A DNA stretch of 64,000 bases from Joostella atrarenae. GTDB lineage: Bacteria; Bacteroidota; Bacteroidia; Flavobacteriales; Flavobacteriaceae. Both the position numbers and the translations under genes were made by a program. The stretch lies in contig NZ_JAETXX010000009.1 of the NCBI RefSeq assembly GCF_021764745.1, forward strand, positions 62,001 through 126,000. The letters are read 5' to 3'. This document shows, piece after piece, positions 1-64,000 of the stretch (position 1 is the first letter of the stretch; each line of letters opens with the position of its first letter). The notes beneath the pieces were generated by a model, which worked only from the letters and a program-made list of their open reading frames with translations, did not search any database and was not told the origin of the DNA.

Positions 1-150
1 TGTGATTCCTTGACTTTGATTACTTAAAACTACTTCTACCCCAGAAACTGGAATGTTACTTTGAATATCTATCACAGAGACTGTGATGTCTTGTTGAGAA
101 AATGCTGATATAGTTATAAATAGCATTCCCCAGAACAATAAATTTTTCAT
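1..150 (-). CDS. N-terminus of an outer-membrane receptor-like protein (partial)
   Basis: The reverse strand reads from an ATG at 148-150 off the left edge of the window, giving 50 residues. It opens with a signal peptide (KNLLFWGMLFITISAFSQ) and continues QDITVSVIDIQSNIPVSGVEVVLSNQ, split here as QDITVSVIDIQSNIPVSG then VEVVLSNQ, which is the start of a carboxypeptidase-regulatory-like beta-sandwich. In Bacteroidota that domain usually precedes a TonB-dependent receptor plug and barrel, so a receptor is the best guess, but only the first domain is visible and other exported proteins also start this way. It lies 105 bases downstream of the DUF2064 gene on the same strand. Confidence 0.6.
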   Translation of the reverse strand, partial: MKNLLFWGMLFITISAFSQQDITVSVIDIQSNIPVSGVEVVLSNQSQGIT

Positions 151-255
151 ATAAAATTTAAGTTGTTGGCTATAATATTTCTTAAGATTGATTTCTACTA
201 TGATTTTTAAATCACTAATTATAAAGTGATTAAATCATAATAATATATGTAAGTA

Positions 256-933
256 TTATGCCAACAAAGGAGATCCCTTATTAAAGTAGCGTTGTGATTT
301 TCTGTTCTCGAAAAACTGAAGGGATTGATAAAAAACGATGGTGCTCTCTGAAAGAATAGCGAGAATAATAAGATGTAAAACTCTAGAAATTTTACGATGA
401 AAACTGTGGATTCTCTTTATATCTAATTCCTTATCAATATCAATAAGAGTTTCTAGTTTAAATATACTCTCTTTGGATTTTTTTATAAGTGTTTCTACTT
501 CTTTTAAAACCTTATTAGAGTTCCATGATATATTTAAAAACTCTTTTTTATTGAAAAGTTCCTTCTGAATTCCCATAAGGTAAAATCCACCGTCCGAAGA
601 AGGACCTAAAACAGTTTCTCCTCTCTCTAACCTTTTTGCTGTAGCTAGAAGATGCTTCGTTTTTAACTGAGGGGAATCATTCCCAATAGTTATTACATTC
701 TTATAATCATTATTAAAAACTGTTTGGATTGCATTTGTAAAGCGCTCTCCAAAAGAATTACCTACTTGTTCTTTATCAGTAATTAAAAAATAGGGAATGT
801 TAGAGTTCTTAACTATTTTAAGAACATATTTATTGAGCTCGTTGAATAAAATTTCACTTTTACGTATCGACTTATTGGCTTTTTCAGCACTTCCAGAATT
901 AGCAAAAATTAATATCGCAGTATCTTTGAACAT
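256..933 (-). CDS. DUF2064 / TIGR04282-family glycosyltransferase-like protein
   Basis: A 225-residue protein with a GT-A-like nucleotidyl/glycosyl transferase fold. Family marks are the start AILIFANSGSAEKANK, the segment TIGNDSPQLKTKHLL (residues about 82-96, the usual G-x-D-x-P-x-L site) and LGPSSDGGFYLMG (about 109-121). The family is related to MobA/CofC-type transferases; the substrate is not known. The last 60 residues form an extension with a hydrophobic stretch (VLHLIILAILSESTIVFY) and end in FNKGSPLLA, beyond the usual end of the domain, so it may touch the membrane. It sits alone between the UspA-like gene and the receptor start. Confidence 0.7.
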   Translation of the reverse strand: MFKDTAILIFANSGSAEKANKSIRKSEILFNELNKYVLKIVKNSNIPYFLITDKEQVGNSFGERFTNAIQTVFNNDYKNVITIGNDSPQLKTKHLLATAKRLERGETVLGPSSDGGFYLMGIQKELFNKKEFLNISWNSNKVLKEVETLIKKSKESIFKLETLIDIDKELDIKRIHSFHRKISRVLHLIILAILSESTIVFYQSLQFFENRKSQRYFNKGSPLLA

Positions 934-1051
934 TCGCTCGTAAAATGAATTTTTCTTGTAGTCTCAAAAATATCAAATTCATTACAGAGTTGTTAACTTT
1001 TTTGGGAAATAAAAAAGTTCTATATAATAATATCCTACTATGAATTGATTC

Positions 1052-1693
1052 TTAAAGCCTTATATGATGAGCGAGATGTAAATACATATTTTGAAAGTTT
1101 CCTAAATCTATCAAACCATGTATTTCTTCATGCTCTTCTACTGTATTATTTTTTAGTAGCATTACTGGGCCGTCATTTAAAGTATTTTGCAAATCAGCAA
1201 AAGAAATATTTTTAGCTTGAATTTTATAAGTAGGTTTAGAATTACAAGTATTTGGCACTATAAGAATAGGAAGCTTATTAATGTTTTTAATAATCGTTTT
1301 AGTATTTCGACCTAAAATTTTATTCTTTTTATTTGAATCCCCTTTAGCTGCAATTAAAATTTCATCTATATCTAATTGAGAAATTAGCTTTTGAGTTGCA
1401 TTTAATAAGCTTCCTGATTTAGCTATCATAAAATACTCATGCGCTGCATCAGTATCAAAGAAAGCTAGCTTATTGAGTAATTGCTCTAACTTTTCGTTAG
1501 AATTATTTGCTGATGAATTATGGAATGCTTCATAAGGATCTAAATAGTTTAAAGAATCAAGACCATGCTTTTCTTCTGAAAAAGAGTTTAAAATATAAAA
1601 TTTACATGGGATATTCTCATATAACGATATGGTATATTTTAAAGCGTTCCATGCATTTTCGGAAAAATCAGTTAAAAATAAAATATTTTTCAT
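1052..1693 (-). CDS. UspA-type universal stress protein
   Basis: A 213-residue cytoplasmic protein beginning MKNILFLTDFSENAWNAL, the beta1/alpha1 segment of the UspA alpha/beta fold, with an ILIAAKGDSNKKNKILGRNT segment (about 113-132) resembling the G-x2-G-x9-G nucleotide-binding loop and a LPILIVPN strand closing the domain at about 141-148. The C-terminal 60 residues are a partial second unit without a nucleotide loop, which is common in Bacteroidota Usp proteins. It is the last member of a same-strand stress block running from the glutamate dehydrogenase. Family members help cells through starvation or low oxygen; the exact role here is inference. Confidence 0.8.
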   Translation of the reverse strand: MKNILFLTDFSENAWNALKYTISLYENIPCKFYILNSFSEEKHGLDSLNYLDPYEAFHNSSANNSNEKLEQLLNKLAFFDTDAAHEYFMIAKSGSLLNATQKLISQLDIDEILIAAKGDSNKKNKILGRNTKTIIKNINKLPILIVPNTCNSKPTYKIQAKNISFADLQNTLNDGPVMLLKNNTVEEHEEIHGLIDLGNFQNMYLHLAHHIRL

Positions 1694-1754
1694 CGTTATA
1701 TATTTTAGGTTTGTTTTAAATCACTTATAAGCTCTTTACATTATTATCAATTTA

Positions 1755-2144
1755 TTACAGTCGTGTATAGATCAACATTTTTGAATAGAAAGTAAGCTTA
1801 AACGTCTTTACACGCTCTATAAAATCGAGATATACCTTTCTACATTTCTCATGATTCCCCAGATAAAATGTGTCACAATCTACCGTATCACACTCTATAC
1901 TCATCCCTAAACTTACATCATATCGATACAAATCTTTAAGTACAATTGCGTTACTCCTTCTTAACTCCTTTAAAGCATTACTTATGTTTATATCTTTAAT
2001 TAATTGCTCCTCTATTTTTATGAAATAGTTTAATTCTGAATTGATAAATTCTAAATGATCTGTCCAGTTCCCTACTTCTTCTTTATCCTTCTTCTTCATT
2101 ATAAAGGAGTCGTCTTCGTGATTATAAAAAAGTTGTTCTCTCAT
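1755..2144 (-). CDS. small helical protein of unknown function
   Basis: A 129-residue protein with no family I can name. It is predicted to be mostly helical, has no signal peptide, and carries a Cys/His cluster near residues 85-101 (ECDTVDCDTFYLGNHEKC), which could bind metal or be redox active. It begins 2 bases after the stop of the GreA-like gene, so the two are almost certainly cotranscribed. Its place beside UspA-like and GreA-like genes suggests a part in stress or starvation physiology, by association only. Confidence 0.7.
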   Translation of the reverse strand: MREQLFYNHEDDSFIMKKKDKEEVGNWTDHLEFINSELNYFIKIEEQLIKDINISNALKELRRSNAIVLKDLYRYDVSLGMSIECDTVDCDTFYLGNHEKCRKVYLDFIERVKTFKLTFYSKMLIYTRL

Positions 2145-2146
2145 TG

Positions 2147-2557
2147 TTAGCTATTAATGTTTGATAATTCTTGTTGCGCAACGTATGTTACTGTAATTTC
2201 TTTCTTTCCAGAAGGGAGTTCCCAATAAAAAACATCACCTAAAGCATGTCCCATTACAGCGGTTCCCATTGGAGATAAAACGGAAAGTTTATTGTTCTTT
2301 AAGTCGGCTTTATTAGCTACTACCAGTTGAAACTCTTTTGTCCATCCTCCTTCTAAAGAAACCCTTACTATAGAATTAAATCTAACTACATCATCAGGTA
2401 AATCCGTTTCATTACTAATTATGGCAGTCTCTAATTCATCCATTAATTGCTTAATAGATTTTTTAAATATTACATCTTGATAATAATTGGAAAGGCTAAG
2501 CATCTGCTTTAAAAGCACATATTCCTTTTTTTCTATGATTAACTGTTTATACTTCAT
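2147..2557 (-). CDS. GreA/GreB-Rnk family transcription elongation factor-like protein
   Basis: A 136-residue protein. Residues about 58-132 form the FKBP-like C-terminal domain of GreA/GreB (VRFNSIVRVS, then LSVLSPMGTAVMGHALGDVF, then GKKEITV). The N-terminal 50 residues are too short for the full Gre coiled coil and lack an obvious acidic tip, so it is more like Rnk, the RNA polymerase-binding regulator, than a transcript-cleavage factor. It heads a two-gene unit with the helical protein and lies 99 bases downstream of gdhA, separated from it by a rod-like hairpin. Confidence 0.8.
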   Translation of the reverse strand: MKYKQLIIEKKEYVLLKQMLSLSNYYQDVIFKKSIKQLMDELETAIISNETDLPDDVVRFNSIVRVSLEGGWTKEFQLVVANKADLKNNKLSVLSPMGTAVMGHALGDVFYWELPSGKKEITVTYVAQQELSNINS

Positions 2558-2575
2558 TTTTATACGCTTTATAGG

Positions 2576-2628
2576 AAAAGCAAACTGCTAAAACACCATG
2601 AACGCTCGGTGTAATAGCAAATGCTTTT
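2576..2628 (-). terminator. rod-like hairpin between gdhA and the gre-like gene
   Basis: The sequence forms one long stem made of three perfectly paired blocks separated by small A-rich internal loops: AAAAGCA with TGCTTTT, TGCTA with TAGCA, and ACACC with GGTGT, around a 10-base loop. On the minus strand it ends in a TTTTCC run, suitable for a terminator or attenuator after gdhA. Confidence 0.6.
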
Positions 2629-2656
2629 CTTCAGTCTAAAACTTTATATCTAAATC

Positions 2657-3946
2657 CTATGGGAAAATTCCTCTTTGAATATATGCCTGCTCCAATCTTT
2701 CTATTGCTATAATAAAAGCAGCTGTTCTTCTATCTACTCCTCTTTTTTCTGAAACATTTATTACTTTAGTAAAAGACTCCTTTAACTTTTTCTCAAGCTT
2801 TTCCATTACTTCCTCTAAAGACCAAATCTCTCCATTTCTATTCTGTAACCACTCAAAGTAGCTTCCTATAACTCCCCCTGAATTACATAAAATATCTGGA
2901 AGAATATCTACACCCCTAGCAAGCAACATCTGTTCTGCCTCTACATCTGTAGGTCCATTTGCTCCCTCTGCAATAACGGAAGCTTTAATACTTGATGCAT
3001 TCTCTACCGTTATCTGATTTCCTAGTGCAGCAGGAATACATATATCACAATCCAATGCAAAGAAATCTTCTGATGGAAGGCTACTGCTATCTTTAAATCC
3101 TACAATGTTTCCTTGACTCTTATTATAAGCAAATAGAGACTCAACATCTATTCCTTCTGAATTTGAAATACTTCCAAAAGCATCTTGAACTCCTACCATT
3201 TTTGCTCCTTCATTCTCTAAAAAGTGAGCTGCCCAATAGCCTACATTCCCAAAACCTTGAACTATAAATTTCTTTCCGCTTAAATCCACTTTGTTGTGAG
3301 CCGCCCAGAATTTAATACATAAAAACACTCCATATCCTGTTGCACGATCCCTCCCTTCAGAACCACCAGCTCCAATAGGTTTTCCTGTAACAACATGCAT
3401 ATTTGTAGAACGTTCATTTGGAGATTTTGTAGACATAAACGTATCTAAAATCCATGCCATTGTCTGCGGATTCGTATTTACATCTGGCGCAGGAATATCT
3501 AATTCCGGACCAATATTATCTCCTAGCGCATAGGTAAATCTTCTTGTAATTCTCTCTAATTCTGATGTAGAATATTTAGAAGGGTCTAATTGTATCCCTC
3601 CTTTTGCTCCTCCATAAGGTAATCCTGCAAGCGATGTTTTCCAGGTCATCCACATTGCTAATGCTCTTGCGGCATCAATATCTACTGTTGGATGATATCT
3701 TAGTCCCCCTTTATAAGGCCCTAATGCGTTGTTGTGTTGCACACGATATCCTGTAAATACCTCTACATCTCCATTATCCATTTTTACTGGAAAATGAACA
3801 ACCAACTCATTATTTGTAATACTTAATATCTTGCGGATATTTTTATTAAGATCAATAATATCTGACGCGTGGTTGAATTGTCGCATCACATTATTTAACA
3901 TCCCTTGTTTCTGAGGTGCTTTCTTATTTATTTCTTTTGTAACCAT
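2657..3946 (-). CDS. gdhA: glutamate dehydrogenase (Glu/Leu/Phe/Val family)
   Basis: A 429-residue enzyme that interconverts glutamate with 2-oxoglutarate and ammonia, joining carbon and nitrogen metabolism. The substrate-binding block GPYKGGLRYHP and the following LPYGGAKGGI segment with the catalytic lysine are intact, as is the Rossmann loop GFGNVGYWAA at about 233-242. Full length for the class that includes NAD-preferring clostridial-type enzymes. It starts 56 bases after the stop of the small Cys-rich gene with no clear terminator between, so it may also be read from the sigma-54 promoter upstream of that gene. That would fit nitrogen-linked NtrC-type control, but this is inference. Confidence 0.92.
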   Translation of the reverse strand: MVTKEINKKAPQKQGMLNNVMRQFNHASDIIDLNKNIRKILSITNNELVVHFPVKMDNGDVEVFTGYRVQHNNALGPYKGGLRYHPTVDIDAARALAMWMTWKTSLAGLPYGGAKGGIQLDPSKYSTSELERITRRFTYALGDNIGPELDIPAPDVNTNPQTMAWILDTFMSTKSPNERSTNMHVVTGKPIGAGGSEGRDRATGYGVFLCIKFWAAHNKVDLSGKKFIVQGFGNVGYWAAHFLENEGAKMVGVQDAFGSISNSEGIDVESLFAYNKSQGNIVGFKDSSSLPSEDFFALDCDICIPAALGNQITVENASSIKASVIAEGANGPTDVEAEQMLLARGVDILPDILCNSGGVIGSYFEWLQNRNGEIWSLEEVMEKLEKKLKESFTKVINVSEKRGVDRRTAAFIIAIERLEQAYIQRGIFP

Positions 3947-4002
3947 TTTGTTGTATTTCTATTTTTAATAAAGGCTGTAAGCTTTCTTAATTAGTTTAAA
4001 AA

Positions 4003-4140
4003 TTAACTTGCCAAGACTGTTCTATAATCGTTCTTGTTTTCATGTTCACTACATGTTATAACAAATTGCTTATTCAATGTAAGCACGCAATTGTTTAAAA
4101 ATTTACATGTAGAGCATATACTTTTGCTATAGTTTTCCAT
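4003..4140 (-). CDS. 45-residue four-cysteine protein downstream of a sigma-54 promoter
   Basis: The frame is open further upstream to 4230, but the sigma-54 promoter at 4169-4184 would lie inside that longer version, so the ATG at 4138-4140 is chosen. The 45-residue product (start MENYSKSICSTCKFLNNC) has a C-x2-C-x5-C group and a fourth Cys in ITCSEHE, suggesting zinc or an iron-sulfur site. There is no signal peptide. I do not recognise a named family. It sits between the NtrC-like regulator and gdhA, and is the first gene after the promoter, so it is a likely direct target of that two-component system. Confidence 0.6.
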   Translation of the reverse strand: MENYSKSICSTCKFLNNCVLTLNKQFVITCSEHENKNDYRTVLAS

Positions 4141-4167
4141 TGTTATAAATATTTCTACAATACACTT

Positions 4168-4184
4168 GGCAACAGCTGTGCCAA
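4168..4184 (-). promoter_or_regulatory. sigma-54 (RpoN) promoter
   Basis: The minus strand reads TTGGCACAGCTGTTGCC. This matches the consensus TGGCAC-N5-TTGC: the -24 GG is at 4182-4181, the -12 GC at 4170-4169, and exactly 10 bases separate them. Transcription would start near 4157, about 17 bases before the ATG of the Cys-rich protein. Confidence 0.8.
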
Positions 4185-4270
4185 TAATAACAAAAGACTT
4201 TAACTTAAAAATTAAAGTATTGAAATACAAAACGTTATGTTGTTTTTATAAATGAATGTAAAAAAGTGTA

Positions 4271-4307
4271 TTGGGGAAGGAATCCCCAAGTGGGAACGAA
4301 TGCCCCA
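4271..4307. promoter_or_regulatory. two tandem dyads: candidate enhancer (UAS) for the NtrC-like regulator
   Basis: Two inverted repeats lie side by side. The first, TTGGGGAAGGAATCCCCAA at 4271-4289, has perfect 7-base arms. The second, TGGGAACGAATGCCCCA at 4291-4307, is a looser copy. Their centres are 19 bases apart (about two helical turns) and lie roughly 120 and 140 bases upstream of the predicted sigma-54 start, the usual enhancer position for NtrC-family activators. There is no T-run, so a terminator is less likely. Confidence 0.6.
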
Positions 4308-4375
4308 GGGTATTTTCTGACGTTAAATTGAAGAGGTACTATTGCACTTCTTATAAACTGAAAAATTAGAGATTA

Positions 4376-5695
4376 TTAGTCTAATTTATTACGAAGTGTT
4401 TTTCGATCGATTCCTAGAATCTCTGCCGCCTTCGTTTTATTATTAGCAACAGAATCAAGTACTCTTTTAATGTACCTTTTTTCCATCTCTGCAAGGGTGA
4501 CTAATTCTTCTTCAGGAAAATCTATTTTATACTTTAAAGTATCTGGCACATGTGATAATTCTATACTTTTATCACACATAATTACGGCTCTTTGGATACA
4601 GTTTTCTAGTTCACGTATATTCCCAGGCCAAGAATATCTTAAAAACAAATCTATTACATTCGGACTTATCGTAACATATCTGTCTTTATACTCCAAACCA
4701 TATTTCCTAACAAATTTGTCTACCAATAATGGAATATCACTTTTACGATCTCGCAATGGTGGAGATTTTATATCGACAACTGCTAATCTATAATATAAGT
4801 CCTCACGGAACTTTTCTTGACGAACAAGCTCCATTAAATTACTATTTGTTGCTGCAATTACCCGCACATCTATCTCTTGAGGCTTTTGAGATCCTACTCT
4901 AATGATTTCCTTTTCTTGTAAAACTCTCAATAAACTATTTTGAACCTTTGGAGAAGCGTTTCCTATTTCATCTAAAAAAATAGTCCCACCATTTGCAGCT
5001 TGAAAAAAACCATTTCTCGATTCATTAGCGCCTGTAAAAGCTCCCTTTTCATAACCAAAAAGTTCTGCTTCCAAAAGATTCTCCGGGATTGCTCCACAGT
5101 TTACAGCTATAAAAGGAGCTCTTGCATACTTTCCATGATAATGAATCGCTCTAGCAATAACCTCTTTTCCTGTTCCACTTTCTCCCTGTACAAGTACTGT
5201 TGCCTTTATATCTTTTACACGCCCTATGATATCTTTTATTACATTAAAAGCTTCAGACTGCCCTATGAGTTCATCATACTTTGGAGCTGTTTTAGAATCA
5301 ATTTTTTCTTTTCTAACAAGCTTGGTATTCACTAACGATTTATCGATAGCATTTTTAAGCTCCTCTTTTGTAAAAGGCTTCACTAAATAATCTACCACTC
5401 CAGATTTCCCCATTTCCAAAGAACCTTTAGCAGAAATATATCCTGAAACTACTAAAACAGGCATCTTAGGATAATGTTCAGACACATATTTTATAAGCTG
5501 AAAACCATCTACTTCTGGCATCTGTAAATCTGTTACCAATAAATCGATTGTATTTCCTTTTAGAATTGTTACAGCTTCCTTTACTGAAACTGCTTTGAAA
5601 ATATAGAAATTTAAAGCGTTTAGTTGACGCTGAAGCAATTCTAAAATATGAATATCGTCATCTACGATTAATATGTTCTCTTTTTGGTATGACAT
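4376..5695 (-). CDS. NtrC-family sigma-54-dependent response regulator
   Basis: A 439-residue activator with three parts: a receiver domain (residues 1-120, phosphoacceptor Asp56 in VTDLQMP, Lys106 in VKPF), a sigma-54 AAA+ domain (about 140-380, Walker A GESGTGKE at 171-178, sigma-54-contact loop GAFTGA at 218-223), and a Fis-type helix-turn-helix at the end (KTKAAEILGIDRKTLRNKL). All key residues are present, so it should be a working activator. The gene follows its kinase by 3 bases. The sigma-54 promoter and tandem dyads just beyond its own stop are the obvious first target. Confidence 0.93.
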   Translation of the reverse strand: MSYQKENILIVDDDIHILELLQRQLNALNFYIFKAVSVKEAVTILKGNTIDLLVTDLQMPEVDGFQLIKYVSEHYPKMPVLVVSGYISAKGSLEMGKSGVVDYLVKPFTKEELKNAIDKSLVNTKLVRKEKIDSKTAPKYDELIGQSEAFNVIKDIIGRVKDIKATVLVQGESGTGKEVIARAIHYHGKYARAPFIAVNCGAIPENLLEAELFGYEKGAFTGANESRNGFFQAANGGTIFLDEIGNASPKVQNSLLRVLQEKEIIRVGSQKPQEIDVRVIAATNSNLMELVRQEKFREDLYYRLAVVDIKSPPLRDRKSDIPLLVDKFVRKYGLEYKDRYVTISPNVIDLFLRYSWPGNIRELENCIQRAVIMCDKSIELSHVPDTLKYKIDFPEEELVTLAEMEKRYIKRVLDSVANNKTKAAEILGIDRKTLRNKLD

Positions 5696-5698
5696 GAT

Positions 5699-6787
5699 TT
5701 AACTTTCAGGGAAATTTATAGTAAAAATAGTTCCTTTTGGAGTATTTGGAGAGTGTTTTATAGTTCCTTTATGACTATTTATTATTCCATGAACAACACT
5801 TAGCCCCAGTCCTGATCCATCTCCTGTAGGTTTAGTTGTAAAAAAAGGCTCATATACTTTGTCTTCAATCCCTTCAGGAATTCCAGACCCTTCATCGATA
5901 ATCTCTATTTGAACTCCAGAATTAACCCTTTTAATAATAATATCGATTGTACTCTCTTCCGGAGAAGCATAAATAGCATTCATTATAAGATTAAATAATA
6001 CCTGAGTGAGTTGAATCTCATCTGCACCAACTTCTATTTCTGAAGGTTCAATAACAAGTGTGCGTTGGATATTTTTATTTTTAAAAGATGGCTTTAATAA
6101 ATTTAAAACATTCTCAACAATAGGTTTTAAAGCTACTTTCTCCATTTGCTGAGGAACTTCACAAGCAAAAAACATAAGCTTCTTTACTATTTCTCGAGAG
6201 AAAATAGCACTCTCTTTAATCCTTCCTAAATCCTGCAAATGCTGTTCATTCTTTATCTCATCTTCCAAAAGCTCCGTAAAACCTAATATATTAGTAAGCG
6301 GTGTATTTAATTCATGGGCTATTCCTGCTGTAATTTCACCCAAAATATTCAACCGATCGGTACGCTCCATCTGCTTTTTCATGAGGGTTTCACTATCCCT
6401 TATCTGTTTCCTTTCAAGGAGATTTCCTATTTCAAGACTTATATTATTAAGGAGTTGCTTCTCTTCTTCTAAAAAATCTTGCTCAGAAAATTTTTCAGAA
6501 GGATACCCTATTACAATTTCTCCTTCAACTTCATTAAAAACCTTTATTGTTGCTTTAAGATAAACAGCATTTTTAACGGAATCGCCTTCTTTCAAGAAAT
6601 GATCGGCAGTTTTAATCCAAACAAAGCTATCATTTTCATATTGAACAGCACGCTTTAAACAATGCGTAATTGCCTGTAGAGAGATCTCTAACTGGCTATA
6701 ATCACAATTTACTATAATGGAAGTTACCTCATATAAACATGTGAGTTCCTTTATCCTCTCCCGTAATTTATCTTCAACTGTATTCAT
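5699..6787 (-). CDS. sensor histidine kinase paired with the NtrC-like regulator
   Basis: A 362-residue kinase with no membrane segment, so it senses an internal signal. Residues about 1-135 look GAF-like; the dimerisation/phosphoacceptor helix has His158 in AGIAHELNTPLTN; the ATPase domain carries the N box (NLIMNAIYAS), DEGSGIPEG and GDGSGLGLSVV. The class resembles NtrB/ZraS kinases with HisKA plus HATPase. It is the first gene of a two-gene operon with the regulator. The GAF-like part could bind a small molecule or a haem or iron-sulfur group, but I cannot tell which. Confidence 0.9.
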   Translation of the reverse strand: MNTVEDKLRERIKELTCLYEVTSIIVNCDYSQLEISLQAITHCLKRAVQYENDSFVWIKTADHFLKEGDSVKNAVYLKATIKVFNEVEGEIVIGYPSEKFSEQDFLEEEKQLLNNISLEIGNLLERKQIRDSETLMKKQMERTDRLNILGEITAGIAHELNTPLTNILGFTELLEDEIKNEQHLQDLGRIKESAIFSREIVKKLMFFACEVPQQMEKVALKPIVENVLNLLKPSFKNKNIQRTLVIEPSEIEVGADEIQLTQVLFNLIMNAIYASPEESTIDIIIKRVNSGVQIEIIDEGSGIPEGIEDKVYEPFFTTKPTGDGSGLGLSVVHGIINSHKGTIKHSPNTPKGTIFTINFPES

Positions 6788-6938
6788 AAGAATATATGGT
6801 AATTAGCATGTTTTAAAATTCATCATTTAACATTACAAACAATGAATCTATCCTAAATATAGTTATTGAATTATTCCTAAAAAATGTATTCCAATAATAA
6901 ACAATTATTAATTTATCGCCTATAAAAAAACTACTTAT

Positions 6939-6958
6939 AAAGTATTTTTATACTTTTG
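6939..6958 (+). promoter_or_regulatory. -7 box TACTTTTG inside an inverted repeat
   Basis: TACTTTTG at 6951-6958 fits the Bacteroidota -7 consensus TAnnTTTG, 36 bases before the isomerase-like gene. It overlaps a perfect dyad, AAAGTAT-TTTT-ATACTTT at 6939-6956, which could be an operator. No clear -33 TTTG is seen. Confidence 0.3.
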
Positions 6959-6993
6959 AAAGTACTAAATACTAACTATTTTACGCAATTATT

Positions 6994-7869
6994 ATGAAAT
7001 CAAACCTATTTATGGGTGCTTTCAAAGCATTCACAGTCGCTTCTGCGGCATTATTAATGTCCTGCCAAAGTGGTGGAGACAAATTTGGAGGATTAGCACT
7101 CTATACCCTTAGAGATGATATGGGAAAAAATACAGAAGCTACGTTAGATTCTGTTGCCAAAGCTGGTTATAAAAACATTGAAGCCGCTGGATATAGCGAT
7201 GGAAAGTTTTATAACATGACTCCTGAAGACTTTAAAAACCTTTTAGATGAAAAAGGACTTAAAGGAATTAGTACACACCAAGGAAGTGCTACATTAGACA
7301 ACATCGATGAAGAAATTGCTGCAGTAAAGGCTGCTGGCTTTACCTATTTCGTTATTCCAGTTCCTCCAATGGGACATTTTAAATATGATGAAAAAACGAA
7401 GACACTGGGAATGGATCCAGACTTAGATTTCATGATTAATTTCTTAAATACTGTTGGAAAAAAATGTGCTGATGCAGGATTGCAACTCCTTTACCATAAT
7501 CATGATTTCGAATTTAAGAAGGATGTAAATGGAATCGTTCCTATTGAATATTTCTTAGAAAAAACGGATCCTAAATACGTTAATTTCCAAATGGATTTAT
7601 ATTGGGTTACCAAAGCGGGAGCAGATCCTCTTTCTTATTTCGAAAAGTATCCTGGGCGTTTTAAATTATGGCATGTAAAAGACATGAGTAAAGACGGTAA
7701 ATTTGCTCCTGTAGGTGAAGGAACAATTGATTTTCAAAGAATTTGGGAGAAAAGAGACCTTTCTGGGATGAAATATTATATGGTAGAACAAGACCAGACT
7801 TTTCATCACACACCACTTGAAGCTATTAAAGTAAGCCATGAAGGACTTAAAACATTTGGTTTTAAATAG
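6994..7869 (+). CDS. lipoprotein sugar phosphate isomerase/epimerase-like TIM barrel
   Basis: A 291-residue protein of the xylose-isomerase-like TIM barrel family (AP endonuclease 2 fold). The N-terminus is a lipoprotein signal with lipobox LLMSC, so the mature protein is anchored on the periplasmic or outer face. Barrel marks are LYTLRDDM, YKNIEAAGYSDG, LYHNHDFEFK (metal-binding His/Asp/Glu), FQMDLYWVTKAG, LWHVKDM and MVEQDQ. Exported members occur in Bacteroidota sugar-degradation loci, often beside oxidoreductases, but none are adjacent here. The substrate is unknown. It stands alone, followed by a long hairpin. Confidence 0.85.
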   Translation: MKSNLFMGAFKAFTVASAALLMSCQSGGDKFGGLALYTLRDDMGKNTEATLDSVAKAGYKNIEAAGYSDGKFYNMTPEDFKNLLDEKGLKGISTHQGSATLDNIDEEIAAVKAAGFTYFVIPVPPMGHFKYDEKTKTLGMDPDLDFMINFLNTVGKKCADAGLQLLYHNHDFEFKKDVNGIVPIEYFLEKTDPKYVNFQMDLYWVTKAGADPLSYFEKYPGRFKLWHVKDMSKDGKFAPVGEGTIDFQRIWEKRDLSGMKYYMVEQDQTFHHTPLEAIKVSHEGLKTFGFK

Positions 7870-7887
7870 TCCTTTTTAATGTCTTTT

Positions 7888-7985
7888 AATTAACAATCGG
7901 CTATCTAAAAGATTTTCTAATCTGTATTTTTATTCAAGATTAGTCTCTATAAACTTTTAGATAGCCGATCATTAATTTTTTATTT
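7888..7985 (+). terminator. long two-part hairpin with T-run
   Basis: ATCGGCTATCTAAAAG at 7896-7911 is perfectly repeated in inverse at 7954-7969, and the pairing extends outward through TTAATTAA/TTAATT with two mismatches. Inside the loop CTAATCT (7917-7923) pairs with AGATTAG (7937-7943). The outer stem ends in TTTTTTATTTTTT. The total length of about 90 bases is much more than an ordinary terminator. Confidence 0.7.
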
Positions 7986-8011
7986 TTTACAAACCCAAGA
8001 ACTTACTCTGA

Positions 8012-8485
8012 ATAACTATAGAAACTACTAATAAAAAAAACTCTCCGTTTGCTACGCTTACTCTCATTTATACAGCATTAATATTTGGACAAATAGTCTT
8101 CCTCGGAATTGCCTTCTATAATATTCAAAGTATAAAAATTGATATTTCAGATACTAGCGATCCCTTTTTATACATAGTTCCTAGTGTAGGAATACTTGCT
8201 ATTTTCTTATCTAACTTAACATATAATAGGTTAATTCTCAGGATAGACAACAAAGATCTTCCCTTTCAGCAAAAGTTTGGAAATTATCAATCTGCTTGTA
8301 TAGCGAGGTATGCTTGGGTTGAAGCAGCTACTTTATTTGCCATCGTTAGCTATTTTATATCACTAAACTTTGTTTTTCTAATCTTTGCTACCATTCTAAT
8401 TTTATATTTTATAACACTAAAACCTAATAAAAATAAAATAATAGCAGCATTAAAATTAAATCCCACAGACCAATCACTACTATAA
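8012..8485 (+). CDS. four-helix membrane protein with no ATG start
   Basis: An open frame of 157 codons reaches TAA at 8483-8485. It encodes a coherent membrane protein: about four hydrophobic segments (ATLTLIYTALIFGQIVFLGI, LYIVPSVGILAIFLSNL, then AATLFAIVSYFI and FVFLIFATILILYFI), with a cytoplasmic-looking FQQKFGNYQSACIARYAWVE between. The frame has no ATG, GTG or TTG near its start. The first codon after an in-frame TGA is ATA at 8012, giving (M)TIETTNKKNSPFATL, as if ATG had become ATA. It is either a gene starting at ATA or a recent start-codon mutant. I know no function; similar small unnamed membrane proteins occur in Bacteroidota. Confidence 0.6.
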   Translation: MTIETTNKKNSPFATLTLIYTALIFGQIVFLGIAFYNIQSIKIDISDTSDPFLYIVPSVGILAIFLSNLTYNRLILRIDNKDLPFQQKFGNYQSACIARYAWVEAATLFAIVSYFISLNFVFLIFATILILYFITLKPNKNKIIAALKLNPTDQSLL

Positions 8486-8682
8486 TCATACTATTTGACT
8501 CAATCAGATCCGATTATATTATAACATATACTCTAGTTGACTAACATTAAGAGCCAAAAAATGAGCCAAAAAAAATTTTATTTCTTATCTCTCTATTTAC
8601 AATTTCATACGTCCTATTTTTACAATCTACGGAAGTTGCTTTAATAATTTAAGTTATATTTATAGAAAATAACTCATACATT

Positions 8683-9054
8683 ATGGCGTATATAATAAAT
8701 ATTCTTATTGCAATCATTGCATTACTACACTGCTATATCATGTGGTTTGAAATGTTTGCTTGGGAAACTAAAGGAAGAAAAGTATTTAAAAGCTTTCCCA
8801 ATGATTTATTCCCAAGAACAAAAGCTATGGCTGCTAACCAAGGACTTTATAATGGTTTTTTAGCTGCAGGACTTATTTGGACATTCTTTATTAATAATGC
8901 TGAATGGAGAGTTAATATTGCTTTGTTTTTTTTAGCTTGTGTTGCTATTGCTGGGATCTACGGTGCTCTTACTGCGAGTAAAAAAATATTATTCGTACAA
9001 ACAGTGCCAGCAGTAATTAATATTATTCTATTACTAGCTAAATCCTATTTTTAA
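8683..9054 (+). CDS. DUF1304 family membrane protein
   Basis: A 123-residue integral membrane protein with four hydrophobic segments. Family hallmarks are LLHCYIMWFEMFAWETKGRK at the start and MAANQGLYNGFLAAGLIW in the middle. The biochemical role of DUF1304 is not known. It is a single gene converging on tamL with only 36 bases between the two stops. Confidence 0.85.
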   Translation: MAYIINILIAIIALLHCYIMWFEMFAWETKGRKVFKSFPNDLFPRTKAMAANQGLYNGFLAAGLIWTFFINNAEWRVNIALFFLACVAIAGIYGALTASKKILFVQTVPAVINIILLLAKSYF

Positions 9055-9090
9055 ATAGGAAGAATATAAATCCACACTGAATTAAAAAGG

Positions 9091-11367
9091 CTAAAAAGGA
9101 TATCCAAAAGCAAAATTCAAGATAGGGTCTTTTAAATCAAAATTGTAGCGATCTTCATAAGGTTTATGAATTGGAGCTGCAAAATCAAAACGAATTACAA
9201 AGCTCTGAATATCAACACGCAGTCCTGCTCCCACACCCACTCCAAGCTCTTTCATAAAACCAGATGAGAATTCTCCTCCTGGAATTGCATCATTTGTATT
9301 AAGTAACCACACATTTCCTGCATCTGCAAACAATGCTCCCTTTAAAAAAGAAACAATAGGAAAGCGATATTCCAAATTTGCTTCCAGTCGGATATCTCCA
9401 GTTTGATCTAAATAAGAACTACTTTCTTCATCTGTTAATTGGTAAGTACCAGGCCCCAAAGATCTAATTCTAAAAGCCCTTACACTAAAAGGACCCCCAG
9501 AATAATACTGCTTAGAATAAGGCAAACTAACAGAGTTACCGTATGCATAACCAATCCCCCCGAATAAACGAGCCACCAAAGCTTGCTCATTTCCTAAGGA
9601 ATATCGATATCTAAAATCTACATCTGTTTTTGCAAATTGAGCATATTCTAACCCTAATACCTTTTTTACGCCATCTTCATTTGGTTCTCCACTAATTAAA
9701 TCTAAAATATTACCTGCTATCTCAAAATTAGCAGCAAAGTAAATAGGGTTCTTCTTTTCAGTATCTGAAGTCTCATTATAAATAAAACTATAGGTAAGTC
9801 CTGCAATAAATTTTTGCTCAAAGCTATTCGCCAAGAACTCGTTATCAGCTAAAAGTTCATCAAACTCTTCAGAAGTATTAGACAAGCTACTGTAATTAAA
9901 ACTTATTGGAGACAATTCATGATAAACATATTTATTGGCATTCCATGTATACCCAAAAGATGTTAGCAGTGATGTAGAAGTATATAAATCTTGTCTATCA
10001 AGGTATTCTATCCCCGCACTAATTTTTGTTTTTGGAACTTCATATCTAAATCCTAAATCAATTTTAAATGGAAATAAAATCCTCGGAAAAATCAAATCGC
10101 CTTTTAATCCCAGCTGTGTACTTGTAGCTCCAGTATTATCATCTCCTCCCCCAATTTGTTTCTCATAACCTAACTTTGCAGAGACATTAAAGATTTCTCC
10201 TCCATTAAAAAAATTCCTGTTAGTATAGGTTAGTGCTAAAGCGGGACCAACGTAGTTATTAGACTTTGAATTGGCTTGTATTTCTGCCCTTACCGATTGC
10301 TTATTCATAGGAGATAGATAGATTTTTGCATCTAAAAGCCCTATAGAATCTCCCTCTTGAAAGGGTTTTGTTTTATCAAAACGTATCGTTGTATACTTAT
10401 AGGTTCCTATTTTTGACAATCGGTTACTAGTAAACTTAGACCACTTAGGATTATAATATTGTCCTTTTTTAAATAAAATAAAAGGGGCTAAACGCTTTGC
10501 CTTAAAAAAATCGGTGCTTTGAATATAATCAATACCATTATAACTAATTGTATCTTTGGGAACACTATCGTTTTCTATTGAATAGTCTGAATACACAGAA
10601 ATCGAATTCAATTTATAAGGAATCTTAGATTTTTCTGGAGTCTCTGTTTTTAATCGCAGGAAAAGATCATATTTTTTTTCTTCATATTGATTGGTATCCG
10701 CCTCAAAAATTAAAAAGTCTTCATTAAAATTATAATAACCACGTGCTTTTAAATAATCATCAATACGAGACCTTTCTTCTTTAAAACTCGCTAGATCGAA
10801 ACGCGTATCATTATCTAAGAAAGTTTCTGATAATGACTTCTGAATAGAGTCGTATATTTTTAAACTGTCTTTATCAAGTTCATATGTTTCTAGTCGGTAT
10901 GGCTCTCCTAAAGTAACCTCATAATGGGTATTAGCAGTTTTCTTTTTTTTATTTACTGAAGAAGTAATTGTATTTTTAAAAAACCCTCGATTCTCTAATC
11001 GGTTATTTATAAGATCTTCCGTTTTAGTAACATCTACATCAGATAAATATACAGGCTCCTCACCTATTTTCTTATTTAAGAATTTGTTTATAAAGCCTGG
11101 CTTTTCTCGTTGTGCTTTATAATGTGTTAATAGTCCCCATCGAACTCCAAATAATTTAGAATTTGGCTCAGGACGGAGTAAACCATCCAATTCGTCCTCA
11201 ATAGTCCCAAGATCTTTAATTTTGTTTTCGGTAGTAACATCAATATCTCCACCCGTATATAAAACCTCATTCTCAGGAATAAACCGTTTTACATTACATG
11301 CAGTTAGGCATATAAAGGAAATCAATAAGAAAAGTATCTTTTTATATTTTACAAATGAATTCTTCAA
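9091..11367 (-). CDS. tamL: TamL: BamA/TamA-family outer-membrane lipoprotein
   Basis: A 758-residue outer-membrane protein. The N-terminus is a lipoprotein signal with lipobox near LTACNVKRF, followed by POTRA-like repeats to about residue 360 and a 16-strand Omp85 barrel to the C-terminus, including the substrate motif GGPFSVRAFR that matches the conserved VRGF/Y-type lid-lock segment, and a terminal strand ending FAFGYPF. The lipid anchor distinguishes Bacteroidota TamL from proteobacterial TamA. It starts immediately after the tamB stop, with no spacer, so the two are translationally linked and form the translocation and assembly module. Confidence 0.9.
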   Translation of the reverse strand: MKNSFVKYKKILFLLISFICLTACNVKRFIPENEVLYTGGDIDVTTENKIKDLGTIEDELDGLLRPEPNSKLFGVRWGLLTHYKAQREKPGFINKFLNKKIGEEPVYLSDVDVTKTEDLINNRLENRGFFKNTITSSVNKKKKTANTHYEVTLGEPYRLETYELDKDSLKIYDSIQKSLSETFLDNDTRFDLASFKEERSRIDDYLKARGYYNFNEDFLIFEADTNQYEEKKYDLFLRLKTETPEKSKIPYKLNSISVYSDYSIENDSVPKDTISYNGIDYIQSTDFFKAKRLAPFILFKKGQYYNPKWSKFTSNRLSKIGTYKYTTIRFDKTKPFQEGDSIGLLDAKIYLSPMNKQSVRAEIQANSKSNNYVGPALALTYTNRNFFNGGEIFNVSAKLGYEKQIGGGDDNTGATSTQLGLKGDLIFPRILFPFKIDLGFRYEVPKTKISAGIEYLDRQDLYTSTSLLTSFGYTWNANKYVYHELSPISFNYSSLSNTSEEFDELLADNEFLANSFEQKFIAGLTYSFIYNETSDTEKKNPIYFAANFEIAGNILDLISGEPNEDGVKKVLGLEYAQFAKTDVDFRYRYSLGNEQALVARLFGGIGYAYGNSVSLPYSKQYYSGGPFSVRAFRIRSLGPGTYQLTDEESSSYLDQTGDIRLEANLEYRFPIVSFLKGALFADAGNVWLLNTNDAIPGGEFSSGFMKELGVGVGAGLRVDIQSFVIRFDFAAPIHKPYEDRYNFDLKDPILNFAFGYPF

Positions 11368-14300
11368 CTATTCTTCTTTTAGCTCTTGTTTTTTTAACTT
11401 CTTTTCTTTGGCTACTTCTTCTCGGACTTTACGCTCCCAAAGTTCTTTAAACTTATTGAATTCTTTATTAAAAATAATTGAAATCCCGGTAACTATAAGC
11501 TCCCCATCAATAATACTTTCAAATTTATTTTTTCGATATCCCCTTAAACGATAACGTCCATCTTCAGTTACCAAATACTCAATCCCCACATTCCCAATGG
11601 CAGGAGCATTTCCATCTGAAGTCTGACTACTTCCTTGAATATCTACCTCGCTACCAACCTGAACAATGACACGATCATCAAACAAACTTTTACTAGCATT
11701 TATATCTAATTCCGTTCTTTCCTGTGGAGAAGCCGATTGGTAGTCTGTATAACTATCCAATCCGAAATCTAACTGCACACCTGTATCTCCCAAAATCTTG
11801 TCTGAGAAAGTATTTAATTGATCTGAAAGTACATCGTTAACATTGTCCCTGGCTATAGAAGCAGGGCCTCCTGCACTACCATCACTTCCTGAGGTTGGAA
11901 AAAACCGATTCATTACTAATAAGGAGAAAACTTGCTTATTAAGCTCCTCTTCTTGCTCATTTAATTGCTGAACAGCGCTATATATATTTCCGCTAGCAGC
12001 GCTTTGCTCATCTTCTGGCATATCTAACTGAAAAGCTAACTCTGGTTCCAAAAGCTCTCCATCTATATTTAAATAAACCAAAAACGGATATTTCTGTCGG
12101 TATGTATTTATAATATCATTACTAGAATTAGAAGTCTGAGTTGCCATAAGCGCAGAAGCCGATGTTTCTACATTATATATCGCCTTTATATCTAATGATG
12201 CATCCAAGGGGTCTCCATTCCAAGTAATCTTGCTCCCTTTAGAGATATCGAACTTTCTTTTTACAATGTTGTATAAGCTAGCCTCATAATGTCCATTATC
12301 AACTTCATATTGACCAGAAAGAGTAGTCCTTCCGTTCGTTTCCATTTTGAAATTAAACTCTCCTGTACCAGAAACCTCTAAATTATCTCCAGAACGTTCA
12401 TTGATAACAATTCGGAAAACAGAATTTTTATCTACTGAAATTAAAGCATCAATATCAAAATTTTCAAACATAGAAGGCGCCGTTGTTTGCTCTTCTCTTC
12501 GAGTTAAAATATCATTTTCATTTTTTCTATTCACAAATAAAACAACTCCTTCTCTTTCGTTTATATCTAACTCTGACTCAGGAACAATTACCGTAAATTT
12601 AGAATCTTCTTTGATTTTTAGTTTCCCATTTATTCGAGGCACTTCTAAATCTCCTTTTATGGTGATATCTGTGTTTAAACTTACATTCCCATAAAATAAA
12701 TCGTTGTCTTCTCTTGTAGAGTTTAATACTTTAAAATTATCTGCTTTTAAAGTTAAATCGAAGGCAGGATTTGCAATATCTTCTGTTGAAATCTTTCCGT
12801 CTAAAACAAATACGTTTTTATCTTCATCTTGAATAGATAGCTTATTTAAAGTAAACCCATTATTATCAAAAGAGAGCTCTTCTTGATCGATACTAAAATT
12901 AGAGTTTAACTGATTTACTAGCATCTCTACACCGTCAAAATTTAATTTTCCACTATAAATAGGATTGGCTGTAGTTCCTGTTAGTTTAGCTTTTCCGCTG
13001 ATACTTCCCTTTGTATTTGTAATTTCTTCACCTGAAAAACCTTCAATAGCTTTCATTTTTAATCCATTCAGAAGCAAGTCTAAATCTAATTTAGAATCTT
13101 CGCCCTCTGCAATATAACTCCCTGTTAAATCTAAATCTATATTTCCTTCTTTTAGAGCAAGTGCAAACTCATAATCACTATAATTTTGTGAAGAAGCATT
13201 GATTGATAAATTTCCTAAAGGCACTTTTAAAGCCTCTAAATTTGTAACCTTAAGATCTGCCTGTATTCCTGCATTATTAAAAGGATCTTCAATATTAAGA
13301 ACTCCCTTTGCAACACCTTTTGCAATTGGCTCATCTGGATTTAAAAAACTTAAAATGGTATTGAGTTTGAAGTTATCAAACGAAACTCCCACTATATCTT
13401 TTTCTTCTGAAGTTGTAGATTTTATTAATGCTATTTCCTGACCGTTATTACTAAAAACGAAGTCTTTAATTGCAATAAAATTAGGAGCATATAAAATCTC
13501 ATTACTATTAGGAATATCCCATTTTTTTCTATTTAAAATAAGCGTACTCGGATCGATATGATATTGAATTGTATCTCCTTTAAAAAGAACTTCAGAATTA
13601 ACTTGTACTAAATCTTCTGTTTCAGCTTTACTATTAAAATCTAATAACAGTATCTTAGCTTTTAGAGTTCCTTTAAGCGTTGTTTTATCTATGGAAATTG
13701 AATTAGATTCAATTCCACTCCACCCTAAATTAAAAACTAAATCTTCCTCCTTACCATCTAAATATAGATGCAAGCTATCTATTACATTACTATTATAATT
13801 TACATATGGCGCATTGATATCTGCATTGATTGTTTTCTGAGCTTCATTAAAATCTACAACTATTGCTACAGAATCCATTTCTTCTAAACTAGGGAAATAA
13901 ACCTCGCTTAAAGCTGGTGTTTGCCTTAATAACACTTTCATCTTCATAGTTGTATTCGTTGTCTTTTTAGATACAATGCTATCATTTAAAGTTACATTTG
14001 GATTCGCTTCCCAATAACTAGATAATTGTGTTTCTAACGCCTGAGCTAATACATTTGGAGTTGTATTCGCTTCTAAATCTGCTTCCAACATATTACTCTT
14101 AATCTTTAAGAGCGTGCTATTCCCTTTTAGTGCTGCATTAAAATTAAAAGCATCTATGTTATAAGATTTATTACGATAAATTGCTATTCCTTCTGTTATA
14201 CTTCCGTCGAGAATAAAATTAGAAAAATCACCCTCGTAATCAGCTTTCAGCTTAAAGCCTGTACGAACATCGCTTTTTGTAATCCCCAGCTTATAAAGAT

Positions 14301-16395
14301 CTGCTCCATTAAGATCAAGAAAAACACTAAACTTAGAGTTCAGCGAATCTAAAATCATATGGGTATCCATATTGAAGTCTAAATTATCATCTTTAAAAGC
14401 TATTGTTACATCTCCAGTTCCGTTCTTAATATTACCATTTAATTTAAGCTTTGAGAAATCATAATTAGCATACGCTAACGAATCAAATTCCGAAGTTAAT
14501 TTGGCATTCAAAGTATTTATACTATTCCCACTTCCTGAAGTTTTCACCCTAAAAGAAAGGGCTCCAATTTCATCATTCTTAAGAATTTTTCCTAGATGTA
14601 GTTGATCGACATTCAAGTCTGCATCAAAAGCAATTTTCTGCTCATCGCTATATTTACCGTTCAGTTTTACAATACCATCGGAAGTTTTTAATACCGCCTT
14701 AGTATTTATATTATTGAGACCACCATTTAAACTTCCTACTAAATTCAGGGAATCTGGAATAGAAATACCCAAAGAATCTTCACTTATAAAGCTAGCCAAA
14801 GCCTGCTTTTGCATTTTTATATTAAAATCTGGTATGTATAGTTTAAGACTATCTGCATTAGTTGGAGATTTGATGCTTCCATTTAACTCTATTTTTGCTT
14901 GTTTCCCCCAATTTAAAGAAGTGTTTTTTAAATGTAAACTATCTAATGTCCCCGTAAGAGTTAAAGCTCCTTTTATATTATTTGATGTTAAAGAATCTAT
15001 ATATTTATTCTCCGCTAAGTCAGGCTGAAAATAATAAGCGTCTTTTATATTGATATTAAAATTAGGAAGTCTAATATCCATAACGGAAGCTTCAAAATTA
15101 TTTATAAAATCTTCAACGGAAGAAAACTTCATCGCAGCAGATCCTGTGAGGTCACTATTCCCTGTAACAACATGGAGTGAGTTAATCCCTAGAGACTTAT
15201 CATCAATACTCAATTCGAAATTCAAATCTTTAAGGTGAAATATTCCATGCTCTAAAAAAGACAATTCATTTAAAACAACAGCTGCTTTTCCTGGTTGATA
15301 AGTAATATTCTCCGAAGCAAAATTAAGTTGCTTTAACTCTAAATTACTAGCATTAAAACCATTGGGAACAATTGTATCTGTGGGTGTTATAAAAGTTAGC
15401 TCACTATCTTGAATTTCAATATTGTTGGTTGTTATTTTCCAATCTGGCCAATTAAATTCGGTTGGAGAAGAACTAGAAATAGTATCTGTTACACTGATAA
15501 ATTTACTAGCATCATTATAGGTGAATTTTGTCTTCTCAAGAATAAATTCGTCCACAACAATTTCTTGAGAATTAAGATCTAACTTAGGAAGTTCTAAAGA
15601 CAAAGCCTCTAAATTAACAGCCATCGTTGTATTATCTTCAATGACATTATAATACGCTTCTACGTTTTTAAAATCTACATTATCAAACCTAATAAAAGGC
15701 ATTGTAGCTGTAGATGTGGTATCTGTATCTTCTTCAAAAGGTATTCCTTGTGTGTAATTTATAGTACCATCATTAAATTCAAAGTCAGAAACCTCAAATC
15801 TCATTTTGTCCAAATCAAAAACATCAACATCTAATAATAACTCTCCTAATTTAGTTTCTAAATCTATTCCCGTTAATTGGTCATTATAGCGAAGATTGAT
15901 AGCTTCTAATTTAATTTTCCCCAAGCTAATCTTCATAGATCCTGAGGTTGTGTCTACTTGGGTAGTATCTGCGGAAGCAAAAGCATCTACAATATAATCG
16001 AAATTAAACCTCCCTAGAGTATCGCGCTCAATATTAGCTTTTAAACCTGACCAGTCTACTAAATTAAGATCTATTTCCGTTCCTTGAATTAATGGCAGTA
16101 AAGAGGTAGAAAGCTCTAGTTTTTCGGAGTATACCAAAGTATCTCCTTTTTCATCTTCTATATAAAAACCATTTAAAGATGCATTCCCCGAGAACGTTAT
16201 AAAAAGCTTTTCTATTTTTACTTCTGTACCAATTTTGTTAGACAGAAAATTAACCGCCTTCCCTACAATTAAATTCTGTCCCCAAGGGCTTCTAATTACC
16301 AATACGAGCACAAAGAATAAAAGCAATAGAATTGCAACTATTCTCAGTGCAATTCTAAGGAAACGTGATTTTATAAATTTCTGTTTTTGCGGCAT
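11368..16395 (-). CDS. tamB: TamB: translocation and assembly module inner-membrane protein
   Basis: A 1675-residue AsmA/TamB-family protein. One N-terminal transmembrane anchor (about residues 10-33, LRIALRIVAILLLLFFVLVL) is followed by a very long repetitive beta-rich taco of the kind that spans the periplasm and moves lipids or outer-membrane proteins, and by the TamB/DUF490 domain over the last 350 residues (for example GQYEVDNGHYEASLYNIV). The tail is charged, ending KKLKKQELKEE. It is the first gene of the tamB-tamL unit and is followed with no gap by tamL. Confidence 0.92.
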   Translation of the reverse strand: MPQKQKFIKSRFLRIALRIVAILLLLFFVLVLVIRSPWGQNLIVGKAVNFLSNKIGTEVKIEKLFITFSGNASLNGFYIEDEKGDTLVYSEKLELSTSLLPLIQGTEIDLNLVDWSGLKANIERDTLGRFNFDYIVDAFASADTTQVDTTSGSMKISLGKIKLEAINLRYNDQLTGIDLETKLGELLLDVDVFDLDKMRFEVSDFEFNDGTINYTQGIPFEEDTDTTSTATMPFIRFDNVDFKNVEAYYNVIEDNTTMAVNLEALSLELPKLDLNSQEIVVDEFILEKTKFTYNDASKFISVTDTISSSSPTEFNWPDWKITTNNIEIQDSELTFITPTDTIVPNGFNASNLELKQLNFASENITYQPGKAAVVLNELSFLEHGIFHLKDLNFELSIDDKSLGINSLHVVTGNSDLTGSAAMKFSSVEDFINNFEASVMDIRLPNFNINIKDAYYFQPDLAENKYIDSLTSNNIKGALTLTGTLDSLHLKNTSLNWGKQAKIELNGSIKSPTNADSLKLYIPDFNIKMQKQALASFISEDSLGISIPDSLNLVGSLNGGLNNINTKAVLKTSDGIVKLNGKYSDEQKIAFDADLNVDQLHLGKILKNDEIGALSFRVKTSGSGNSINTLNAKLTSEFDSLAYANYDFSKLKLNGNIKNGTGDVTIAFKDDNLDFNMDTHMILDSLNSKFSVFLDLNGADLYKLGITKSDVRTGFKLKADYEGDFSNFILDGSITEGIAIYRNKSYNIDAFNFNAALKGNSTLLKIKSNMLEADLEANTTPNVLAQALETQLSSYWEANPNVTLNDSIVSKKTTNTTMKMKVLLRQTPALSEVYFPSLEEMDSVAIVVDFNEAQKTINADINAPYVNYNSNVIDSLHLYLDGKEEDLVFNLGWSGIESNSISIDKTTLKGTLKAKILLLDFNSKAETEDLVQVNSEVLFKGDTIQYHIDPSTLILNRKKWDIPNSNEILYAPNFIAIKDFVFSNNGQEIALIKSTTSEEKDIVGVSFDNFKLNTILSFLNPDEPIAKGVAKGVLNIEDPFNNAGIQADLKVTNLEALKVPLGNLSINASSQNYSDYEFALALKEGNIDLDLTGSYIAEGEDSKLDLDLLLNGLKMKAIEGFSGEEITNTKGSISGKAKLTGTTANPIYSGKLNFDGVEMLVNQLNSNFSIDQEELSFDNNGFTLNKLSIQDEDKNVFVLDGKISTEDIANPAFDLTLKADNFKVLNSTREDNDLFYGNVSLNTDITIKGDLEVPRINGKLKIKEDSKFTVIVPESELDINEREGVVLFVNRKNENDILTRREEQTTAPSMFENFDIDALISVDKNSVFRIVINERSGDNLEVSGTGEFNFKMETNGRTTLSGQYEVDNGHYEASLYNIVKRKFDISKGSKITWNGDPLDASLDIKAIYNVETSASALMATQTSNSSNDIINTYRQKYPFLVYLNIDGELLEPELAFQLDMPEDEQSAASGNIYSAVQQLNEQEEELNKQVFSLLVMNRFFPTSGSDGSAGGPASIARDNVNDVLSDQLNTFSDKILGDTGVQLDFGLDSYTDYQSASPQERTELDINASKSLFDDRVIVQVGSEVDIQGSSQTSDGNAPAIGNVGIEYLVTEDGRYRLRGYRKNKFESIIDGELIVTGISIIFNKEFNKFKELWERKVREEVAKEKKLKKQELKEE

Positions 16396-16426
16396 AGATA
16401 TTCCTCATATAATTGAGGTTTAAAAA

Positions 16427-16434
16427 CAAAGATA
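16427..16434 (-). promoter_or_regulatory. -7 box TATCTTTG upstream of tamB
   Basis: The minus strand reads TATCTTTG, matching TAnnTTTG, 32 bases before the tamB ATG. A good -33 TTTG is not seen, so support is partial. Confidence 0.35.
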
Positions 16435-16587
16435 CGTTGTAGTATGTAGAATAATTATAAAAGTATTTTAAAATAACATCTTTAAATTAGCGCTTATAAT
16501 CTAAGAATGCCATCTAGTATTTTAAATTATTACTATAAATACAAGACGACATCCGCTTTTACTATTCTAAAATTAATATAATAGAGA

Positions 16588-18522
16588 TCAACGCATATTT
16601 AAGATTATAAACTCAGATCTTCTATTTAAATCATGTTCTTCTTCTGTACATTGGACTCCATTACTACATCCATTTAACAACCTAGATTCACCGTAACCAA
16701 TAGCACTTTCTATACGTGAAGCGTCTATTCCTTGAGAAACGATATAATCTCTAGTTGATTTTGCTCGTTTATCTGAAAGTTGCATATTGTAAGCGTCTCT
16801 ACCTCTAGAATCTGTATGTGATTCTATTTTAATAACCATATTAGGATACTCATTCATAATATTAACAACCTTATCTAATTCTATTGTTGCTTTAGAAGTA
16901 ATATCCCATTTATCAAAATCAAAATAAATAAGTCCAATCTTAATTTTTAAGTTCCCTCCTTCTTCTACAATCAAGTTATGCTTAATTTCTAAAGGTACTT
17001 CATTAACAAAGCTATTTTCTTTGGTCGTCAAAAATAATACTTCATCTCCTGTATAATCGTCTTTAGAAACGGTTACTTTATAATTCTCCTCACAAATAAG
17101 TGGTGTTTCAAAACTATATAAACCAGCTGCATCAGAAAGAGTACTATCTAATACCTTATCATTTAAATACAATTTGACAACAGCATTAGCTTCTGGCATG
17201 CCATCCTCTTTATTAGTAATAGTTCCTCTTACCAACTGATCACATTTCTGAATTCTTTGAAAAGAATAAATATCATCATCTCCAGCACCTCCAGGTCTAT
17301 TTGAAGACACATAACCACGTTGTGTATTTTCGTCTACTATGTATGCAAAATCATCTAGATTACTGTTTAAAGGACGTCCTAAATTTGTAGGCTTAGAAAA
17401 ATTATTTCCTTCAATTTTAGCTTCAAAAACATCAAGACCTCCGTATCCTAAAAGTCCATCCGTGGCAAAGTAAATTTTAGTATCGGTTACAAAAGGAAAC
17501 ATTTCTCTTCCGCTAGTATTAATCTGTGACCCGAGATTTCTAGGTGTTGAAAAGGTTCCATCAGAAAGAATATCTACGACAAAAATATCTGAACCTCCAA
17601 GAGTTCCAGGCATATCAGATGTGAAATATAATTTTTTACCATCTGGACTAATACAAGGATGCCCAACTGAATATTCATCACTACTAAAAGGCAACTCTTC
17701 TATTTCCTTCCAATTGTTATTTTTTGAAACTGCTCGGTAGATTTTTAAGTTATTTGTTCCTTGAGCATCTCTCTTAAGTCCATCTTTCAGGTAATTATTT
17801 CTGGTAAAATAAATCGTATCGAAGCCTCTAGTAAAAGCTGCACCAGCTTCATGATACTTACTATTTATAGATTTTGAAAACGATTTTACATTGGTTAAAT
17901 CTGTTCCTCCAACCATGGTATCAGCAATAAAAAGGTTTAAAAACGGTTGATCATTCCAATGATATTTTCTTGTAGTAACAACACTAGAATCTCTTGTGGA
18001 AGCAAAAACCACATGATTACCATAAAATACAGCTCCAAAGTCTGACAAGGAAGAATTTGATGAAAGATGTGTTACATAAAATTCAGGTTGTAAATTTCTT
18101 AAAGCATCGATCCGTTTATCGTTATCTTCTAATTGCTCTACATCGAATGTAGAATCGTTAAGCTTCTCAGTATATATTTTCATAACTCCTTTTGCAAGCA
18201 GGTAATCTCCAGTTCCCTCGAGGGATTGGATGTATCTAAATGCATAAACTGGCTCTAGTTCATTTTCATATTTAGAAAATAACTCCCCATACCATTTAGC
18301 TGCATTTTCCATATCGGAATTAAAAAAATAAGAATCTCCTAAGCGCATTAAAGTCTCTTTAGAAGTGTCTCCATGCTTTACTGCACTTTCATATTGCAGC
18401 GCTGCTTTTTTGTACCACAATCGGTCAAAATTCTTATCAGAAGCTCTATTTTTGGTTTGTGCATATGAAACTACACTAACCAAAGTAAAAAACACTATAT
18501 ATATATTCTTCATGTACTTCAT
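16588..18522 (-). CDS. OmpA-family protein with TPR and PD40 repeats (PorE-like architecture)
   Basis: A 644-residue exported protein (signal YIVFFTLVSVVSYAQ). TPR-like helices span about 25-125, PD40 beta-propeller blades about 160-410 (for example SPDGKKLYFTSDMPGTLGGS), a carboxypeptidase-regulatory-like domain about 425-510, and an OmpA peptidoglycan-binding domain from about 528 (YFDFDKWDI, then ESHTDSRGRDAYNMQLSDKR). This order matches PorE and the OmpA-like proteins found with SprB/SprF genes. The first Met or the Met at codon 4 could be the start; there is no lipobox Cys. It starts 2 bases after the sprF-like stop and probably ties the outer-membrane SprF-adhesin assembly to peptidoglycan. 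Confidence 0.9.
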   Translation of the reverse strand: MKYMKNIYIVFFTLVSVVSYAQTKNRASDKNFDRLWYKKAALQYESAVKHGDTSKETLMRLGDSYFFNSDMENAAKWYGELFSKYENELEPVYAFRYIQSLEGTGDYLLAKGVMKIYTEKLNDSTFDVEQLEDNDKRIDALRNLQPEFYVTHLSSNSSLSDFGAVFYGNHVVFASTRDSSVVTTRKYHWNDQPFLNLFIADTMVGGTDLTNVKSFSKSINSKYHEAGAAFTRGFDTIYFTRNNYLKDGLKRDAQGTNNLKIYRAVSKNNNWKEIEELPFSSDEYSVGHPCISPDGKKLYFTSDMPGTLGGSDIFVVDILSDGTFSTPRNLGSQINTSGREMFPFVTDTKIYFATDGLLGYGGLDVFEAKIEGNNFSKPTNLGRPLNSNLDDFAYIVDENTQRGYVSSNRPGGAGDDDIYSFQRIQKCDQLVRGTITNKEDGMPEANAVVKLYLNDKVLDSTLSDAAGLYSFETPLICEENYKVTVSKDDYTGDEVLFLTTKENSFVNEVPLEIKHNLIVEEGGNLKIKIGLIYFDFDKWDITSKATIELDKVVNIMNEYPNMVIKIESHTDSRGRDAYNMQLSDKRAKSTRDYIVSQGIDASRIESAIGYGESRLLNGCSNGVQCTEEEHDLNRRSEFIILNMR

Positions 18523-18524
18523 AT

Positions 18525-19442
18525 CTAAAAGAATCTCGGTGATTTTAATTTTTCTTTATCTGATTTAAATTCAAAGCGAACAAAAACTTCATGAGTTCCA
18601 GAGCTATAGTTTTTTAAGTTTGTAGTTGTCATATCATACGAATATCCTAAACCAATAGCGTCTGTTATTTGAAGTCCTAGAAGTCCGCTAAACGAATCTC
18701 CCCAACGGTATGCAGCTCCTAAACTAAACCTTTCATAAAATAAGAAATTAGCTGAAAAATCTGCAATTACTGGAGCAGCAGGAACATATTTAACCATGAA
18801 TGCAGGTTTGAATTTCACATTATGGCTAAGGTCGAAAATACGCCCTCCAATAAAATAATAATGCATTCTTTCTGCTCCAATCTCTTCTTCAACATCATCA
18901 TAATGATCTTCAGAAAAGAAATTCGGAATTGATAATCCTAAATATCCTTTTGAAGTATGGTAATAGATTCCAGCTCCAATAGTTGGGTAAAACTTATTGA
19001 TATCCCCTTGAAAAGCTATATCAGGATTTTGATAAATTCCTTTGCTAAAATCAGCATCAAAGAAACGTCCTCCCGCCTTTAATCCAAATGATAAACGTTC
19101 ATCTTGGTTGTTTAAACGAACGGTATACGAAAAATTAGCATCGATATATAATTCGTTTGTTGGACCTAAGGCATCATTTACAATATTAAGTCCTAAACCA
19201 ACATTTTTTCCAACAGGAGTATCTATTCCAAAAACCTGTGTTTCTGGAGAACCTTCTAACCCTACCCATTGCGATCTGTACAAACCAATAATAGACATAT
19301 GTCCACGAGAACCTGTATAACCAGGGTTAACACTCATCGTATTATACATATATTGTGTGTATTGTGGATACTGTTGGGCAAAAGAAATCCCGCTACAGAT
19401 AAAAGCGACCACAAATACTATATTTTTAAAATTACTTTTCAT
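18525..19442 (-). CDS. PorP/SprF-family type IX secretion membrane protein
   Basis: An outer-membrane beta-barrel of the PorP/SprF family. The frame is open to 19526, but the signal peptide MKSNFKNIVFVVAFICSGIS-FAQ begins at the ATG at 19440-19442, so that start is chosen (305 residues); the longer form would overlap the adhesin gene. Family marks are QYTQYMYNTMSVNPGYTGSR just after the signal and the late strands SLGAAYRWGDSFSGLLGLQI and DAIGLGYSYD. SprF-like proteins are needed to export or attach adhesins with type B C-terminal domains, which is exactly what the gene 40 bases upstream encodes. Confidence 0.92.
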   Translation of the reverse strand: MKSNFKNIVFVVAFICSGISFAQQYPQYTQYMYNTMSVNPGYTGSRGHMSIIGLYRSQWVGLEGSPETQVFGIDTPVGKNVGLGLNIVNDALGPTNELYIDANFSYTVRLNNQDERLSFGLKAGGRFFDADFSKGIYQNPDIAFQGDINKFYPTIGAGIYYHTSKGYLGLSIPNFFSEDHYDDVEEEIGAERMHYYFIGGRIFDLSHNVKFKPAFMVKYVPAAPVIADFSANFLFYERFSLGAAYRWGDSFSGLLGLQITDAIGLGYSYDMTTTNLKNYSSGTHEVFVRFEFKSDKEKLKSPRFF

Positions 19443-19482
19443 TCTAATGCTTCTTTTTATGTTTGGCATTGATACGTTCATT

Positions 19483-22400
19483 TTATCTGTTAAGGTATAA
19501 CCATCCTGATTTAGGTTCAGATCCATCTTTAAGATCTAATACATAATAATAAGTTCCTATAGGCAATACTTTGTCGGTAGATTTACCGTCTGTTGTACCA
19601 TCCCACTCATTATTATATCCATCTTCAGCATGAACTAAACTTCCCCAACGGTTGTAAACTTCCAGCCTATTATTTGGATACTGACTAATACAATCAATAT
19701 AGAAGTAATCGTTTGTACCGTCTCCATTTGGAGAAAATTCATTGTAAATAGTTAAACAATTTGGTGTAACAGTTGCTTCTGCTGTATCGTTCCCTGGATT
19801 TATATCCAACTGATCTAAATAAGCTAAGGAAACCACATTTACATAATCGTTAACATCTAAAACAGTAGCTGTGATCTCTAATGTAGCATTTGCATTTCCT
19901 GCTAAAGAAGTTATTGTCCAAATTCCTGTACGCTCGTCATAAGTACCCGAAGAGGCTATTGCATTCACAAAATTATATCCGCTAGGTAATACATCTTCAA
20001 TACCAATATTAGTAGCTTCAGTTGCACTTAAATTTGTTACTGTCATGGTAAATACAACATCGTTTCCTATAGTAGGTTGCGTATCATTTACAGTTTTTTC
20101 TAATCCTAGATCTACACTCAATGCACTTACAATTACACTTGCTTCGTCATCATCTTCAATCCCATCATTTAAATCATCTTCTGTTTCATCTGTGTTCGGA
20201 TCACTATCAGGATCTTCAGTATCACTTGCTGTAATTAGCGCCCAATTTGTAAAATCTTCAATATTTCCTGTAGGCTCATTTACCGTTACATTTATACTTA
20301 ACACTTCAGTATTTCCATCAATAAGCTTCGTATTCAATTTCCAAATACCTGTAGTTTCGTTATAAGTTCCCGCTGTTGCAAAAGAGCTTACATATGTAAA
20401 TCCTGCAGGTAATACATCTGTTACTTCCACGCCACTAGCATCACTTTCTCCATTATTTGTCACCTGAATTACAAACTGTATTTGCTCTCCAACATTCGGC
20501 ATAGCATTATCAACTTCTTTAGTTAATGATAAATCTGCTAATCCGATAGCGAATGGACTTACAGACGATTGATCATCTTCTGACTCAACTCCATTGTTTG
20601 GAGTAGAATCTGGATCGTAAGTATCTAATGCTATTAATTCCGCTGTATTTGTATAACGTCCACTTCCTAAAACTTGAGCCACGATGGTTAGCGTTTGAAT
20701 ATCTTTATTTGGCATCACTCCGATATCCCAACCTCCTGTAGCTTGATCATAAGTTCCAGTTGATGGCGTAGAACTAACATAGCTATATCCAGAAGGCAAT
20801 AAATCTTTAACTACAACGCCCGTAGCGGTACTTGGACCATCATTAAGTACATTAATGGTAAAAGTAATCTCATCTCCAACAGATGGTTCTGTAGAGCTTA
20901 CTTCTTTTAATACGCTAATGTCTGTAGTTACTCGTGCTAAAATTTGCGCTTGATCTTGGTCATTTTCATCAGGATCATTATTCCCAGGAGTAGAATTAAT
21001 ATCCTCTTCATTAGCTGCACTTACTTCTGCAATATTTAAGTATTCTCCTTCTAAAACCTCAACAGTAATAGTAAGAATTGTTTCACTACCGCTAGCAAGG
21101 TCTCCAACACTCCATATTCCTGTTGTATTATCATATAATCCATTGCTATTATCAGAAACGTATAAATATCCATCTGGAAGCAGATCTAACACTTCTATTC
21201 CGGTTGCATTGCTAGGCCCAGCATTTTCGAGTGTAATAGTAAACACTATTTCCTCTCCTGTACTTGGCACCAATTTACTTACCGTTTTAGTTAGAGCAAG
21301 ATCTATTTGCGGTATTGGAGTAACTAATACCTCAGCATAATCATCTTCTGTAACAACTCCATTATTTGGAGTAGAATCTGGATCTTTATTTGCAGAAGCT
21401 GTAATTTCTGCAGTATTTAGATATTCGTCTGTTACTGCTGAAGAAGGATTTACACCTGCGATAATCGTCAAAGTTTCTGAATCTCCGCTAAGTAATAATC
21501 CGTTTAATGTCCATATTCCTGTTGATGAATCATAAGAACCATTACTTGAAGAACTTGTTTCATAAGTAAATCCAGCAGGTAAAATATCTGTCACTTCAAT
21601 GCCTCTAGCAACCCCAGGACCATCATTTGATAGTGTAATTCCAAATTGAATCAACTCTCCGACTTTAGGGGTTGCATTCCCTACCGTTTTTGTAAGGGAT
21701 AAATCTGCGGCTACAACAGGTGTAACATCCACAGTTGAAATATCATCTGGACCAATTCCATCGTTTGGAGTAGAATCTGGGTCATTTGTATCCGAAGCAA
21801 TAAGTTCCGCTGTATTAGTATAATTTCCTGCTGCTCTAACTCTCGCTTCCATTGTCATTGTAGCAGTTGCCCCATTTGCAAGGTCTCCAATATTCCATAC
21901 GCCCGTAGTCTCATCATAAGTACCGTTGGAAGTTGTTGCTTCCACATAACCTAATCCAGATGGTAATACATCTTCTACAATAATCCCAGTAGCATCACTA
22001 ATATAAGTTCCGTTATTAGGATTGTTATAAACTGATACCGTAAAGGTTATTACCTCTCCAATACTAGGCGTTTCATTATCAACTATTTTTTCTACTTCTA
22101 TATCTGAAGGAGTACGAGGTATAATTTGCTTTTCAGCATAATCATCTTCTGAATCGATTCCGTTATTTGGAGTAGAATCTATATCATTCTGATCGGCAGC
22201 TGTTACTTCAGTAGTATTTATATAAGTTCCTGAAGTATTTACCGTAACATTCAACTTTAAGAAAACAGTTTCATCTACGCCTAGGGCTGAAACATTCCAT
22301 ATTCCAGTTCCTTCATCATAGCTACCAGTTCCTGAATAAGAAACAAATGTAACTCCTGATGGAAGCATATCTGTTACTTCAATATTAGTAGCCTCATTTG

Positions 22401-25400
22401 GCCCATCATTGGTTAATATTAATGTATAATAAATTCTTTCTCCAACATTAGGAAGCAATTTACTCACCTGTTTATCTAAATTAAGGTCTATTAACAAGTT
22501 AGGGGTTACTATAGCTGTATCATAATCATCTCCCGCTCCATCATTTGGTGTAGAAGTAGGATCCACTTGATCGGAAGCTGTTACTTCTGCCTCATTTAAA
22601 TAAGCGCCAGAAGAGTTTACACGAGCTACTAATTCTAATGTTTCTTGTGCTCCAACAGGTATTTCTGTGCTTAAACTCCACAATCCTGTAGTTTCATCAT
22701 AACTTCCTTCTGAAGCTATCGCACCAACAAATGTATATCCATCAGGTAATAAATCTGTAACCGTTACTCCTGTAGCGCTTGATGGTCCGTTATTGGTTAA
22801 TACAAGTTCAAAATTCACTAATTTTCCAACATCCTGAGTTGGGTTATTCACTGATTTATTCAATGTTAGATCAGCTTCGAAAACTGGAGTAACTATTACT
22901 GTATCGTAATCGTCTTCTGCTGGATCGTTATTTGAAGGTGTAGAATCAAAATCCAACTGATCTTGTCCTGTTACCTGTGCTGTATTTACATAAGACCCTG
23001 TTTGTTCTACAGTAGCAGTAATCGTTAAAGTCTCTGTAGTTCCCATTGGTAAATCCCCAACACTCCATGCTCCAGAATTAGGCACATAATTACCAACAGT
23101 TACAGTATGACTAATATATGCAAAGCCTGGCTGATTTAATTTATCGGTTACAATTACTCCTGTTGCATCTTGAGGTCCATCGTTTGTAACATCAATAGTA
23201 AAAGTTATATTATCTCCAACAGAAGGAGTTAAATTATCTACTGTTTTTTCTACTGAAAGATCTACTTGCGTAGGATTAGGAGTTACTTGCAATTCATCAT
23301 AATCATCTTCAGAATCATCACCGTTATTTGGTGTAGAATCAACATCATCTTCATTTACACTAAACACTTCTGCACTATTGAAATAGTCTTCTAATGGAAT
23401 TGGTTGTGTATCATCATACAATAAAACTTTTGCTGTAATTTCTATCGCTGATGTAGCTCCAGCTGCTGCTAAAGAGCCTACTGTCCAAATTCCAGTAGCT
23501 TCATCATAATTACCTCCACTATTATCTGATACATATTCTAATCCATCTGCTAATAAATCTTTAACAGTTACATCTGTAGCCTCACTTAAACCATCATTGG
23601 TAACCGTTACAGTAAATATTACTTCATCTCCAATATTTGGAGTCGAATTATTAACTGTTTTAGTCAATGAAAGGTCTATGGAAGGAATTGGTGTTACTTC
23701 TACTTCTGCTTCATCATCATCTGCAATACCATCTCCTAAATCATCAACATCAAAACTAACAGAAACATCAGAATCAGAATCTGGATTAGCCGACGCTATA
23801 ATCTCTGCTCGATTTAAATAATCTCCAGTTGATAAAACAGTTGCTCTAATTTGTAAATTATCTACTTCTCCAACACCTAACGGACTCGCTAAAGCCCAAT
23901 CTCCTGTATTTTGATCATAAGTTCCTTCCGTAGCAGTAAAACTAACAAACGCATATCCAGTAGGCAATAAGTCATTTATAACAACCCCTGATGTGCTATT
24001 TGGGCCTTCATTGGTTACCGTAATTGAGAAAGTTACATCTTCACCAACAACTTGCTCCGATAAATCTACTGTTTTTGTAAGGTTTAAATCTGAAACCAAT
24101 GTAGCACTTAAATCAACTTCATCTTGATCATCTTCACTCGGAATATTATTATCTGGAGAAGAATCTACATCAGTCTCATTAACTTCTAAGAGTTCTGCTA
24201 TATTGGTATAATCTCCTGCAACATTATTGTTCACTGTAGTTGTGATTGTTAATGTTTCTGATGCACCTGCTGCAAGATTTCCAACATCCCAATCACCTGG
24301 AGGGCCAACGGTATAAGTCCCTACTGATTCTGTATGAGAAACATATGTTAGATTAGTTCCCATACGATCTTCAACTTTAACTCCCGTAGCATTTCCTGGT
24401 CCATTATTTGCAACAGTAATTGTAAATACAACGGTACTACCATTTACCACCGTTTGAACATCTGACACTTTAGTTACTTCAATATCAACTAAATTTTGTG
24501 GAACTGTATTCGCTATGGCCTGATCATCTTCATTTACTATATTATTATTTGGTGTAGAATCTGGATCATACTGATCGCTTGCAGTAACTTGAGCTGTATT
24601 TGTATAGGCTAGTATGGATCCATCACCTTCTATAACCGTTGCTGTATAAGTTAATGAAACAGTATTTCCATTAGCAATGGATAAATTATTCCATGTTGCA
24701 GTATTCCCACTAGCAAAACCACCATTATTTACAGTTTGTAATGTATATCCAGATGGAAGAATGTCTACTACATTAACGCCTGTAGCATCATTAGGACCAT
24801 CATTTGTTACCTCTACAGTAAATGTTACTACATCACTTAATACTGGAGTTAGATCATTCACCACTTTTGTAAGACTTAAATCTGCAACTTCTGGAGTAAC
24901 TACTGCATTATCTTCATCATCTTCACTCTGGTCACCATCATCATTATCAGGAGTACTATCACTATCCGCTTGATCCATTTCTGTAATCTGCGCGATATTT
25001 AAATACTCATCTGTTGTTCCTTCTGGCGCTTGAACTTCAGCGGTAAAAGAAGATGTTAAAGATGCTCCAGCAGGAATGCTAAAGCCTGTCCATCTAATTG
25101 TATTTCCTATTTTTAATCCGCTATTATTTATGGTTATAATTTTATATCCACTTGGAACATAATCTTCTACTGTAATATTTGTAGCATCTGTAGTTGTACT
25201 TTCATTTGTTACCGTTAAAGTAAAGACAACTATCTCTCCTACATTTGGAGTAGTGTTATCTACTGTTTTTGATAATGAAAGGTCTGTATAAGAGATTGGA
25301 ACTGTAAGTGATGCTTCATCATCATCTGCAATTCCATCATTTAAATCATCCTCATCAAATCCTGTCTCTGGATCACTATCTGGATCCTCATTACTTGAAG

Positions 25401-28400
25401 CAGTAATTTGAGCTATATTTGTATAATCTGTTCCTGTACTATTTGGAATTGCTTTATAAAGTAAGCTGCTTGTAAAACCACTATTTAAAGAGATATCATC
25501 CCAAACAATAGTATTATCTCCAGCATTATAAACTCCATTATTGGAAGCACTTCCGCTAACAAAAGTATATCCGCTAGGAATTGAATCTAGCACAGAGATA
25601 TTAGAAGCACTTCCTGGTCCGTTATTCACTAAATTTAAACGAAAAGTTACTTCTTCACCTACATTAGCTTCTGTTTTATTTGCTGATTTTGTAAGTTCCA
25701 AATCCGCAGGTTCTACTACAACTAATGCAGTTGCTTCATCATCATCTGCAACTCCATCATTTAAGTCATCTACTGAAAAACCTGTGTCTGGATCACTATC
25801 TGGATCTTTTTGATCTGAAGCAGAAATTAAAACCTTATTTTCATAATCTCCAGTTTTATTAACTGTAGCTTCAAATGTTAAGTCCATTGTTTCTCCTAAA
25901 CCAATAGAAAGACCTTCCCATCTTACTACCGAGTTTCCTGAGTAATAGATTCCTCCATCAGAAATAGAATTATTTACAATAGTATATCCATCAGGAAGAA
26001 GATCACTAACAGCTACATTTGTAGCATCTGATGTTCCTGTAACATCATTATTAAATACCTCTATCGTGAAAGTAATTACATCTCCTGGCGATACAATTTC
26101 TGGAGTTACACTTTTAGAACTCGCTGTTTTTGATATTTCTAAATCTGCACTTCCAATAACTTCTATCTTAACGAAATCTGTAGCGTCTTCACAAGAACCA
26201 TTAGTAATAGTCCAAACAAAAACATACGTACCTTTCGATATATCATTAACAGAAGTAGATGGATTATTAGCATTTGTAAAGATTGCATCCGTAGGCCCGC
26301 TAATTTGCGTCCATGTACCTTCTCCTACGGTTGGTGTATTTCCTGCTAAAACTAAAGGTGTAAACTCTGCTATTGTTTGATTAGGACCAGCTTCTGCTTC
26401 TGTAGGGCTTCCGTAAACAGTAACTAAAACTGTATCACTATCTGTACAGCCTCCTTTTTCTGTAGTCCACATAAATTCATAATCCCCACTTACAAGTCCT
26501 AAAACATTTGTGTTCGGATTATTAACATCAGCAATATTCGGTGTATTTGGACCACTAACTAACGACCATGTACCTACAGTTAAATCTCCATCTGGAAAAT
26601 CTTCTGCATCTAAAGTAACTGGTGTTGTTGTAGCTGGAGCTATTAAACATATTTCTTGATCTACTCCTGCATCTGCCACATATGGTGGTTCATCTGTAAA
26701 AGTAATAGCTACAGTATCTTCTGTTGGTGCACAACTTGTATCTGTTCCGAAAGGACCTGTAGAAACTGTCCATTTTAATGTATAAGTCCCTAAAGCAGTA
26801 ATATTAGATATTGTTGTAGTTGGTGAATTTGGACTATCAATAATAGCATCTCCATTGGAAGGATCTACATCAAATGTCCATTCTCCCACTCCTGCTGTTG
26901 GAGCTGTTGCAGCCATTTGCGCTGATAAAACACATGCATTATCTTGGTTAGGACCTGCTTCCGCTTGAGATGGTGGCTGAAGAACAGTTAATCGAAGAAC
27001 ATCCGATTCTGTTGTACAATTCCCAACACTAAAATTCCATTCTAAAATATAAAACCCAGGAACATCTAATCCTGTAATTGTTGTAGTTGCTGAACTAGGA
27101 TCTGTAATTGTTGCACTTCCGCCATCAGGCTGATCTGCAATTCTCCATTCGGGAGTTACTCCAGATGGTGGTGTATTTCCACTTAAAGAATATGTATTTG
27201 TTGGCACTAAATCCGCTTGACAAACAACGGCATCATCGCCCGCTATTGGTTGATATTCTGGAAGTCCGCTATTAGTAATTGTCACCTGATCTGTAGTAAT
27301 ACATCCTGGTGTGTCTGTAGTAAATTCAAATACATAATCTACTCCAGGAACGATTTCTACGTTTGCTATATTGCTATTATTTGGAATTTGAGAAATAACA
27401 GCATCTGCCCCTGTTGAAGATATTTGAGACCATGTTCCAGTAGAACCTTCTTCCGCCTCTAGTAATACACTAGTTGCATTACATAAGCTTTGATCGGATC
27501 CTGCATTTGCTGGAGTTCCTATACGAACTTCAACATCATCCGTACTTGCATCACAATTAGGGTCTCCTTTTATAGACCAAGTAAATGTATAAATACCTGT
27601 AAGAAGTCCAGTTACTGTTGTATTAGGGTCATTAGGATCTGTAATTGTTGGAGTTACTCCAGAAGATGAAGTACTTGTCCAAGTTCCCGTTTCTGTATCT
27701 GCATCGAAATCATTAGCAGCTAATGTGATTGAATTACCTCCATTACAAACTGTTTGATCAGGACCAGCAACGGCTGTTGTAGGTGGTAATCCTACATTTA
27801 TAGTTACTTGATCTGAAGCTGTCGAACATTCCCCAGCGGATACCGTCCATTCAAAAACATAAGATCCTGAATATGTAAAATTAATATCTGTTGTTGGACT
27901 CGTTTCATCAACAATGGTAAATCCTCCAGGTCCAATAACTTGTGTCCACATTCCAGTGGCACTTGTTGCTTGAGCAGCCATAGTAAAAGTATCTGAACAC
28001 CCTGTCTGATCTGGCCCAGCATCTGCCTCCGATTCTGTATCAACTACAATTAAAACATCGTCTGAAGTTATTTCGCAAGAATTTGGAGAATCAATGGACC
28101 ACGTGAATGTATAAGAACCATCTCCTGGAACAGTTACAGATGTTGTAGGATCATTTACGTCCGAAATAACAGGACCTGCGGGAGTAACCGTCCAAGTTCC
28201 TGTTTCTAATAATTTTGGTGAATTCCCTTCTAAAGAAAATTCCGTTGTGCCTTCTGCATAACATCTATCCTCTCCAGCTTCTGCTGGTGTAGGAGCTTCA
28301 GAATCAGAAGTTATTATTGCAACTTGGTCTACACTGGTTGTTGTACAGCTTCCACTTTCGCTAGTTATTAACCACTGAATAGTATAGGTTTGATTTTTTT

Positions 28401-30429
28401 CATCAAAACCAGTTGCCTTTGTATTTGGATCATTTTCATCTTCGAAAGCTACTGTCATCGGAGCTCCATCATTTACTTGTGACCATGTTCCTTTTTGACC
28501 ATCTTTCGGCTCATTACCTGCTAAAAACACACTTCCATCTGCACATATTCCAGATTGATCTGGACCAGCATCAGAATCATCTGTTAGGACATCATCAGAA
28601 ACTACCACTAACACATCTGATTGTGTATTTTCTTCTGAAACACAAGCACCTCCTATTGCAGTAACCATATATCTAAATACATAATTACCAGGAACCAATC
28701 CTGATACTCCTGTTACCCTTGCATATGGGTTGTCTATACTTGCTTGATTAGGTCCCGTAATTTGTGTCCACAAAGATTTTCCAGATTCTATTTCGTTTCC
28801 TGTAAGCTCTGTGGTTGTATTTCCACATTCTAAGACTTGATTCGTTCCCCCATTCGCTGGAGTCGGAGATTTAGAAATCGTTATATTAATACTAGTACTA
28901 GAAATATCACATTCTGATAAAATATCTCCCGTAATCTTTCTTCTTAAAACTACATTATAAGTTCCAGATCTGTCAAAAGTTAGTGTTAATGGAGATTCAT
29001 CTGAAAAAGTTTGATAATCTGTAGGATAAGTAAAAGCTCCAATTGGTCCGCTTACAATACTATATTCATTAACACCACTTCCTGTTACTACAAATGGAAT
29101 ATCTATACTCTCTTCTCCACATGCACCAATAATATCTGCTCCTCCATTTGCTTCAATTGATAAATTATTATCATTATAACTTACTGTAACAGTTCTTGAT
29201 GTTGAACACCCAGTATCTTCATTAATAATTGAATATCTAAACTTATAAGTATTATCGTAAGACAAACCACTAACAATGGTAGTCGGACTATATGGATCAG
29301 ATATTGCAGCAGATGGACCACTTGTTTGTGTCCACTCTACTGTTTCTCCCGCAAATTCTGGCTGATTCCCAACCAAAGTCGTTTGTGTAACTCCTTGATC
29401 ACAAAACACTTGATCTCCATTGGTTACAGAAGCTTTCGTAACGTCTTGAGTCGCTTTTTGCACTGTTATCTCTACTGTATCTGAACCCGTTACACAAGGA
29501 CCACTTACTGTCCACCTAAAAACATAAGTCCCTTCATATAAACCATTAACTTCAGTGTCATTATCATTAGGACTAACAATATTAGGTTGTCTGGGACCAC
29601 TTACAAAGCTCCATGTTCCTTGCTGGCCTCCTAGCCCATTTCCAGCAAAACTACCATCCAAATTAGTAGATTGCGAGACTGTATAGCAGCTATTAAGATT
29701 TTGATCCTCACCAGCATCAACAGGATCAACACCGCCATAATTGGTAATCGTTATTTCATCATAAGTTTCACAATATAATCCAGGGGCATACTCTGGACCA
29801 GTTATTGTCCATCTTAGCGTGGTAGTTCCCGCATTCCCCTCAGATAAATCAATCGTAGAATTACTAGAACTAGGTGTATTAATTGTAACTCCAGCACTAT
29901 TACTACCTACAATGCTCCATGTACCAACTTCTCCTGTATAAGAAGGTGTGTTACCAGATATTAAAACACTCCCAGAGCTATCTGGACAAGTTTCAATATC
30001 GCTACCAGCATCTGCTATCGTAATATTTTCTACAGTTATAGTAACATCTTGAGATACAGTAACCCCATCGCTACATTGTCCTGTATATTGAAATGTATAC
30101 TCATTTCCTCCAACAAGTCCAGTAATCTCGGTTTCTGCATTTTCACTATCAACAATTGTTACTGATGGCCCTCCTGTTTGTGTCCAAACTGCTTGAGGAC
30201 TACCTGGAAAATTTCCGGCAAAAGAACCAGAAAGATTATAGGTAGTAACATCACCACAAATGGTTTCATCGATTCCTGCATTAACACTACAATCCTGAGC
30301 ACTTGCAGTAAATACACACAAAACAATGAAAAATAAAACACATAATTCGTTTTTAAATTTAAAACGATTACTATACGGTTTATTGAGCTTAAAAAATAAG
30401 AGCAAAAAAGAAGAGTAATATTTAACCAT
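19483..30429 (-). CDS. giant SprB-like surface adhesin with Ig/PKD-like and DUF11 repeats
   Basis: A 3648-residue secreted protein. An N-terminal signal (about residues 27-45, CVLFFIVLCVFTASA) follows a long charged n-region. Residues about 46-1425 hold 15 Ig/PKD-like repeats of 85-95 residues, each opening with a form of AGPDQxxC and containing WTxxxGP and YxFxWT. From about 1427 there are 16 DUF11 repeats of 115-140 residues (ADLSLTKTVxNxTPxVGE, then DLLPSGYTFVS). The last 89 residues (3560-3648) are the gliding-motility-associated C-terminal domain, NEFSPNGDGTNDYF to WLYLNR, a type B signal for the type IX secretion system. It leads an operon with the SprF-like and OmpA-like genes. It probably acts in adhesion or gliding; the ligand is unknown. 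Confidence 0.93.
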   Translation of the reverse strand: MVKYYSSFLLLFFKLNKPYSNRFKFKNELCVLFFIVLCVFTASAQDCSVNAGIDETICGDVTTYNLSGSFAGNFPGSPQAVWTQTGGPSVTIVDSENAETEITGLVGGNEYTFQYTGQCSDGVTVSQDVTITVENITIADAGSDIETCPDSSGSVLISGNTPSYTGEVGTWSIVGSNSAGVTINTPSSSNSTIDLSEGNAGTTTLRWTITGPEYAPGLYCETYDEITITNYGGVDPVDAGEDQNLNSCYTVSQSTNLDGSFAGNGLGGQQGTWSFVSGPRQPNIVSPNDNDTEVNGLYEGTYVFRWTVSGPCVTGSDTVEITVQKATQDVTKASVTNGDQVFCDQGVTQTTLVGNQPEFAGETVEWTQTSGPSAAISDPYSPTTIVSGLSYDNTYKFRYSIINEDTGCSTSRTVTVSYNDNNLSIEANGGADIIGACGEESIDIPFVVTGSGVNEYSIVSGPIGAFTYPTDYQTFSDESPLTLTFDRSGTYNVVLRRKITGDILSECDISSTSINITISKSPTPANGGTNQVLECGNTTTELTGNEIESGKSLWTQITGPNQASIDNPYARVTGVSGLVPGNYVFRYMVTAIGGACVSEENTQSDVLVVVSDDVLTDDSDAGPDQSGICADGSVFLAGNEPKDGQKGTWSQVNDGAPMTVAFEDENDPNTKATGFDEKNQTYTIQWLITSESGSCTTTSVDQVAIITSDSEAPTPAEAGEDRCYAEGTTEFSLEGNSPKLLETGTWTVTPAGPVISDVNDPTTSVTVPGDGSYTFTWSIDSPNSCEITSDDVLIVVDTESEADAGPDQTGCSDTFTMAAQATSATGMWTQVIGPGGFTIVDETSPTTDINFTYSGSYVFEWTVSAGECSTASDQVTINVGLPPTTAVAGPDQTVCNGGNSITLAANDFDADTETGTWTSTSSSGVTPTITDPNDPNTTVTGLLTGIYTFTWSIKGDPNCDASTDDVEVRIGTPANAGSDQSLCNATSVLLEAEEGSTGTWSQISSTGADAVISQIPNNSNIANVEIVPGVDYVFEFTTDTPGCITTDQVTITNSGLPEYQPIAGDDAVVCQADLVPTNTYSLSGNTPPSGVTPEWRIADQPDGGSATITDPSSATTTITGLDVPGFYILEWNFSVGNCTTESDVLRLTVLQPPSQAEAGPNQDNACVLSAQMAATAPTAGVGEWTFDVDPSNGDAIIDSPNSPTTTISNITALGTYTLKWTVSTGPFGTDTSCAPTEDTVAITFTDEPPYVADAGVDQEICLIAPATTTPVTLDAEDFPDGDLTVGTWSLVSGPNTPNIADVNNPNTNVLGLVSGDYEFMWTTEKGGCTDSDTVLVTVYGSPTEAEAGPNQTIAEFTPLVLAGNTPTVGEGTWTQISGPTDAIFTNANNPSTSVNDISKGTYVFVWTITNGSCEDATDFVKIEVIGSADLEISKTASSKSVTPEIVSPGDVITFTIEVFNNDVTGTSDATNVAVSDLLPDGYTIVNNSISDGGIYYSGNSVVRWEGLSIGLGETMDLTFEATVNKTGDYENKVLISASDQKDPDSDPDTGFSVDDLNDGVADDDEATALVVVEPADLELTKSANKTEANVGEEVTFRLNLVNNGPGSASNISVLDSIPSGYTFVSGSASNNGVYNAGDNTIVWDDISLNSGFTSSLLYKAIPNSTGTDYTNIAQITASSNEDPDSDPETGFDEDDLNDGIADDDEASLTVPISYTDLSLSKTVDNTTPNVGEIVVFTLTVTNESTTTDATNITVEDYVPSGYKIITINNSGLKIGNTIRWTGFSIPAGASLTSSFTAEVQAPEGTTDEYLNIAQITEMDQADSDSTPDNDDGDQSEDDEDNAVVTPEVADLSLTKVVNDLTPVLSDVVTFTVEVTNDGPNDATGVNVVDILPSGYTLQTVNNGGFASGNTATWNNLSIANGNTVSLTYTATVIEGDGSILAYTNTAQVTASDQYDPDSTPNNNIVNEDDQAIANTVPQNLVDIEVTKVSDVQTVVNGSTVVFTITVANNGPGNATGVKVEDRMGTNLTYVSHTESVGTYTVGPPGDWDVGNLAAGASETLTITTTVNNNVAGDYTNIAELLEVNETDVDSSPDNNIPSEDDQDEVDLSATLVSDLNLTKTVDLSEQVVGEDVTFSITVTNEGPNSTSGVVINDLLPTGYAFVSFTATEGTYDQNTGDWALASPLGVGEVDNLQIRATVLSTGDYLNRAEIIASANPDSDSDVSVSFDVDDLGDGIADDDEAEVEVTPIPSIDLSLTKTVNNSTPNIGDEVIFTVTVTNDGLSEATDVTVKDLLADGLEYVSDNSGGNYDEATGIWTVGSLAAAGATSAIEITAKVLLYDDTQPIPLEDYFNSAEVFSVNEDDVDSTPNNGDDSEDDYDELQVTPNPTQVDLSVEKTVDNLTPSVGDNITFTIDVTNDGPQDATGVIVTDKLNQPGFAYISHTVTVGNYVPNSGAWSVGDLPMGTTETLTITATVEQTGSYVNTAQVTGQDQLDFDSTPSNNDPAEDDYDTVIVTPVFEADLTLNKSVNNPTQDVGKLVNFELVLTNNGPSSATGVTVTDLLPDGYTFVGAIASEGSYDETTGLWSLSTEIPVGAQETLELVARVNSSGAYLNEAEVTASDQVDPTSTPNDGAGDDYDTAIVTPNLLIDLNLDKQVSKLLPNVGERIYYTLILTNDGPNEATNIEVTDMLPSGVTFVSYSGTGSYDEGTGIWNVSALGVDETVFLKLNVTVNTSGTYINTTEVTAADQNDIDSTPNNGIDSEDDYAEKQIIPRTPSDIEVEKIVDNETPSIGEVITFTVSVYNNPNNGTYISDATGIIVEDVLPSGLGYVEATTSNGTYDETTGVWNIGDLANGATATMTMEARVRAAGNYTNTAELIASDTNDPDSTPNDGIGPDDISTVDVTPVVAADLSLTKTVGNATPKVGELIQFGITLSNDGPGVARGIEVTDILPAGFTYETSSSSNGSYDSSTGIWTLNGLLLSGDSETLTIIAGVNPSSAVTDEYLNTAEITASANKDPDSTPNNGVVTEDDYAEVLVTPIPQIDLALTKTVSKLVPSTGEEIVFTITLENAGPSNATGIEVLDLLPDGYLYVSDNSNGLYDNTTGIWSVGDLASGSETILTITVEVLEGEYLNIAEVSAANEEDINSTPGNNDPDENDQDQAQILARVTTDISVLKEVSSTEPSVGDEITFTINVLNDGPSTATGVVVKDLLPSGYSYVSSTPSTGTYDQATGGWDIGVMPNKDIQTLTIVAQVLGSGRYTNTAELIALDTYDPDSTPNNGVESEDDQSSVSPFAIGLADLSLTKEVDNAMPNVGEQIQFVIQVTNNGESDASGVEVTDVLPAGFTYVSSFATAGTYNETTGIWKLNTKLIDGNTEVLSINVTVNEPTGNIEDFTNWALITASDTEDPDSDPNTDETEDDLNDGIEDDDEASVIVSALSVDLGLEKTVNDTQPTIGNDVVFTMTVTNLSATEATNIGIEDVLPSGYNFVNAIASSGTYDERTGIWTITSLAGNANATLEITATVLDVNDYVNVVSLAYLDQLDINPGNDTAEATVTPNCLTIYNEFSPNGDGTNDYFYIDCISQYPNNRLEVYNRWGSLVHAEDGYNNEWDGTTDGKSTDKVLPIGTYYYVLDLKDGSEPKSGWLYLNR
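19770..26150. repeat. 16 in-frame DUF11 coding repeats
   Basis: A tandem series of about 345-420 bases per unit within the adhesin gene. Units are similar in protein but have drifted in DNA, so no long perfect nucleotide repeats are seen. Each unit ends in an Asp-rich block such as DPDSTPNNG followed by EDDYDE. The boundaries are approximate. Confidence 0.85.
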
Positions 30430-30680
30430 GTAAATAATATTGATCTGTTAGTTTGAACACTGAAAATTAAATAGATAGCTATTAAAATAAAAAAAAATAA
30501 CTTTTAAAAACAAAAGAAATTATTTTAAAACACTACTATCTAGAAAATTATCGTTGATAAATTAGTTTCTATTTATTAAAAAATATGTTCAGGGGAAGGG
30601 GAACACTAACGTAGTATAAAATTATATAATTTTAACATGTTATTATAATTTAAATCCACTTTTTATTTGTTTCTCATACC

Positions 30681-30688
30681 TATATTTG
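30681..30688 (+). promoter_or_regulatory. -7 box TATATTTG upstream of the M28 peptidase
   Basis: TATATTTG fits TAnnTTTG and lies 31 bases before the ATG at 30719. The only TTTG upstream, at 30666-30669, is too close to be a normal -33 element. The rest of the 289-base region between the divergent adhesin and peptidase genes is AT-rich and holds no gene I can support. Confidence 0.35.
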
Positions 30689-30718
30689 GAAAAAATCAAC
30701 GATTAACAAATATTACGA

Positions 30719-32287
30719 ATGAAAAAAATAATATATGCAGGGCTTTTCTTTGCGTTTGCTTGTAACAGTGCACAACAAAATGGCAGCACTACTTCAAAAG
30801 ATACAACCGAAGAAAAATCTGATCGAGTTTCTTATGCCAATACCATAACGGAAGGTGAGTTAAAAGAACATCTATATACCTATGCTTCAGATGAGTTTGA
30901 AGGAAGAAACACGGGAGATAAAGGACAAAAGAAAGCTGTAGAATATTTAAAAAACGAGTATCTAAAATTAGGAATTCCTGCTGCAAAAGGTGGCGATGAT
31001 TATTTCCAAAATGTCCCTTTAGAAATTAGTGGAACTCCAGAAGGAACAATTTCTTACGGAGGTGAAGATTTTGAGCTAGGAAATGGAATTATTACTTTTT
31101 CTTCTGTTGCAAATAAATCTTATGAATTGGTATATGCTGGTTTTGGTATTGATACTGACAAATATTCGGATTATAAAAATATTGATGTAAAAGGTAAATA
31201 TGTCCTTATAAAAATTGGAGAGCCAGTAACCGATTATGGTTCTTACATTCTTACAGGAACTAAAGACCCTAGTGTTTGGTCTAATTGGAGAGAGACACTT
31301 TCTAAAAGAATAAAAATTGCGAAAGAAAAAGGTGCTGAAGGTGTTATTTATTATGATGATGCATACTACAATCGCTCTTTAAGAAGATACAATCATTATC
31401 TAGAATCTGCTGACGGTGGAAGTATGAGTCTTAAAAGTGACGATGATAAACTAGCTACTTTCTTTGTTGACAAAAAAGCCGCTAAAAAATTATATGCTGA
31501 TATCGATTCTAAAAATGACGCTAAAGTTTTAGATTCAAAAATATCTTTAAATATTGAAAATAAAACTGTAGATAAAAATTCTGAAAATGTAGTAGCTATT
31601 ATAGAAGGAAAAAGTAAACCTGAAGAATATCTTGTTATTTCTGCTCATTTAGATCATGTAGGTGTAGATGCAGATGGAAATGTTTTTAATGGTGCTGATG
31701 ATGATGGAAGTGGTACAGTTGCTATTTTAGAAATTGCTGAAGCCTTTAAAAAAGCCGCTGACGAAGGAAATGGTCCAGAAAGATCAATCGTGTTTTTACA
31801 TGTAACAGGAGAAGAGAAAGGACTTCTTGGTTCTGAGTATTACTCTGAACACCCTATCTTTCCGTTAGAAAAAACTGTTGCCGATTTAAATATAGACATG
31901 ATTGGTAGAATTGATCCAAAAAGAGATGGAGACAGAAACTACATCTACTTAATTGGTTCTGATAAATTAAGTACGGAGTTACATGAAATTTCTGAAGAAG
32001 TGAATAAAAAGTACGCTAATATCGAATTAGATTATACTTATAATGATGACAATGATCCAAATCGTTTTTACTATAGAAGTGATCATTACAACTTTGCAAA
32101 GCATAATGTTCCTATTATATTTTACTTCAACGGGACACATGCAGATTACCATAAAATATCTGATACTCCAGACAAAATAAATTACGATTTACTAACAAAC
32201 AGAGCTAAGCTTGTATTCCAAACAGCATGGGAGGTTGCAAATAGACCTGAAAGAATTAAAGTAGACAAAGCGATGCCTACTAAATAA
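30719..32287 (+). CDS. M28-family metallopeptidase (lipoprotein)
   Basis: A 522-residue zinc peptidase with a lipoprotein-like start (GLFFAFACNSAQQ, Cys at about 15). A PA-type insert domain lies around residues 135-260. The M28 catalytic domain follows, with zinc ligands and catalytic acids visible in SAHLDHVG, FNGADDDGSGT, VTGEEKGLLGS and ADLNIDMIGR, and a late His in FNGTHADYH. Members remove N-terminal residues from peptides, usually in the periplasm or at the cell surface. Single gene ending in a strong terminator shared with the opposing DUF1801 gene. Confidence 0.9.
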   Translation: MKKIIYAGLFFAFACNSAQQNGSTTSKDTTEEKSDRVSYANTITEGELKEHLYTYASDEFEGRNTGDKGQKKAVEYLKNEYLKLGIPAAKGGDDYFQNVPLEISGTPEGTISYGGEDFELGNGIITFSSVANKSYELVYAGFGIDTDKYSDYKNIDVKGKYVLIKIGEPVTDYGSYILTGTKDPSVWSNWRETLSKRIKIAKEKGAEGVIYYDDAYYNRSLRRYNHYLESADGGSMSLKSDDDKLATFFVDKKAAKKLYADIDSKNDAKVLDSKISLNIENKTVDKNSENVVAIIEGKSKPEEYLVISAHLDHVGVDADGNVFNGADDDGSGTVAILEIAEAFKKAADEGNGPERSIVFLHVTGEEKGLLGSEYYSEHPIFPLEKTVADLNIDMIGRIDPKRDGDRNYIYLIGSDKLSTELHEISEEVNKKYANIELDYTYNDDNDPNRFYYRSDHYNFAKHNVPIIFYFNGTHADYHKISDTPDKINYDLLTNRAKLVFQTAWEVANRPERIKVDKAMPTK

Positions 32288-32304
32288 TAATAGATAAACA
32301 CATA

Positions 32305-32343
32305 AAAAAATCCCGTTGATTTGATAACCAACGGGATTTTTTA
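32305..32343. terminator. bidirectional terminator
   Basis: AAAAAATCCCGTTG and CAACGGGATTTTTT pair perfectly around a short loop, with A-runs and T-runs on both sides, between the converging M28 and DUF1801 genes. Confidence 0.9.
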
Positions 32344-32365
32344 TGCTCTAAACTTAAATTATATT

Positions 32366-32794
32366 TTAAATTCCCAACGTAGGTAAATGTTTTACCTTAT
32401 GGTACGTTAATGCAGCTTTTATACAGCACTTTAATTCTTCTTCTGGTATCTTATCTTCCAATTTAAAAATAATTGCTCTATTGCCTTCAAATGTAAGCGT
32501 GTTTCCAAAAAGTAACCTAAAAGTAGATACTAAACTACTACTACATTGGAAGTACATAGCATATTGGTCTGGAGATTTAGATTTCCAATCCATCCTAAGT
32601 GTGCTTCCTATCTTGGTAACATAACTAGGCTCTCCCCATTTTAAAGTCTCCTCTAACTTATCTATTGCTTCAACGCTATTTGCTGTATCCAATACTAGCT
32701 CACGAAGCGCTAGCATCTTATTTTTAACGGAAGCGGGATATTTATTAAAAACATTTTTAACTGCTGGATCAACGATAACTTCTAAATTCTCCAT
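32366..32794 (-). CDS. DUF1801 (YdhG-like) protein
   Basis: A 142-residue cytoplasmic protein of the YdhG/YjbR-like DUF1801 fold. Family marks are LEETLKWGEPSYVTK (about 46-60), LRMDWKSKSPDQYAMYFQC and FEGNRAIIFKLED. The biological role of the family is unsettled. It is a single gene facing the M28 peptidase and followed upstream by the tRNA-His terminator. Confidence 0.85.
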   Translation of the reverse strand: MENLEVIVDPAVKNVFNKYPASVKNKMLALRELVLDTANSVEAIDKLEETLKWGEPSYVTKIGSTLRMDWKSKSPDQYAMYFQCSSSLVSTFRLLFGNTLTFEGNRAIIFKLEDKIPEEELKCCIKAALTYHKVKHLPTLGI

Positions 32795-32878
32795 TTATTT
32801 ATATTGAAAGAAACTATAAAAAACTATTCTCTTAAACTGAAGATTTAAATATACGGAAGCTTTTAAAATAAAGGCACA

Positions 32879-32909
32879 AAAAAAGGCCTCCTTTTAAGGA
32901 AGCCTTTTT
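32879..32909 (-). terminator. terminator of tRNA-His
   Basis: On the minus strand AAAAAGGC-TTCCTT pairs with AAGGA-GGCCTTTTTTT just after the tRNA 3-prime end, with one mismatch near the middle and a clear T-run. Confidence 0.8.
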
Positions 32910-32916
32910 GCTTTTG

Positions 32917-32991
32917 GGTGGAAGACCGGGTTCGAACCGGCGACCCTCGGTACCACAAACCGATGCTCTAACCAGCTGAGCTACAACCACC
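32917..32991 (-). tRNA. tRNA-His (GTG)
   Basis: The minus strand folds as a cloverleaf: D arm GCTC/GAGC, anticodon arm TCGGT-TTGTGGT-ACCGA with anticodon GTG (plus-strand 32954-32956), and T arm GCCGG-TTCGAAC-CCGGT. An extra G at the 5-prime end pairs with C73, the hallmark of tRNA-His. CCA is not encoded. In the acceptor stem, GTGGTTG faces CTTCCAC, which leaves two adjacent T-T mismatches at pairs 5-68 and 6-67. Confidence 0.95.
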
Positions 32992-33052
32992 GTTTATTTC
33001 GGATGCAAATGTAAATCATTTTATCCCTTTTGCAAAGAAAAAATTATCTTTT

Positions 33053-33769
33053 TTACAACAAATTCCCTAACTCATTCACTCCCAGTAATCTTTCTGCTGT
33101 AAAACCTTCTGCATGCTCTACCCCTATTAACCTTCCTAAGTCTCTAGCACGATAATCTACACTATCAAAAAAGTTTTTACTGGTAATTGGTGTTTCTGGC
33201 TCTTTACTATTAGGATCAAAAAACTGAGAACTATATGCTTTAATGGCTTCTATTTTAATATCAATAAATCCATCTACATTCACTACAAAATCAGGGGTTA
33301 TATTTTTCCATTGTATATAATGGTAAACAACTTTAGGTCTCCACGCTTGTTGAGTCTTTCCATCGATTGCTGTTTCTATCCTTTTTAAACCGCTTAAAAA
33401 GCATGCATCACTTACTAACTTGCTTCCTTTACCATGATCAATATGTCTATCGTCTACCGCATTACACAACACCATTTCTGGCTTGTACTTTCTAATCATT
33501 TTAATAACTTCCAACTGATGGGCTTTATCATTTACAAAAAAACCATCTGCAAAACATAAATTCTCACGAACTTCAATCCCAAGAATTTTAGCGGCATTAG
33601 CAGCCTCTTTATCTCTAATTTCCGCTGTACCTCTAGTTCCTAGTTCTCCCCTAGTTAAATCTACAACTCCTACGGTTTTCCCTAGTTTTATTTCTTTTGC
33701 AATTGTGGCCCCACATCCTAATTCTACATCATCAGGGTGAGCGCCAAATGCGAGTATATCTAATTTCAT
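33053..33769 (-). CDS. bshB1: bacillithiol biosynthesis deacetylase BshB1
   Basis: A 238-residue PIG-L/LmbE-family zinc deacetylase. It removes the acetyl group from N-acetylglucosaminyl malate, the second step of bacillithiol synthesis. Visible motifs are the zinc and catalytic AHPDDVELGCGAT (about 10-22), DLTRGELGTRGT, and DDRHIDHGKG with the third ligand. BshB1 type rather than generic PIG-L is supported by the ending VEHAEGF and by length. No other bsh genes are in the window. Single gene, downstream of a hairpin at 33870-33915. Confidence 0.92.
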   Translation of the reverse strand: MKLDILAFGAHPDDVELGCGATIAKEIKLGKTVGVVDLTRGELGTRGTAEIRDKEAANAAKILGIEVRENLCFADGFFVNDKAHQLEVIKMIRKYKPEMVLCNAVDDRHIDHGKGSKLVSDACFLSGLKRIETAIDGKTQQAWRPKVVYHYIQWKNITPDFVVNVDGFIDIKIEAIKAYSSQFFDPNSKEPETPITSKNFFDSVDYRARDLGRLIGVEHAEGFTAERLLGVNELGNLL

Positions 33770-33869
33770 CTGTAATTCTTTTTCAATAAATTATAATTCA
33801 AAAATACATCAATCAATTCAAAGTGTAAGTTTTTATGGCTTAATTTAGTAACGGGTATAATAGAAAAGA

Positions 33870-33915
33870 GAAACCGCTTAAAGATGAAATGTGATTTTTC
33901 ATCTTTAAGCGGTTC
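33870..33915 (-). terminator. hairpin after the small secreted protein gene
   Basis: GAACCGCTTAAAGATGAAA on the minus strand pairs with TTTCATCTTTAAGCGGTTTC (18 pairs) around an 8-base loop. The following TCTCTTTTCT is only a moderate T-run. Confidence 0.75.
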
Positions 33916-33940
33916 TTTATATTGATTTTAATAATTCTTT

Positions 33941-34321
33941 TTACAACACGAACTTAACAAGCTTTGTCTTTCTCTTAAAAGGCTTAAGTTTCTTCTTCAT
34001 TGACTTCTTGTAAGACTTAAAATTATCTTCTCCAAGAATATCAATTCCTTTCTTTTTGGTATCACTTTTAATATTCTTCAATTCAGAAATCTTACTTTCC
34101 TTATCCTTATCACTATTTAGAACACTAAAGACTTTATCTACCATTCCAGAATTTAAATCTTTAAGTTCACTTGATTGGTCTGATGATAAGTTCAGCCCAA
34201 TATCATCGAAACTATTCATAGTATTTAAAAAATCGGCTTTAGGGAAATCTGACTGAGCCTCGCTAGTGTTTACAAATAAAATACTGGCGACAAAAGCTAA
34301 AATAAGTGCTAAATTTTTCAT
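33941..34321 (-). CDS. small secreted basic protein of unknown function
   Basis: A 126-residue protein with a clear signal peptide (MKNLALILAFVASILFVNTS, cleavage near SEAQ). The mature part of about 100 residues looks helical, with a lysine-rich end (KSMKKKLKPFKRKTKLVKF). I do not recognise the family. The layout, a short exported helical protein with conserved LSSDQSSELKDLN, is loosely like the Spy/CpxP-type helical hairpins or other Bacteroidota periplasmic proteins, but that is only a resemblance. It has its own terminator and lies 111 bases before the ccsBA stop. Confidence 0.7.
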   Translation of the reverse strand: MKNLALILAFVASILFVNTSEAQSDFPKADFLNTMNSFDDIGLNLSSDQSSELKDLNSGMVDKVFSVLNSDKDKESKISELKNIKSDTKKKGIDILGEDNFKSYKKSMKKKLKPFKRKTKLVKFVL

Positions 34322-34432
34322 TTTAAAAGTTTTATGTCCAACATTAATGTCAAATAAATATACAACATTATAGAATTATTTTCACCATAAGAGTAAAAAT
34401 AATCATCAGATAAAACTTACAAATAATATAAA

Positions 34433-37400
34433 TTATTTAAAGACCTTTTTATATCTCCAATAACTTACGCCACCTAAAACAAATACAAAGAATACTGCAT
34501 AATAAACAAACATTGGCGTAATAACTTTATCTCCACTTGCATATGAATGTAATCCTGAAAGGTAAAAGTTAACACCAAAATATGTCATCATGATACTCGC
34601 AAATGCCAAAATACTAGCAAAGTTGTAAGCCCAACGACCACGTAAACCTGGTACAAGCCTCATATGAATTACAAAAGCATAAACCATAATACTTATAAGC
34701 GCCCATGTTTCTTTTGGATCCCAGCCCCAATATCTACCCCAACTCTCGTTAGCCCATTGTCCTCCTAGAAAGTTTCCAATAGTTAACATAACAAGACCTA
34801 CAGTAAGCGCCAGTTCATTAATAATAGTAAGCTCTTGAATACTGAGCTCCATTTTAGATTTATTCTTCTTTGTAGTAAAAGTTATTAATAATAACGTTAC
34901 AACACCTAAGATCATTCCTAATGTAAACGGTCCGTAGCTTCCTACAATTACTGCTACGTGAATCATTAACCAATAACTATCTAAAACAGGTTGTAGATTT
35001 GCTATGGCAGGATCTATCCAATTCATGTGTGCTCCAAACAGTATAATTGCTGTTACAAAAGCTGTTGATGCAAGTGTAAGGTTACTTTTTCTTGCGAATA
35101 ACAACCCTAATCCCATTGTACTCCAAGCCACATACAACACACTCTCATAAGCATCACTCCACGGCGCATGTCCACTAATATACCATCTTGCTGCTAATCC
35201 TAAAGTTTGTAGAGCAAACATGATAAAGATAGCTACTTTACATACGTTAATAATAATTCTGAGTGCTTTAGAATCTCTAAAAATCTGAATAATAATAGCG
35301 GTGAACATCACTAAACCTATAACCATATACCAGATTAAAAGCTCTTCGAAAATATTTAACTTATTATAAATAATCTCCGTTTGTATTTTTGTTTCTGAAG
35401 GCAATACCTCAGAACCATAGTTTTTTTGATTCTGTTTGAAAGCTTCTATAATTTTATCTGCTTGGGTATAATCTCCTGTGCTTTTAGCTTGTTGTAAAGC
35501 CATCACATAGAAAGATAAAGACTTGTTTATAAAATTAGCATAAAGTGAATCGTTAACTTTATAAGATTCATTTTTAAATGCTGTTGCAGAAATCCATTTA
35601 TTATTCTCATTATCTGGCAACGGATAGATTCTAAGAATCTCCCCTCCTAGCGCTTGATTAACCAATCCTAGCTTTAAATCAAACTCTCTAAAACCTTTTT
35701 GAAATTGATTAGGTGTATTTGTAGCATATGCATCTTGAAGGTATGGAGACAATTTATATTCTACTCCATCGAAAAAGTCGACCGCTTTTACATACTCTTG
35801 ATCTTTAGGAACGTCAATAACAGTTCTAATACTATCATTCTTACTAGTTATATATAGTAAGTCTACATTATACCATAATGCAGGATTCTGTATCATAGAT
35901 ACCAATACTTGATTAGCATCTAAATCTTCAAACGTATCAGACTTTCTTAGTTTTCTAAGCAACTCAGAAGCAAATGTATTCACAGGCTTCATCCTTCCTT
36001 TACTATCTTGAATAATTAACTCTCCAAACTTAGCTGCATGTTCTTTTGGAACTATGGTAGTTTGTAAAATAGAATCTATTTGGTGTTTCGTTGGCGGAGT
36101 AACATGTATGTGTTCTTCTTCTTTTACTTGTTGATCTTCTGGGTGGTCTATCGTTCCATGCATTGGAATGTTTTGAGCAAACCCACTAAAAACTGTAAAA
36201 AGGATTACAATAGCAGATAAAGTAGCTTTCTTTGCCTTTACTTTTTCTAACATCTCTCCTAATTTTATAAATCGCGTTTTTCCGAAGAACATAATTCCCA
36301 TAAGTCCCGTGTATAATAAGAAATACCCTAAATAGGTAATCCAAGTTCCCCAATAATCATGATTTACAGAAAGTATTGTTCCCTTTTCATCTGGATCAAA
36401 TCCTGACTGAAAGAAGCGATACCCGCCATGATCCAACACATGATTCATATAAATATCATAATCAAAAGTACGCTCGTCATTTACGGTAACTTTACTCATA
36501 AATGAAGAATACCCCTTCTCTGTACCTGGGTATTTTTCAGCAATAAAATCATTTAAAGTAATACTAAAAGGAAGGTCTTTTTTAATAGAACCAAAAGAAA
36601 GATGAAAGTCAAAATCACCAACGGTAACTGTCTTAGGGTTTGTAAGATGTCCTGATCCTCCTAAAACTTTAACTTGTTTCGTTTCTCCACCAGTAGTAAT
36701 ATCTAATATAATTGCGTCTTGCTGATTTTCATTTTTCTCTTTCGTTTCTACAACACCATATTCACCCTTTATCATTTGATCAGGAAAAACAAATTGCATT
36801 CCCGCTGTATTATAAAGAGAACGATACATTAATTCTTGCACGCTGTCTTGAACTACAGTTCCTTGAAACTGATCTGCCATTCTCATAAAAGTACCTTCAA
36901 AAGGTGATTTTATAGTACTCGCAGAATCGTTAACCGTAATATTTACAGCTCCTGGAGTTTCTTTATTTAAGGCGAATAATATATTATGAATATTGGCTAC
37001 CTCTCCATCTTTCAAATAATGATCATGTCTGTTACCTCCACCTGCTTCTACGATCTTAAGATAGTTATCACCATTCTCGGTTTCAATAAGTCCTTCTTCT
37101 GCTCCTTCAATAAAACCTGCATAAGAAATTTTAAAAGGTTCCCCTTTAAAATCTGATTTCCATGGAAGCGAAGATTTTATAGCCTCACTAGTTACCATTA
37201 TTTCATCTTGAAGAGGTTTTCTTAGTGGCTCGCCATCTACATCTCCATCTACAAAAACACTAAGGTATTTTTGTTGCGTAAGAATATAATCCACTGTAGA
37301 ACCCTCTCTAATAGGCATTGCTCCTTCGTAACCAATGTAACGGGTAACAAAAGCTCCCATTATGATCACTATAAAAGATAAGTGTAGTAAAAGTACTGCC

Positions 37401-37630
37401 CACTGTTCTTTCTGAAATAAACGATAACGCTTAATGTTACCAAGGAAATTTATAACAAAAAATAACATGATGAGTTCAAACCACCAAGTGTTATAAATCC
37501 AAATTTTAGAAGTTTCTGTACTGTACCAGTTTTCAATAAAAGTTCCTAGCGCCATTGATACTGCAAATGCAACAAAAAGGATAGCCATTAAACGAGTAGA
37601 AAATATAATTTTTTTAAGAGAATCTAACAT
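34433..37630 (-). CDS. ccsBA: fused ResB-CcsA cytochrome c biogenesis protein (CcsBA)
   Basis: A 1065-residue system II cytochrome c synthase that exports haem and attaches it to CxxCH motifs. The N-terminal ResB/CcsB part has membrane segments near residues 10-100 and a long periplasmic stretch (about 110-420) before a helix around 435-455. A second periplasmic region of about 250 residues follows, then the CcsA part with eight or so membrane helices and the haem-binding motif WGRYWGWDPKETWALI at about 960. The single-chain fusion is normal for Bacteroidota and epsilonproteobacteria. Single gene. Confidence 0.93.
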   Translation of the reverse strand: MLDSLKKIIFSTRLMAILFVAFAVSMALGTFIENWYSTETSKIWIYNTWWFELIMLFFVINFLGNIKRYRLFQKEQWAVLLLHLSFIVIIMGAFVTRYIGYEGAMPIREGSTVDYILTQQKYLSVFVDGDVDGEPLRKPLQDEIMVTSEAIKSSLPWKSDFKGEPFKISYAGFIEGAEEGLIETENGDNYLKIVEAGGGNRHDHYLKDGEVANIHNILFALNKETPGAVNITVNDSASTIKSPFEGTFMRMADQFQGTVVQDSVQELMYRSLYNTAGMQFVFPDQMIKGEYGVVETKEKNENQQDAIILDITTGGETKQVKVLGGSGHLTNPKTVTVGDFDFHLSFGSIKKDLPFSITLNDFIAEKYPGTEKGYSSFMSKVTVNDERTFDYDIYMNHVLDHGGYRFFQSGFDPDEKGTILSVNHDYWGTWITYLGYFLLYTGLMGIMFFGKTRFIKLGEMLEKVKAKKATLSAIVILFTVFSGFAQNIPMHGTIDHPEDQQVKEEEHIHVTPPTKHQIDSILQTTIVPKEHAAKFGELIIQDSKGRMKPVNTFASELLRKLRKSDTFEDLDANQVLVSMIQNPALWYNVDLLYITSKNDSIRTVIDVPKDQEYVKAVDFFDGVEYKLSPYLQDAYATNTPNQFQKGFREFDLKLGLVNQALGGEILRIYPLPDNENNKWISATAFKNESYKVNDSLYANFINKSLSFYVMALQQAKSTGDYTQADKIIEAFKQNQKNYGSEVLPSETKIQTEIIYNKLNIFEELLIWYMVIGLVMFTAIIIQIFRDSKALRIIINVCKVAIFIMFALQTLGLAARWYISGHAPWSDAYESVLYVAWSTMGLGLLFARKSNLTLASTAFVTAIILFGAHMNWIDPAIANLQPVLDSYWLMIHVAVIVGSYGPFTLGMILGVVTLLLITFTTKKNKSKMELSIQELTIINELALTVGLVMLTIGNFLGGQWANESWGRYWGWDPKETWALISIMVYAFVIHMRLVPGLRGRWAYNFASILAFASIMMTYFGVNFYLSGLHSYASGDKVITPMFVYYAVFFVFVLGGVSYWRYKKVFK

Positions 37631-38011
37631 CAGTATTATAGAGTTTTACCAATTGAATTTCAGTTCGCAAAAATAAGTCCTTTTTGTGATTTAAAACGTT
37701 AATTTAGAAGAATTATTAAGAACTTATAATCTACACTTAGTAATATTATAGCTTTATTTCTTTACAAAGACGATAACCGTCTATACAAATAAGCTTAAGA
37801 GACCTATTACCACTCATAGACTGCATAATAAACGTTTTGATAGTATGTTTAATACAGCTCACATTTCTTACATATAAATCTATCTTTAGAAAACGACATA
37901 GTGCTAATAATCGGCATTAAAAACTTCAAAATATTGGTGATAACTTTTATAATGACTAACTTTTTCTCCTTTTTAATCTCCAAAATGGTCACCATTACGT
38001 AATTTAGCAAC
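37631..38011. other. 381-base intergenic region without a supported gene
   Basis: This AT-rich region separates the divergent ccsBA and DUF2520 genes and must hold both promoters. I see only tiny frames (the longest is 26 codons on the minus strand) and no clear hairpin or TAnnTTTG box near either start. Confidence 0.5.
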
Positions 38012-38779
38012 ATGTTAAAAATTGTGCTCCTAGGAGGAGGAAATATAGCGCATCATTTGTTTAGAGTTTTTAATGAAAATAACTCTATAAACGTAGTACA
38101 ATGCTACAATCGATCGCTTTCTGCTATCAAAGTTTTCGAGGATAAAACACGTGTAACTAATAAGCTAGCAGACATTATTGAAGCAGATATTTATGTGATC
38201 GCTGTAAGTGACAATGCTATTGCTGATATTTCTAACGAGCTTCCTTTCTCAAACAAACTGGTTGTACATACTTCTGGCAATGTTTCTATGCTAGATTTAA
38301 ATGAAAAGAATAAACGAGGTGTTTTTTATCCGTTGCAGTCTTTTTCTATTGATAAAGAGGTGAATTTTGAAGAAATCCCTATTTGTATTGAAGCTGAAAA
38401 TGATACAGACCTAAAAGTACTACAAACATTAGCAGCATCTATTTCTAATAAAGTTTATAAAATTGATTCTAAACAACGAAAAGCTATTCATCTTTCCGCT
38501 GTATTTGTAAATAATTTTGTGAATCATATGTACCAAATAGGAAATGAAATCTGTAAGCAGAATGATATCCCTTTTGATATTCTACAGCCTCTTATTGAAG
38601 AAACTTCAGAAAAAATAAAAACACTTACTCCTGAAGAATCTCAAACAGGACCCGCAAAAAGAAACGATACAAAAACCATAAATTCGCATCTCGAATTACT
38701 AGAAAAAGATTCGCATAAAGAAATATACAAACTACTAACAACATCTATAATTAATAGCTATGGAAGAAAAGAGTTATAA
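38012..38779 (+). CDS. Rossmann-like / DUF2520 protein
   Basis: A 255-residue protein with an N-terminal NAD(P)-binding segment (LKIVLLGGGNIAHHLFRVF) and a C-terminal helical DUF2520 domain (LSAVFVNNFVNHMYQIGNEI, about 168-187), the overall shape of 6-phosphogluconate or F420/ProC-like oxidoreductases. The substrate is unknown. Its last 20 bases overlap the start of the KdsC-like gene, so they are cotranscribed. This pairing with KdsC-like and Maf genes is common in Flavobacteriia. Confidence 0.85.
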   Translation: MLKIVLLGGGNIAHHLFRVFNENNSINVVQCYNRSLSAIKVFEDKTRVTNKLADIIEADIYVIAVSDNAIADISNELPFSNKLVVHTSGNVSMLDLNEKNKRGVFYPLQSFSIDKEVNFEEIPICIEAENDTDLKVLQTLAASISNKVYKIDSKQRKAIHLSAVFVNNFVNHMYQIGNEICKQNDIPFDILQPLIEETSEKIKTLTPEESQTGPAKRNDTKTINSHLELLEKDSHKEIYKLLTTSIINSYGRKEL

Positions 38780-39290
38780 AGAATATCTAGAACACATTAC
38801 TACTTTTGTTTTTGATGTAGACGGCGTTTTAACAGACGGAATTATATCAATCACTTCAGACGGGCAATTACTAAGAACCATGAATGTAAAAGATGGTTAT
38901 GCTATGAAAACTGCCTTAGATAAGGGTTATAATATTTGTATTATTTCTGGTGGAAGTAACGAAGGTGTTCGCTCAAGATTACGAGGATTAGGGATTACTG
39001 ATATTCATTTAGGTGTGAGCAATAAAATAGATACACTTGATGAATATTTTGATGTCTATAATATTAAATCTGAAAATGTTCTTTATATGGGAGATGACAT
39101 TCCAGATTATCATGTTATGAAAATGGTAGGAATGCCTTGTTGCCCAAATGATGCAGTTGCTGAAATTAAAGAGATTTCAAAATATATTTCTCATAAACAA
39201 GGTGGAAAAGGATGCGTTCGTGATGTGATTGAACAAGTCTTGAAAGTACAGGGTAAATGGAAAGATAGTTTTGATGCAAAAACCGACTAA
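38760..39290 (+). CDS. KdsC-like HAD phosphatase
   Basis: A 176-residue HAD-superfamily phosphatase of the KdsC (KDO-8-phosphate phosphatase) subfamily. HAD motif I is FDVDGVLTDG (residues about 17-26), motif II is ISGG, and motif IV is YMGDDIPD. The absence of a cap domain matches the tetrameric KdsC type. KdsC makes KDO for lipopolysaccharide; some Bacteroidota homologues act on related nonulosonic acid phosphates, and no kdsA or kdsB gene is nearby to decide. Overlaps the DUF2520 gene by 20 bases. Confidence 0.88.
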   Translation: MEEKSYKEYLEHITTFVFDVDGVLTDGIISITSDGQLLRTMNVKDGYAMKTALDKGYNICIISGGSNEGVRSRLRGLGITDIHLGVSNKIDTLDEYFDVYNIKSENVLYMGDDIPDYHVMKMVGMPCCPNDAVAEIKEISKYISHKQGGKGCVRDVIEQVLKVQGKWKDSFDAKTD

Positions 39291-39367
39291 AAAATTGTAA
39301 TCGATAGGTTTCTATTTTGTAAAGCTTCAAACATTCTACTTTATGCACTTTAATTAAATAATTAAAA

Positions 39368-39961
39368 ATGATTTTAAACGACAGACTTAAAGATTATAAC
39401 ATTATCCTGGCTTCTGGCTCTCCTAGAAGGCAACAATTTATAAAAGACCTAGGTATTGAATTTGAGATCCGCTTAAAAGAAGTTGAAGAAGTATACCCTA
39501 AGCGATTATATAAATACGAAATTTCTGATTATCTAGCTCAGCTAAAATCGTTACCACATAAGGAGACACTCAAAGAGAATGATATTCTAATAACTTCGGA
39601 TACTATTGTTTGGCACAACGAAGAAGCCCTTGGAAAGCCAAGAAGTAAAGAGGAAGCCATGGCTATGTTGAGATCGCTTTCTGGAAATATGCATGAAGTA
39701 ATTACCTCTGTCTGTTTTACTACTAAAAAAATAGAAAAAACTATCAATCATATTACTAAAGTATATTTTAAAGAGCTTACAGAGGATGAAATTGAGTATT
39801 ATGTAACCAATTACAAACCTTATGACAAAGCTGGTGGTTACGGAATTCAAGAATGGATTGGTCAAATAGGAATTATTAAAATTGAAGGTTCTTATGCAAA
39901 TGTTGTTGGCTTGCCTGTTTATGAAGTTTATAAAGCTTTAAACTCCCTAGTAATAGAATAG
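39368..39961 (+). CDS. maf: Maf-like nucleotide pyrophosphatase
   Basis: A 197-residue Maf/HAM1-fold enzyme that hydrolyses non-canonical or pyrimidine nucleoside triphosphates. Motifs are LASGSPRRQQF (residues about 15-25), the catalytic SDTIVWHNEEALGKPRS, and the late YDKAGGYGIQEWIG. The presence of that last block points to the YhdE-type dTTP/UTP pyrophosphatase subgroup. The same-strand row DUF2520, kdsC-like, maf, anchored protein and mscS has gaps below 80 bases and probably forms one operon. Confidence 0.92.
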   Translation: MILNDRLKDYNIILASGSPRRQQFIKDLGIEFEIRLKEVEEVYPKRLYKYEISDYLAQLKSLPHKETLKENDILITSDTIVWHNEEALGKPRSKEEAMAMLRSLSGNMHEVITSVCFTTKKIEKTINHITKVYFKELTEDEIEYYVTNYKPYDKAGGYGIQEWIGQIGIIKIEGSYANVVGLPVYEVYKALNSLVIE

Positions 39962-39993
39962 TTTTTTGTAATTTTAAATTAAAGTAGGTTCAG

Positions 39994-40899
39994 ATGAAAA
40001 CAACAAAGTACTTATCTTTATTTTTAATTATAATTCTTGCTATCTCTGCCATTTATTGGGGATTTACAAGTACAGATACTAAAAAAGTTTCTCGAGAATT
40101 AACTGACGATTTTCGAAAATATTGGTTTTCTGGAGAGGCAGAAATCACCTCTTACGAATTATCTCAAGCACGCTACGGAGAAGTTAGAGACGGAAAATCT
40201 GTGCTTATTTTTGTGTCGGAGCCCTTTTTAAAAAATAAGCAAGTAAAAGCTGATAATCCCTCTGACGATGATGTTACCGTTTTAAAGCTTAACAGTACTA
40301 AAAATTATATAACAGGCATTTATCCGTACTCAATAATGACGAGTACTTTTTTTCCTATTAGCTATCAAGATCATGCCATTAAAGTAACCAATACCGTTAC
40401 AGAATGGTGCGGACAAGCCTATACACAAATTAACAGTAGAGATAGATTTGAAGTTACTTCTCATTCTTATTTTGAAAATGAAGCTGACCAAAACTATAAA
40501 ATAGAAGAAGGTCTTTTGGAAGATGAAATTTGGACACAAATAAGGATCAATCCTCAAGATTTACCAATAGGAAATATAGATCTTATCCCTTCATTAGAAT
40601 ACACCCGACTAAAACATATTCCTGTTAAGAAGTTCAAAGCAGAAGCTTCTCTCGACAAAAAGGGCGCTTTATCTTCTTATAAAATCCATTATCCTAATTT
40701 AGAGAGAACACTTGTTATCAACTTCAAAACAAAATTCCCACACACTATTGATAATTGGCAAGAAACTTACAAAAGTGGCTTTGGAAAAGATGCTAAAAAA
40801 CTGACATCCACAGCTAAAAAAATCAGAACAATTAAATCTGCTTATTGGTCAAAAAAATCTATAACTGATGTATCTTTGCGGGACTCATTAGGTTTATAA
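39994..40899 (+). CDS. membrane-anchored protein of unknown function
   Basis: A 301-residue protein with one N-terminal hydrophobic segment (YLSLFLIIILAISAIYWGF) and no lipobox Cys, so it is either secreted or anchored with a periplasmic domain. The rest is beta-rich with conserved-looking WFSGEAEITSYELSQARYGE and NTVTEWCGQAYTQINSR. It is not a Maf protein in sequence, although homologues are sometimes labelled so because of the neighbour. It starts 32 bases after maf and ends 4 bases before the mscS-like gene. Confidence 0.75.
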   Translation: MKTTKYLSLFLIIILAISAIYWGFTSTDTKKVSRELTDDFRKYWFSGEAEITSYELSQARYGEVRDGKSVLIFVSEPFLKNKQVKADNPSDDDVTVLKLNSTKNYITGIYPYSIMTSTFFPISYQDHAIKVTNTVTEWCGQAYTQINSRDRFEVTSHSYFENEADQNYKIEEGLLEDEIWTQIRINPQDLPIGNIDLIPSLEYTRLKHIPVKKFKAEASLDKKGALSSYKIHYPNLERTLVINFKTKFPHTIDNWQETYKSGFGKDAKKLTSTAKKIRTIKSAYWSKKSITDVSLRDSLGL

Positions 40900-40903
40900 T
40901 TTT

Positions 40904-41443
40904 ATGACAGAATACTTAGTAATATACAAAGACGAAATAATAAGAACACTTGTCGTTATTCTTATTCTATTTTTAGTTCGATTCTTACTTTTTAAAGCCA
41001 TAAAAAAAGTAGGAAAAATTGGTGATATAGACAGAAATAGAACCTTACTTATCTTAAAGTATTTTAATACATTTATATTCATTGTTGGTGCCATTGTAAT
41101 TAGTTTTATTTGGGGCTTAGACTTTAAAGATTTGGGTCTATTTTTCTCTTCTGCTTTTGCGGTAATTGGTGTTGCTTTTTTTGCTTCATGGTCTATATTA
41201 AGTAATGTTACAGCCGGAATTATTTTATTCTTCTCATTCCCTTTTAAAATTGGAGATCGTATTAGAATTCAAGATAAAGACTTCCCTTCAGAAGCTATTA
41301 TTGAGGATATAAAAGCATTCCATTTACATTTACGCACAGATGACGGAGAACTTATTACCTACCCCAATAGTTTAATGCTACAAAAGGGAATTGTTGTAAT
41401 TAACAAACCAGATCGTGAAGATGATGGTGCCAGTACGCTATAA
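40904..41443 (+). CDS. small MscS-type mechanosensitive channel
   Basis: A 179-residue channel with two or three membrane helices and the pore helix region SWSILSNVTAGIILFFSFPF leading into the beta domain (KIGDRIRIQDKD, residues about 118-129). It lacks the large C-terminal vestibule domain of E. coli MscS, so it is a minimal form. MscS proteins release solutes on osmotic downshock. It starts 5 bases after the preceding gene, as the last member of the row. Confidence 0.88.
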   Translation: MTEYLVIYKDEIIRTLVVILILFLVRFLLFKAIKKVGKIGDIDRNRTLLILKYFNTFIFIVGAIVISFIWGLDFKDLGLFFSSAFAVIGVAFFASWSILSNVTAGIILFFSFPFKIGDRIRIQDKDFPSEAIIEDIKAFHLHLRTDDGELITYPNSLMLQKGIVVINKPDREDDGASTL

Positions 41444-41521
41444 TAATTTGCTTATTAACTTTCAACAACAGTTTAAAAATTTATAACTGCTAGTTCTGTT
41501 CTTCCTATTATAACAAATGAT

Positions 41522-41529
41522 TATATTTG
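41522..41529 (+). promoter_or_regulatory. -7 box TATATTTG upstream of the S9 peptidase
   Basis: TATATTTG fits TAnnTTTG, 28 bases before the chosen ATG at 41557. It lies where the longer upstream start would begin, which supports the downstream start. Confidence 0.4.
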
Positions 41530-41556
41530 GTTTTTTCAATAATCATAACATTTATA

Positions 41557-43935
41557 ATGAAAAGAACTACACTTCTAAGCTTATTTCTATTAACAAGTTT
41601 TTGCTTCACGCAAGCACAAAAAAATAACAATTCCAAATTATCTATCAAGCAGATTATGCAAGGGGACAATTTTGTTGGTCATTTACCTTCAAATGCCCAT
41701 TGGTCTGCTGACGGAAAAAACATTCTCTTTAATTGGAATCCAGAAAATGCATTCAGCGATTCGCTATATACATATAATACAGCTTCAGAAACAACAAAAA
41801 AAGTAGGTTTTGAGGCTTCTTATAATCTTCCTTCTCCATACGGGATTTATAGCAACGATAAATCAAAAAAAATATACAGTAAGAATGGTGATGTTTATAT
41901 GATGACAATCGCCTCTGGAGAAATCATTCAAATTACCAATACTCAAGATTACGAAGGGAATGTTCATTTTACTAACAATGAACAGCAAATAGCATATGTC
42001 AGTAATAAAAATATTTATACTTGGGATATAAAAACTGGAGTGACAAAACAAATTACCGATTTCAATAACGGAAAAGAGAAAGACGGGAATAAAAGAGATG
42101 AAAAAGATGAATGGCTATACCAAGACCAATTAGCTCTTTTCGATGTTTTAAGTGAACGCAAAGCTAAAAAAGATAGACAGGATTATTTTGATAAAAAGGA
42201 AGCTCTAAAAGCTCCTCTTCCAATTTACTCTGAAGGTAAATCTATTCAAAACCAACATATAAGTCCAGATGGGAAGTATGTAAGCTATTTATTGGTAGAA
42301 AGGGAAGACAATAAAGGGACTATTACCCCACATTACGTTACAGAATCTGGCTATACTGAAGATCAACACACACGATCTAAAGTAGGAAATGAGCCCGATA
42401 CATATGAGCTTTTTATATATGATATTGAAAACAGAAAAACATATCCTGTTGCATTAGACAATCTTGAAGGATTGGATTATATTCCTGAATACACTAAAGA
42501 TTATCCTGATAAAACATATAAAAATGATAATAGAATAGGATATATAAGTGGCCCTATTTGGAATAAAGACGGGAGTAAAGCTGTTTTAGATATCAATACG
42601 AACGACTATAAAGACCGATGGATTGTTTTATTAAACACGGAAGATGGTACCGTAACTAATTTGGATCATCAGCATGATATCGCTTGGATTGCAGGACCTG
42701 GAATTGGCGGTTATCGAGGTGGTGAATTAGGATGGATGCCAGATGATAAAAGTATATGGTTTCAATCGGAAAAAACTGGATATTCACATCTTTACACTTT
42801 AAATACAACTAATAAAAAATCAAAAGCAGTAACTTCTGGGGATTTTGAAATTTATAACCCTAAAATTGCTAACGATAAGAAGCATTGGTATTTTACAGCA
42901 AACAAAACGCATCCTGGAGATCGTCAATTTTATAGAATGTCTTTAAATGGCGGAAAAATGGAGCAATTAACTTTCAAGACAGGAAGAAATGATGTCACGC
43001 TTTCTTCTGATGAAAAGCAAATGGCTATCCTCTACTCTTACGCCAATCAACCTAGGGAATTATATATAAAAGAAAATCCAATTTATAATAAAAATGCCGT
43101 TGCAAAACAAGTAACACATTCTACAACCAAAGATTTTGAAGCGTACGACTGGAGATCTCCAGAATTCATAACTTTTAAAGCAAATGATGGTGCTAACGTA
43201 CACGCAAGAATCTACAAACCAGCTACAGAAGTAAAAAATAAAGGTGCAATAATCTTTGTTCACGGTGCTGGGTATTTACAGAATGCACATAAATGGTGGA
43301 GTTCTTACTTTCGTGAATATATGTTTCATAATATTTTAGTTGATAACGGATACACTGTTTTGGATATTGATTACCGTGGAAGCGCAGGATATGGTAGAGA
43401 TTGGCGTACAGGCATCTACAGACATATGGGAGGAAAAGATTTAAGCGATCAGGTAGACGGTGCGGCTTATTTGGTAAATGAACATGGAATTGATAAAGAT
43501 AAAATTGGAATTTATGGAGGTTCTTATGGTGGATTTATTACACTAATGGGAATGTTTAATGAAGCAGATACTTTTACGGCTGGTGCTGCAATAAGATCTG
43601 TAGGAGATTGGGCAGCTTACAATCATGGCTATACAGCTCGTATTTTAAATACTCCAACAACAGATAGCCTTGCATACAGAAAAAGCTCTCCTATATATTT
43701 TGCTGATGGTTTGGAAGGAGATTTACTTATTTTACACGGAATGGTAGATGATAATGTGCATTTCCAAGATATGGTACGCCTTTCTCAAAAACTTATCGAG
43801 CTAGGAAAAACCAATTGGGAAATGGCTGTTTATCCAGTAGAAAGGCATGGTTTTGTAGAGCCTAGTAGTTGGACAGATGAATATACTAGAATTTTCAACC
43901 TGTTTAATGAAAGTCTTTTAGGAAAGAAAAACTAA
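41557..43935 (+). CDS. S9-family prolyl oligopeptidase (DPP IV type)
   Basis: A 792-residue exported serine peptidase. The start at 41557 puts the signal peptide (TTLLSLFLLTSFCFTQAQ) at the N-terminus; the frame is open 10 codons further. Residues about 40-520 are the DPP IV-type beta-propeller (SWEKTGYSHLY-like blades, for example SPDGKYVSYLL), and the alpha/beta-hydrolase domain carries Ser656 in GGSYGGF, the acid at Asp731/732 in HGMVDDNVHF and His764 in ERHGF. It cleaves dipeptides or oligopeptides after Pro or Ala. Single gene with a strong terminator. Confidence 0.92.
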   Translation: MKRTTLLSLFLLTSFCFTQAQKNNNSKLSIKQIMQGDNFVGHLPSNAHWSADGKNILFNWNPENAFSDSLYTYNTASETTKKVGFEASYNLPSPYGIYSNDKSKKIYSKNGDVYMMTIASGEIIQITNTQDYEGNVHFTNNEQQIAYVSNKNIYTWDIKTGVTKQITDFNNGKEKDGNKRDEKDEWLYQDQLALFDVLSERKAKKDRQDYFDKKEALKAPLPIYSEGKSIQNQHISPDGKYVSYLLVEREDNKGTITPHYVTESGYTEDQHTRSKVGNEPDTYELFIYDIENRKTYPVALDNLEGLDYIPEYTKDYPDKTYKNDNRIGYISGPIWNKDGSKAVLDINTNDYKDRWIVLLNTEDGTVTNLDHQHDIAWIAGPGIGGYRGGELGWMPDDKSIWFQSEKTGYSHLYTLNTTNKKSKAVTSGDFEIYNPKIANDKKHWYFTANKTHPGDRQFYRMSLNGGKMEQLTFKTGRNDVTLSSDEKQMAILYSYANQPRELYIKENPIYNKNAVAKQVTHSTTKDFEAYDWRSPEFITFKANDGANVHARIYKPATEVKNKGAIIFVHGAGYLQNAHKWWSSYFREYMFHNILVDNGYTVLDIDYRGSAGYGRDWRTGIYRHMGGKDLSDQVDGAAYLVNEHGIDKDKIGIYGGSYGGFITLMGMFNEADTFTAGAAIRSVGDWAAYNHGYTARILNTPTTDSLAYRKSSPIYFADGLEGDLLILHGMVDDNVHFQDMVRLSQKLIELGKTNWEMAVYPVERHGFVEPSSWTDEYTRIFNLFNESLLGKKN

Positions 43936-43953
43936 ATTATTTCTGTCCTGAAT

Positions 43954-44003
43954 AAAAAAAGGATTCGATTTCTCAGCTATTAGAGAGATCGGATCCTTTT
44001 TTA
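43954..44003. terminator. bidirectional terminator
   Basis: AAAAAAAGGATTCGATTTCTC pairs, with two wobble or mismatched positions, with GAGAGATCGGATCCTTTTTT (loop about 9 bases) between the converging S9 peptidase and fucosidase genes. Confidence 0.85.
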
Positions 44004-44060
44004 TTGATACTAAAATTACTTAGCTGAATCTTGATTTGAAAAAATCAGAAAGCTTCTTTA

Positions 44061-46214
44061 CTAATAGATTTTAAAATCTGCAATACGCACTGTATTACGT
44101 TGTTTTGATACTTTATTAATTTCAACTTTAATAGCTTTTGTTTCTACTGCGTTTTTAAAAGTCACCTTTCTTTCTATCGGATTGTTATCTATATTCCCAA
44201 ACGAACCATTTGCAAGAGCCTTCCACTCTCCACTTTCATCGAGACCATAAATTACATACTCCTCTATTCTACCTCCAACTGATGGATCTTTAGAAGGAGG
44301 GACGTATCCAAAACCACTAACCGTTGTGCTTTGAGGAAAATTAATAACAAAAAAGGTATTCTCTTTTTTACTTTCAGGTAGTTCCGCAACAGTATCAGGG
44401 TTATCATCTAAACAATAATCCATATTTTTCCCTTTAGAAATATCCCATTCATCAGGTAAAATACTAAAGGCCTTTCTCGTCTCTTGAATAAAGTTATCTT
44501 TTTCAGAATTTACAGCTATTGCTCTTACTACTCCGCCATTTCGGAATTCGAACGGCGACTCATAAAGTACTCCACTCTCTTGGGGACTACTTCCATCTAC
44601 GGTGTAAAGTACTTTCGTTGAAGCTCCATCTATTGAAACTCTCCCTTTTTTATCTCTATCCACAGAAACCAACGGAGACAATGGTGGAGCTACGTATAAT
44701 CGTACAGTTGATAAACTAGGACTATTTCTGCTATCTGTTATTCTAATTCGTAAGCTATCTGTTTGGGTATTTGGAACTTTTAAGAAACGACGAATCCCAA
44801 TAGTAGTTCCATTACCAATAGTCTCCCATTTATCATTTATATAAGCGTCAATCTCAAATTTTTCTACACGTTGTCCAAAATCTACAATATTCTCCTGTAG
44901 TTCTACAACATTAAAATTTTGACTACCATAAAGTTTTAATATAATTGTTCCTGTATTTTTACCTTCTGGTGCAACCCAGGATGTTCTTATATCATCATCA
45001 AAAAGATAATTTCCAGCATATCCTCCTTCTCTAGTTTCTGTTGCAGACGCCACTGCTCCATTAGCATAGTTATGCTTTTTCATCTCTTTAATATATTCTC
45101 CAAACTTCTTAAGCAAAAGAGCATCTTCATCTGGAATCAGACCTCTATTATCTGGAGATAAATTAACTAAAAGATTACTATTCTGACCAACAGTTTCAAA
45201 ATAGGAATTAATCATATAATCCAACCCTCTATTGTGTTGGCCTGGTTTCCAAAACCACTGTACCCTAACAGGCAACCCTCCCCTTGCAGGATACCATGCC
45301 AATTGCTCATAATTTTTAATTTCTTCTACACTTCCTAAAGTTGGTTTTGTTAATGGTACGCCACTGTCGTATCCCGAAAAATCGGCTTCCATACTCTCTA
45401 TTCCTTGAACGCTCCATTCGGTAAAGCGTCCTTTTCCTGCCTCATTACCAACCCATCTAATATCTGGGGCAGCACCAGATATTAATGCTTGCGGTTGTAT
45501 ATCTCGAATAAGCTTATAAACTCTAGGCCAATCAATTTTCATTTTTACTCCACTTGTCTTTTCATCGAGTCCAGCACCATCAAACCATACCAAGTCTATA
45601 TTTCCATAATTGGTTAATAATTCTGTTAATTCATTAACCATAAGATCATTATAAGAGTCTTCACCATAAGGTGCTTGCTTATCCCAAGGTGAATAATAAA
45701 TACTTGTTTTAATTCCCTGTTTTCTACAAGCGTCCATAAATTCTTTTACTACATCTCCTTTTCCGTCTTTCCATGGAGTTTTCGCTATGGTACGTTCTCT
45801 AAATTTACTTGGCCATAAAGTAAAACCATCATGGTGTTTACAAACCAAAATAACAGAGGTGATTCCAGCACTTTTAAAAGTACTTACCCATTGGTCTGTA
45901 TCGAGTTCTTTAGGATTAAATATATTTAAATCCTCTTTTCCTGAACCCCATTGCATTCCTGTAAACGTATTTAAGTTGAAATGTACAAAACCTAACATTT
46001 CATAATTTTGCCATCTCAATTGACGAGCAGAAGGTCTCACCATAGAAGACAATTTAGATGCTTCTGCTTCCGATACATTCTTTGGAACAGCAACAGAGAC
46101 TCCATCGTAATATGAATTCTTTATTAGGTTTATAGTCTCATTTTCAACTGTAGATTGTGATAATCCTCCAAAAAAAGACAGGAAGATTAATAATGTAGAA
46201 ATAGATTTAAACAT
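44061..46214 (-). CDS. GH29 alpha-L-fucosidase with carbohydrate-binding-like C-terminus
   Basis: A 717-residue secreted glycosidase (signal MFKSISTLLIFLSFFGGLSQ). The GH29 barrel covers about 50-390, with VCKHHDGFTLWPSK and the nucleophile Asp212 in VWFDGAG. Two discoidin-like sandwich domains follow, around 400-515 and 600-717, separated by a chitobiase-type sandwich (KVLYTVDGSSPQESG). This layout is that of plant-type or algal-fucan fucosidases of marine Bacteroidota. It stands alone, not within a polysaccharide utilisation locus (no SusC/SusD pair here). A role in releasing fucose from algal or host glycans is inferred. Confidence 0.92.
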   Translation of the reverse strand: MFKSISTLLIFLSFFGGLSQSTVENETINLIKNSYYDGVSVAVPKNVSEAEASKLSSMVRPSARQLRWQNYEMLGFVHFNLNTFTGMQWGSGKEDLNIFNPKELDTDQWVSTFKSAGITSVILVCKHHDGFTLWPSKFRERTIAKTPWKDGKGDVVKEFMDACRKQGIKTSIYYSPWDKQAPYGEDSYNDLMVNELTELLTNYGNIDLVWFDGAGLDEKTSGVKMKIDWPRVYKLIRDIQPQALISGAAPDIRWVGNEAGKGRFTEWSVQGIESMEADFSGYDSGVPLTKPTLGSVEEIKNYEQLAWYPARGGLPVRVQWFWKPGQHNRGLDYMINSYFETVGQNSNLLVNLSPDNRGLIPDEDALLLKKFGEYIKEMKKHNYANGAVASATETREGGYAGNYLFDDDIRTSWVAPEGKNTGTIILKLYGSQNFNVVELQENIVDFGQRVEKFEIDAYINDKWETIGNGTTIGIRRFLKVPNTQTDSLRIRITDSRNSPSLSTVRLYVAPPLSPLVSVDRDKKGRVSIDGASTKVLYTVDGSSPQESGVLYESPFEFRNGGVVRAIAVNSEKDNFIQETRKAFSILPDEWDISKGKNMDYCLDDNPDTVAELPESKKENTFFVINFPQSTTVSGFGYVPPSKDPSVGGRIEEYVIYGLDESGEWKALANGSFGNIDNNPIERKVTFKNAVETKAIKVEINKVSKQRNTVRIADFKIY

Positions 46215-46420
46215 GTATAGTAATTGGTTGATTTATATTTGGAGCAATTTATAAAATTAAAGTGACAATCACTTTTATAAAGTCTGTAATACTAAACTCA
46301 TTTATATAAACTATTTAACGACGATGCTAAAAACTATAAATCTTAAAATAGTAATTTCCTACCGTAATAAATGGTTATTCTCTAACGAAAACAGTAATTT
46401 TATACCCTAAACCTGAACAG

Positions 46421-47239
46421 ATGTCAGTAGCAAAAAAAGAATACAAAAGAATTACAGTAAAGTCGTTAGTTGAAATGAAGCAAAACGGCGAGAAAATTTC
46501 TATGCTAACGGCCTACGATTATTCGATGGCAAAAATTGTAGACGGCGCTGGTATCGATGTGATTTTAGTTGGAGATTCTGCTAGTAATGTTATGGCTGGC
46601 CACGAAACTACACTTCCTATCACATTGGATCAAATGATATATCATGCATCTTCTGTTATTAGAGCTGTAAATAGAGCTTTGGTTGTTGTAGATCTCCCTT
46701 TTGGAAGTTACCAATCGGATCCTAAAGAAGCATTACGTTCTGCTATTAGAATAATGAAAGAAAGTGGTGCTCATGCTGTAAAGCTAGAAGGTGGTAAAGA
46801 AATTAAAGAATCTACAAAGCGAATTTTAAATGCTGGAATCCCTATCATGGGCCATTTAGGACTCACTCCACAATCAATATATAAATTTGGAACATATACC
46901 GTTCGAGCAAAAGAGGAAGAAGAAGCCAAAAAACTAAAAGAAGATGCTAAAATGCTTGAGAAAGCTGGTTGCTTCGCTATTGTTTTAGAGAAAATCCCAG
47001 CAAAGCTTGCAAAAGAAGTGGCAGCATCTGTTTCTATTCCTATTATTGGAATTGGAGCTGGTAATGGTGTTGATGGACAAGTATTAGTATTGCATGATCT
47101 TTTAGGGATGACACACGAATTCCATCCACGTTTTTTAAGACGTTATTTAAATCTATATGATGATATGACAAATGCTATATCTCAATATGTTGACGACGTG
47201 AAAAGTAAGGATTTCCCTAACGACGAAGAACAATATTAA
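46421..47239 (+). CDS. panB: 3-methyl-2-oxobutanoate hydroxymethyltransferase
   Basis: A 272-residue enzyme that adds a hydroxymethyl group from methylene-tetrahydrofolate to ketoisovalerate, the first committed step of pantothenate synthesis. Motifs are [38 protein letters not shown] (metal-binding Asp and Gly residues), [10 protein letters not shown] and [18 protein letters not shown]. Typical full length. Paired with an RluA-like gene 91 bases downstream, a common order in Flavobacteriia. No other pan genes are present here. Confidence 0.95.
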
Positions 47240-47330
47240 ACTTGAAGTGATAGGCCGTTATATTTAAAAATAACTTCACAATCATCTCAACAAACCTAAT
47301 CTTCATCATTTAAAAGCTAATACGAAGCGA

Positions 47331-48023
47331 ATGAGTAAGCATTCAACCAAAGAAAATCTCCAAGTTCTTTACGAAGACAACCATGTTATTATTATTAATA
47401 AGCGTGCAGGAGACATTGTTCAAGGTGATAAAACTGGCGACAAACCACTTTCTGAAGTTGTAAAAGAATATATAAAAGATAAATACAATAAACCTGGAAA
47501 CGTGTATTTAGGTGTGGTACACCGCTTGGATAGACCGACCAGTGGTATTGTTTTATTTTCAAAAACGTCCAAGGCATTACCAAGACTAAATAAGCTTTTT
47601 AAGGAGAAAGATGCTAAAAAAACATATTGGGCGATTGTAAAAAATAAACCTGAAAAAGAATCTGATAAGCTGATACATTGGATGAAACGAAATCCAAAGC
47701 AGAATAAGTCTTACGCTCATAAAAATGAGGTTCCCGACAGCAAGAAAGCAATTTTAGATTATACCATCATAAAAAGCCTTAACAATTATTATTTATTGGA
47801 AATTAACCTAGAAACGGGACGTCATCATCAGATAAGATCTCAACTTTCTTCTATTGGCTGCCCTATAAAAGGCGATTTAAAATACAATTTCGACCGAAGT
47901 AATAAAGATGGGAGTATAAGTTTACACGCTAGTAAATTAGAGTTTGAACACCCTGTTAAAAAAGAACTTATAAGTGTTACCGCTCCCCTACCCAAAGATC
48001 CATTATGGGATGCATGCACATAG
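47331..48023 (+). CDS. RluA-family RNA pseudouridine synthase
   Basis: A 230-residue single-domain pseudouridine synthase. It has the start LYEDNHVIIINKRAGDIVQ, the catalytic Asp in GVVHRLDRPTSGIVLFSKT (residues about 62-80) and the late LETGRHHQIRSQLSSIGCPI. There is no N-terminal S4 domain, so it is a short RluA/RluC-like type; the target site in RNA cannot be told from sequence. Follows panB. Confidence 0.9.
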   Translation: MSKHSTKENLQVLYEDNHVIIINKRAGDIVQGDKTGDKPLSEVVKEYIKDKYNKPGNVYLGVVHRLDRPTSGIVLFSKTSKALPRLNKLFKEKDAKKTYWAIVKNKPEKESDKLIHWMKRNPKQNKSYAHKNEVPDSKKAILDYTIIKSLNNYYLLEINLETGRHHQIRSQLSSIGCPIKGDLKYNFDRSNKDGSISLHASKLEFEHPVKKELISVTAPLPKDPLWDACT

Positions 48024-48056
48024 ATTTTTTTACTATCTTTAAGAAAATATCTTATC

Positions 48057-48548
48057 ATGATTAGAAAAATTCTATTTGCTGGACTCGTTTTTTTATTAAC
48101 TTCTTGCGGAAGTTCTGTAGAAAGTTTTTATGATGCTCATAAAAATGACACGAACGTAACTGCGGTACAAGTGCCTAAATTTATGTATTCTCTAATTGGG
48201 AATCTTTCTCCTGAAGTAGATGCTCTTATAAATAATGTATCTGATATTAGATATATGAATATCCCTGGAAATACTGCACTAAGAAATCAGCAGATAAACT
48301 CAGAAATTGACAAAATTACTAAGAGTGGTTATTCTGATATTTTTAGAAAAAATACTAGCGACACTCAAAGCCTTTTAACCGTAAAAGAAAAAGGAAATAC
48401 CATTAAAGAAATTATTCTCCACAACAATAAAGGTGCTAATAATTCTTTACTTTATCTGAAAGGAAACTTTGATGCCGATAAAATTAAAAAAATGGCAGAA
48501 AATGATGACTTTTCAAATTTCAATAACCTCCTCGATCAAAAATATTAA
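48057..48548 (+). CDS. DUF4252 lipoprotein
   Basis: A 163-residue lipoprotein with lipobox LLTSCGSS and a mature domain matching the DUF4252 layout (FYDAHKNDTNVTAVQVPKFM, later LYLKGNFDADKIKKMA). The family is common in Bacteroidota near anti-sigma or RNA polymerase sigma genes; no such neighbour is present and no function is known. Starts 33 bases after the RluA-like gene and ends before a terminator. Confidence 0.8.
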   Translation: MIRKILFAGLVFLLTSCGSSVESFYDAHKNDTNVTAVQVPKFMYSLIGNLSPEVDALINNVSDIRYMNIPGNTALRNQQINSEIDKITKSGYSDIFRKNTSDTQSLLTVKEKGNTIKEIILHNNKGANNSLLYLKGNFDADKIKKMAENDDFSNFNNLLDQKY

Positions 48549-48612
48549 ATTATTCAACTATTACTCAGCGTAAAAAAGCTGAGAAAATAAGCTAAACTCA
48601 ATATAACTAGAG

Positions 48613-48643
48613 AGTTAAAGAAATTTTAGCTTTAACTTTTTTT
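48613..48643 (+). terminator. terminator after the DUF4252 gene
   Basis: AGTTAAAG at 48613-48620 pairs perfectly with CTTTAACT at 48630-48637, followed by TTTTTT. A second small hairpin, CTCAGC/GCTGAG at 48564-48583, lies just upstream. The rest of the 320-base gap before the VWA gene holds nothing I can support. Confidence 0.75.
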
Positions 48644-48868
48644 GCTCCCTATACAAACTAGCTAAACTACTATAAATAAAACAGCTATCCCTTCTAATTT
48701 TAGAACAACACTTTATATCAATTTATCTTTCTTTATAAAAAGTTAAACATTTGGTATTGTAATATAATTTTAATCTTTTTGATACGTTTTATCCATATCG
48801 GGTATAACAATATAAAAACGCAATGCTATAAACAAAATAGTATTTGCTTGAACTTATTTAAAATAAAA

Positions 48869-49939
48869 ATGAAGCACATGAAATTAATTAAAACAATATT
48901 TAGTGTATTATGTCTTGTAAGTCTATTTTATGCTTGCGGATCTTCTGATGACGATTTCTCATCAGGATCTGGTGTAGATGACTGCCTCGGTTTGGGAGAA
49001 GAGCAATTATCTCTAACCATACAAGAAACATTTACCACATTACCAGGAAAAGTTTCTGTTTTCTTTAAGGTGAATACTAAAGATGGAGAGCCTGTTTCTA
49101 ATTTAGAATCTAGCAATTTTAATATTTTTGAAAAAGGAAGAAATGACAATTGCTACAAACCAATTTCACCATCTGAGTCTAATGGAAGAATTTCTCCCGA
49201 TACTCAGATATTCAATACAAATACATTACTTGTTTTAGACTTAAGTAATAGTGTATTAAGTTCAAGTTTAGAAGAATTAAAAGCAGCTTCTGTTAGTTTT
49301 ATAGATGAAGTAATGCCTGCAGATGCAGACGAGCAATACAAAATGGCAATTTACTGGTTTGACGGAGAAGATGTTTTACACGAGTTAAATCCTCTTACTT
49401 CTAGCAGAGCAGAACTTACAGCAGCTATTGAAGGAATTACTGATGATATTAGCAACGACCCTTCTACAGATTTATATGGTGCTGTAATTAAGTCTACAGA
49501 AATTGCAACAGGAATTCTAAATGAGAATCAAGAGAACGACATTCTTGCTGCTTCTTCAGTAGTTATATTTACTGATGGAACCGATCAAGCTGCACGTTAC
49601 AAAGAAAGTGATGCTACTAATGCAGTTAAAAACGCAAACGAAAATATATCTTTCTTTACCATCGGTTTAGGTGATGAAATAGACAAAAATGTTTTAGAGG
49701 AAATAGGAAAAACAGGATATGCTTTTGCTAATGACAAAGATGATCTAGAAGATACCTTTGAAGAAATTTCAGATAATGTAGCTGGACAAGCAAGTAGTTA
49801 TTACTTATTTGAATACTGTAGTCCTAAAAGAGATGGAAGTGGGGTTAATCTATTGGTTATCCAAGCAGTACAAGGAGAAAACCAAGGAGCTGTACAAACA
49901 GAGTTTAACGCTGAAGGATTTACTGGAGGTTGTGAATAA
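48869..49939 (+). CDS. von Willebrand factor A domain lipoprotein
   Basis: A lipoprotein with signal LIKTIFSVLCLVSLFYACGS. The frame opens at 48779, but those 30 residues are not signal-like, so the start at 48869 is chosen (356 residues). A short beta domain (about 35-100) leads to a VWA domain with the MIDAS motif in LVLDLSNSVLSSS and the later VVIFTDGTDQAARY. The DxSxS motif is DLSNS, so metal binding is likely. It is exposed on an outer face and may take part in adhesion or protein-protein contacts. Single gene with a terminator. Confidence 0.85.
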   Translation: MKHMKLIKTIFSVLCLVSLFYACGSSDDDFSSGSGVDDCLGLGEEQLSLTIQETFTTLPGKVSVFFKVNTKDGEPVSNLESSNFNIFEKGRNDNCYKPISPSESNGRISPDTQIFNTNTLLVLDLSNSVLSSSLEELKAASVSFIDEVMPADADEQYKMAIYWFDGEDVLHELNPLTSSRAELTAAIEGITDDISNDPSTDLYGAVIKSTEIATGILNENQENDILAASSVVIFTDGTDQAARYKESDATNAVKNANENISFFTIGLGDEIDKNVLEEIGKTGYAFANDKDDLEDTFEEISDNVAGQASSYYLFEYCSPKRDGSGVNLLVIQAVQGENQGAVQTEFNAEGFTGGCE

Positions 49940-49959
49940 ACATTCCTTAATCAATATTA

Positions 49960-49999
49960 AAAAAATAGGCTGCCCAAAAAGGCAGCCTATTTTTTTTTT
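49960..49999 (+). terminator. strong terminator after the VWA gene
   Basis: AAAAAATAGGCTGCC pairs with GGCAGCCTATTTTTT around CAAAAA, followed by a run of T. Confidence 0.95.
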
Positions 50000-50377
50000 G
50001 AGTCCTACACACTTATAAGTAAGAACTCATACATAAACTTTCACTGATAACTCTAAAACCATGTAATTAGTAATTACCTATAGCATCTTACCCATACAAC
50101 TCACTAATAGTTTTAATAATAATACTTAAAGTGATTACATATTTCTCATTACAGAAAGCTCCGTATTTAATTATAAAATTTATCCTAATAACTCATACAA
50201 CTAAAAGCAAAAAATGCATTAAAAGCTGTCCTAATTAGCTCAAATCAACACCAAGAACATTCTTATGCAACATAGAAATATAGAACAGACCAAGTAGCTG
50301 TTTTCGTTCAAACGTCACAGAAAATTATACGCCACCAATAAATAAGAATTACTAGCTATAAAGTCTATTCAAAAAAA
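50000..50377. other. intergenic stretch without a supported gene
   Basis: This AT-rich stretch lies between the convergent VWA and TPR genes, both already ended by hairpins. I see no open frame above about 40 codons, no tRNA-like fold and no repeat. It is unexpectedly long for a convergent gap. Confidence 0.5.
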
Positions 50378-50407
50378 AATCGCCTAAAAAATTAATTTTA
50401 GACGATT
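50378..50407 (-). terminator. terminator after the TPR gene
   Basis: AATCG-CTAAAA pairs with TTTTAG-CGATT with one mismatch around AATTAA, and the minus strand continues into a T-run (the plus-strand A-run at 50371-50379). Confidence 0.8.
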
Positions 50408-50430
50408 CTCTTATTATTTCTTGAAAAATT

Positions 50431-51702
50431 TTACTGCTCTAAAGCTGCAAGTTTTTCTTTCATTTCAGTAAATTTTGCCTGCTCACCAATTGTACCATAG
50501 ATATTCATAAGTGTTCTTATTGCATCTACGTTATTAGGATTAACAGTTAATAGCTTCTCTAAATAAGGAACAGCAGATTTGTAAATAGCTTCACGCTCAG
50601 CTTTTAACTCATCATAACGTTTGTTATCAGCGGCACTGTTACCTAAACCATTCATTTCTTCTACCATTTCTCTCTCTCCAGAAAGAATTAATGAAGACAT
50701 ATTTAAATATACATTTTCATTTTCTGGATCTAATTCTAAAGCTTTCTCATAGTATTCTTTAGCCTTTTCTTTATTACCTTGCTCCGCAAGAATAACTCCT
50801 AAGTTGTAATAAAGTGTAGGATTTTTTGGATCTTTCTGAATAGCCTCTTCCATTAAAGATTGGAATTTAGCCTTATCTCCCATTTTGATATACATATTAG
50901 CTTCCGTAAGCAATAAGTTTATATCATCAGGATTAGCAGCACGTGCATCTTTAATAGCTGCAGCAGCTTTTTCAGTCTCACCCTTTTCATTATAAATTAA
51001 AGCGATGTTTTTAACGATCTCTGGCATTCTAGATTCTGTTTTCTCCTCAGTAGGATCAGAATACTCTCCAGTTTTAACCATTAAATCACGATTTTGCTCA
51101 GAACCTAGATTTTCAACTTCTCCAGTTTCTTTGTTAACCGCCATGTAAGCTGTACTTTCTCCTGTATAACCAAGCTCTTTAAGTTTCTCGTAATAACTTA
51201 AAGCAGTGTCATACTCACCACCATTTACAGCACTAGATGCAGCGAAGTATAAATAATCTTCATTATCTGTCATCTCATAAGCCATATGAAGCTTATTTGC
51301 AGCACCAGCAAAATTTTCATTCTTATTATCTTCAACAGCAGCATTTACAATGTCACCAGAAAGATTATTAAGAATCTCTTTAGCATCATCAGTATATTTA
51401 GTTTTGTATTCTTTTTCAAACGCTATCAATTCGTTTAAAGAAGCAACTGCTTTCTCATAATCTGCATCAGCTCCACCTTTCTTTGCAAGATCTGCATAGG
51501 TTTTACCAGTTAAAAAGTAATACTCCGCTTTATATTTATCATCTGCAGATTCAATTGTAGATGATAAACTTTGTAACGTAGTTTTTGCTTCAGCAGCACT
51601 TCCATTATCTAAGGCTTTTTCAGCATCTCTAAGTTCGCTTTTCTGCGCAACAGCAAAAGATGATGCTAATATTGCAGATGCTAATAGAACTTGTTTTTTC
51701 AT
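50431..51702 (-). CDS. periplasmic TPR-repeat protein
   Basis: A 423-residue exported protein with signal MKKQVLLASAILASSFAVAQ. It is helical throughout, with TPR units best seen at 25-110, 130-180 and from 225 to the end (for example PTLYYNLGVILAEQGNKEKAKEYYEKALELDPENENVY, a canonical unit given here in parts: PTLYYNLGVILAEQGNKEK and AKEYYEKALELDPENENVY). It probably acts as a scaffold in the periplasm. It starts 24 bases after gyrA, so it is likely cotranscribed with it, a pairing common in Flavobacteriia. The partner is unknown. Confidence 0.88.
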   Translation of the reverse strand: MKKQVLLASAILASSFAVAQKSELRDAEKALDNGSAAEAKTTLQSLSSTIESADDKYKAEYYFLTGKTYADLAKKGGADADYEKAVASLNELIAFEKEYKTKYTDDAKEILNNLSGDIVNAAVEDNKNENFAGAANKLHMAYEMTDNEDYLYFAASSAVNGGEYDTALSYYEKLKELGYTGESTAYMAVNKETGEVENLGSEQNRDLMVKTGEYSDPTEEKTESRMPEIVKNIALIYNEKGETEKAAAAIKDARAANPDDINLLLTEANMYIKMGDKAKFQSLMEEAIQKDPKNPTLYYNLGVILAEQGNKEKAKEYYEKALELDPENENVYLNMSSLILSGEREMVEEMNGLGNSAADNKRYDELKAEREAIYKSAVPYLEKLLTVNPNNVDAIRTLMNIYGTIGEQAKFTEMKEKLAALEQ

Positions 51703-51726
51703 TGTTTAAAAAATTTGTGTTAAATA

Positions 51727-54303
51727 TTATTCTTTCTCATTATCAGATTCGGTATCGACATTAGGGGTATCGATATCGCTTTTGTTAGAATCAACATCTG
51801 TGCCATCCTCTACAACTTCGATGTCATCTATGTCTTCTATATCATCCTCTTCTTTCATAACTTTAGCTACAGCGGCAATAGAATCGTTCTTCAGATTGAT
51901 TAGTTTTACCCCTTGCGTAGCACGCCCCATAACTCTTAAATCTTCAATTGCCATACGAATAGCAACTCCAGATTTTGTGATAATCATAAGATCATCCTCG
52001 TCGGATACGTTTTTAATAGCTACAATAGCTCCAGTTTTTTCTGTAATAGACATTGTTTTAACCCCTTTACCTCCTCTATTTGTAATTCGGTAAACTGGTT
52101 CTCCATCTTCAGGATCGTCTAAATAAGTACGTTTTCCATAACCATTTTCAGAAACAACAAGTATGTTTTCTTCTAGGTTATGTACAGATACCATTCCTAC
52201 AACCTCATCATTATCATCTGCAAGAGTAATACCACGAACTCCAGAGGCATTTCTACCCATCGGACGTGTTTTACCTTCTTCAAAACGAATCGCTTTACCA
52301 GATCTAACAGCTAATAATATCTGACTGTTACCTGTTGTTAGTTTAGCTTCAAGCAATTCATCGCCTTCACGAACTGTAATTGCATTAATTCCGTTTTGTC
52401 TTGGACGAGAATACTGTTCTAAAGAAGTTTTCTTAACAACACCTTTTTTAGTTGCCATAATGACAAAATGGCTGTTTATATACTCTTCATCTTTTAAGTC
52501 TTGAGTACAAATAAAGGCTTTCACCTTATCATCTTGCTCAATATTTATTAAATTCTGAATAGCACGCCCTTTAGAAGTTTTACTTCCTTCAGGAATTTCG
52601 AAAACACGCATCCAGAAACATTTTCCTTTTTGCGTAAAGAATAACATATACTGGTGGTTTGTACCAACAAATAAATGCTCTAAGAAGTCTTCGTTTCGTG
52701 TAGAGCTTCCTTTTTGTCCTACTCCACCTCTATTCTGAGTTTTATATTCTGTTAAAGGCGTTCTTTTAATATAACCCGCATGAGAAATAGTAATTACCAC
52801 TTGCTCATCTGGAATCATATCTTCCATACTAAGGTCTCCCCCAGCATATTCAATTACAGAACGTCTATCATCTCCATACTTTTCTTTAACCTCGAGAAGT
52901 TCTGTTTTAATGATTTCCATTCTACGCTCTTTATTAGCAAGAATATCTTTACATTCTTGAATAAACTTCATGATTTCATCGTACTCTGTACGTAGCTTAT
53001 CCTGCTCAAGACCTGTAAGTTGTCTTAATCGCATTTCTACGATTGCTTTCGCTTGGATTTCACTAAGTTCAAAACGCTCAATCAAACGCGTACGCGCTTC
53101 ATCTGCATTACCAGAACCACGGATAATTGCAATAACCTCATCAATATTATCAGAAGCAATAATTAATCCTTCTAATATATGAGCACGCTCTTCTGCTTTA
53201 CGCAGTTCATATTCTGTTCTTCTAACTACTACCTCATGGCGATGCTCCACAAAATAATGGATCATTTCCTTTAAGTTAAGTAATTTTGGTCTTCCGTTAA
53301 CCAATGCAATGTTATTAACACTGAAAGAAGATTGTAGCGCTGTATACTTATATAATGTATTAAGAACAATGTTAGGAATAGCGTCACGTTTAAGAATATA
53401 AACGATTCTCATTCCATTTCTATCCGACTCATCACGAATATTAGAAATCCCTTCAATTTTCTTATCATTAACAAGATCGGCAGTCTTTTTAATCATGTCT
53501 GCCTTGTTAACTTGATATGGAATTTCTGTAACTACGATAGATTCACGTCCGTTAACCTCTTCTGTAGTAGCTTTTGCACGAATAACAACACGCCCTCTAC
53601 CAGTTTTAAAAGCCTCACGAACACCATCATAACCATATATAGTACCTCCTGTTGGAAAATCTGGAGCTTTTATATGTTCAATTAATTCATCTACCTCAAT
53701 ATCGTTATTCTCAATATAAGCTACAGTACCATCTACAACCTCAGAAAGGTTATGAGGAGGCATATTTGTAGCCATACCTACTGCAATTCCTGAAGCTCCA
53801 TTAATCAATAAATTAGGAACTCTTGTAGGAAGTACTTTCGGCTCTTTTAATGTATCGTCAAAGTTTAACTGATGGTCTACAGTATCCTTATCAATATCAG
53901 CAAGCATGTCTTCAGATATCTTACGCATACGTGCCTCGGTATAACGCATCGCTGCAGGGCTATCGCCATCCACAGAACCAAAGTTACCTTGCCCATCTAC
54001 CATCATATATCGCAGACTCCAATGCTGAGCCATACGCACCATTGCGTCATAAACAGAAGTATCTCCATGTGGGTGATACTTACCTAATACCTCTCCTACA
54101 ATTCTTGCAGACTTCTTATAAGAACTGTTAGATCTAACTCCCAATTCATGCATTCCGAATAAAACGCGGCGGTGAACTGGTTTTAATCCGTCCCTAACAT
54201 CTGGAAGAGCACGTGACACAATGACCGACATTGAATAATCAATGTAAGCCGATTTCATCTCGTCCTCAATATTAATAGGGATCAGCTTTTCTCCTTCTGC
54301 CAT
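51727..54303 (-). CDS. gyrA: DNA gyrase subunit A
   Basis: An 858-residue type IIA topoisomerase subunit that breaks and rejoins DNA to add negative supercoils. The catalytic Tyr121 lies in [10 protein letters not shown]. The quinolone region reads [10 protein letters not shown], with Thr82 and Asp86 at the positions of E. coli Ser83 and Asp87, so there is no sign of a resistance change. A GyrA box QNRGGVG marks the wrapping domain, close to but not the classic QRRGGKG. The last 40 residues are very acidic. First gene of a unit with the TPR protein. Confidence 0.97.
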
Positions 54304-54568
54304 ATTAAATATAAATTATGTTTTAATTATAAATCGAGCCAATATACACATTTTAAAGACGATTTCACCTTACTCTAAAAGGTTTTTTAATGTTTTTATC
54401 AACAAAAAAAGCCCCTTGAAAGGTTAATAAAATCAATGTTAATTTTTTTGTTTTTGATACTTTTTTTTGTCTATTAGCTGAAAGTAGCCTCAAAGAAGAA
54501 GAATTAAGGTACAGTTTTTGTCTACTTATAGTTGTTTTACTATTTTTAACTGAAGAAAGGAAAAAAGT

Positions 54569-57121
54569 ATGGATGATAATTTTTCACCAAGAGTAAAAGA
54601 TGTAATTGCTTACAGTAAAGAAGAAGCCTTAAGATTAGGGCACGATTTTATTGGAACGGAACATCTTATGCTCGGACTTTTGCGTGATGGAAACGGAAAA
54701 GCTATAGACATATTAACAGCATTAAGTATAGACCTTGAACATTTAAGAAGAAAAGTAGAGATATTAAGTCCGTCGAACCCTGCTAGTGGTATAAATGCAA
54801 ACGATAAACGCAATTTACACCTTACCAGACAAGCCGAACGCGCTTTAAAAACTACTTTTTTAGAAGCTAAGTTGTTTCAAAGTTCTTCTATAAACACAGC
54901 TCATTTGTTGCTTTGTATATTAAGGAATGAGAACGACCCAACAACAAAACTTCTTAACAAGCTTAAGATTGATTACGATAATGTTAAAGAACAATTTAAG
55001 CTTATGATAACTAGCGATGACGATTATATAGACGCACCTTCAGCTGAATCTTTTTCAGATGAAACTGGCGCTGGAGAAGAGCCTCGAGACAATCCTTTTG
55101 GAACTACAGGAGGCGCTCCTAAGTCTAATAAAAAATCTAAAACTCCTGTTTTAGATAACTTCGGACGTGATCTTACACAGATGGCTGAAGAAGATAAATT
55201 GGATCCTGTAGTAGGAAGAGAGAAAGAAATTGAAAGAGTTTCTCAAATCCTAAGTCGTAGAAAGAAAAACAATCCGCTATTAATTGGAGAGCCTGGAGTT
55301 GGTAAAAGTGCCATCGCAGAAGGACTTGCATTGCGTATTGTTAAAAAGAAAGTTTCAAGAATTCTTTATAATAAAAGAGTCGTTACACTAGACCTTGCCT
55401 CTCTTGTTGCCGGTACAAAATACCGAGGACAGTTTGAAGAGCGTATGAAAGCTGTAATGAACGAACTTGAAAAGAATGATGATATTATTCTTTTCATTGA
55501 TGAAATTCACACTATTGTTGGCGCTGGTGGAGCTACTGGAAGTTTAGATGCTTCTAATATGTTCAAACCTGCATTAGCACGTGGAGAGATTCAATGTATA
55601 GGAGCCACTACTTTAGATGAATACAGACAGTATATCGAAAAAGATGGCGCCCTAGAAAGAAGATTTCAAAAAGTAATTGTTGAGCCTACAAGTGTTGAAG
55701 AAACTATTGAGATTCTTAACAACATTAAAGATAAGTATGAGGAGCACCATAATGTAACTTATACTGATGAAGCAATTAAAGCTTGTGTTAAGCTTACCAA
55801 CAGATATTTAACAGATCGTTTCCTTCCAGACAAAGCTATTGATGCCTTGGATGAAGCTGGATCGAGAGTTCATATCACAAATATGGAGGTTCCTAAGCAA
55901 ATTCTAACGCTAGAAAAGCAATTAGAAGAAGTTAAAGAACTGAAGAATTCTGTTGTTAAAAAGCAAAAATACGAAGAGGCTGCTAAACTTAGAGACGATG
56001 AAAAACGTATCGAAAAAGATTTAGCTATCGCTCAAGAAAACTGGGAAGAGGAAAGTAAATTACATCGTGAGATTGTTACAGATGAAAGTGTTGCAGATGT
56101 AGTTTCCATGATGAGTGGCGTTCCTGTAACAAGAATTGCACAAGCAGAAAGCTCTAAATTAGCAAAACTCCCTGAACTTATTAAAGGGAAGGTAATTGGA
56201 CAAGATAACGCTGTTGCCAAAGTGGTAAAAGCAATCCAAAGAAATAGAGCCGGATTGAAAGATCCAGATAAACCAATTGGTTCTTTTATATTCTTAGGGC
56301 AAACTGGTGTTGGTAAAACGCAATTAGCAAAAGTTCTTGCTAACATGATGTTCGACTCTGAAGATGCGCTTATTCGTATCGACATGAGTGAATACATGGA
56401 GAAATTTGCTATCTCTAGATTGATTGGAGCACCTCCAGGATATGTAGGATACGAAGAAGGTGGTCAACTTACCGAAAAAGTAAGAAGAAAACCATATTCT
56501 GTAATTCTTTTAGATGAGGTAGAAAAAGCACATCCAGATGTATTTAATATGCTTTTACAGGTATTAGATGATGGATATATTACCGATAGCTTAGGAAGAA
56601 AAATTGATTTTAGAAATACTATCATCATCATGACTTCCAATATTGGAGCTCGCCAATTAAAAGACTTCGGTCAAGGAGTTGGTTTTGGAACATCGGCCAA
56701 AAAAGCGCAAGCAGATGAACACTCAAAAAGTGTAATCGAAAATGCGTTGAAGAAAGCATTTGCTCCAGAGTTCTTAAACAGAATTGATGATGTTGTTGTG
56801 TTCAACTCTTTAGAGAGAGAAGACATTCACAAAATTATCGATATCGAATTAGAGAAGTTATATAAACGTATTGAAAGCCTAGGCTTCAATTTAAAATTAG
56901 CCGAAAAAGCAAAAGATTATATTGCTGATAAAGGTTTTGATAAACAATACGGAGCTAGACCTCTAAAAAGAGCTATTCAGAAATATATTGAAGACGCTTT
57001 AGCTGAAGAGATTATCACTTCAAAACTATCTGAAGGGGATAGTATTTTTATGGATCTAGACAAAGAAAAAGATGAACTTACTATAACTATCAGTAAAGCT
57101 GAAAAGTCAACTGAATCATAA
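54569..57121 (+). CDS. clpC: ATP-dependent Clp protease ATP-binding subunit ClpC
   Basis: An 850-residue AAA+ unfoldase. The N-domain (about 1-145) carries two Clp repeats ([20 protein letters not shown]). AAA1 has Walker A GEPGVGKS starting at residue 240; a short middle region with a UVR-like motif ([17 protein letters not shown], about 465-485) separates it from AAA2 with GQTGVGKTQ starting at residue 577. The UVR and short middle domain identify ClpC rather than ClpB. It feeds ClpP. Divergent from gyrA, with its own terminator. Confidence 0.95.
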
Positions 57122-57146
57122 GTTTATATTAATTTTACAATAATTA

Positions 57147-57178
57147 AAACGTGCGGTATAACTATCGCACGTTTTTTT
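57147..57178 (+). terminator. terminator after clpC
   Basis: AAAACGTGCG pairs with CGCACGTTTT around GTATAACTAT, followed by TTTT. Confidence 0.92.
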
Positions 57179-57199
57179 ATTTAATTTTACTGGCTCTAA

Positions 57200-57369
57200 A
57201 ATTCTTCTTAACTTAGAAGAATTGGGAACTCTCTTTTTGCTTTTGCTTAAGTTTGTTCTGTAAATAACCTATCCTTAGCCTTATAGCTTCGGAAGATCAC
57301 TTAGAGGAAACTCTAAGCTTAAAAATAACTCTATTCGACACTTTCTTTTAAAACACATAGGAAGTCGAA
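57200..57369 (+). promoter_or_regulatory. possible structured 5-prime region of the rimB-rimK gene
   Basis: Three perfect hairpins occur in 170 bases upstream of the start: AATTCTTC/GAAGAATT (57200-57223), CTTAGAG-GAAA-CTCTAAG with a GNRA loop (57300-57317), and TTCGAC/GTCGAA (57334-57369). None is followed by a T-run. I match no known riboswitch. Confidence 0.3.
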
Positions 57370-57406
57370 CAAATAAACCCTAGGATTAGAACCTAAAAAC
57401 ATTTAA

Positions 57407-58777
57407 ATGAGTAACAAAACGATTATTGGTAGCCAAGAATGGGTATCATTACCAGATTTAGATATATCAACCATCAAAGTACGTGTAGATAGCGGTGCTA
57501 AAACGTCTGCGTTACATGCTGTAAATATTCAGCCATTTCAGCGAAATAACGATACATGGGTAACTTTTGATGTGTACCCTATTCAACATAACGGCAAAAA
57601 AGTAATTCATTGCGAAGCTGTTGTTGTTGATAAAAGAGTTATTAAAAGCTCTACAGGTAACCGTGAAAATAGATATATCATAAAAACTACGCTTAATCTC
57701 AACGATACTTCTTGGGATATAGAAGTTTCTCTTACCAATAGAGATAGCATGGGATACCGTATGCTTTTAGGAAGAGAAGCTATGATGGGAAGACTTATTG
57801 TTGATCCAGAAAGTAGCTTTATGCTTGGCGACCTCAGCGATGAAGATGTTAATAAAAGATATAAAGCTAACGTTCAAATTCAAGGTGGCTTAAAGATTGG
57901 ACTTCTTGCTAGCAATCCAAATTTATACAGTAACCGAAGAATTATAGAAGCAGGAGAACGCATGGGACACGAAGTTGAATTTTTCAACATCCGCCAATGC
58001 TACATGAAATTAGATGCCGAAACTCCTGAGATACATTATCGTGGAGGTAGAATTCTAAACGACTTAGATGCTATAATTCCTAGAATTCGTCCGAGTATGA
58101 CTTATTACGGATGTTCTCTAGCAAGACATTTTGAATCTATAAATATTGCCTGTTTAAATAAAGCGGAATCAATTCGTCAGTCTAGAGACAAACTATTTTC
58201 ATTACAATTATTACTGAAAAATGGAGTGAGTATTCCTACAACTGGTTTTGCGAACTCTCCTTTAGATACTAACGACCTTATAAAAATGGTTGGAGGCTCT
58301 CCTCTTATCATAAAACTTCTTGAAGGAACTCAAGGAAAAGGTGTTGTTTTAGCTGAAACAAAAAAGGCAGCAGAGAGTGTTATTAATGCATTTAAAAGCC
58401 TAAATGCATATATATTAGTACAAGAATTCATTAAAGAAGCTGACGGAAAAGACCTTCGTATTTTTGTAATTGACGGAAAAGTTGTTGCAGCTATGCAAAG
58501 AGAAGCTCCTCCAGGAGAATTTAGAGCAAATATGCACTTAGGAGGAACGGCATCATTGGTAAAACTTACGGCAGCAGAAAAGAAGATAGCTATTAAAGCT
58601 ACAAAAGCAATGGGGCTCGATGTAGCTGGAGTAGATATAATAAGATCCGCAAAAGGTCCTTTATTACTTGAAGTAAACTCTTCTCCTGGATTAGAAGGTA
58701 TTGAAACTGCTACAAATATTGATATTGCAGGACTCATGATAAAATCCATCGAAAAGAAACTAAACTGGAAACCATAA
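57407..58777 (+). CDS. rimK: RimB-RimK fusion: retropepsin-like domain joined to an ATP-grasp glutamate ligase
   Basis: A 456-residue two-domain protein. Residues about 1-150 match the RimB family (putative ATP-dependent zinc protease, retropepsin-like), with the DSGAKTSALHA active-site-like motif at about 28-38 and LLGREAMMGR near 120-129. From about 162 comes RimK: KIGLLASNPNLYSNRRI, the ATP-grasp core (SPLIIKLLEGTQGKGVVLAE) and metal-binding VAGVDIIRS and LLEVNSSPGLEGIE. RimK adds glutamates to the end of ribosomal protein S6; RimB trims them. Here both are in one chain. Single gene with a terminator. Confidence 0.9.
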   Translation: MSNKTIIGSQEWVSLPDLDISTIKVRVDSGAKTSALHAVNIQPFQRNNDTWVTFDVYPIQHNGKKVIHCEAVVVDKRVIKSSTGNRENRYIIKTTLNLNDTSWDIEVSLTNRDSMGYRMLLGREAMMGRLIVDPESSFMLGDLSDEDVNKRYKANVQIQGGLKIGLLASNPNLYSNRRIIEAGERMGHEVEFFNIRQCYMKLDAETPEIHYRGGRILNDLDAIIPRIRPSMTYYGCSLARHFESINIACLNKAESIRQSRDKLFSLQLLLKNGVSIPTTGFANSPLDTNDLIKMVGGSPLIIKLLEGTQGKGVVLAETKKAAESVINAFKSLNAYILVQEFIKEADGKDLRIFVIDGKVVAAMQREAPPGEFRANMHLGGTASLVKLTAAEKKIAIKATKAMGLDVAGVDIIRSAKGPLLLEVNSSPGLEGIETATNIDIAGLMIKSIEKKLNWKP

Positions 58778-58800
58778 GGAATCTATTTTATAAAATTATT

Positions 58801-58850
58801 AAACCCGAAATACCTTACGTTAAACTAAAGGTATTTCGGGTTCTTTTTTA
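58801..58850 (+). terminator. terminator after the rimB-rimK gene
   Basis: AAACCCGAAATACCTT pairs with AAGGTATTTCGGGTT around a 13-base loop, followed by CTTTTTT. Confidence 0.92.
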
Positions 58851-59009
58851 ATCTTATATTTTCCTAATTCTTCAATATTACAGTCTCTTTTTGAATATTT
58901 TTCATTTCTATCCTTCAATAAATATTCAATTCGGCTAACAATTAATGTACTTAATCTAATATTCTTTCATAAAATAAATTAAGAATGTGATTAGATTTAT
59001 TTTTGCTGC

Positions 59010-59402
59010 ATGACAACGCTCGTTAGTAAACATAAACTAATTAAATCTTATAAATTAGATTTTGGATATATAGAAATATACCCAAAGTTTGTCATAGGTA
59101 TAATTAATGATGGAATCGATTTGTCATTAGAGAATTTATCCGACTTAATAGCTATTGCAGACATTCATTATCGCAACAAAAACTATAGCTATATTTCTTA
59201 CAGGAAAAATGCATACGCCATTAACCCTACACTCTACGAATACATAAAAGATATTGATAATTTAAAATTATTAGCTATTGTATCTAGTAAAGAACTTTAT
59301 AGGCATAATTTTAAGATTGAGAAGTATTTTTATGGTAAAGAAATGAAACTCTTCAAAAATTTAGAAGACTCCGTAAAGTGGGTGCTAAAGAAAATGGATT
59401 AA
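59010..59402 (+). CDS. small protein of unknown function, possible STAS-like fold
   Basis: A 130-residue protein without signal peptide or membrane segment. The alternation of strands and helices (YIEIYPKFVIGIINDGIDL, then LKLLAIVSSKELYRHNFKIE) and the ending NLEDSVKWVLKKM resemble SpoIIAA/STAS-like proteins that are common and unnamed in Flavobacteriia. That resemblance is weak and I give no function. Single gene, ending 72 bases from the opposing hutH, with a small TAGGTT/AACCTA hairpin at 59443-59461 between the two. Confidence 0.65.
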   Translation: MTTLVSKHKLIKSYKLDFGYIEIYPKFVIGIINDGIDLSLENLSDLIAIADIHYRNKNYSYISYRKNAYAINPTLYEYIKDIDNLKLLAIVSSKELYRHNFKIEKYFYGKEMKLFKNLEDSVKWVLKKMD

Positions 59403-59473
59403 ATCACTTTCTCCACCTTAATTTTAAAACTTTTTAAATACTTAGGTTCTTATCAAACCTATATCAGCTCCTT

Positions 59474-60985
59474 TTAATCTTTAAACATTTCAGGAGATAC
59501 TTTTGTCGTTCCCATAAATTCAATAGTTTTCTTAATATCGTCATGGAAAACTCTATCCTTATCAACAAAAGGAACTACTTTAGTATAAGCCTCAAAATAG
59601 TCTTCTATTATTTCCGACGATTTTGCTGGATGTCTAAAGGCCAATGCTTGAGAAGCATTTAAAAGTTCGATTGCCAGAATTGATTTCAGATTTTCTAAGA
59701 TTCTAAAACACTTCGTTGCTGCATTTGCTCCCATACTTACATGATCTTCTTGACCGTTAGAAGAAACAATAGTATCTACACTTGCAGGAGTTGCTAATTG
59801 CTTATTCTGACTCACAATACTAGCGGCGGTATACTGCGGAATCATCAATCCAGAATTCAATCCAGGATCATTCACCAAAAATGATGGCAATCCTCGTTGT
59901 CCAGAAATTAACTGATAGGTTCTTCTTTCAGAAATACTTCCCCACTCTGCCAATGCGATTCCTAAATAATCTAAAGCCATCGCTAGCGGCTGACCATGAA
60001 AATTACCTCCCGATAAAATCTCATCTTGATCAATAAATATATTTGGATTATCGGTAACCGAATTAATTTCAGTCTTAAAAACTTTTCTTACATGTGCCAA
60101 AACATCCTTTGAAGCACCATGAACTTGCGGCATACATCTAAAAGAATACGGATCTTGAACCTGCGTTTTAGGAAGTTCAGAAATCTCACTTCCTTCAATA
60201 AAACTTAAAATTCTAGCAGCAGTTTTTATTTGTCCTCTATGCGGACGCACTAAGTGTATTAATTTATTAAATGGCTCTGTAAGTCCGCCAAAAGCATCTA
60301 AGGACATCGTTCCTACTAAATCCGCTAAATACGAAAGTCTATACCCATTTATAATACACCACACCCCATATGCACTCATAAATTGAGTTCCATTTAAAAG
60401 CGCTAGTCCTTCTTTTGACTGCAAAGCTATCGGCTCCCAATTTTTATCTTTTAATACAGTTGCCGTTTTTACTGTTTCTCCATTATAATAAACTTCTCCC
60501 ATTCCTAATAAAGGAAGAGAAAGATGTGCAAGCGGAGCTAAATCCCCTGATGCACCTAAGGAACCTTGGGTATATACAACAGGGATTATATCTTCATTAT
60601 ACAAGTCTATCAATCTACAAACTGTAGCGAGTTGCGCCCCACTATGTCCGTAACTTAAAGATTGTATTTTAAGTAACAACATTAGTTTTACAATCTCCTT
60701 TGGCACCGCTTCACCCGTACCACAGGCATGAGACATCACTAAGTTTTCTTGAAGCTGACTCAAATGATCGTCAGCAATTTTTACATTACATAAAGATCCA
60801 AATCCAGTATTAATTCCATAAACTGGTTTTTTATCCGCAGCTATCTTTTTATCTAAGTACTTTCTGCAATTATCTATATTAACTTTAGCCTCATCAGATA
60901 GTTTAAGCTTTAACTTATTATCTATTACATTAGAAATCGTTTCAATATCTAATACTTCTGAGCTTATATAGTAAAAATCGTTCAT
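59474..60985 (-). CDS. hutH: histidine ammonia-lyase
   Basis: A 503-residue aromatic amino-acid lyase that turns histidine into urocanate and ammonia. The ATG at 60983-60985 is used, since the 21 codons of open frame upstream are not conserved-looking and would put the usual N-terminus out of place. Residues 145-147 (ASG in LGASGDLAPLAH) form the MIO cofactor, and Tyr56 in YGINTGFG is the catalytic base. The selectivity pair Ser85-His86 (MSHACG) is the histidine type, not the tyrosine or phenylalanine type. No other hut genes follow; the next gene on the strand is nnrDE, 89 bases upstream. Confidence 0.92.
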   Translation of the reverse strand: MNDFYYISSEVLDIETISNVIDNKLKLKLSDEAKVNIDNCRKYLDKKIAADKKPVYGINTGFGSLCNVKIADDHLSQLQENLVMSHACGTGEAVPKEIVKLMLLLKIQSLSYGHSGAQLATVCRLIDLYNEDIIPVVYTQGSLGASGDLAPLAHLSLPLLGMGEVYYNGETVKTATVLKDKNWEPIALQSKEGLALLNGTQFMSAYGVWCIINGYRLSYLADLVGTMSLDAFGGLTEPFNKLIHLVRPHRGQIKTAARILSFIEGSEISELPKTQVQDPYSFRCMPQVHGASKDVLAHVRKVFKTEINSVTDNPNIFIDQDEILSGGNFHGQPLAMALDYLGIALAEWGSISERRTYQLISGQRGLPSFLVNDPGLNSGLMIPQYTAASIVSQNKQLATPASVDTIVSSNGQEDHVSMGANAATKCFRILENLKSILAIELLNASQALAFRHPAKSSEIIEDYFEAYTKVVPFVDKDRVFHDDIKKTIEFMGTTKVSPEMFKD

Positions 60986-61074
60986 TCTCTTTATGTAGTT
61001 AAAAGTCCAAAAATCTGTATTACCGACTAATTTTACAAGGAAATACAAACAATTAACCTAATCCTTATTTTATA

Positions 61075-62619
61075 TTAAGCATTATCTTGATTTTCTTGAT
61101 AATCTTTCGTGTTTTTCTTCAGCAAATCAATAAAGGCATCTCCTGTAAAATCAATAATATCTGTTGCTGTTAGCGCTTCTACGCCAGAACGCAACACAGC
61201 TAGATCTCCAGCTCTTCCATGGATGTACACTCCCATTATCGCAGCTTCAAACAAACTATATCCCTGCGCTAAGAGTCCACAAATAACCCCTGTTAGCACA
61301 TCTCCGCTTCCCCCTGTTGCCATTCCTGGATTTCCTGTGGAATTAAAATACAATTCTTCTTTATTTATAGTAACCGTATATGCGCCCTTTATCAAAAGTA
61401 CCAATTCATTTTCTTTTGAAAACTGCTTCGCTTTTTCTAATTTATCAAAGTCGTCTTTCCAGCTTCCTATTAGCCGCTCCAATTCCTTTGGATGTGGCGT
61501 CAAAATAGCATTTCCTTTTATCGACTTTAAAAGATGTTTATTTTCAGAAATAATATTTAGAGCATCAGCATCTATCACTAAAGGTTTTTTATTCTGAATA
61601 ATAAAATCGGAAAAAGCTTTTACAGTAGCTGCGTGCTTCCCTAATCCTGGTCCGATTGCAATAGCGGTAGGCGTGATATCAAATTTTATATCAGAAATAT
61701 GTGTTTCCTCGGAATCTGTTAAAACCATCGCCTCAGGAAAAGAAGCTTGTATTGTTTGATACCCACATTTAGGAATGTAAGAAGTAACCAATCCAGCTCC
61801 AGAATGTAATGCAGCTTCGCTACACATAAGAGCAGCGCCAATTTTACCATAGCTACCTCCAATTATCAAAGCATGACCAAATGTGCCTTTATGAGAGAAT
61901 CTTCCACGTGGTTTATAAACCCCAAGAACATCATACTTTTCTACATAAAACATATCTGTAGGCTCTTTATACAAGTGTTCTGCATCCTGACCAATATCTA
62001 GAGCCTCCCAATATTCGGTATAAATCCCAGACTGCGGTAATAAGAAAATTAATTTAGGTAATTGAAATGTTAGCGTATAATTTGCTCTTATAACTGTATC
62101 TTTTTCTGTAATAGCCTTCTCCATATAAAGGCCCGAAGGAATATCTACAGAAAGAACAAAAGCACCACTTTTATTTATATGATTTATAATAGCAGCTACC
62201 CAACTAGCAGCTGGTCTATTCAAGCCGATTCCAAAAATAGCATCTATTACTATATCATTAGCACCAATTCTGGGAAGGTCATTATCTTCTGTAAGTAACT
62301 CCGGCCAATATTTTAGGTTTTTAATCCTATCAAAATTCAGCAAAAAATCTTTAGAACGTTTATCACTATAATTCACAACATAAGCAGAAATATCATACCC
62401 TTGTTTCAATAATAGTCGAGCTACAACCAAACCATCTCCTCCATTATTTCCTATTCCACAGAAAATATGAATCTTAACTTTTGTATTTACTAATTGTCTA
62501 TTTATCCAATTAAAAACTGTTTTACCAGCCCTCTCCATCAATTCATCACTGGTAATATTTTGCCTCTCAATTGTTAATTTATCAGCAAGGCGTATTTGTT
62601 TAGTAGAAAAAATCTTCAT
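61075..62619 (-). CDS. nnr: bifunctional NAD(P)H-hydrate epimerase/dehydratase
   Basis: A 514-residue repair enzyme for hydrated NADH and NADPH. The N-terminal YjeF epimerase domain (about 1-215) has FCGIGNNGGDGLVVARLL and IVDAIFGIGLNRP-like segments (seen as VIDAIFGIGLNRP). The C-terminal ribokinase-like ADP-dependent dehydratase (about 235-505) has KGTFGHALIIGGSYGKIGAA, AIGPGLGKHA and GMATGGSGDVLTGVICGLLA. Both active sites look intact. It is the first gene before hutH on this strand and is divergent from the thr operon. Confidence 0.93.
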   Translation of the reverse strand: MKIFSTKQIRLADKLTIERQNITSDELMERAGKTVFNWINRQLVNTKVKIHIFCGIGNNGGDGLVVARLLLKQGYDISAYVVNYSDKRSKDFLLNFDRIKNLKYWPELLTEDNDLPRIGANDIVIDAIFGIGLNRPAASWVAAIINHINKSGAFVLSVDIPSGLYMEKAITEKDTVIRANYTLTFQLPKLIFLLPQSGIYTEYWEALDIGQDAEHLYKEPTDMFYVEKYDVLGVYKPRGRFSHKGTFGHALIIGGSYGKIGAALMCSEAALHSGAGLVTSYIPKCGYQTIQASFPEAMVLTDSEETHISDIKFDITPTAIAIGPGLGKHAATVKAFSDFIIQNKKPLVIDADALNIISENKHLLKSIKGNAILTPHPKELERLIGSWKDDFDKLEKAKQFSKENELVLLIKGAYTVTINKEELYFNSTGNPGMATGGSGDVLTGVICGLLAQGYSLFEAAIMGVYIHGRAGDLAVLRSGVEALTATDIIDFTGDAFIDLLKKNTKDYQENQDNA

Positions 62620-62694
62620 TTTACAACAATTCTTTAGTTAAATTATTAAATTCTTAATAATAACTTTTATGTTTTTTTAATACTATAAAAGTAC

Positions 62695-62702
62695 TACATT
62701 TG
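62695..62702 (+). promoter_or_regulatory. -7 box TACATTTG of the thr leader
   Basis: TACATTTG fits TAnnTTTG. A start at about 62707-62709 would put the beginning of the RNA right at the TTACGAATAA arm that pairs with the leader coding region. No clear -33 TTTG is visible upstream. Confidence 0.45.
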
Positions 62703-62709
62703 AATACTA

Positions 62710-62890
62710 TTACGAATAAACACATGCAAAGTTTTAATAACATACATACTACTTCTATATTCTCCACGGAGAATACATGTATTGTTTCTATTATTCGTAA
62801 CACTACTATTATTACCCCTTTTGGGGTATAAATTTTCACATATCGTCCGTATATTATATTTGTTTAAATCCAAACAAAGGAGATTCCTTT
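62710..62890 (+). promoter_or_regulatory. thr attenuator: mutually exclusive hairpins
   Basis: Five pairings are visible. TTACGAATAA (62710-62719) pairs perfectly with TTATTCGTAA (62791-62800) inside the leader. TATTCTC/GAGAATA (62758-62775) lies within that loop. TACCCC-TTTT-GGGGTA (62813-62828) straddles the end of the leader and is followed by TAAATTTTC. TTTGTTT/AAACAAA (62859-62878) and AAAGGA/TCCTTT (62876-62890) share three bases and so exclude each other. A ribosome stalled at the Thr/Ile codons would open the first pairings. Which stem terminates is not clear, as T-runs are short. Confidence 0.6.
62724..62831 (+). CDS. thrL: Thr/Ile-rich leader peptide of the thr operon
   Basis: A 35-codon frame starts at ATG 62724 and stops at TAA 62829. 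The peptide begins MQSFNNIHTTSIFSTENT and ends CIVSIIRNTTIITPFGV: 7 Thr and 7 Ile in 35 residues, with a dense NTTIIT block near the end. Thr and Ile are the end products that flow from the aspartokinase/homoserine dehydrogenase encoded 268 bases downstream, so this has the makings of a classical attenuation peptide like thrL of enterobacteria (which is also Thr/Ile rich). The sequence is unrelated to thrL otherwise. Hairpins overlap it (see next entry). Confidence 0.8.
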   Translation: MQSFNNIHTTSIFSTENTCIVSIIRNTTIITPFGV

Positions 62891-62904
62891 TATAGATTAT
62901 AAAA

Positions 62905-63102
62905 ATGCAACAATACAAGCAGTACTATATAAAATTAGCCCATTGTAGTATTATATGCAAAAATATAAAAGCGATTACTCGAGGTTTTAGCAAACATAAT
63001 TTTCACATAAACAACACCCAACTAACTTTAAAAGAACTATTAAACATTATTATGGATCTCAATTCACACAAACACTCCATAATAGAAAAAACTAACAAAT
63101 GA
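62905..63102 (+). CDS. possible small coupled ORF in front of thrA
   Basis: A 65-codon frame (start MQQYKQYYIKLAHC) lies between the leader and thrA and ends in TGA that overlaps the thrA ATG as ATGA (63099-63102), the classical layout for translational coupling. An AAAGGAGA stretch lies about 20 bases upstream of its start. The sequence is rich in Asn, Ile, Lys and His and matches nothing I know, so it may be a chance frame, or it may only serve to bring ribosomes to thrA. Confidence 0.3.
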   Translation: MQQYKQYYIKLAHCSIICKNIKAITRGFSKHNFHINNTQLTLKELLNIIMDLNSHKHSIIEKTNK

Positions 63103-64000
63103 AAGTATTAAAATTTGGCGGCACTTCGGTTGCTAATGCAGAGAATATAGAAAAAGTAAAAGATATAGTCGTCAATAACTCAAAAGAGGAAAAAACTACC
63201 ATTATAGTTTCTGCCTTTGGAGGTGTTACAGATATGCTTGTAAAAGCCTCTCTCCTCGCCTCTTCACTAGATGAAGACTACAAAAATGTATTAGAGGAAA
63301 TAGAAGAAAGACATATTAAAACCGCCCAAGAACTTATCTCTATAAACAACCAAAGTAAAGTTATAAGTAATATAAAAAGAGAGCTAAATGTTCTTGAAAC
63401 TTTACTAGAAGGTGCTTTTTTAATCGGAGAAATCACTCCAAAATTACTAGATAAAATTGTTGGCTACGGAGAACTTCTATCTTCATTTATTATCAACGAA
63501 TATTTTGTAAAAGAAGGCTTGGAGAGTGTACATAAAGACAGTAGACTTCTTATAAAGACAGACGATTCTTTCGGGAAAGCTATCGTTGATTTTAAGACGA
63601 CTAATGAGCTTTGCGAAAATTATTTTGGTACTGTTAGTTATCAGGTAATTGTAGTTCCTGGTTTTGTAGCTTCTTCTGCAAAAGGAGAATCTACAACATT
63701 AGGACGTGGAGGTTCCGATTATACTGCAGCCATAATTGCAGCAGCTATAAATAGTGATGCCTTAGAAATATGGACAGACGTTAGCGGAATGTACACTGCC
63801 AATCCAAAACTTGTAAAACAAGCGTTTGCAATTCCACATATCTCGTATCAAGAAGCAATGGAACTGTCTCATTTTGGGGCTAAAGTTTTATATCCGCCAA
63901 CAATACAACCTGTTTTATCAAAAGGAATTCCTATTCATATAAAAAACACCTTCGCTCCTAATGAAGAAGGAACACTAATCACAAAAAACAACAACGGAAA
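63099..64000 (+). CDS. thrA: bifunctional aspartokinase/homoserine dehydrogenase (partial)
   Basis: 300 residues are visible before the window ends. This is the aspartokinase domain: KFGGTSVANAENI at the start, GYGELLSSFI at about 125-134, TLGRGGSDYTAA with the catalytic Arg/Asp near 205-217, EIWTDVSGMYTANPKLV, and MELSHFGAKVLYPPTIQPV. The last two forms, especially FGAKVLYPPTI, match the fused ThrA type, so a homoserine dehydrogenase domain is expected beyond the edge, followed by thrB and thrC as in other Bacteroidota. It phosphorylates aspartate, the first step to threonine, isoleucine and methionine, and is headed by the Thr/Ile leader. The fusion itself cannot be confirmed here. Confidence 0.9.
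   Translation, partial: MKVLKFGGTSVANAENIEKVKDIVVNNSKEEKTTIIVSAFGGVTDMLVKASLLASSLDEDYKNVLEEIEERHIKTAQELISINNQSKVISNIKRELNVLETLLEGAFLIGEITPKLLDKIVGYGELLSSFIINEYFVKEGLESVHKDSRLLIKTDDSFGKAIVDFKTTNELCENYFGTVSYQVIVVPGFVASSAKGESTTLGRGGSDYTAAIIAAAINSDALEIWTDVSGMYTANPKLVKQAFAIPHISYQEAMELSHFGAKVLYPPTIQPVLSKGIPIHIKNTFAPNEEGTLITKNNNG

Follow-up and report, generated by a model that had tools for sequence, protein, structure and literature searches.

What governs expression of the threonine operon in Joostella atrarenae, and what kind of signal would end transcription ahead of it, are the questions raised by the DNA upstream of thrA in the stretch analysed here (contig NZ_JAETXX010000009.1, positions 62,001 to 126,000; 64,000 nucleotides, hereafter the window). 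A short open reading frame (ORF) is placed there between a TAnnTTTG box and thrA-thrB-thrC, with thrB (TIGR00191) and thrC (TIGR00260) coming after thrA, beyond the window end. The box was identified by what we take to be the Bacteroidota -7 consensus, TAnnTTTG, and the RNA start is presumed to lie a few bases 3' of it, at about 62708. An earlier note on this DNA had described a 35-codon frame with seven Thr and seven Ile codons and an NTTIIT block, the box just upstream of it, a perfect 10-base pairing between the RNA start and the middle of the leader, a second hairpin inside that pairing (62758-62764/62769-62775) and a GC-rich hairpin over the leader end, all of which were recovered (Table 1), and had read the whole as a threonine attenuator. 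That observation is confirmed and the interpretation partly supported: judged by comparison of sequences, the thr leader of the window type is very likely to be a real, conserved and thr-specific leader-peptide attenuator. Ribosome-controlled attenuation of thrABC is likewise very likely, and the step that would end transcription is one that we infer.

Table 1. Positions of the thr leader features in the window.
Feature	Position	Strand	Remarks
-7 box, Bacteroidota type, TACATTTG (TAnnTTTG)	62695..62702	+	Read from the sequence
P0 5' strand, TTACGAATAA	62710..62719	+	At presumed RNA 5' end; 10-base complement of 62791-62800
Leader peptide ORF, 35 aa, MQSFNNIHTTSIFSTENTCIVSIIRNTTIITPFGV, 7 Thr + 7 Ile	62724..62831	+	Sequence; frame conserved in relatives
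Hairpin A, outer ATACAT 62742-62747/ATGTAT 62777-62782, inner TATTCTC 62758-62764/GAGAATA 62769-62775	62742..62782	+	
P0 3' strand, TTATTCGTAA	62791..62800	+	Directly 5' of Thr/Ile codon run
Regulatory codon block, Asn-Thr-Thr-Ile-Ile-Thr (NTTIIT)	62799..62816	+	Last Thr codon (ACC) within hairpin B
Hairpin B, TACCCC-TTTT-GGGGTA	62813..62828 (arms 62813-62818/62823-62828)	+	179/294 regions; two-sided stem changes between families
Leader stop, TAA	62829-62831	+	Directly 3' of hairpin B
Motif c, CATATCGTCCG	62839..62849	+	10 nt after B; CATAT invariant in 7/7 genus members
Hairpin D, TTTGTTT-AAATCC-AAACAAA	62859..62878 (arms 62859-62865/62872-62878)	+	Counterparts in relatives
Second post-leader hairpin	62876-62881/62885-62890		Shares bases with D; read from the sequence
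thrA start, bifunctional aspartokinase/homoserine dehydrogenase I	63099..64000	+	NF006959 above cut-off

Regions upstream of thrA homologues were collected from 7 loci of the genus, 80 named genome contigs and the hits of 124 of 149 family genomes, with 20 further sources from the class and 20 from the order, and with loci of families f23 (30) and f46 (26); f5, f23 and f46 are tentatively taken to be Weeksellaceae, a Cytophagales family and Sphingobacteriaceae. Removal of duplicates from these 305 loci left 294 distinct regions, among which a few cut by contig ends (L041, L086, L165 and L186 among them) were kept; the upstream DNA of the same-genus loci L005 and L007 is the same as that of Galbibacter pacificus (L010) and G. 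mesophilus (L011), which places the window in the genus Galbibacter. The scan demanded an open Thr/Ile-rich stretch (at least 4 of 10 codons) followed directly by a GC-core hairpin of no fewer than 5 pairs whose core reads CCC, GGG or CGG, and left L016 and L090 uncounted, where the hairpin is visible by eye. A Thr/Ile frame running into the GC-rich hairpin B was found in 179 of the 294 regions (77/85, 71/117, 6/20, 10/20, 12/29 and 3/23 by set), and ten dinucleotide-shuffled sets gave 0, 0, 0, 0, 0, 0, 3, 0, 2 and 0 matches under the same scan. For the Flavobacteriaceae, in which 148 of 202 distinct regions carry the element, the proposal of a Thr/Ile leader-peptide attenuator upstream of thrA is supported, and the comparison of Thr/Ile codons and pairing among relatives, which the earlier note had suggested as a check, was run and largely passed. 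The 115 of 294 regions in which the scan found no element are accounted for by scan strictness, by contig ends or by there being nothing similar present. A TAnnTTT[G/A] box accompanies the hairpin in 166 of 209 upstream loci (duplicates counted). Two genomes of 0.6 Mb (L262 and L263) keep thrA, with no Thr/Ile leader visible upstream of it.

Evidence that the frame is translated comes from its phase, which relative to the stem is identical in 148 of 148 Flavobacteriaceae hits. Within the 57 nt upstream of the stem, stops occur in none of the 148 in the Thr/Ile phase and in 104 and 85 in the other two phases, the scan itself having demanded an open stretch of 30 nt, in whichever frame. Across 154 distinct leaders, Thr and Ile together make up 58% of the last ten codons before B and 21.5% elsewhere (Thr 38% versus 12%, Ile 20% versus 10%); the phase test is the cleaner of the two, because the frame used for the content was picked for its Thr/Ile content. 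Information in the run amounts to 0.96, 0.47 and 0.44 bits for the three codon positions, so that the A shared by ACN and ATN codons is prominent and third positions show no clearly greater freedom than second positions. Where the stem core begins, the codon encodes Thr in every hit (100%) of groups A, B and C and of f5 and f23, and in 92% of the 13 other hits. The window leader is a short ORF before an operon with a codon run for that operon's end product. Conservation of a peptide rather than an RNA at the leader end was considered and is unsupported, because 33 of 179 hits (10 from Flavobacteriaceae and 23 others) have the stop within the loop, which is itself variable in sequence.

A sequence model covering the Thr run, B and motif c, derived from 38 sequences, was searched in 100 family genomes. 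All 54 matches with E<1e-3 sit just upstream of thrA (positions compared by eye); 15 of the genomes with such matches had supplied rows of the model and 39 had not. Weaker matches were found elsewhere too, and 30 genomes were without any match, 17 of which were also without a thrA hit. The pattern of B followed by c was sought separately in 21 genomes, where it lies at thrA in 7 of 7 genus genomes and at one extra place in G002, and gave one match each in 2 of 14 other genomes (G155, on a contig other than that of its thrA, and G159). These stray matches are regarded as background, because a backwards control pattern matched 6 times. Comparison of the leader DNA with plasmids gave no match.

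Hairpin B begins within the last Thr codon of the run, and in 173 of 179 hits the leader stop falls in its loop, in its 3' arm or no more than 6 nt past that arm. Of the 148 Flavobacteriaceae hits, 147 have C-G at the three inner pairs of B. In f23 these pairs are G-C in 13 of the 14 hits, and the Thr codon ACC is replaced by ACG alongside the GGG/CCC stem; both the amino acid and the pairing are therefore kept. At the fourth pair, 112 of the 148 Flavobacteriaceae hits have C-G and 36 have A-T. The earlier note had called the terminating stem unusual for lack of a long T-run, which is right as far as it goes, but in the window B satisfies a lenient terminator scan, with 5 T in 8 bases (1 match against 0.1 expected). 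A T-rich tail by the same lenient measure follows B in 8/16 hits of group A, 2/79 of B, 14/48 of C, 1/9 of f5, 3/14 of f23 and 4/13 others (32/179 overall), and a run of at least five T within 12 nt of the B stem in only 5 of 148 family hits.

The leader RNA from 62708 to 62880 is predicted to fold at -30.0 kcal/mol (shuffled mean -20.2, z -3.1; 2 of 200 shuffles as good) into a structure that comprises P0, hairpin A inside P0 (its inner part present), B over the leader end and D, and the predicted folds are similar across the seven genus members, the window included. The codon run is flanked by P0, which ends just before it, and by B, a geometry that would suit helices whose formation depends on the position of a ribosome. 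Of the ten P0 pairs, eight form in 7/7 genus members, in all of which ATTATTCGTA on the 3' strand is invariant; aligning the 18 group A sequences shows 78% pairing in P0 and covariation at 2 of 6 pairs. Within the genus alone 89.3% of cells pair, against 39-54% when slid. Covariation at this level is weak, the two-sided pair changes (four pairs in hairpin A) being no more than in shuffles (140 of 500 as high); hairpin D has 75.5% of its cells paired and no two-sided changes.

Pairing of each sequence with its own rather than a permuted partner was scored over 493 pairs of sequence windows per group (18 sequences of A, 45 or 50 of 84 of B and 43 of 55 of C), which gives a rough scale, since permuting ignores relatedness; in groups A, B and C, z exceeded 3 in 12, 15 and 17 instances and fell below -3 in 0, 4 and 9. 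By this measure P0 reached z 4.0 in group A (3.95 at the same position in C), hairpin A 4.3 in group A and 7.3 for its counterpart in B, and hairpin D 3.9 in group A and 8.3 for its counterpart in C. RNAalifold kept B alone in the 18 group A sequences, dropping P0, A and D, and kept A, B and D in group C. Two mutually exclusive hairpins had been claimed after the leader without coordinates. If D and the hairpin at 62876-62881/62885-62890 were meant, they do share bases, but only D has counterparts in relatives, the second hairpin being absent by eye from the other six genus members. D was also considered as a terminator and rejected, no T-run following it directly in the genus members read.

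Downstream of B, a [CT]ATA[TG] motif occurs at 6-12 nt in 123 of 179 hits (mean 12.8 and maximum 18 in 20 shuffles of the downstream sequence), and 19 of 179 hits are without it within 40 nt. Its form is CATATCGTCC in the window, TATATA..TCCGTCCG in the Muricauda relatives, CATATCATCC, CATATCATTC or CATATTATT in group f5/g153, and CATAT followed by CCC or ACC within a few bases in f23. Spacing from B, with the B stem counted as at most six pairs, peaks at 10 nt in group A, 8 in B and f5, 9 in f23 and 5 in C. Known pause and terminator hairpins act on polymerase from a similar distance. A local antiterminator formed by the GGGG arm of B with motif c received no support, its energies being worse than those of shuffles: the stretch from the GGGG arm onward is less structured than mononucleotide shuffles in three groups (mean z +0.62, +0.88 and +0.63 in A, B and C; z<0 in 22%, 7% and 25% of loci). 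Together with the absence of the second hairpin from the rest of the genus, this leaves the competition between post-leader hairpins unsupported in the form proposed in the earlier note.

The reading that we favour, to which we give an even chance, is a ribosome-controlled attenuator for thrABC in which a held ribosome keeps B open and the closing of B stops or pauses transcription near CATAT. Under a shortage of charged tRNA-Thr (or tRNA-Ile), the ribosome would stop on the Thr/Ile codons, its leading edge keeping the 5' arm of B open and its trailing edge melting P0, and with B open RNA polymerase would continue into thrABC. With Thr in good supply, the ribosome would complete the leader and depart, B would close a few to ten nt behind a polymerase located at CATAT, transcription would end or pause for long at that motif, and P0 and hairpin A would re-close the 5' part of the leader. 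Since B mostly fails the lenient terminator scan outside the window, the step that ends transcription may be a terminator lacking a U-tract, a prolonged pause or Rho, and in the Muricauda/Maribacter group it could be a long-range helix with c, then a T-run. A more specific form of this mechanism is proposed tentatively: a short GC hairpin with a CATAT-like motif about 5-10 nt downstream may act as a U-tract-less terminator or long-pause signal for Bacteroidota RNA polymerase, laid over the leader stop and switched off by a ribosome on the Thr codons, which would make the leader a one-hairpin attenuator with no antiterminator. A study in E. coli reports that ribosomes suppress terminators near stop codons but that terminators can be active in the first 100 bp of a gene (PMC4824070). 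On the first finding, polymerase would need to stay in place until the ribosome has gone; with B about 90 nt into the leader gene, the two findings speak both ways. Counting against the model are the scarcity of T-rich tails after B, the spacing peak of group C, at 5 nt and not 8-10, the 19 hits with no motif within 40 nt, the retention of B alone by RNAalifold in group A, the weak covariation in the genus, the limited freedom of third codon positions and the 115 regions in which the scan found no element.

A classical attenuator, in which a strand near the leader start (P1, for example AAACGGAC) pairs with motif c (GTCCGTTTTTT), a later T-run terminates and B only bridges the junction, draws its support from the Muricauda/Maribacter/Arenibacter group. 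Among its 84 sequences RNAalifold with RIBOSUM scoring gives P1 and B, with two-sided changes in 3 of 6 P1 pairs and 80% pairing; P1 further has an own-versus-permuted z of 2.6 (45 sequences) and a 5'-3' pairing p of 0.002 (83 sequences), and 90 of 148 family hits have at least five T in a row at 13-60 nt past B. However, default RNAalifold scoring of the same group keeps B alone and no P1, the 5'-3' helix test is negative in the window's own group (p 0.55; best z 2.4 of 77 pairs of sequence windows), and in the window itself c has no T-run and CGGAC is missing from the leader, which leaves this explanation unlikely. The corresponding test in group C gave p 0.10, and there the 5' end pairs with the D region at z 4.0, with no consistent structure. 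We consider it rather improbable that the leader peptide is instead coupled to Rho-dependent or protein-assisted termination, the unstructured stretch with c serving as a site of binding or pausing that departure of the ribosome would uncover. The low degree of structure after the GGGG arm (mean z +0.6 to +0.9 in three groups) and the partial conservation of motif c as sequence across families would fit such a site, and Rho has been suggested for mycobacterial cys leaders without terminators (Seliverstov, 2005; PMC1262725). The stretch is low in G (11%), yet the remainder up to thrA is lower still (7%), so that low G is not special, and a stalled ribosome would also leave the stretch exposed.

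Control of thrA translation or mRNA stability rather than of transcription would agree with the absence of a T-rich terminator tail from most hits and with the recurrence of hairpin D downstream. The distance from B to the thrA start, however, varies from 57 to 277 nt overall and from 87 to 277 nt within the genus, and this variability fits an output at the transcript level better than control at the thrA start, so that we judge this explanation to have a small chance of being right. That the element is a chance or decaying small ORF with no regulatory function would sit with the 115 regions in which the scan found none, but is hardly credible given the 0-3 matches among 294 in shuffled controls, the constant phase, the two-sided stem changes and the restriction of strong model matches to thrA.

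Upstream of hisG in the same genome (G000:C12, L223) there is a leader peptide, MTIYTSHHHHFHTCAQAR, followed by a GC-rich hairpin with seven T, and upstream of ilvD (L222) another, MKTQIINIISILVAVIISRG, followed by a GC-rich hairpin with six T. Read from their sequences, these his and ilv leaders would be textbook attenuators with ordinary T-run terminators, whereas no standard T-run terminator can be assigned to the thr leader of the window. Thr/Ile leaders also precede thrA in f46 and in genus g257 of f5, but there, unlike in the window, a separate GC-rich, terminator-like hairpin has a T-rich tail (22 of 26 loci in f46, with 3 to 9 T, and 4 of 4 in g257, by eye); a separate hairpin of this kind was also seen by eye in L287, L290 and L292 of f23. 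Other Bacteroidota thr leaders having separate terminators, the window type is a second design and not a general trait. Two genera of one family differ in this respect, one (L253-L256) having a leader with a T-run terminator and the other (L244-L252) a hairpin over the stop with CATAT. In f46, L294 and L295 carry a window-type leader. Identity of ThrA to the query is 61-62% at these two loci and 43-49% in most of the family, a difference suggestive of joint transfer of operon and leader; no leader is visible in L296 (ThrA 58%).

The enterobacterial thr operon leader (thrL; Rfam RF00506) lies ahead of thrABC and encodes a leader peptide with many Thr and Ile codons, and Bacteroid-trp (RF01692) is a trp-leader attenuator. 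The window shares with thrL a Thr/Ile-rich leader peptide ahead of thrABC and differs from it in having no Rfam match, no U-run terminator and a hairpin over the leader stop. Searches with Rfam gave no hit at the gathering threshold over the window and none at E<=5 over 62600-63200, and the models of the enterobacterial thr leader, the T-box and Bacteroid-trp had no match in the window. Bacteroid-trp is entered as a Bacteroidota RNA motif in the survey of Weinberg (2010; PMC2864571). The actinobacterial cys leaders and the LEU element, as presented by Seliverstov (2005; PMC1262725), resemble the window in combining a leader peptide with end-product codons and no obvious terminator, but belong to another phylum and to other amino acids, and LEU forms a pseudoknot that has a stem over the leuA Shine-Dalgarno box. 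Two reports mention clues for leader-peptide attenuation upstream of amino-acid operons in Flavobacterium psychrophilum (PMC9723704) and short ORFs that recall leader peptides in B. thetaiotaomicron (PMC7366714), and to judge from these mentions amino-acid attenuation in Bacteroidota seems little described. The design is absent from Rfam, and no description of a thr leader of the window type was recognised in the open-access PMC main texts among the matches listed. The element is common to many genera, has strong matches at one operon only and is built unlike the his and ilv leaders of its own genome, and it raises a testable question: can a hairpin without a U-tract end transcription in Bacteroidota when a conserved motif lies at the polymerase?

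Three further observations were made at the locus. A 65-codon ORF (62905-63102) lies between the leader and thrA and overlaps the thrA start by ATGA; it had no match among the NCBIfam models, and an ORF with a similar beginning (MQQYK) is present in L004. A candidate internal promoter, TATATTTG, lies near 62855 and is seen in some species only. The divergent gene at 61075-62619 of the window (minus strand), which adjoins thrA and is presumably an NAD(P)H-hydrate epimerase/dehydratase gene, has similar reverse-strand sequence upstream of thrA in several relatives.
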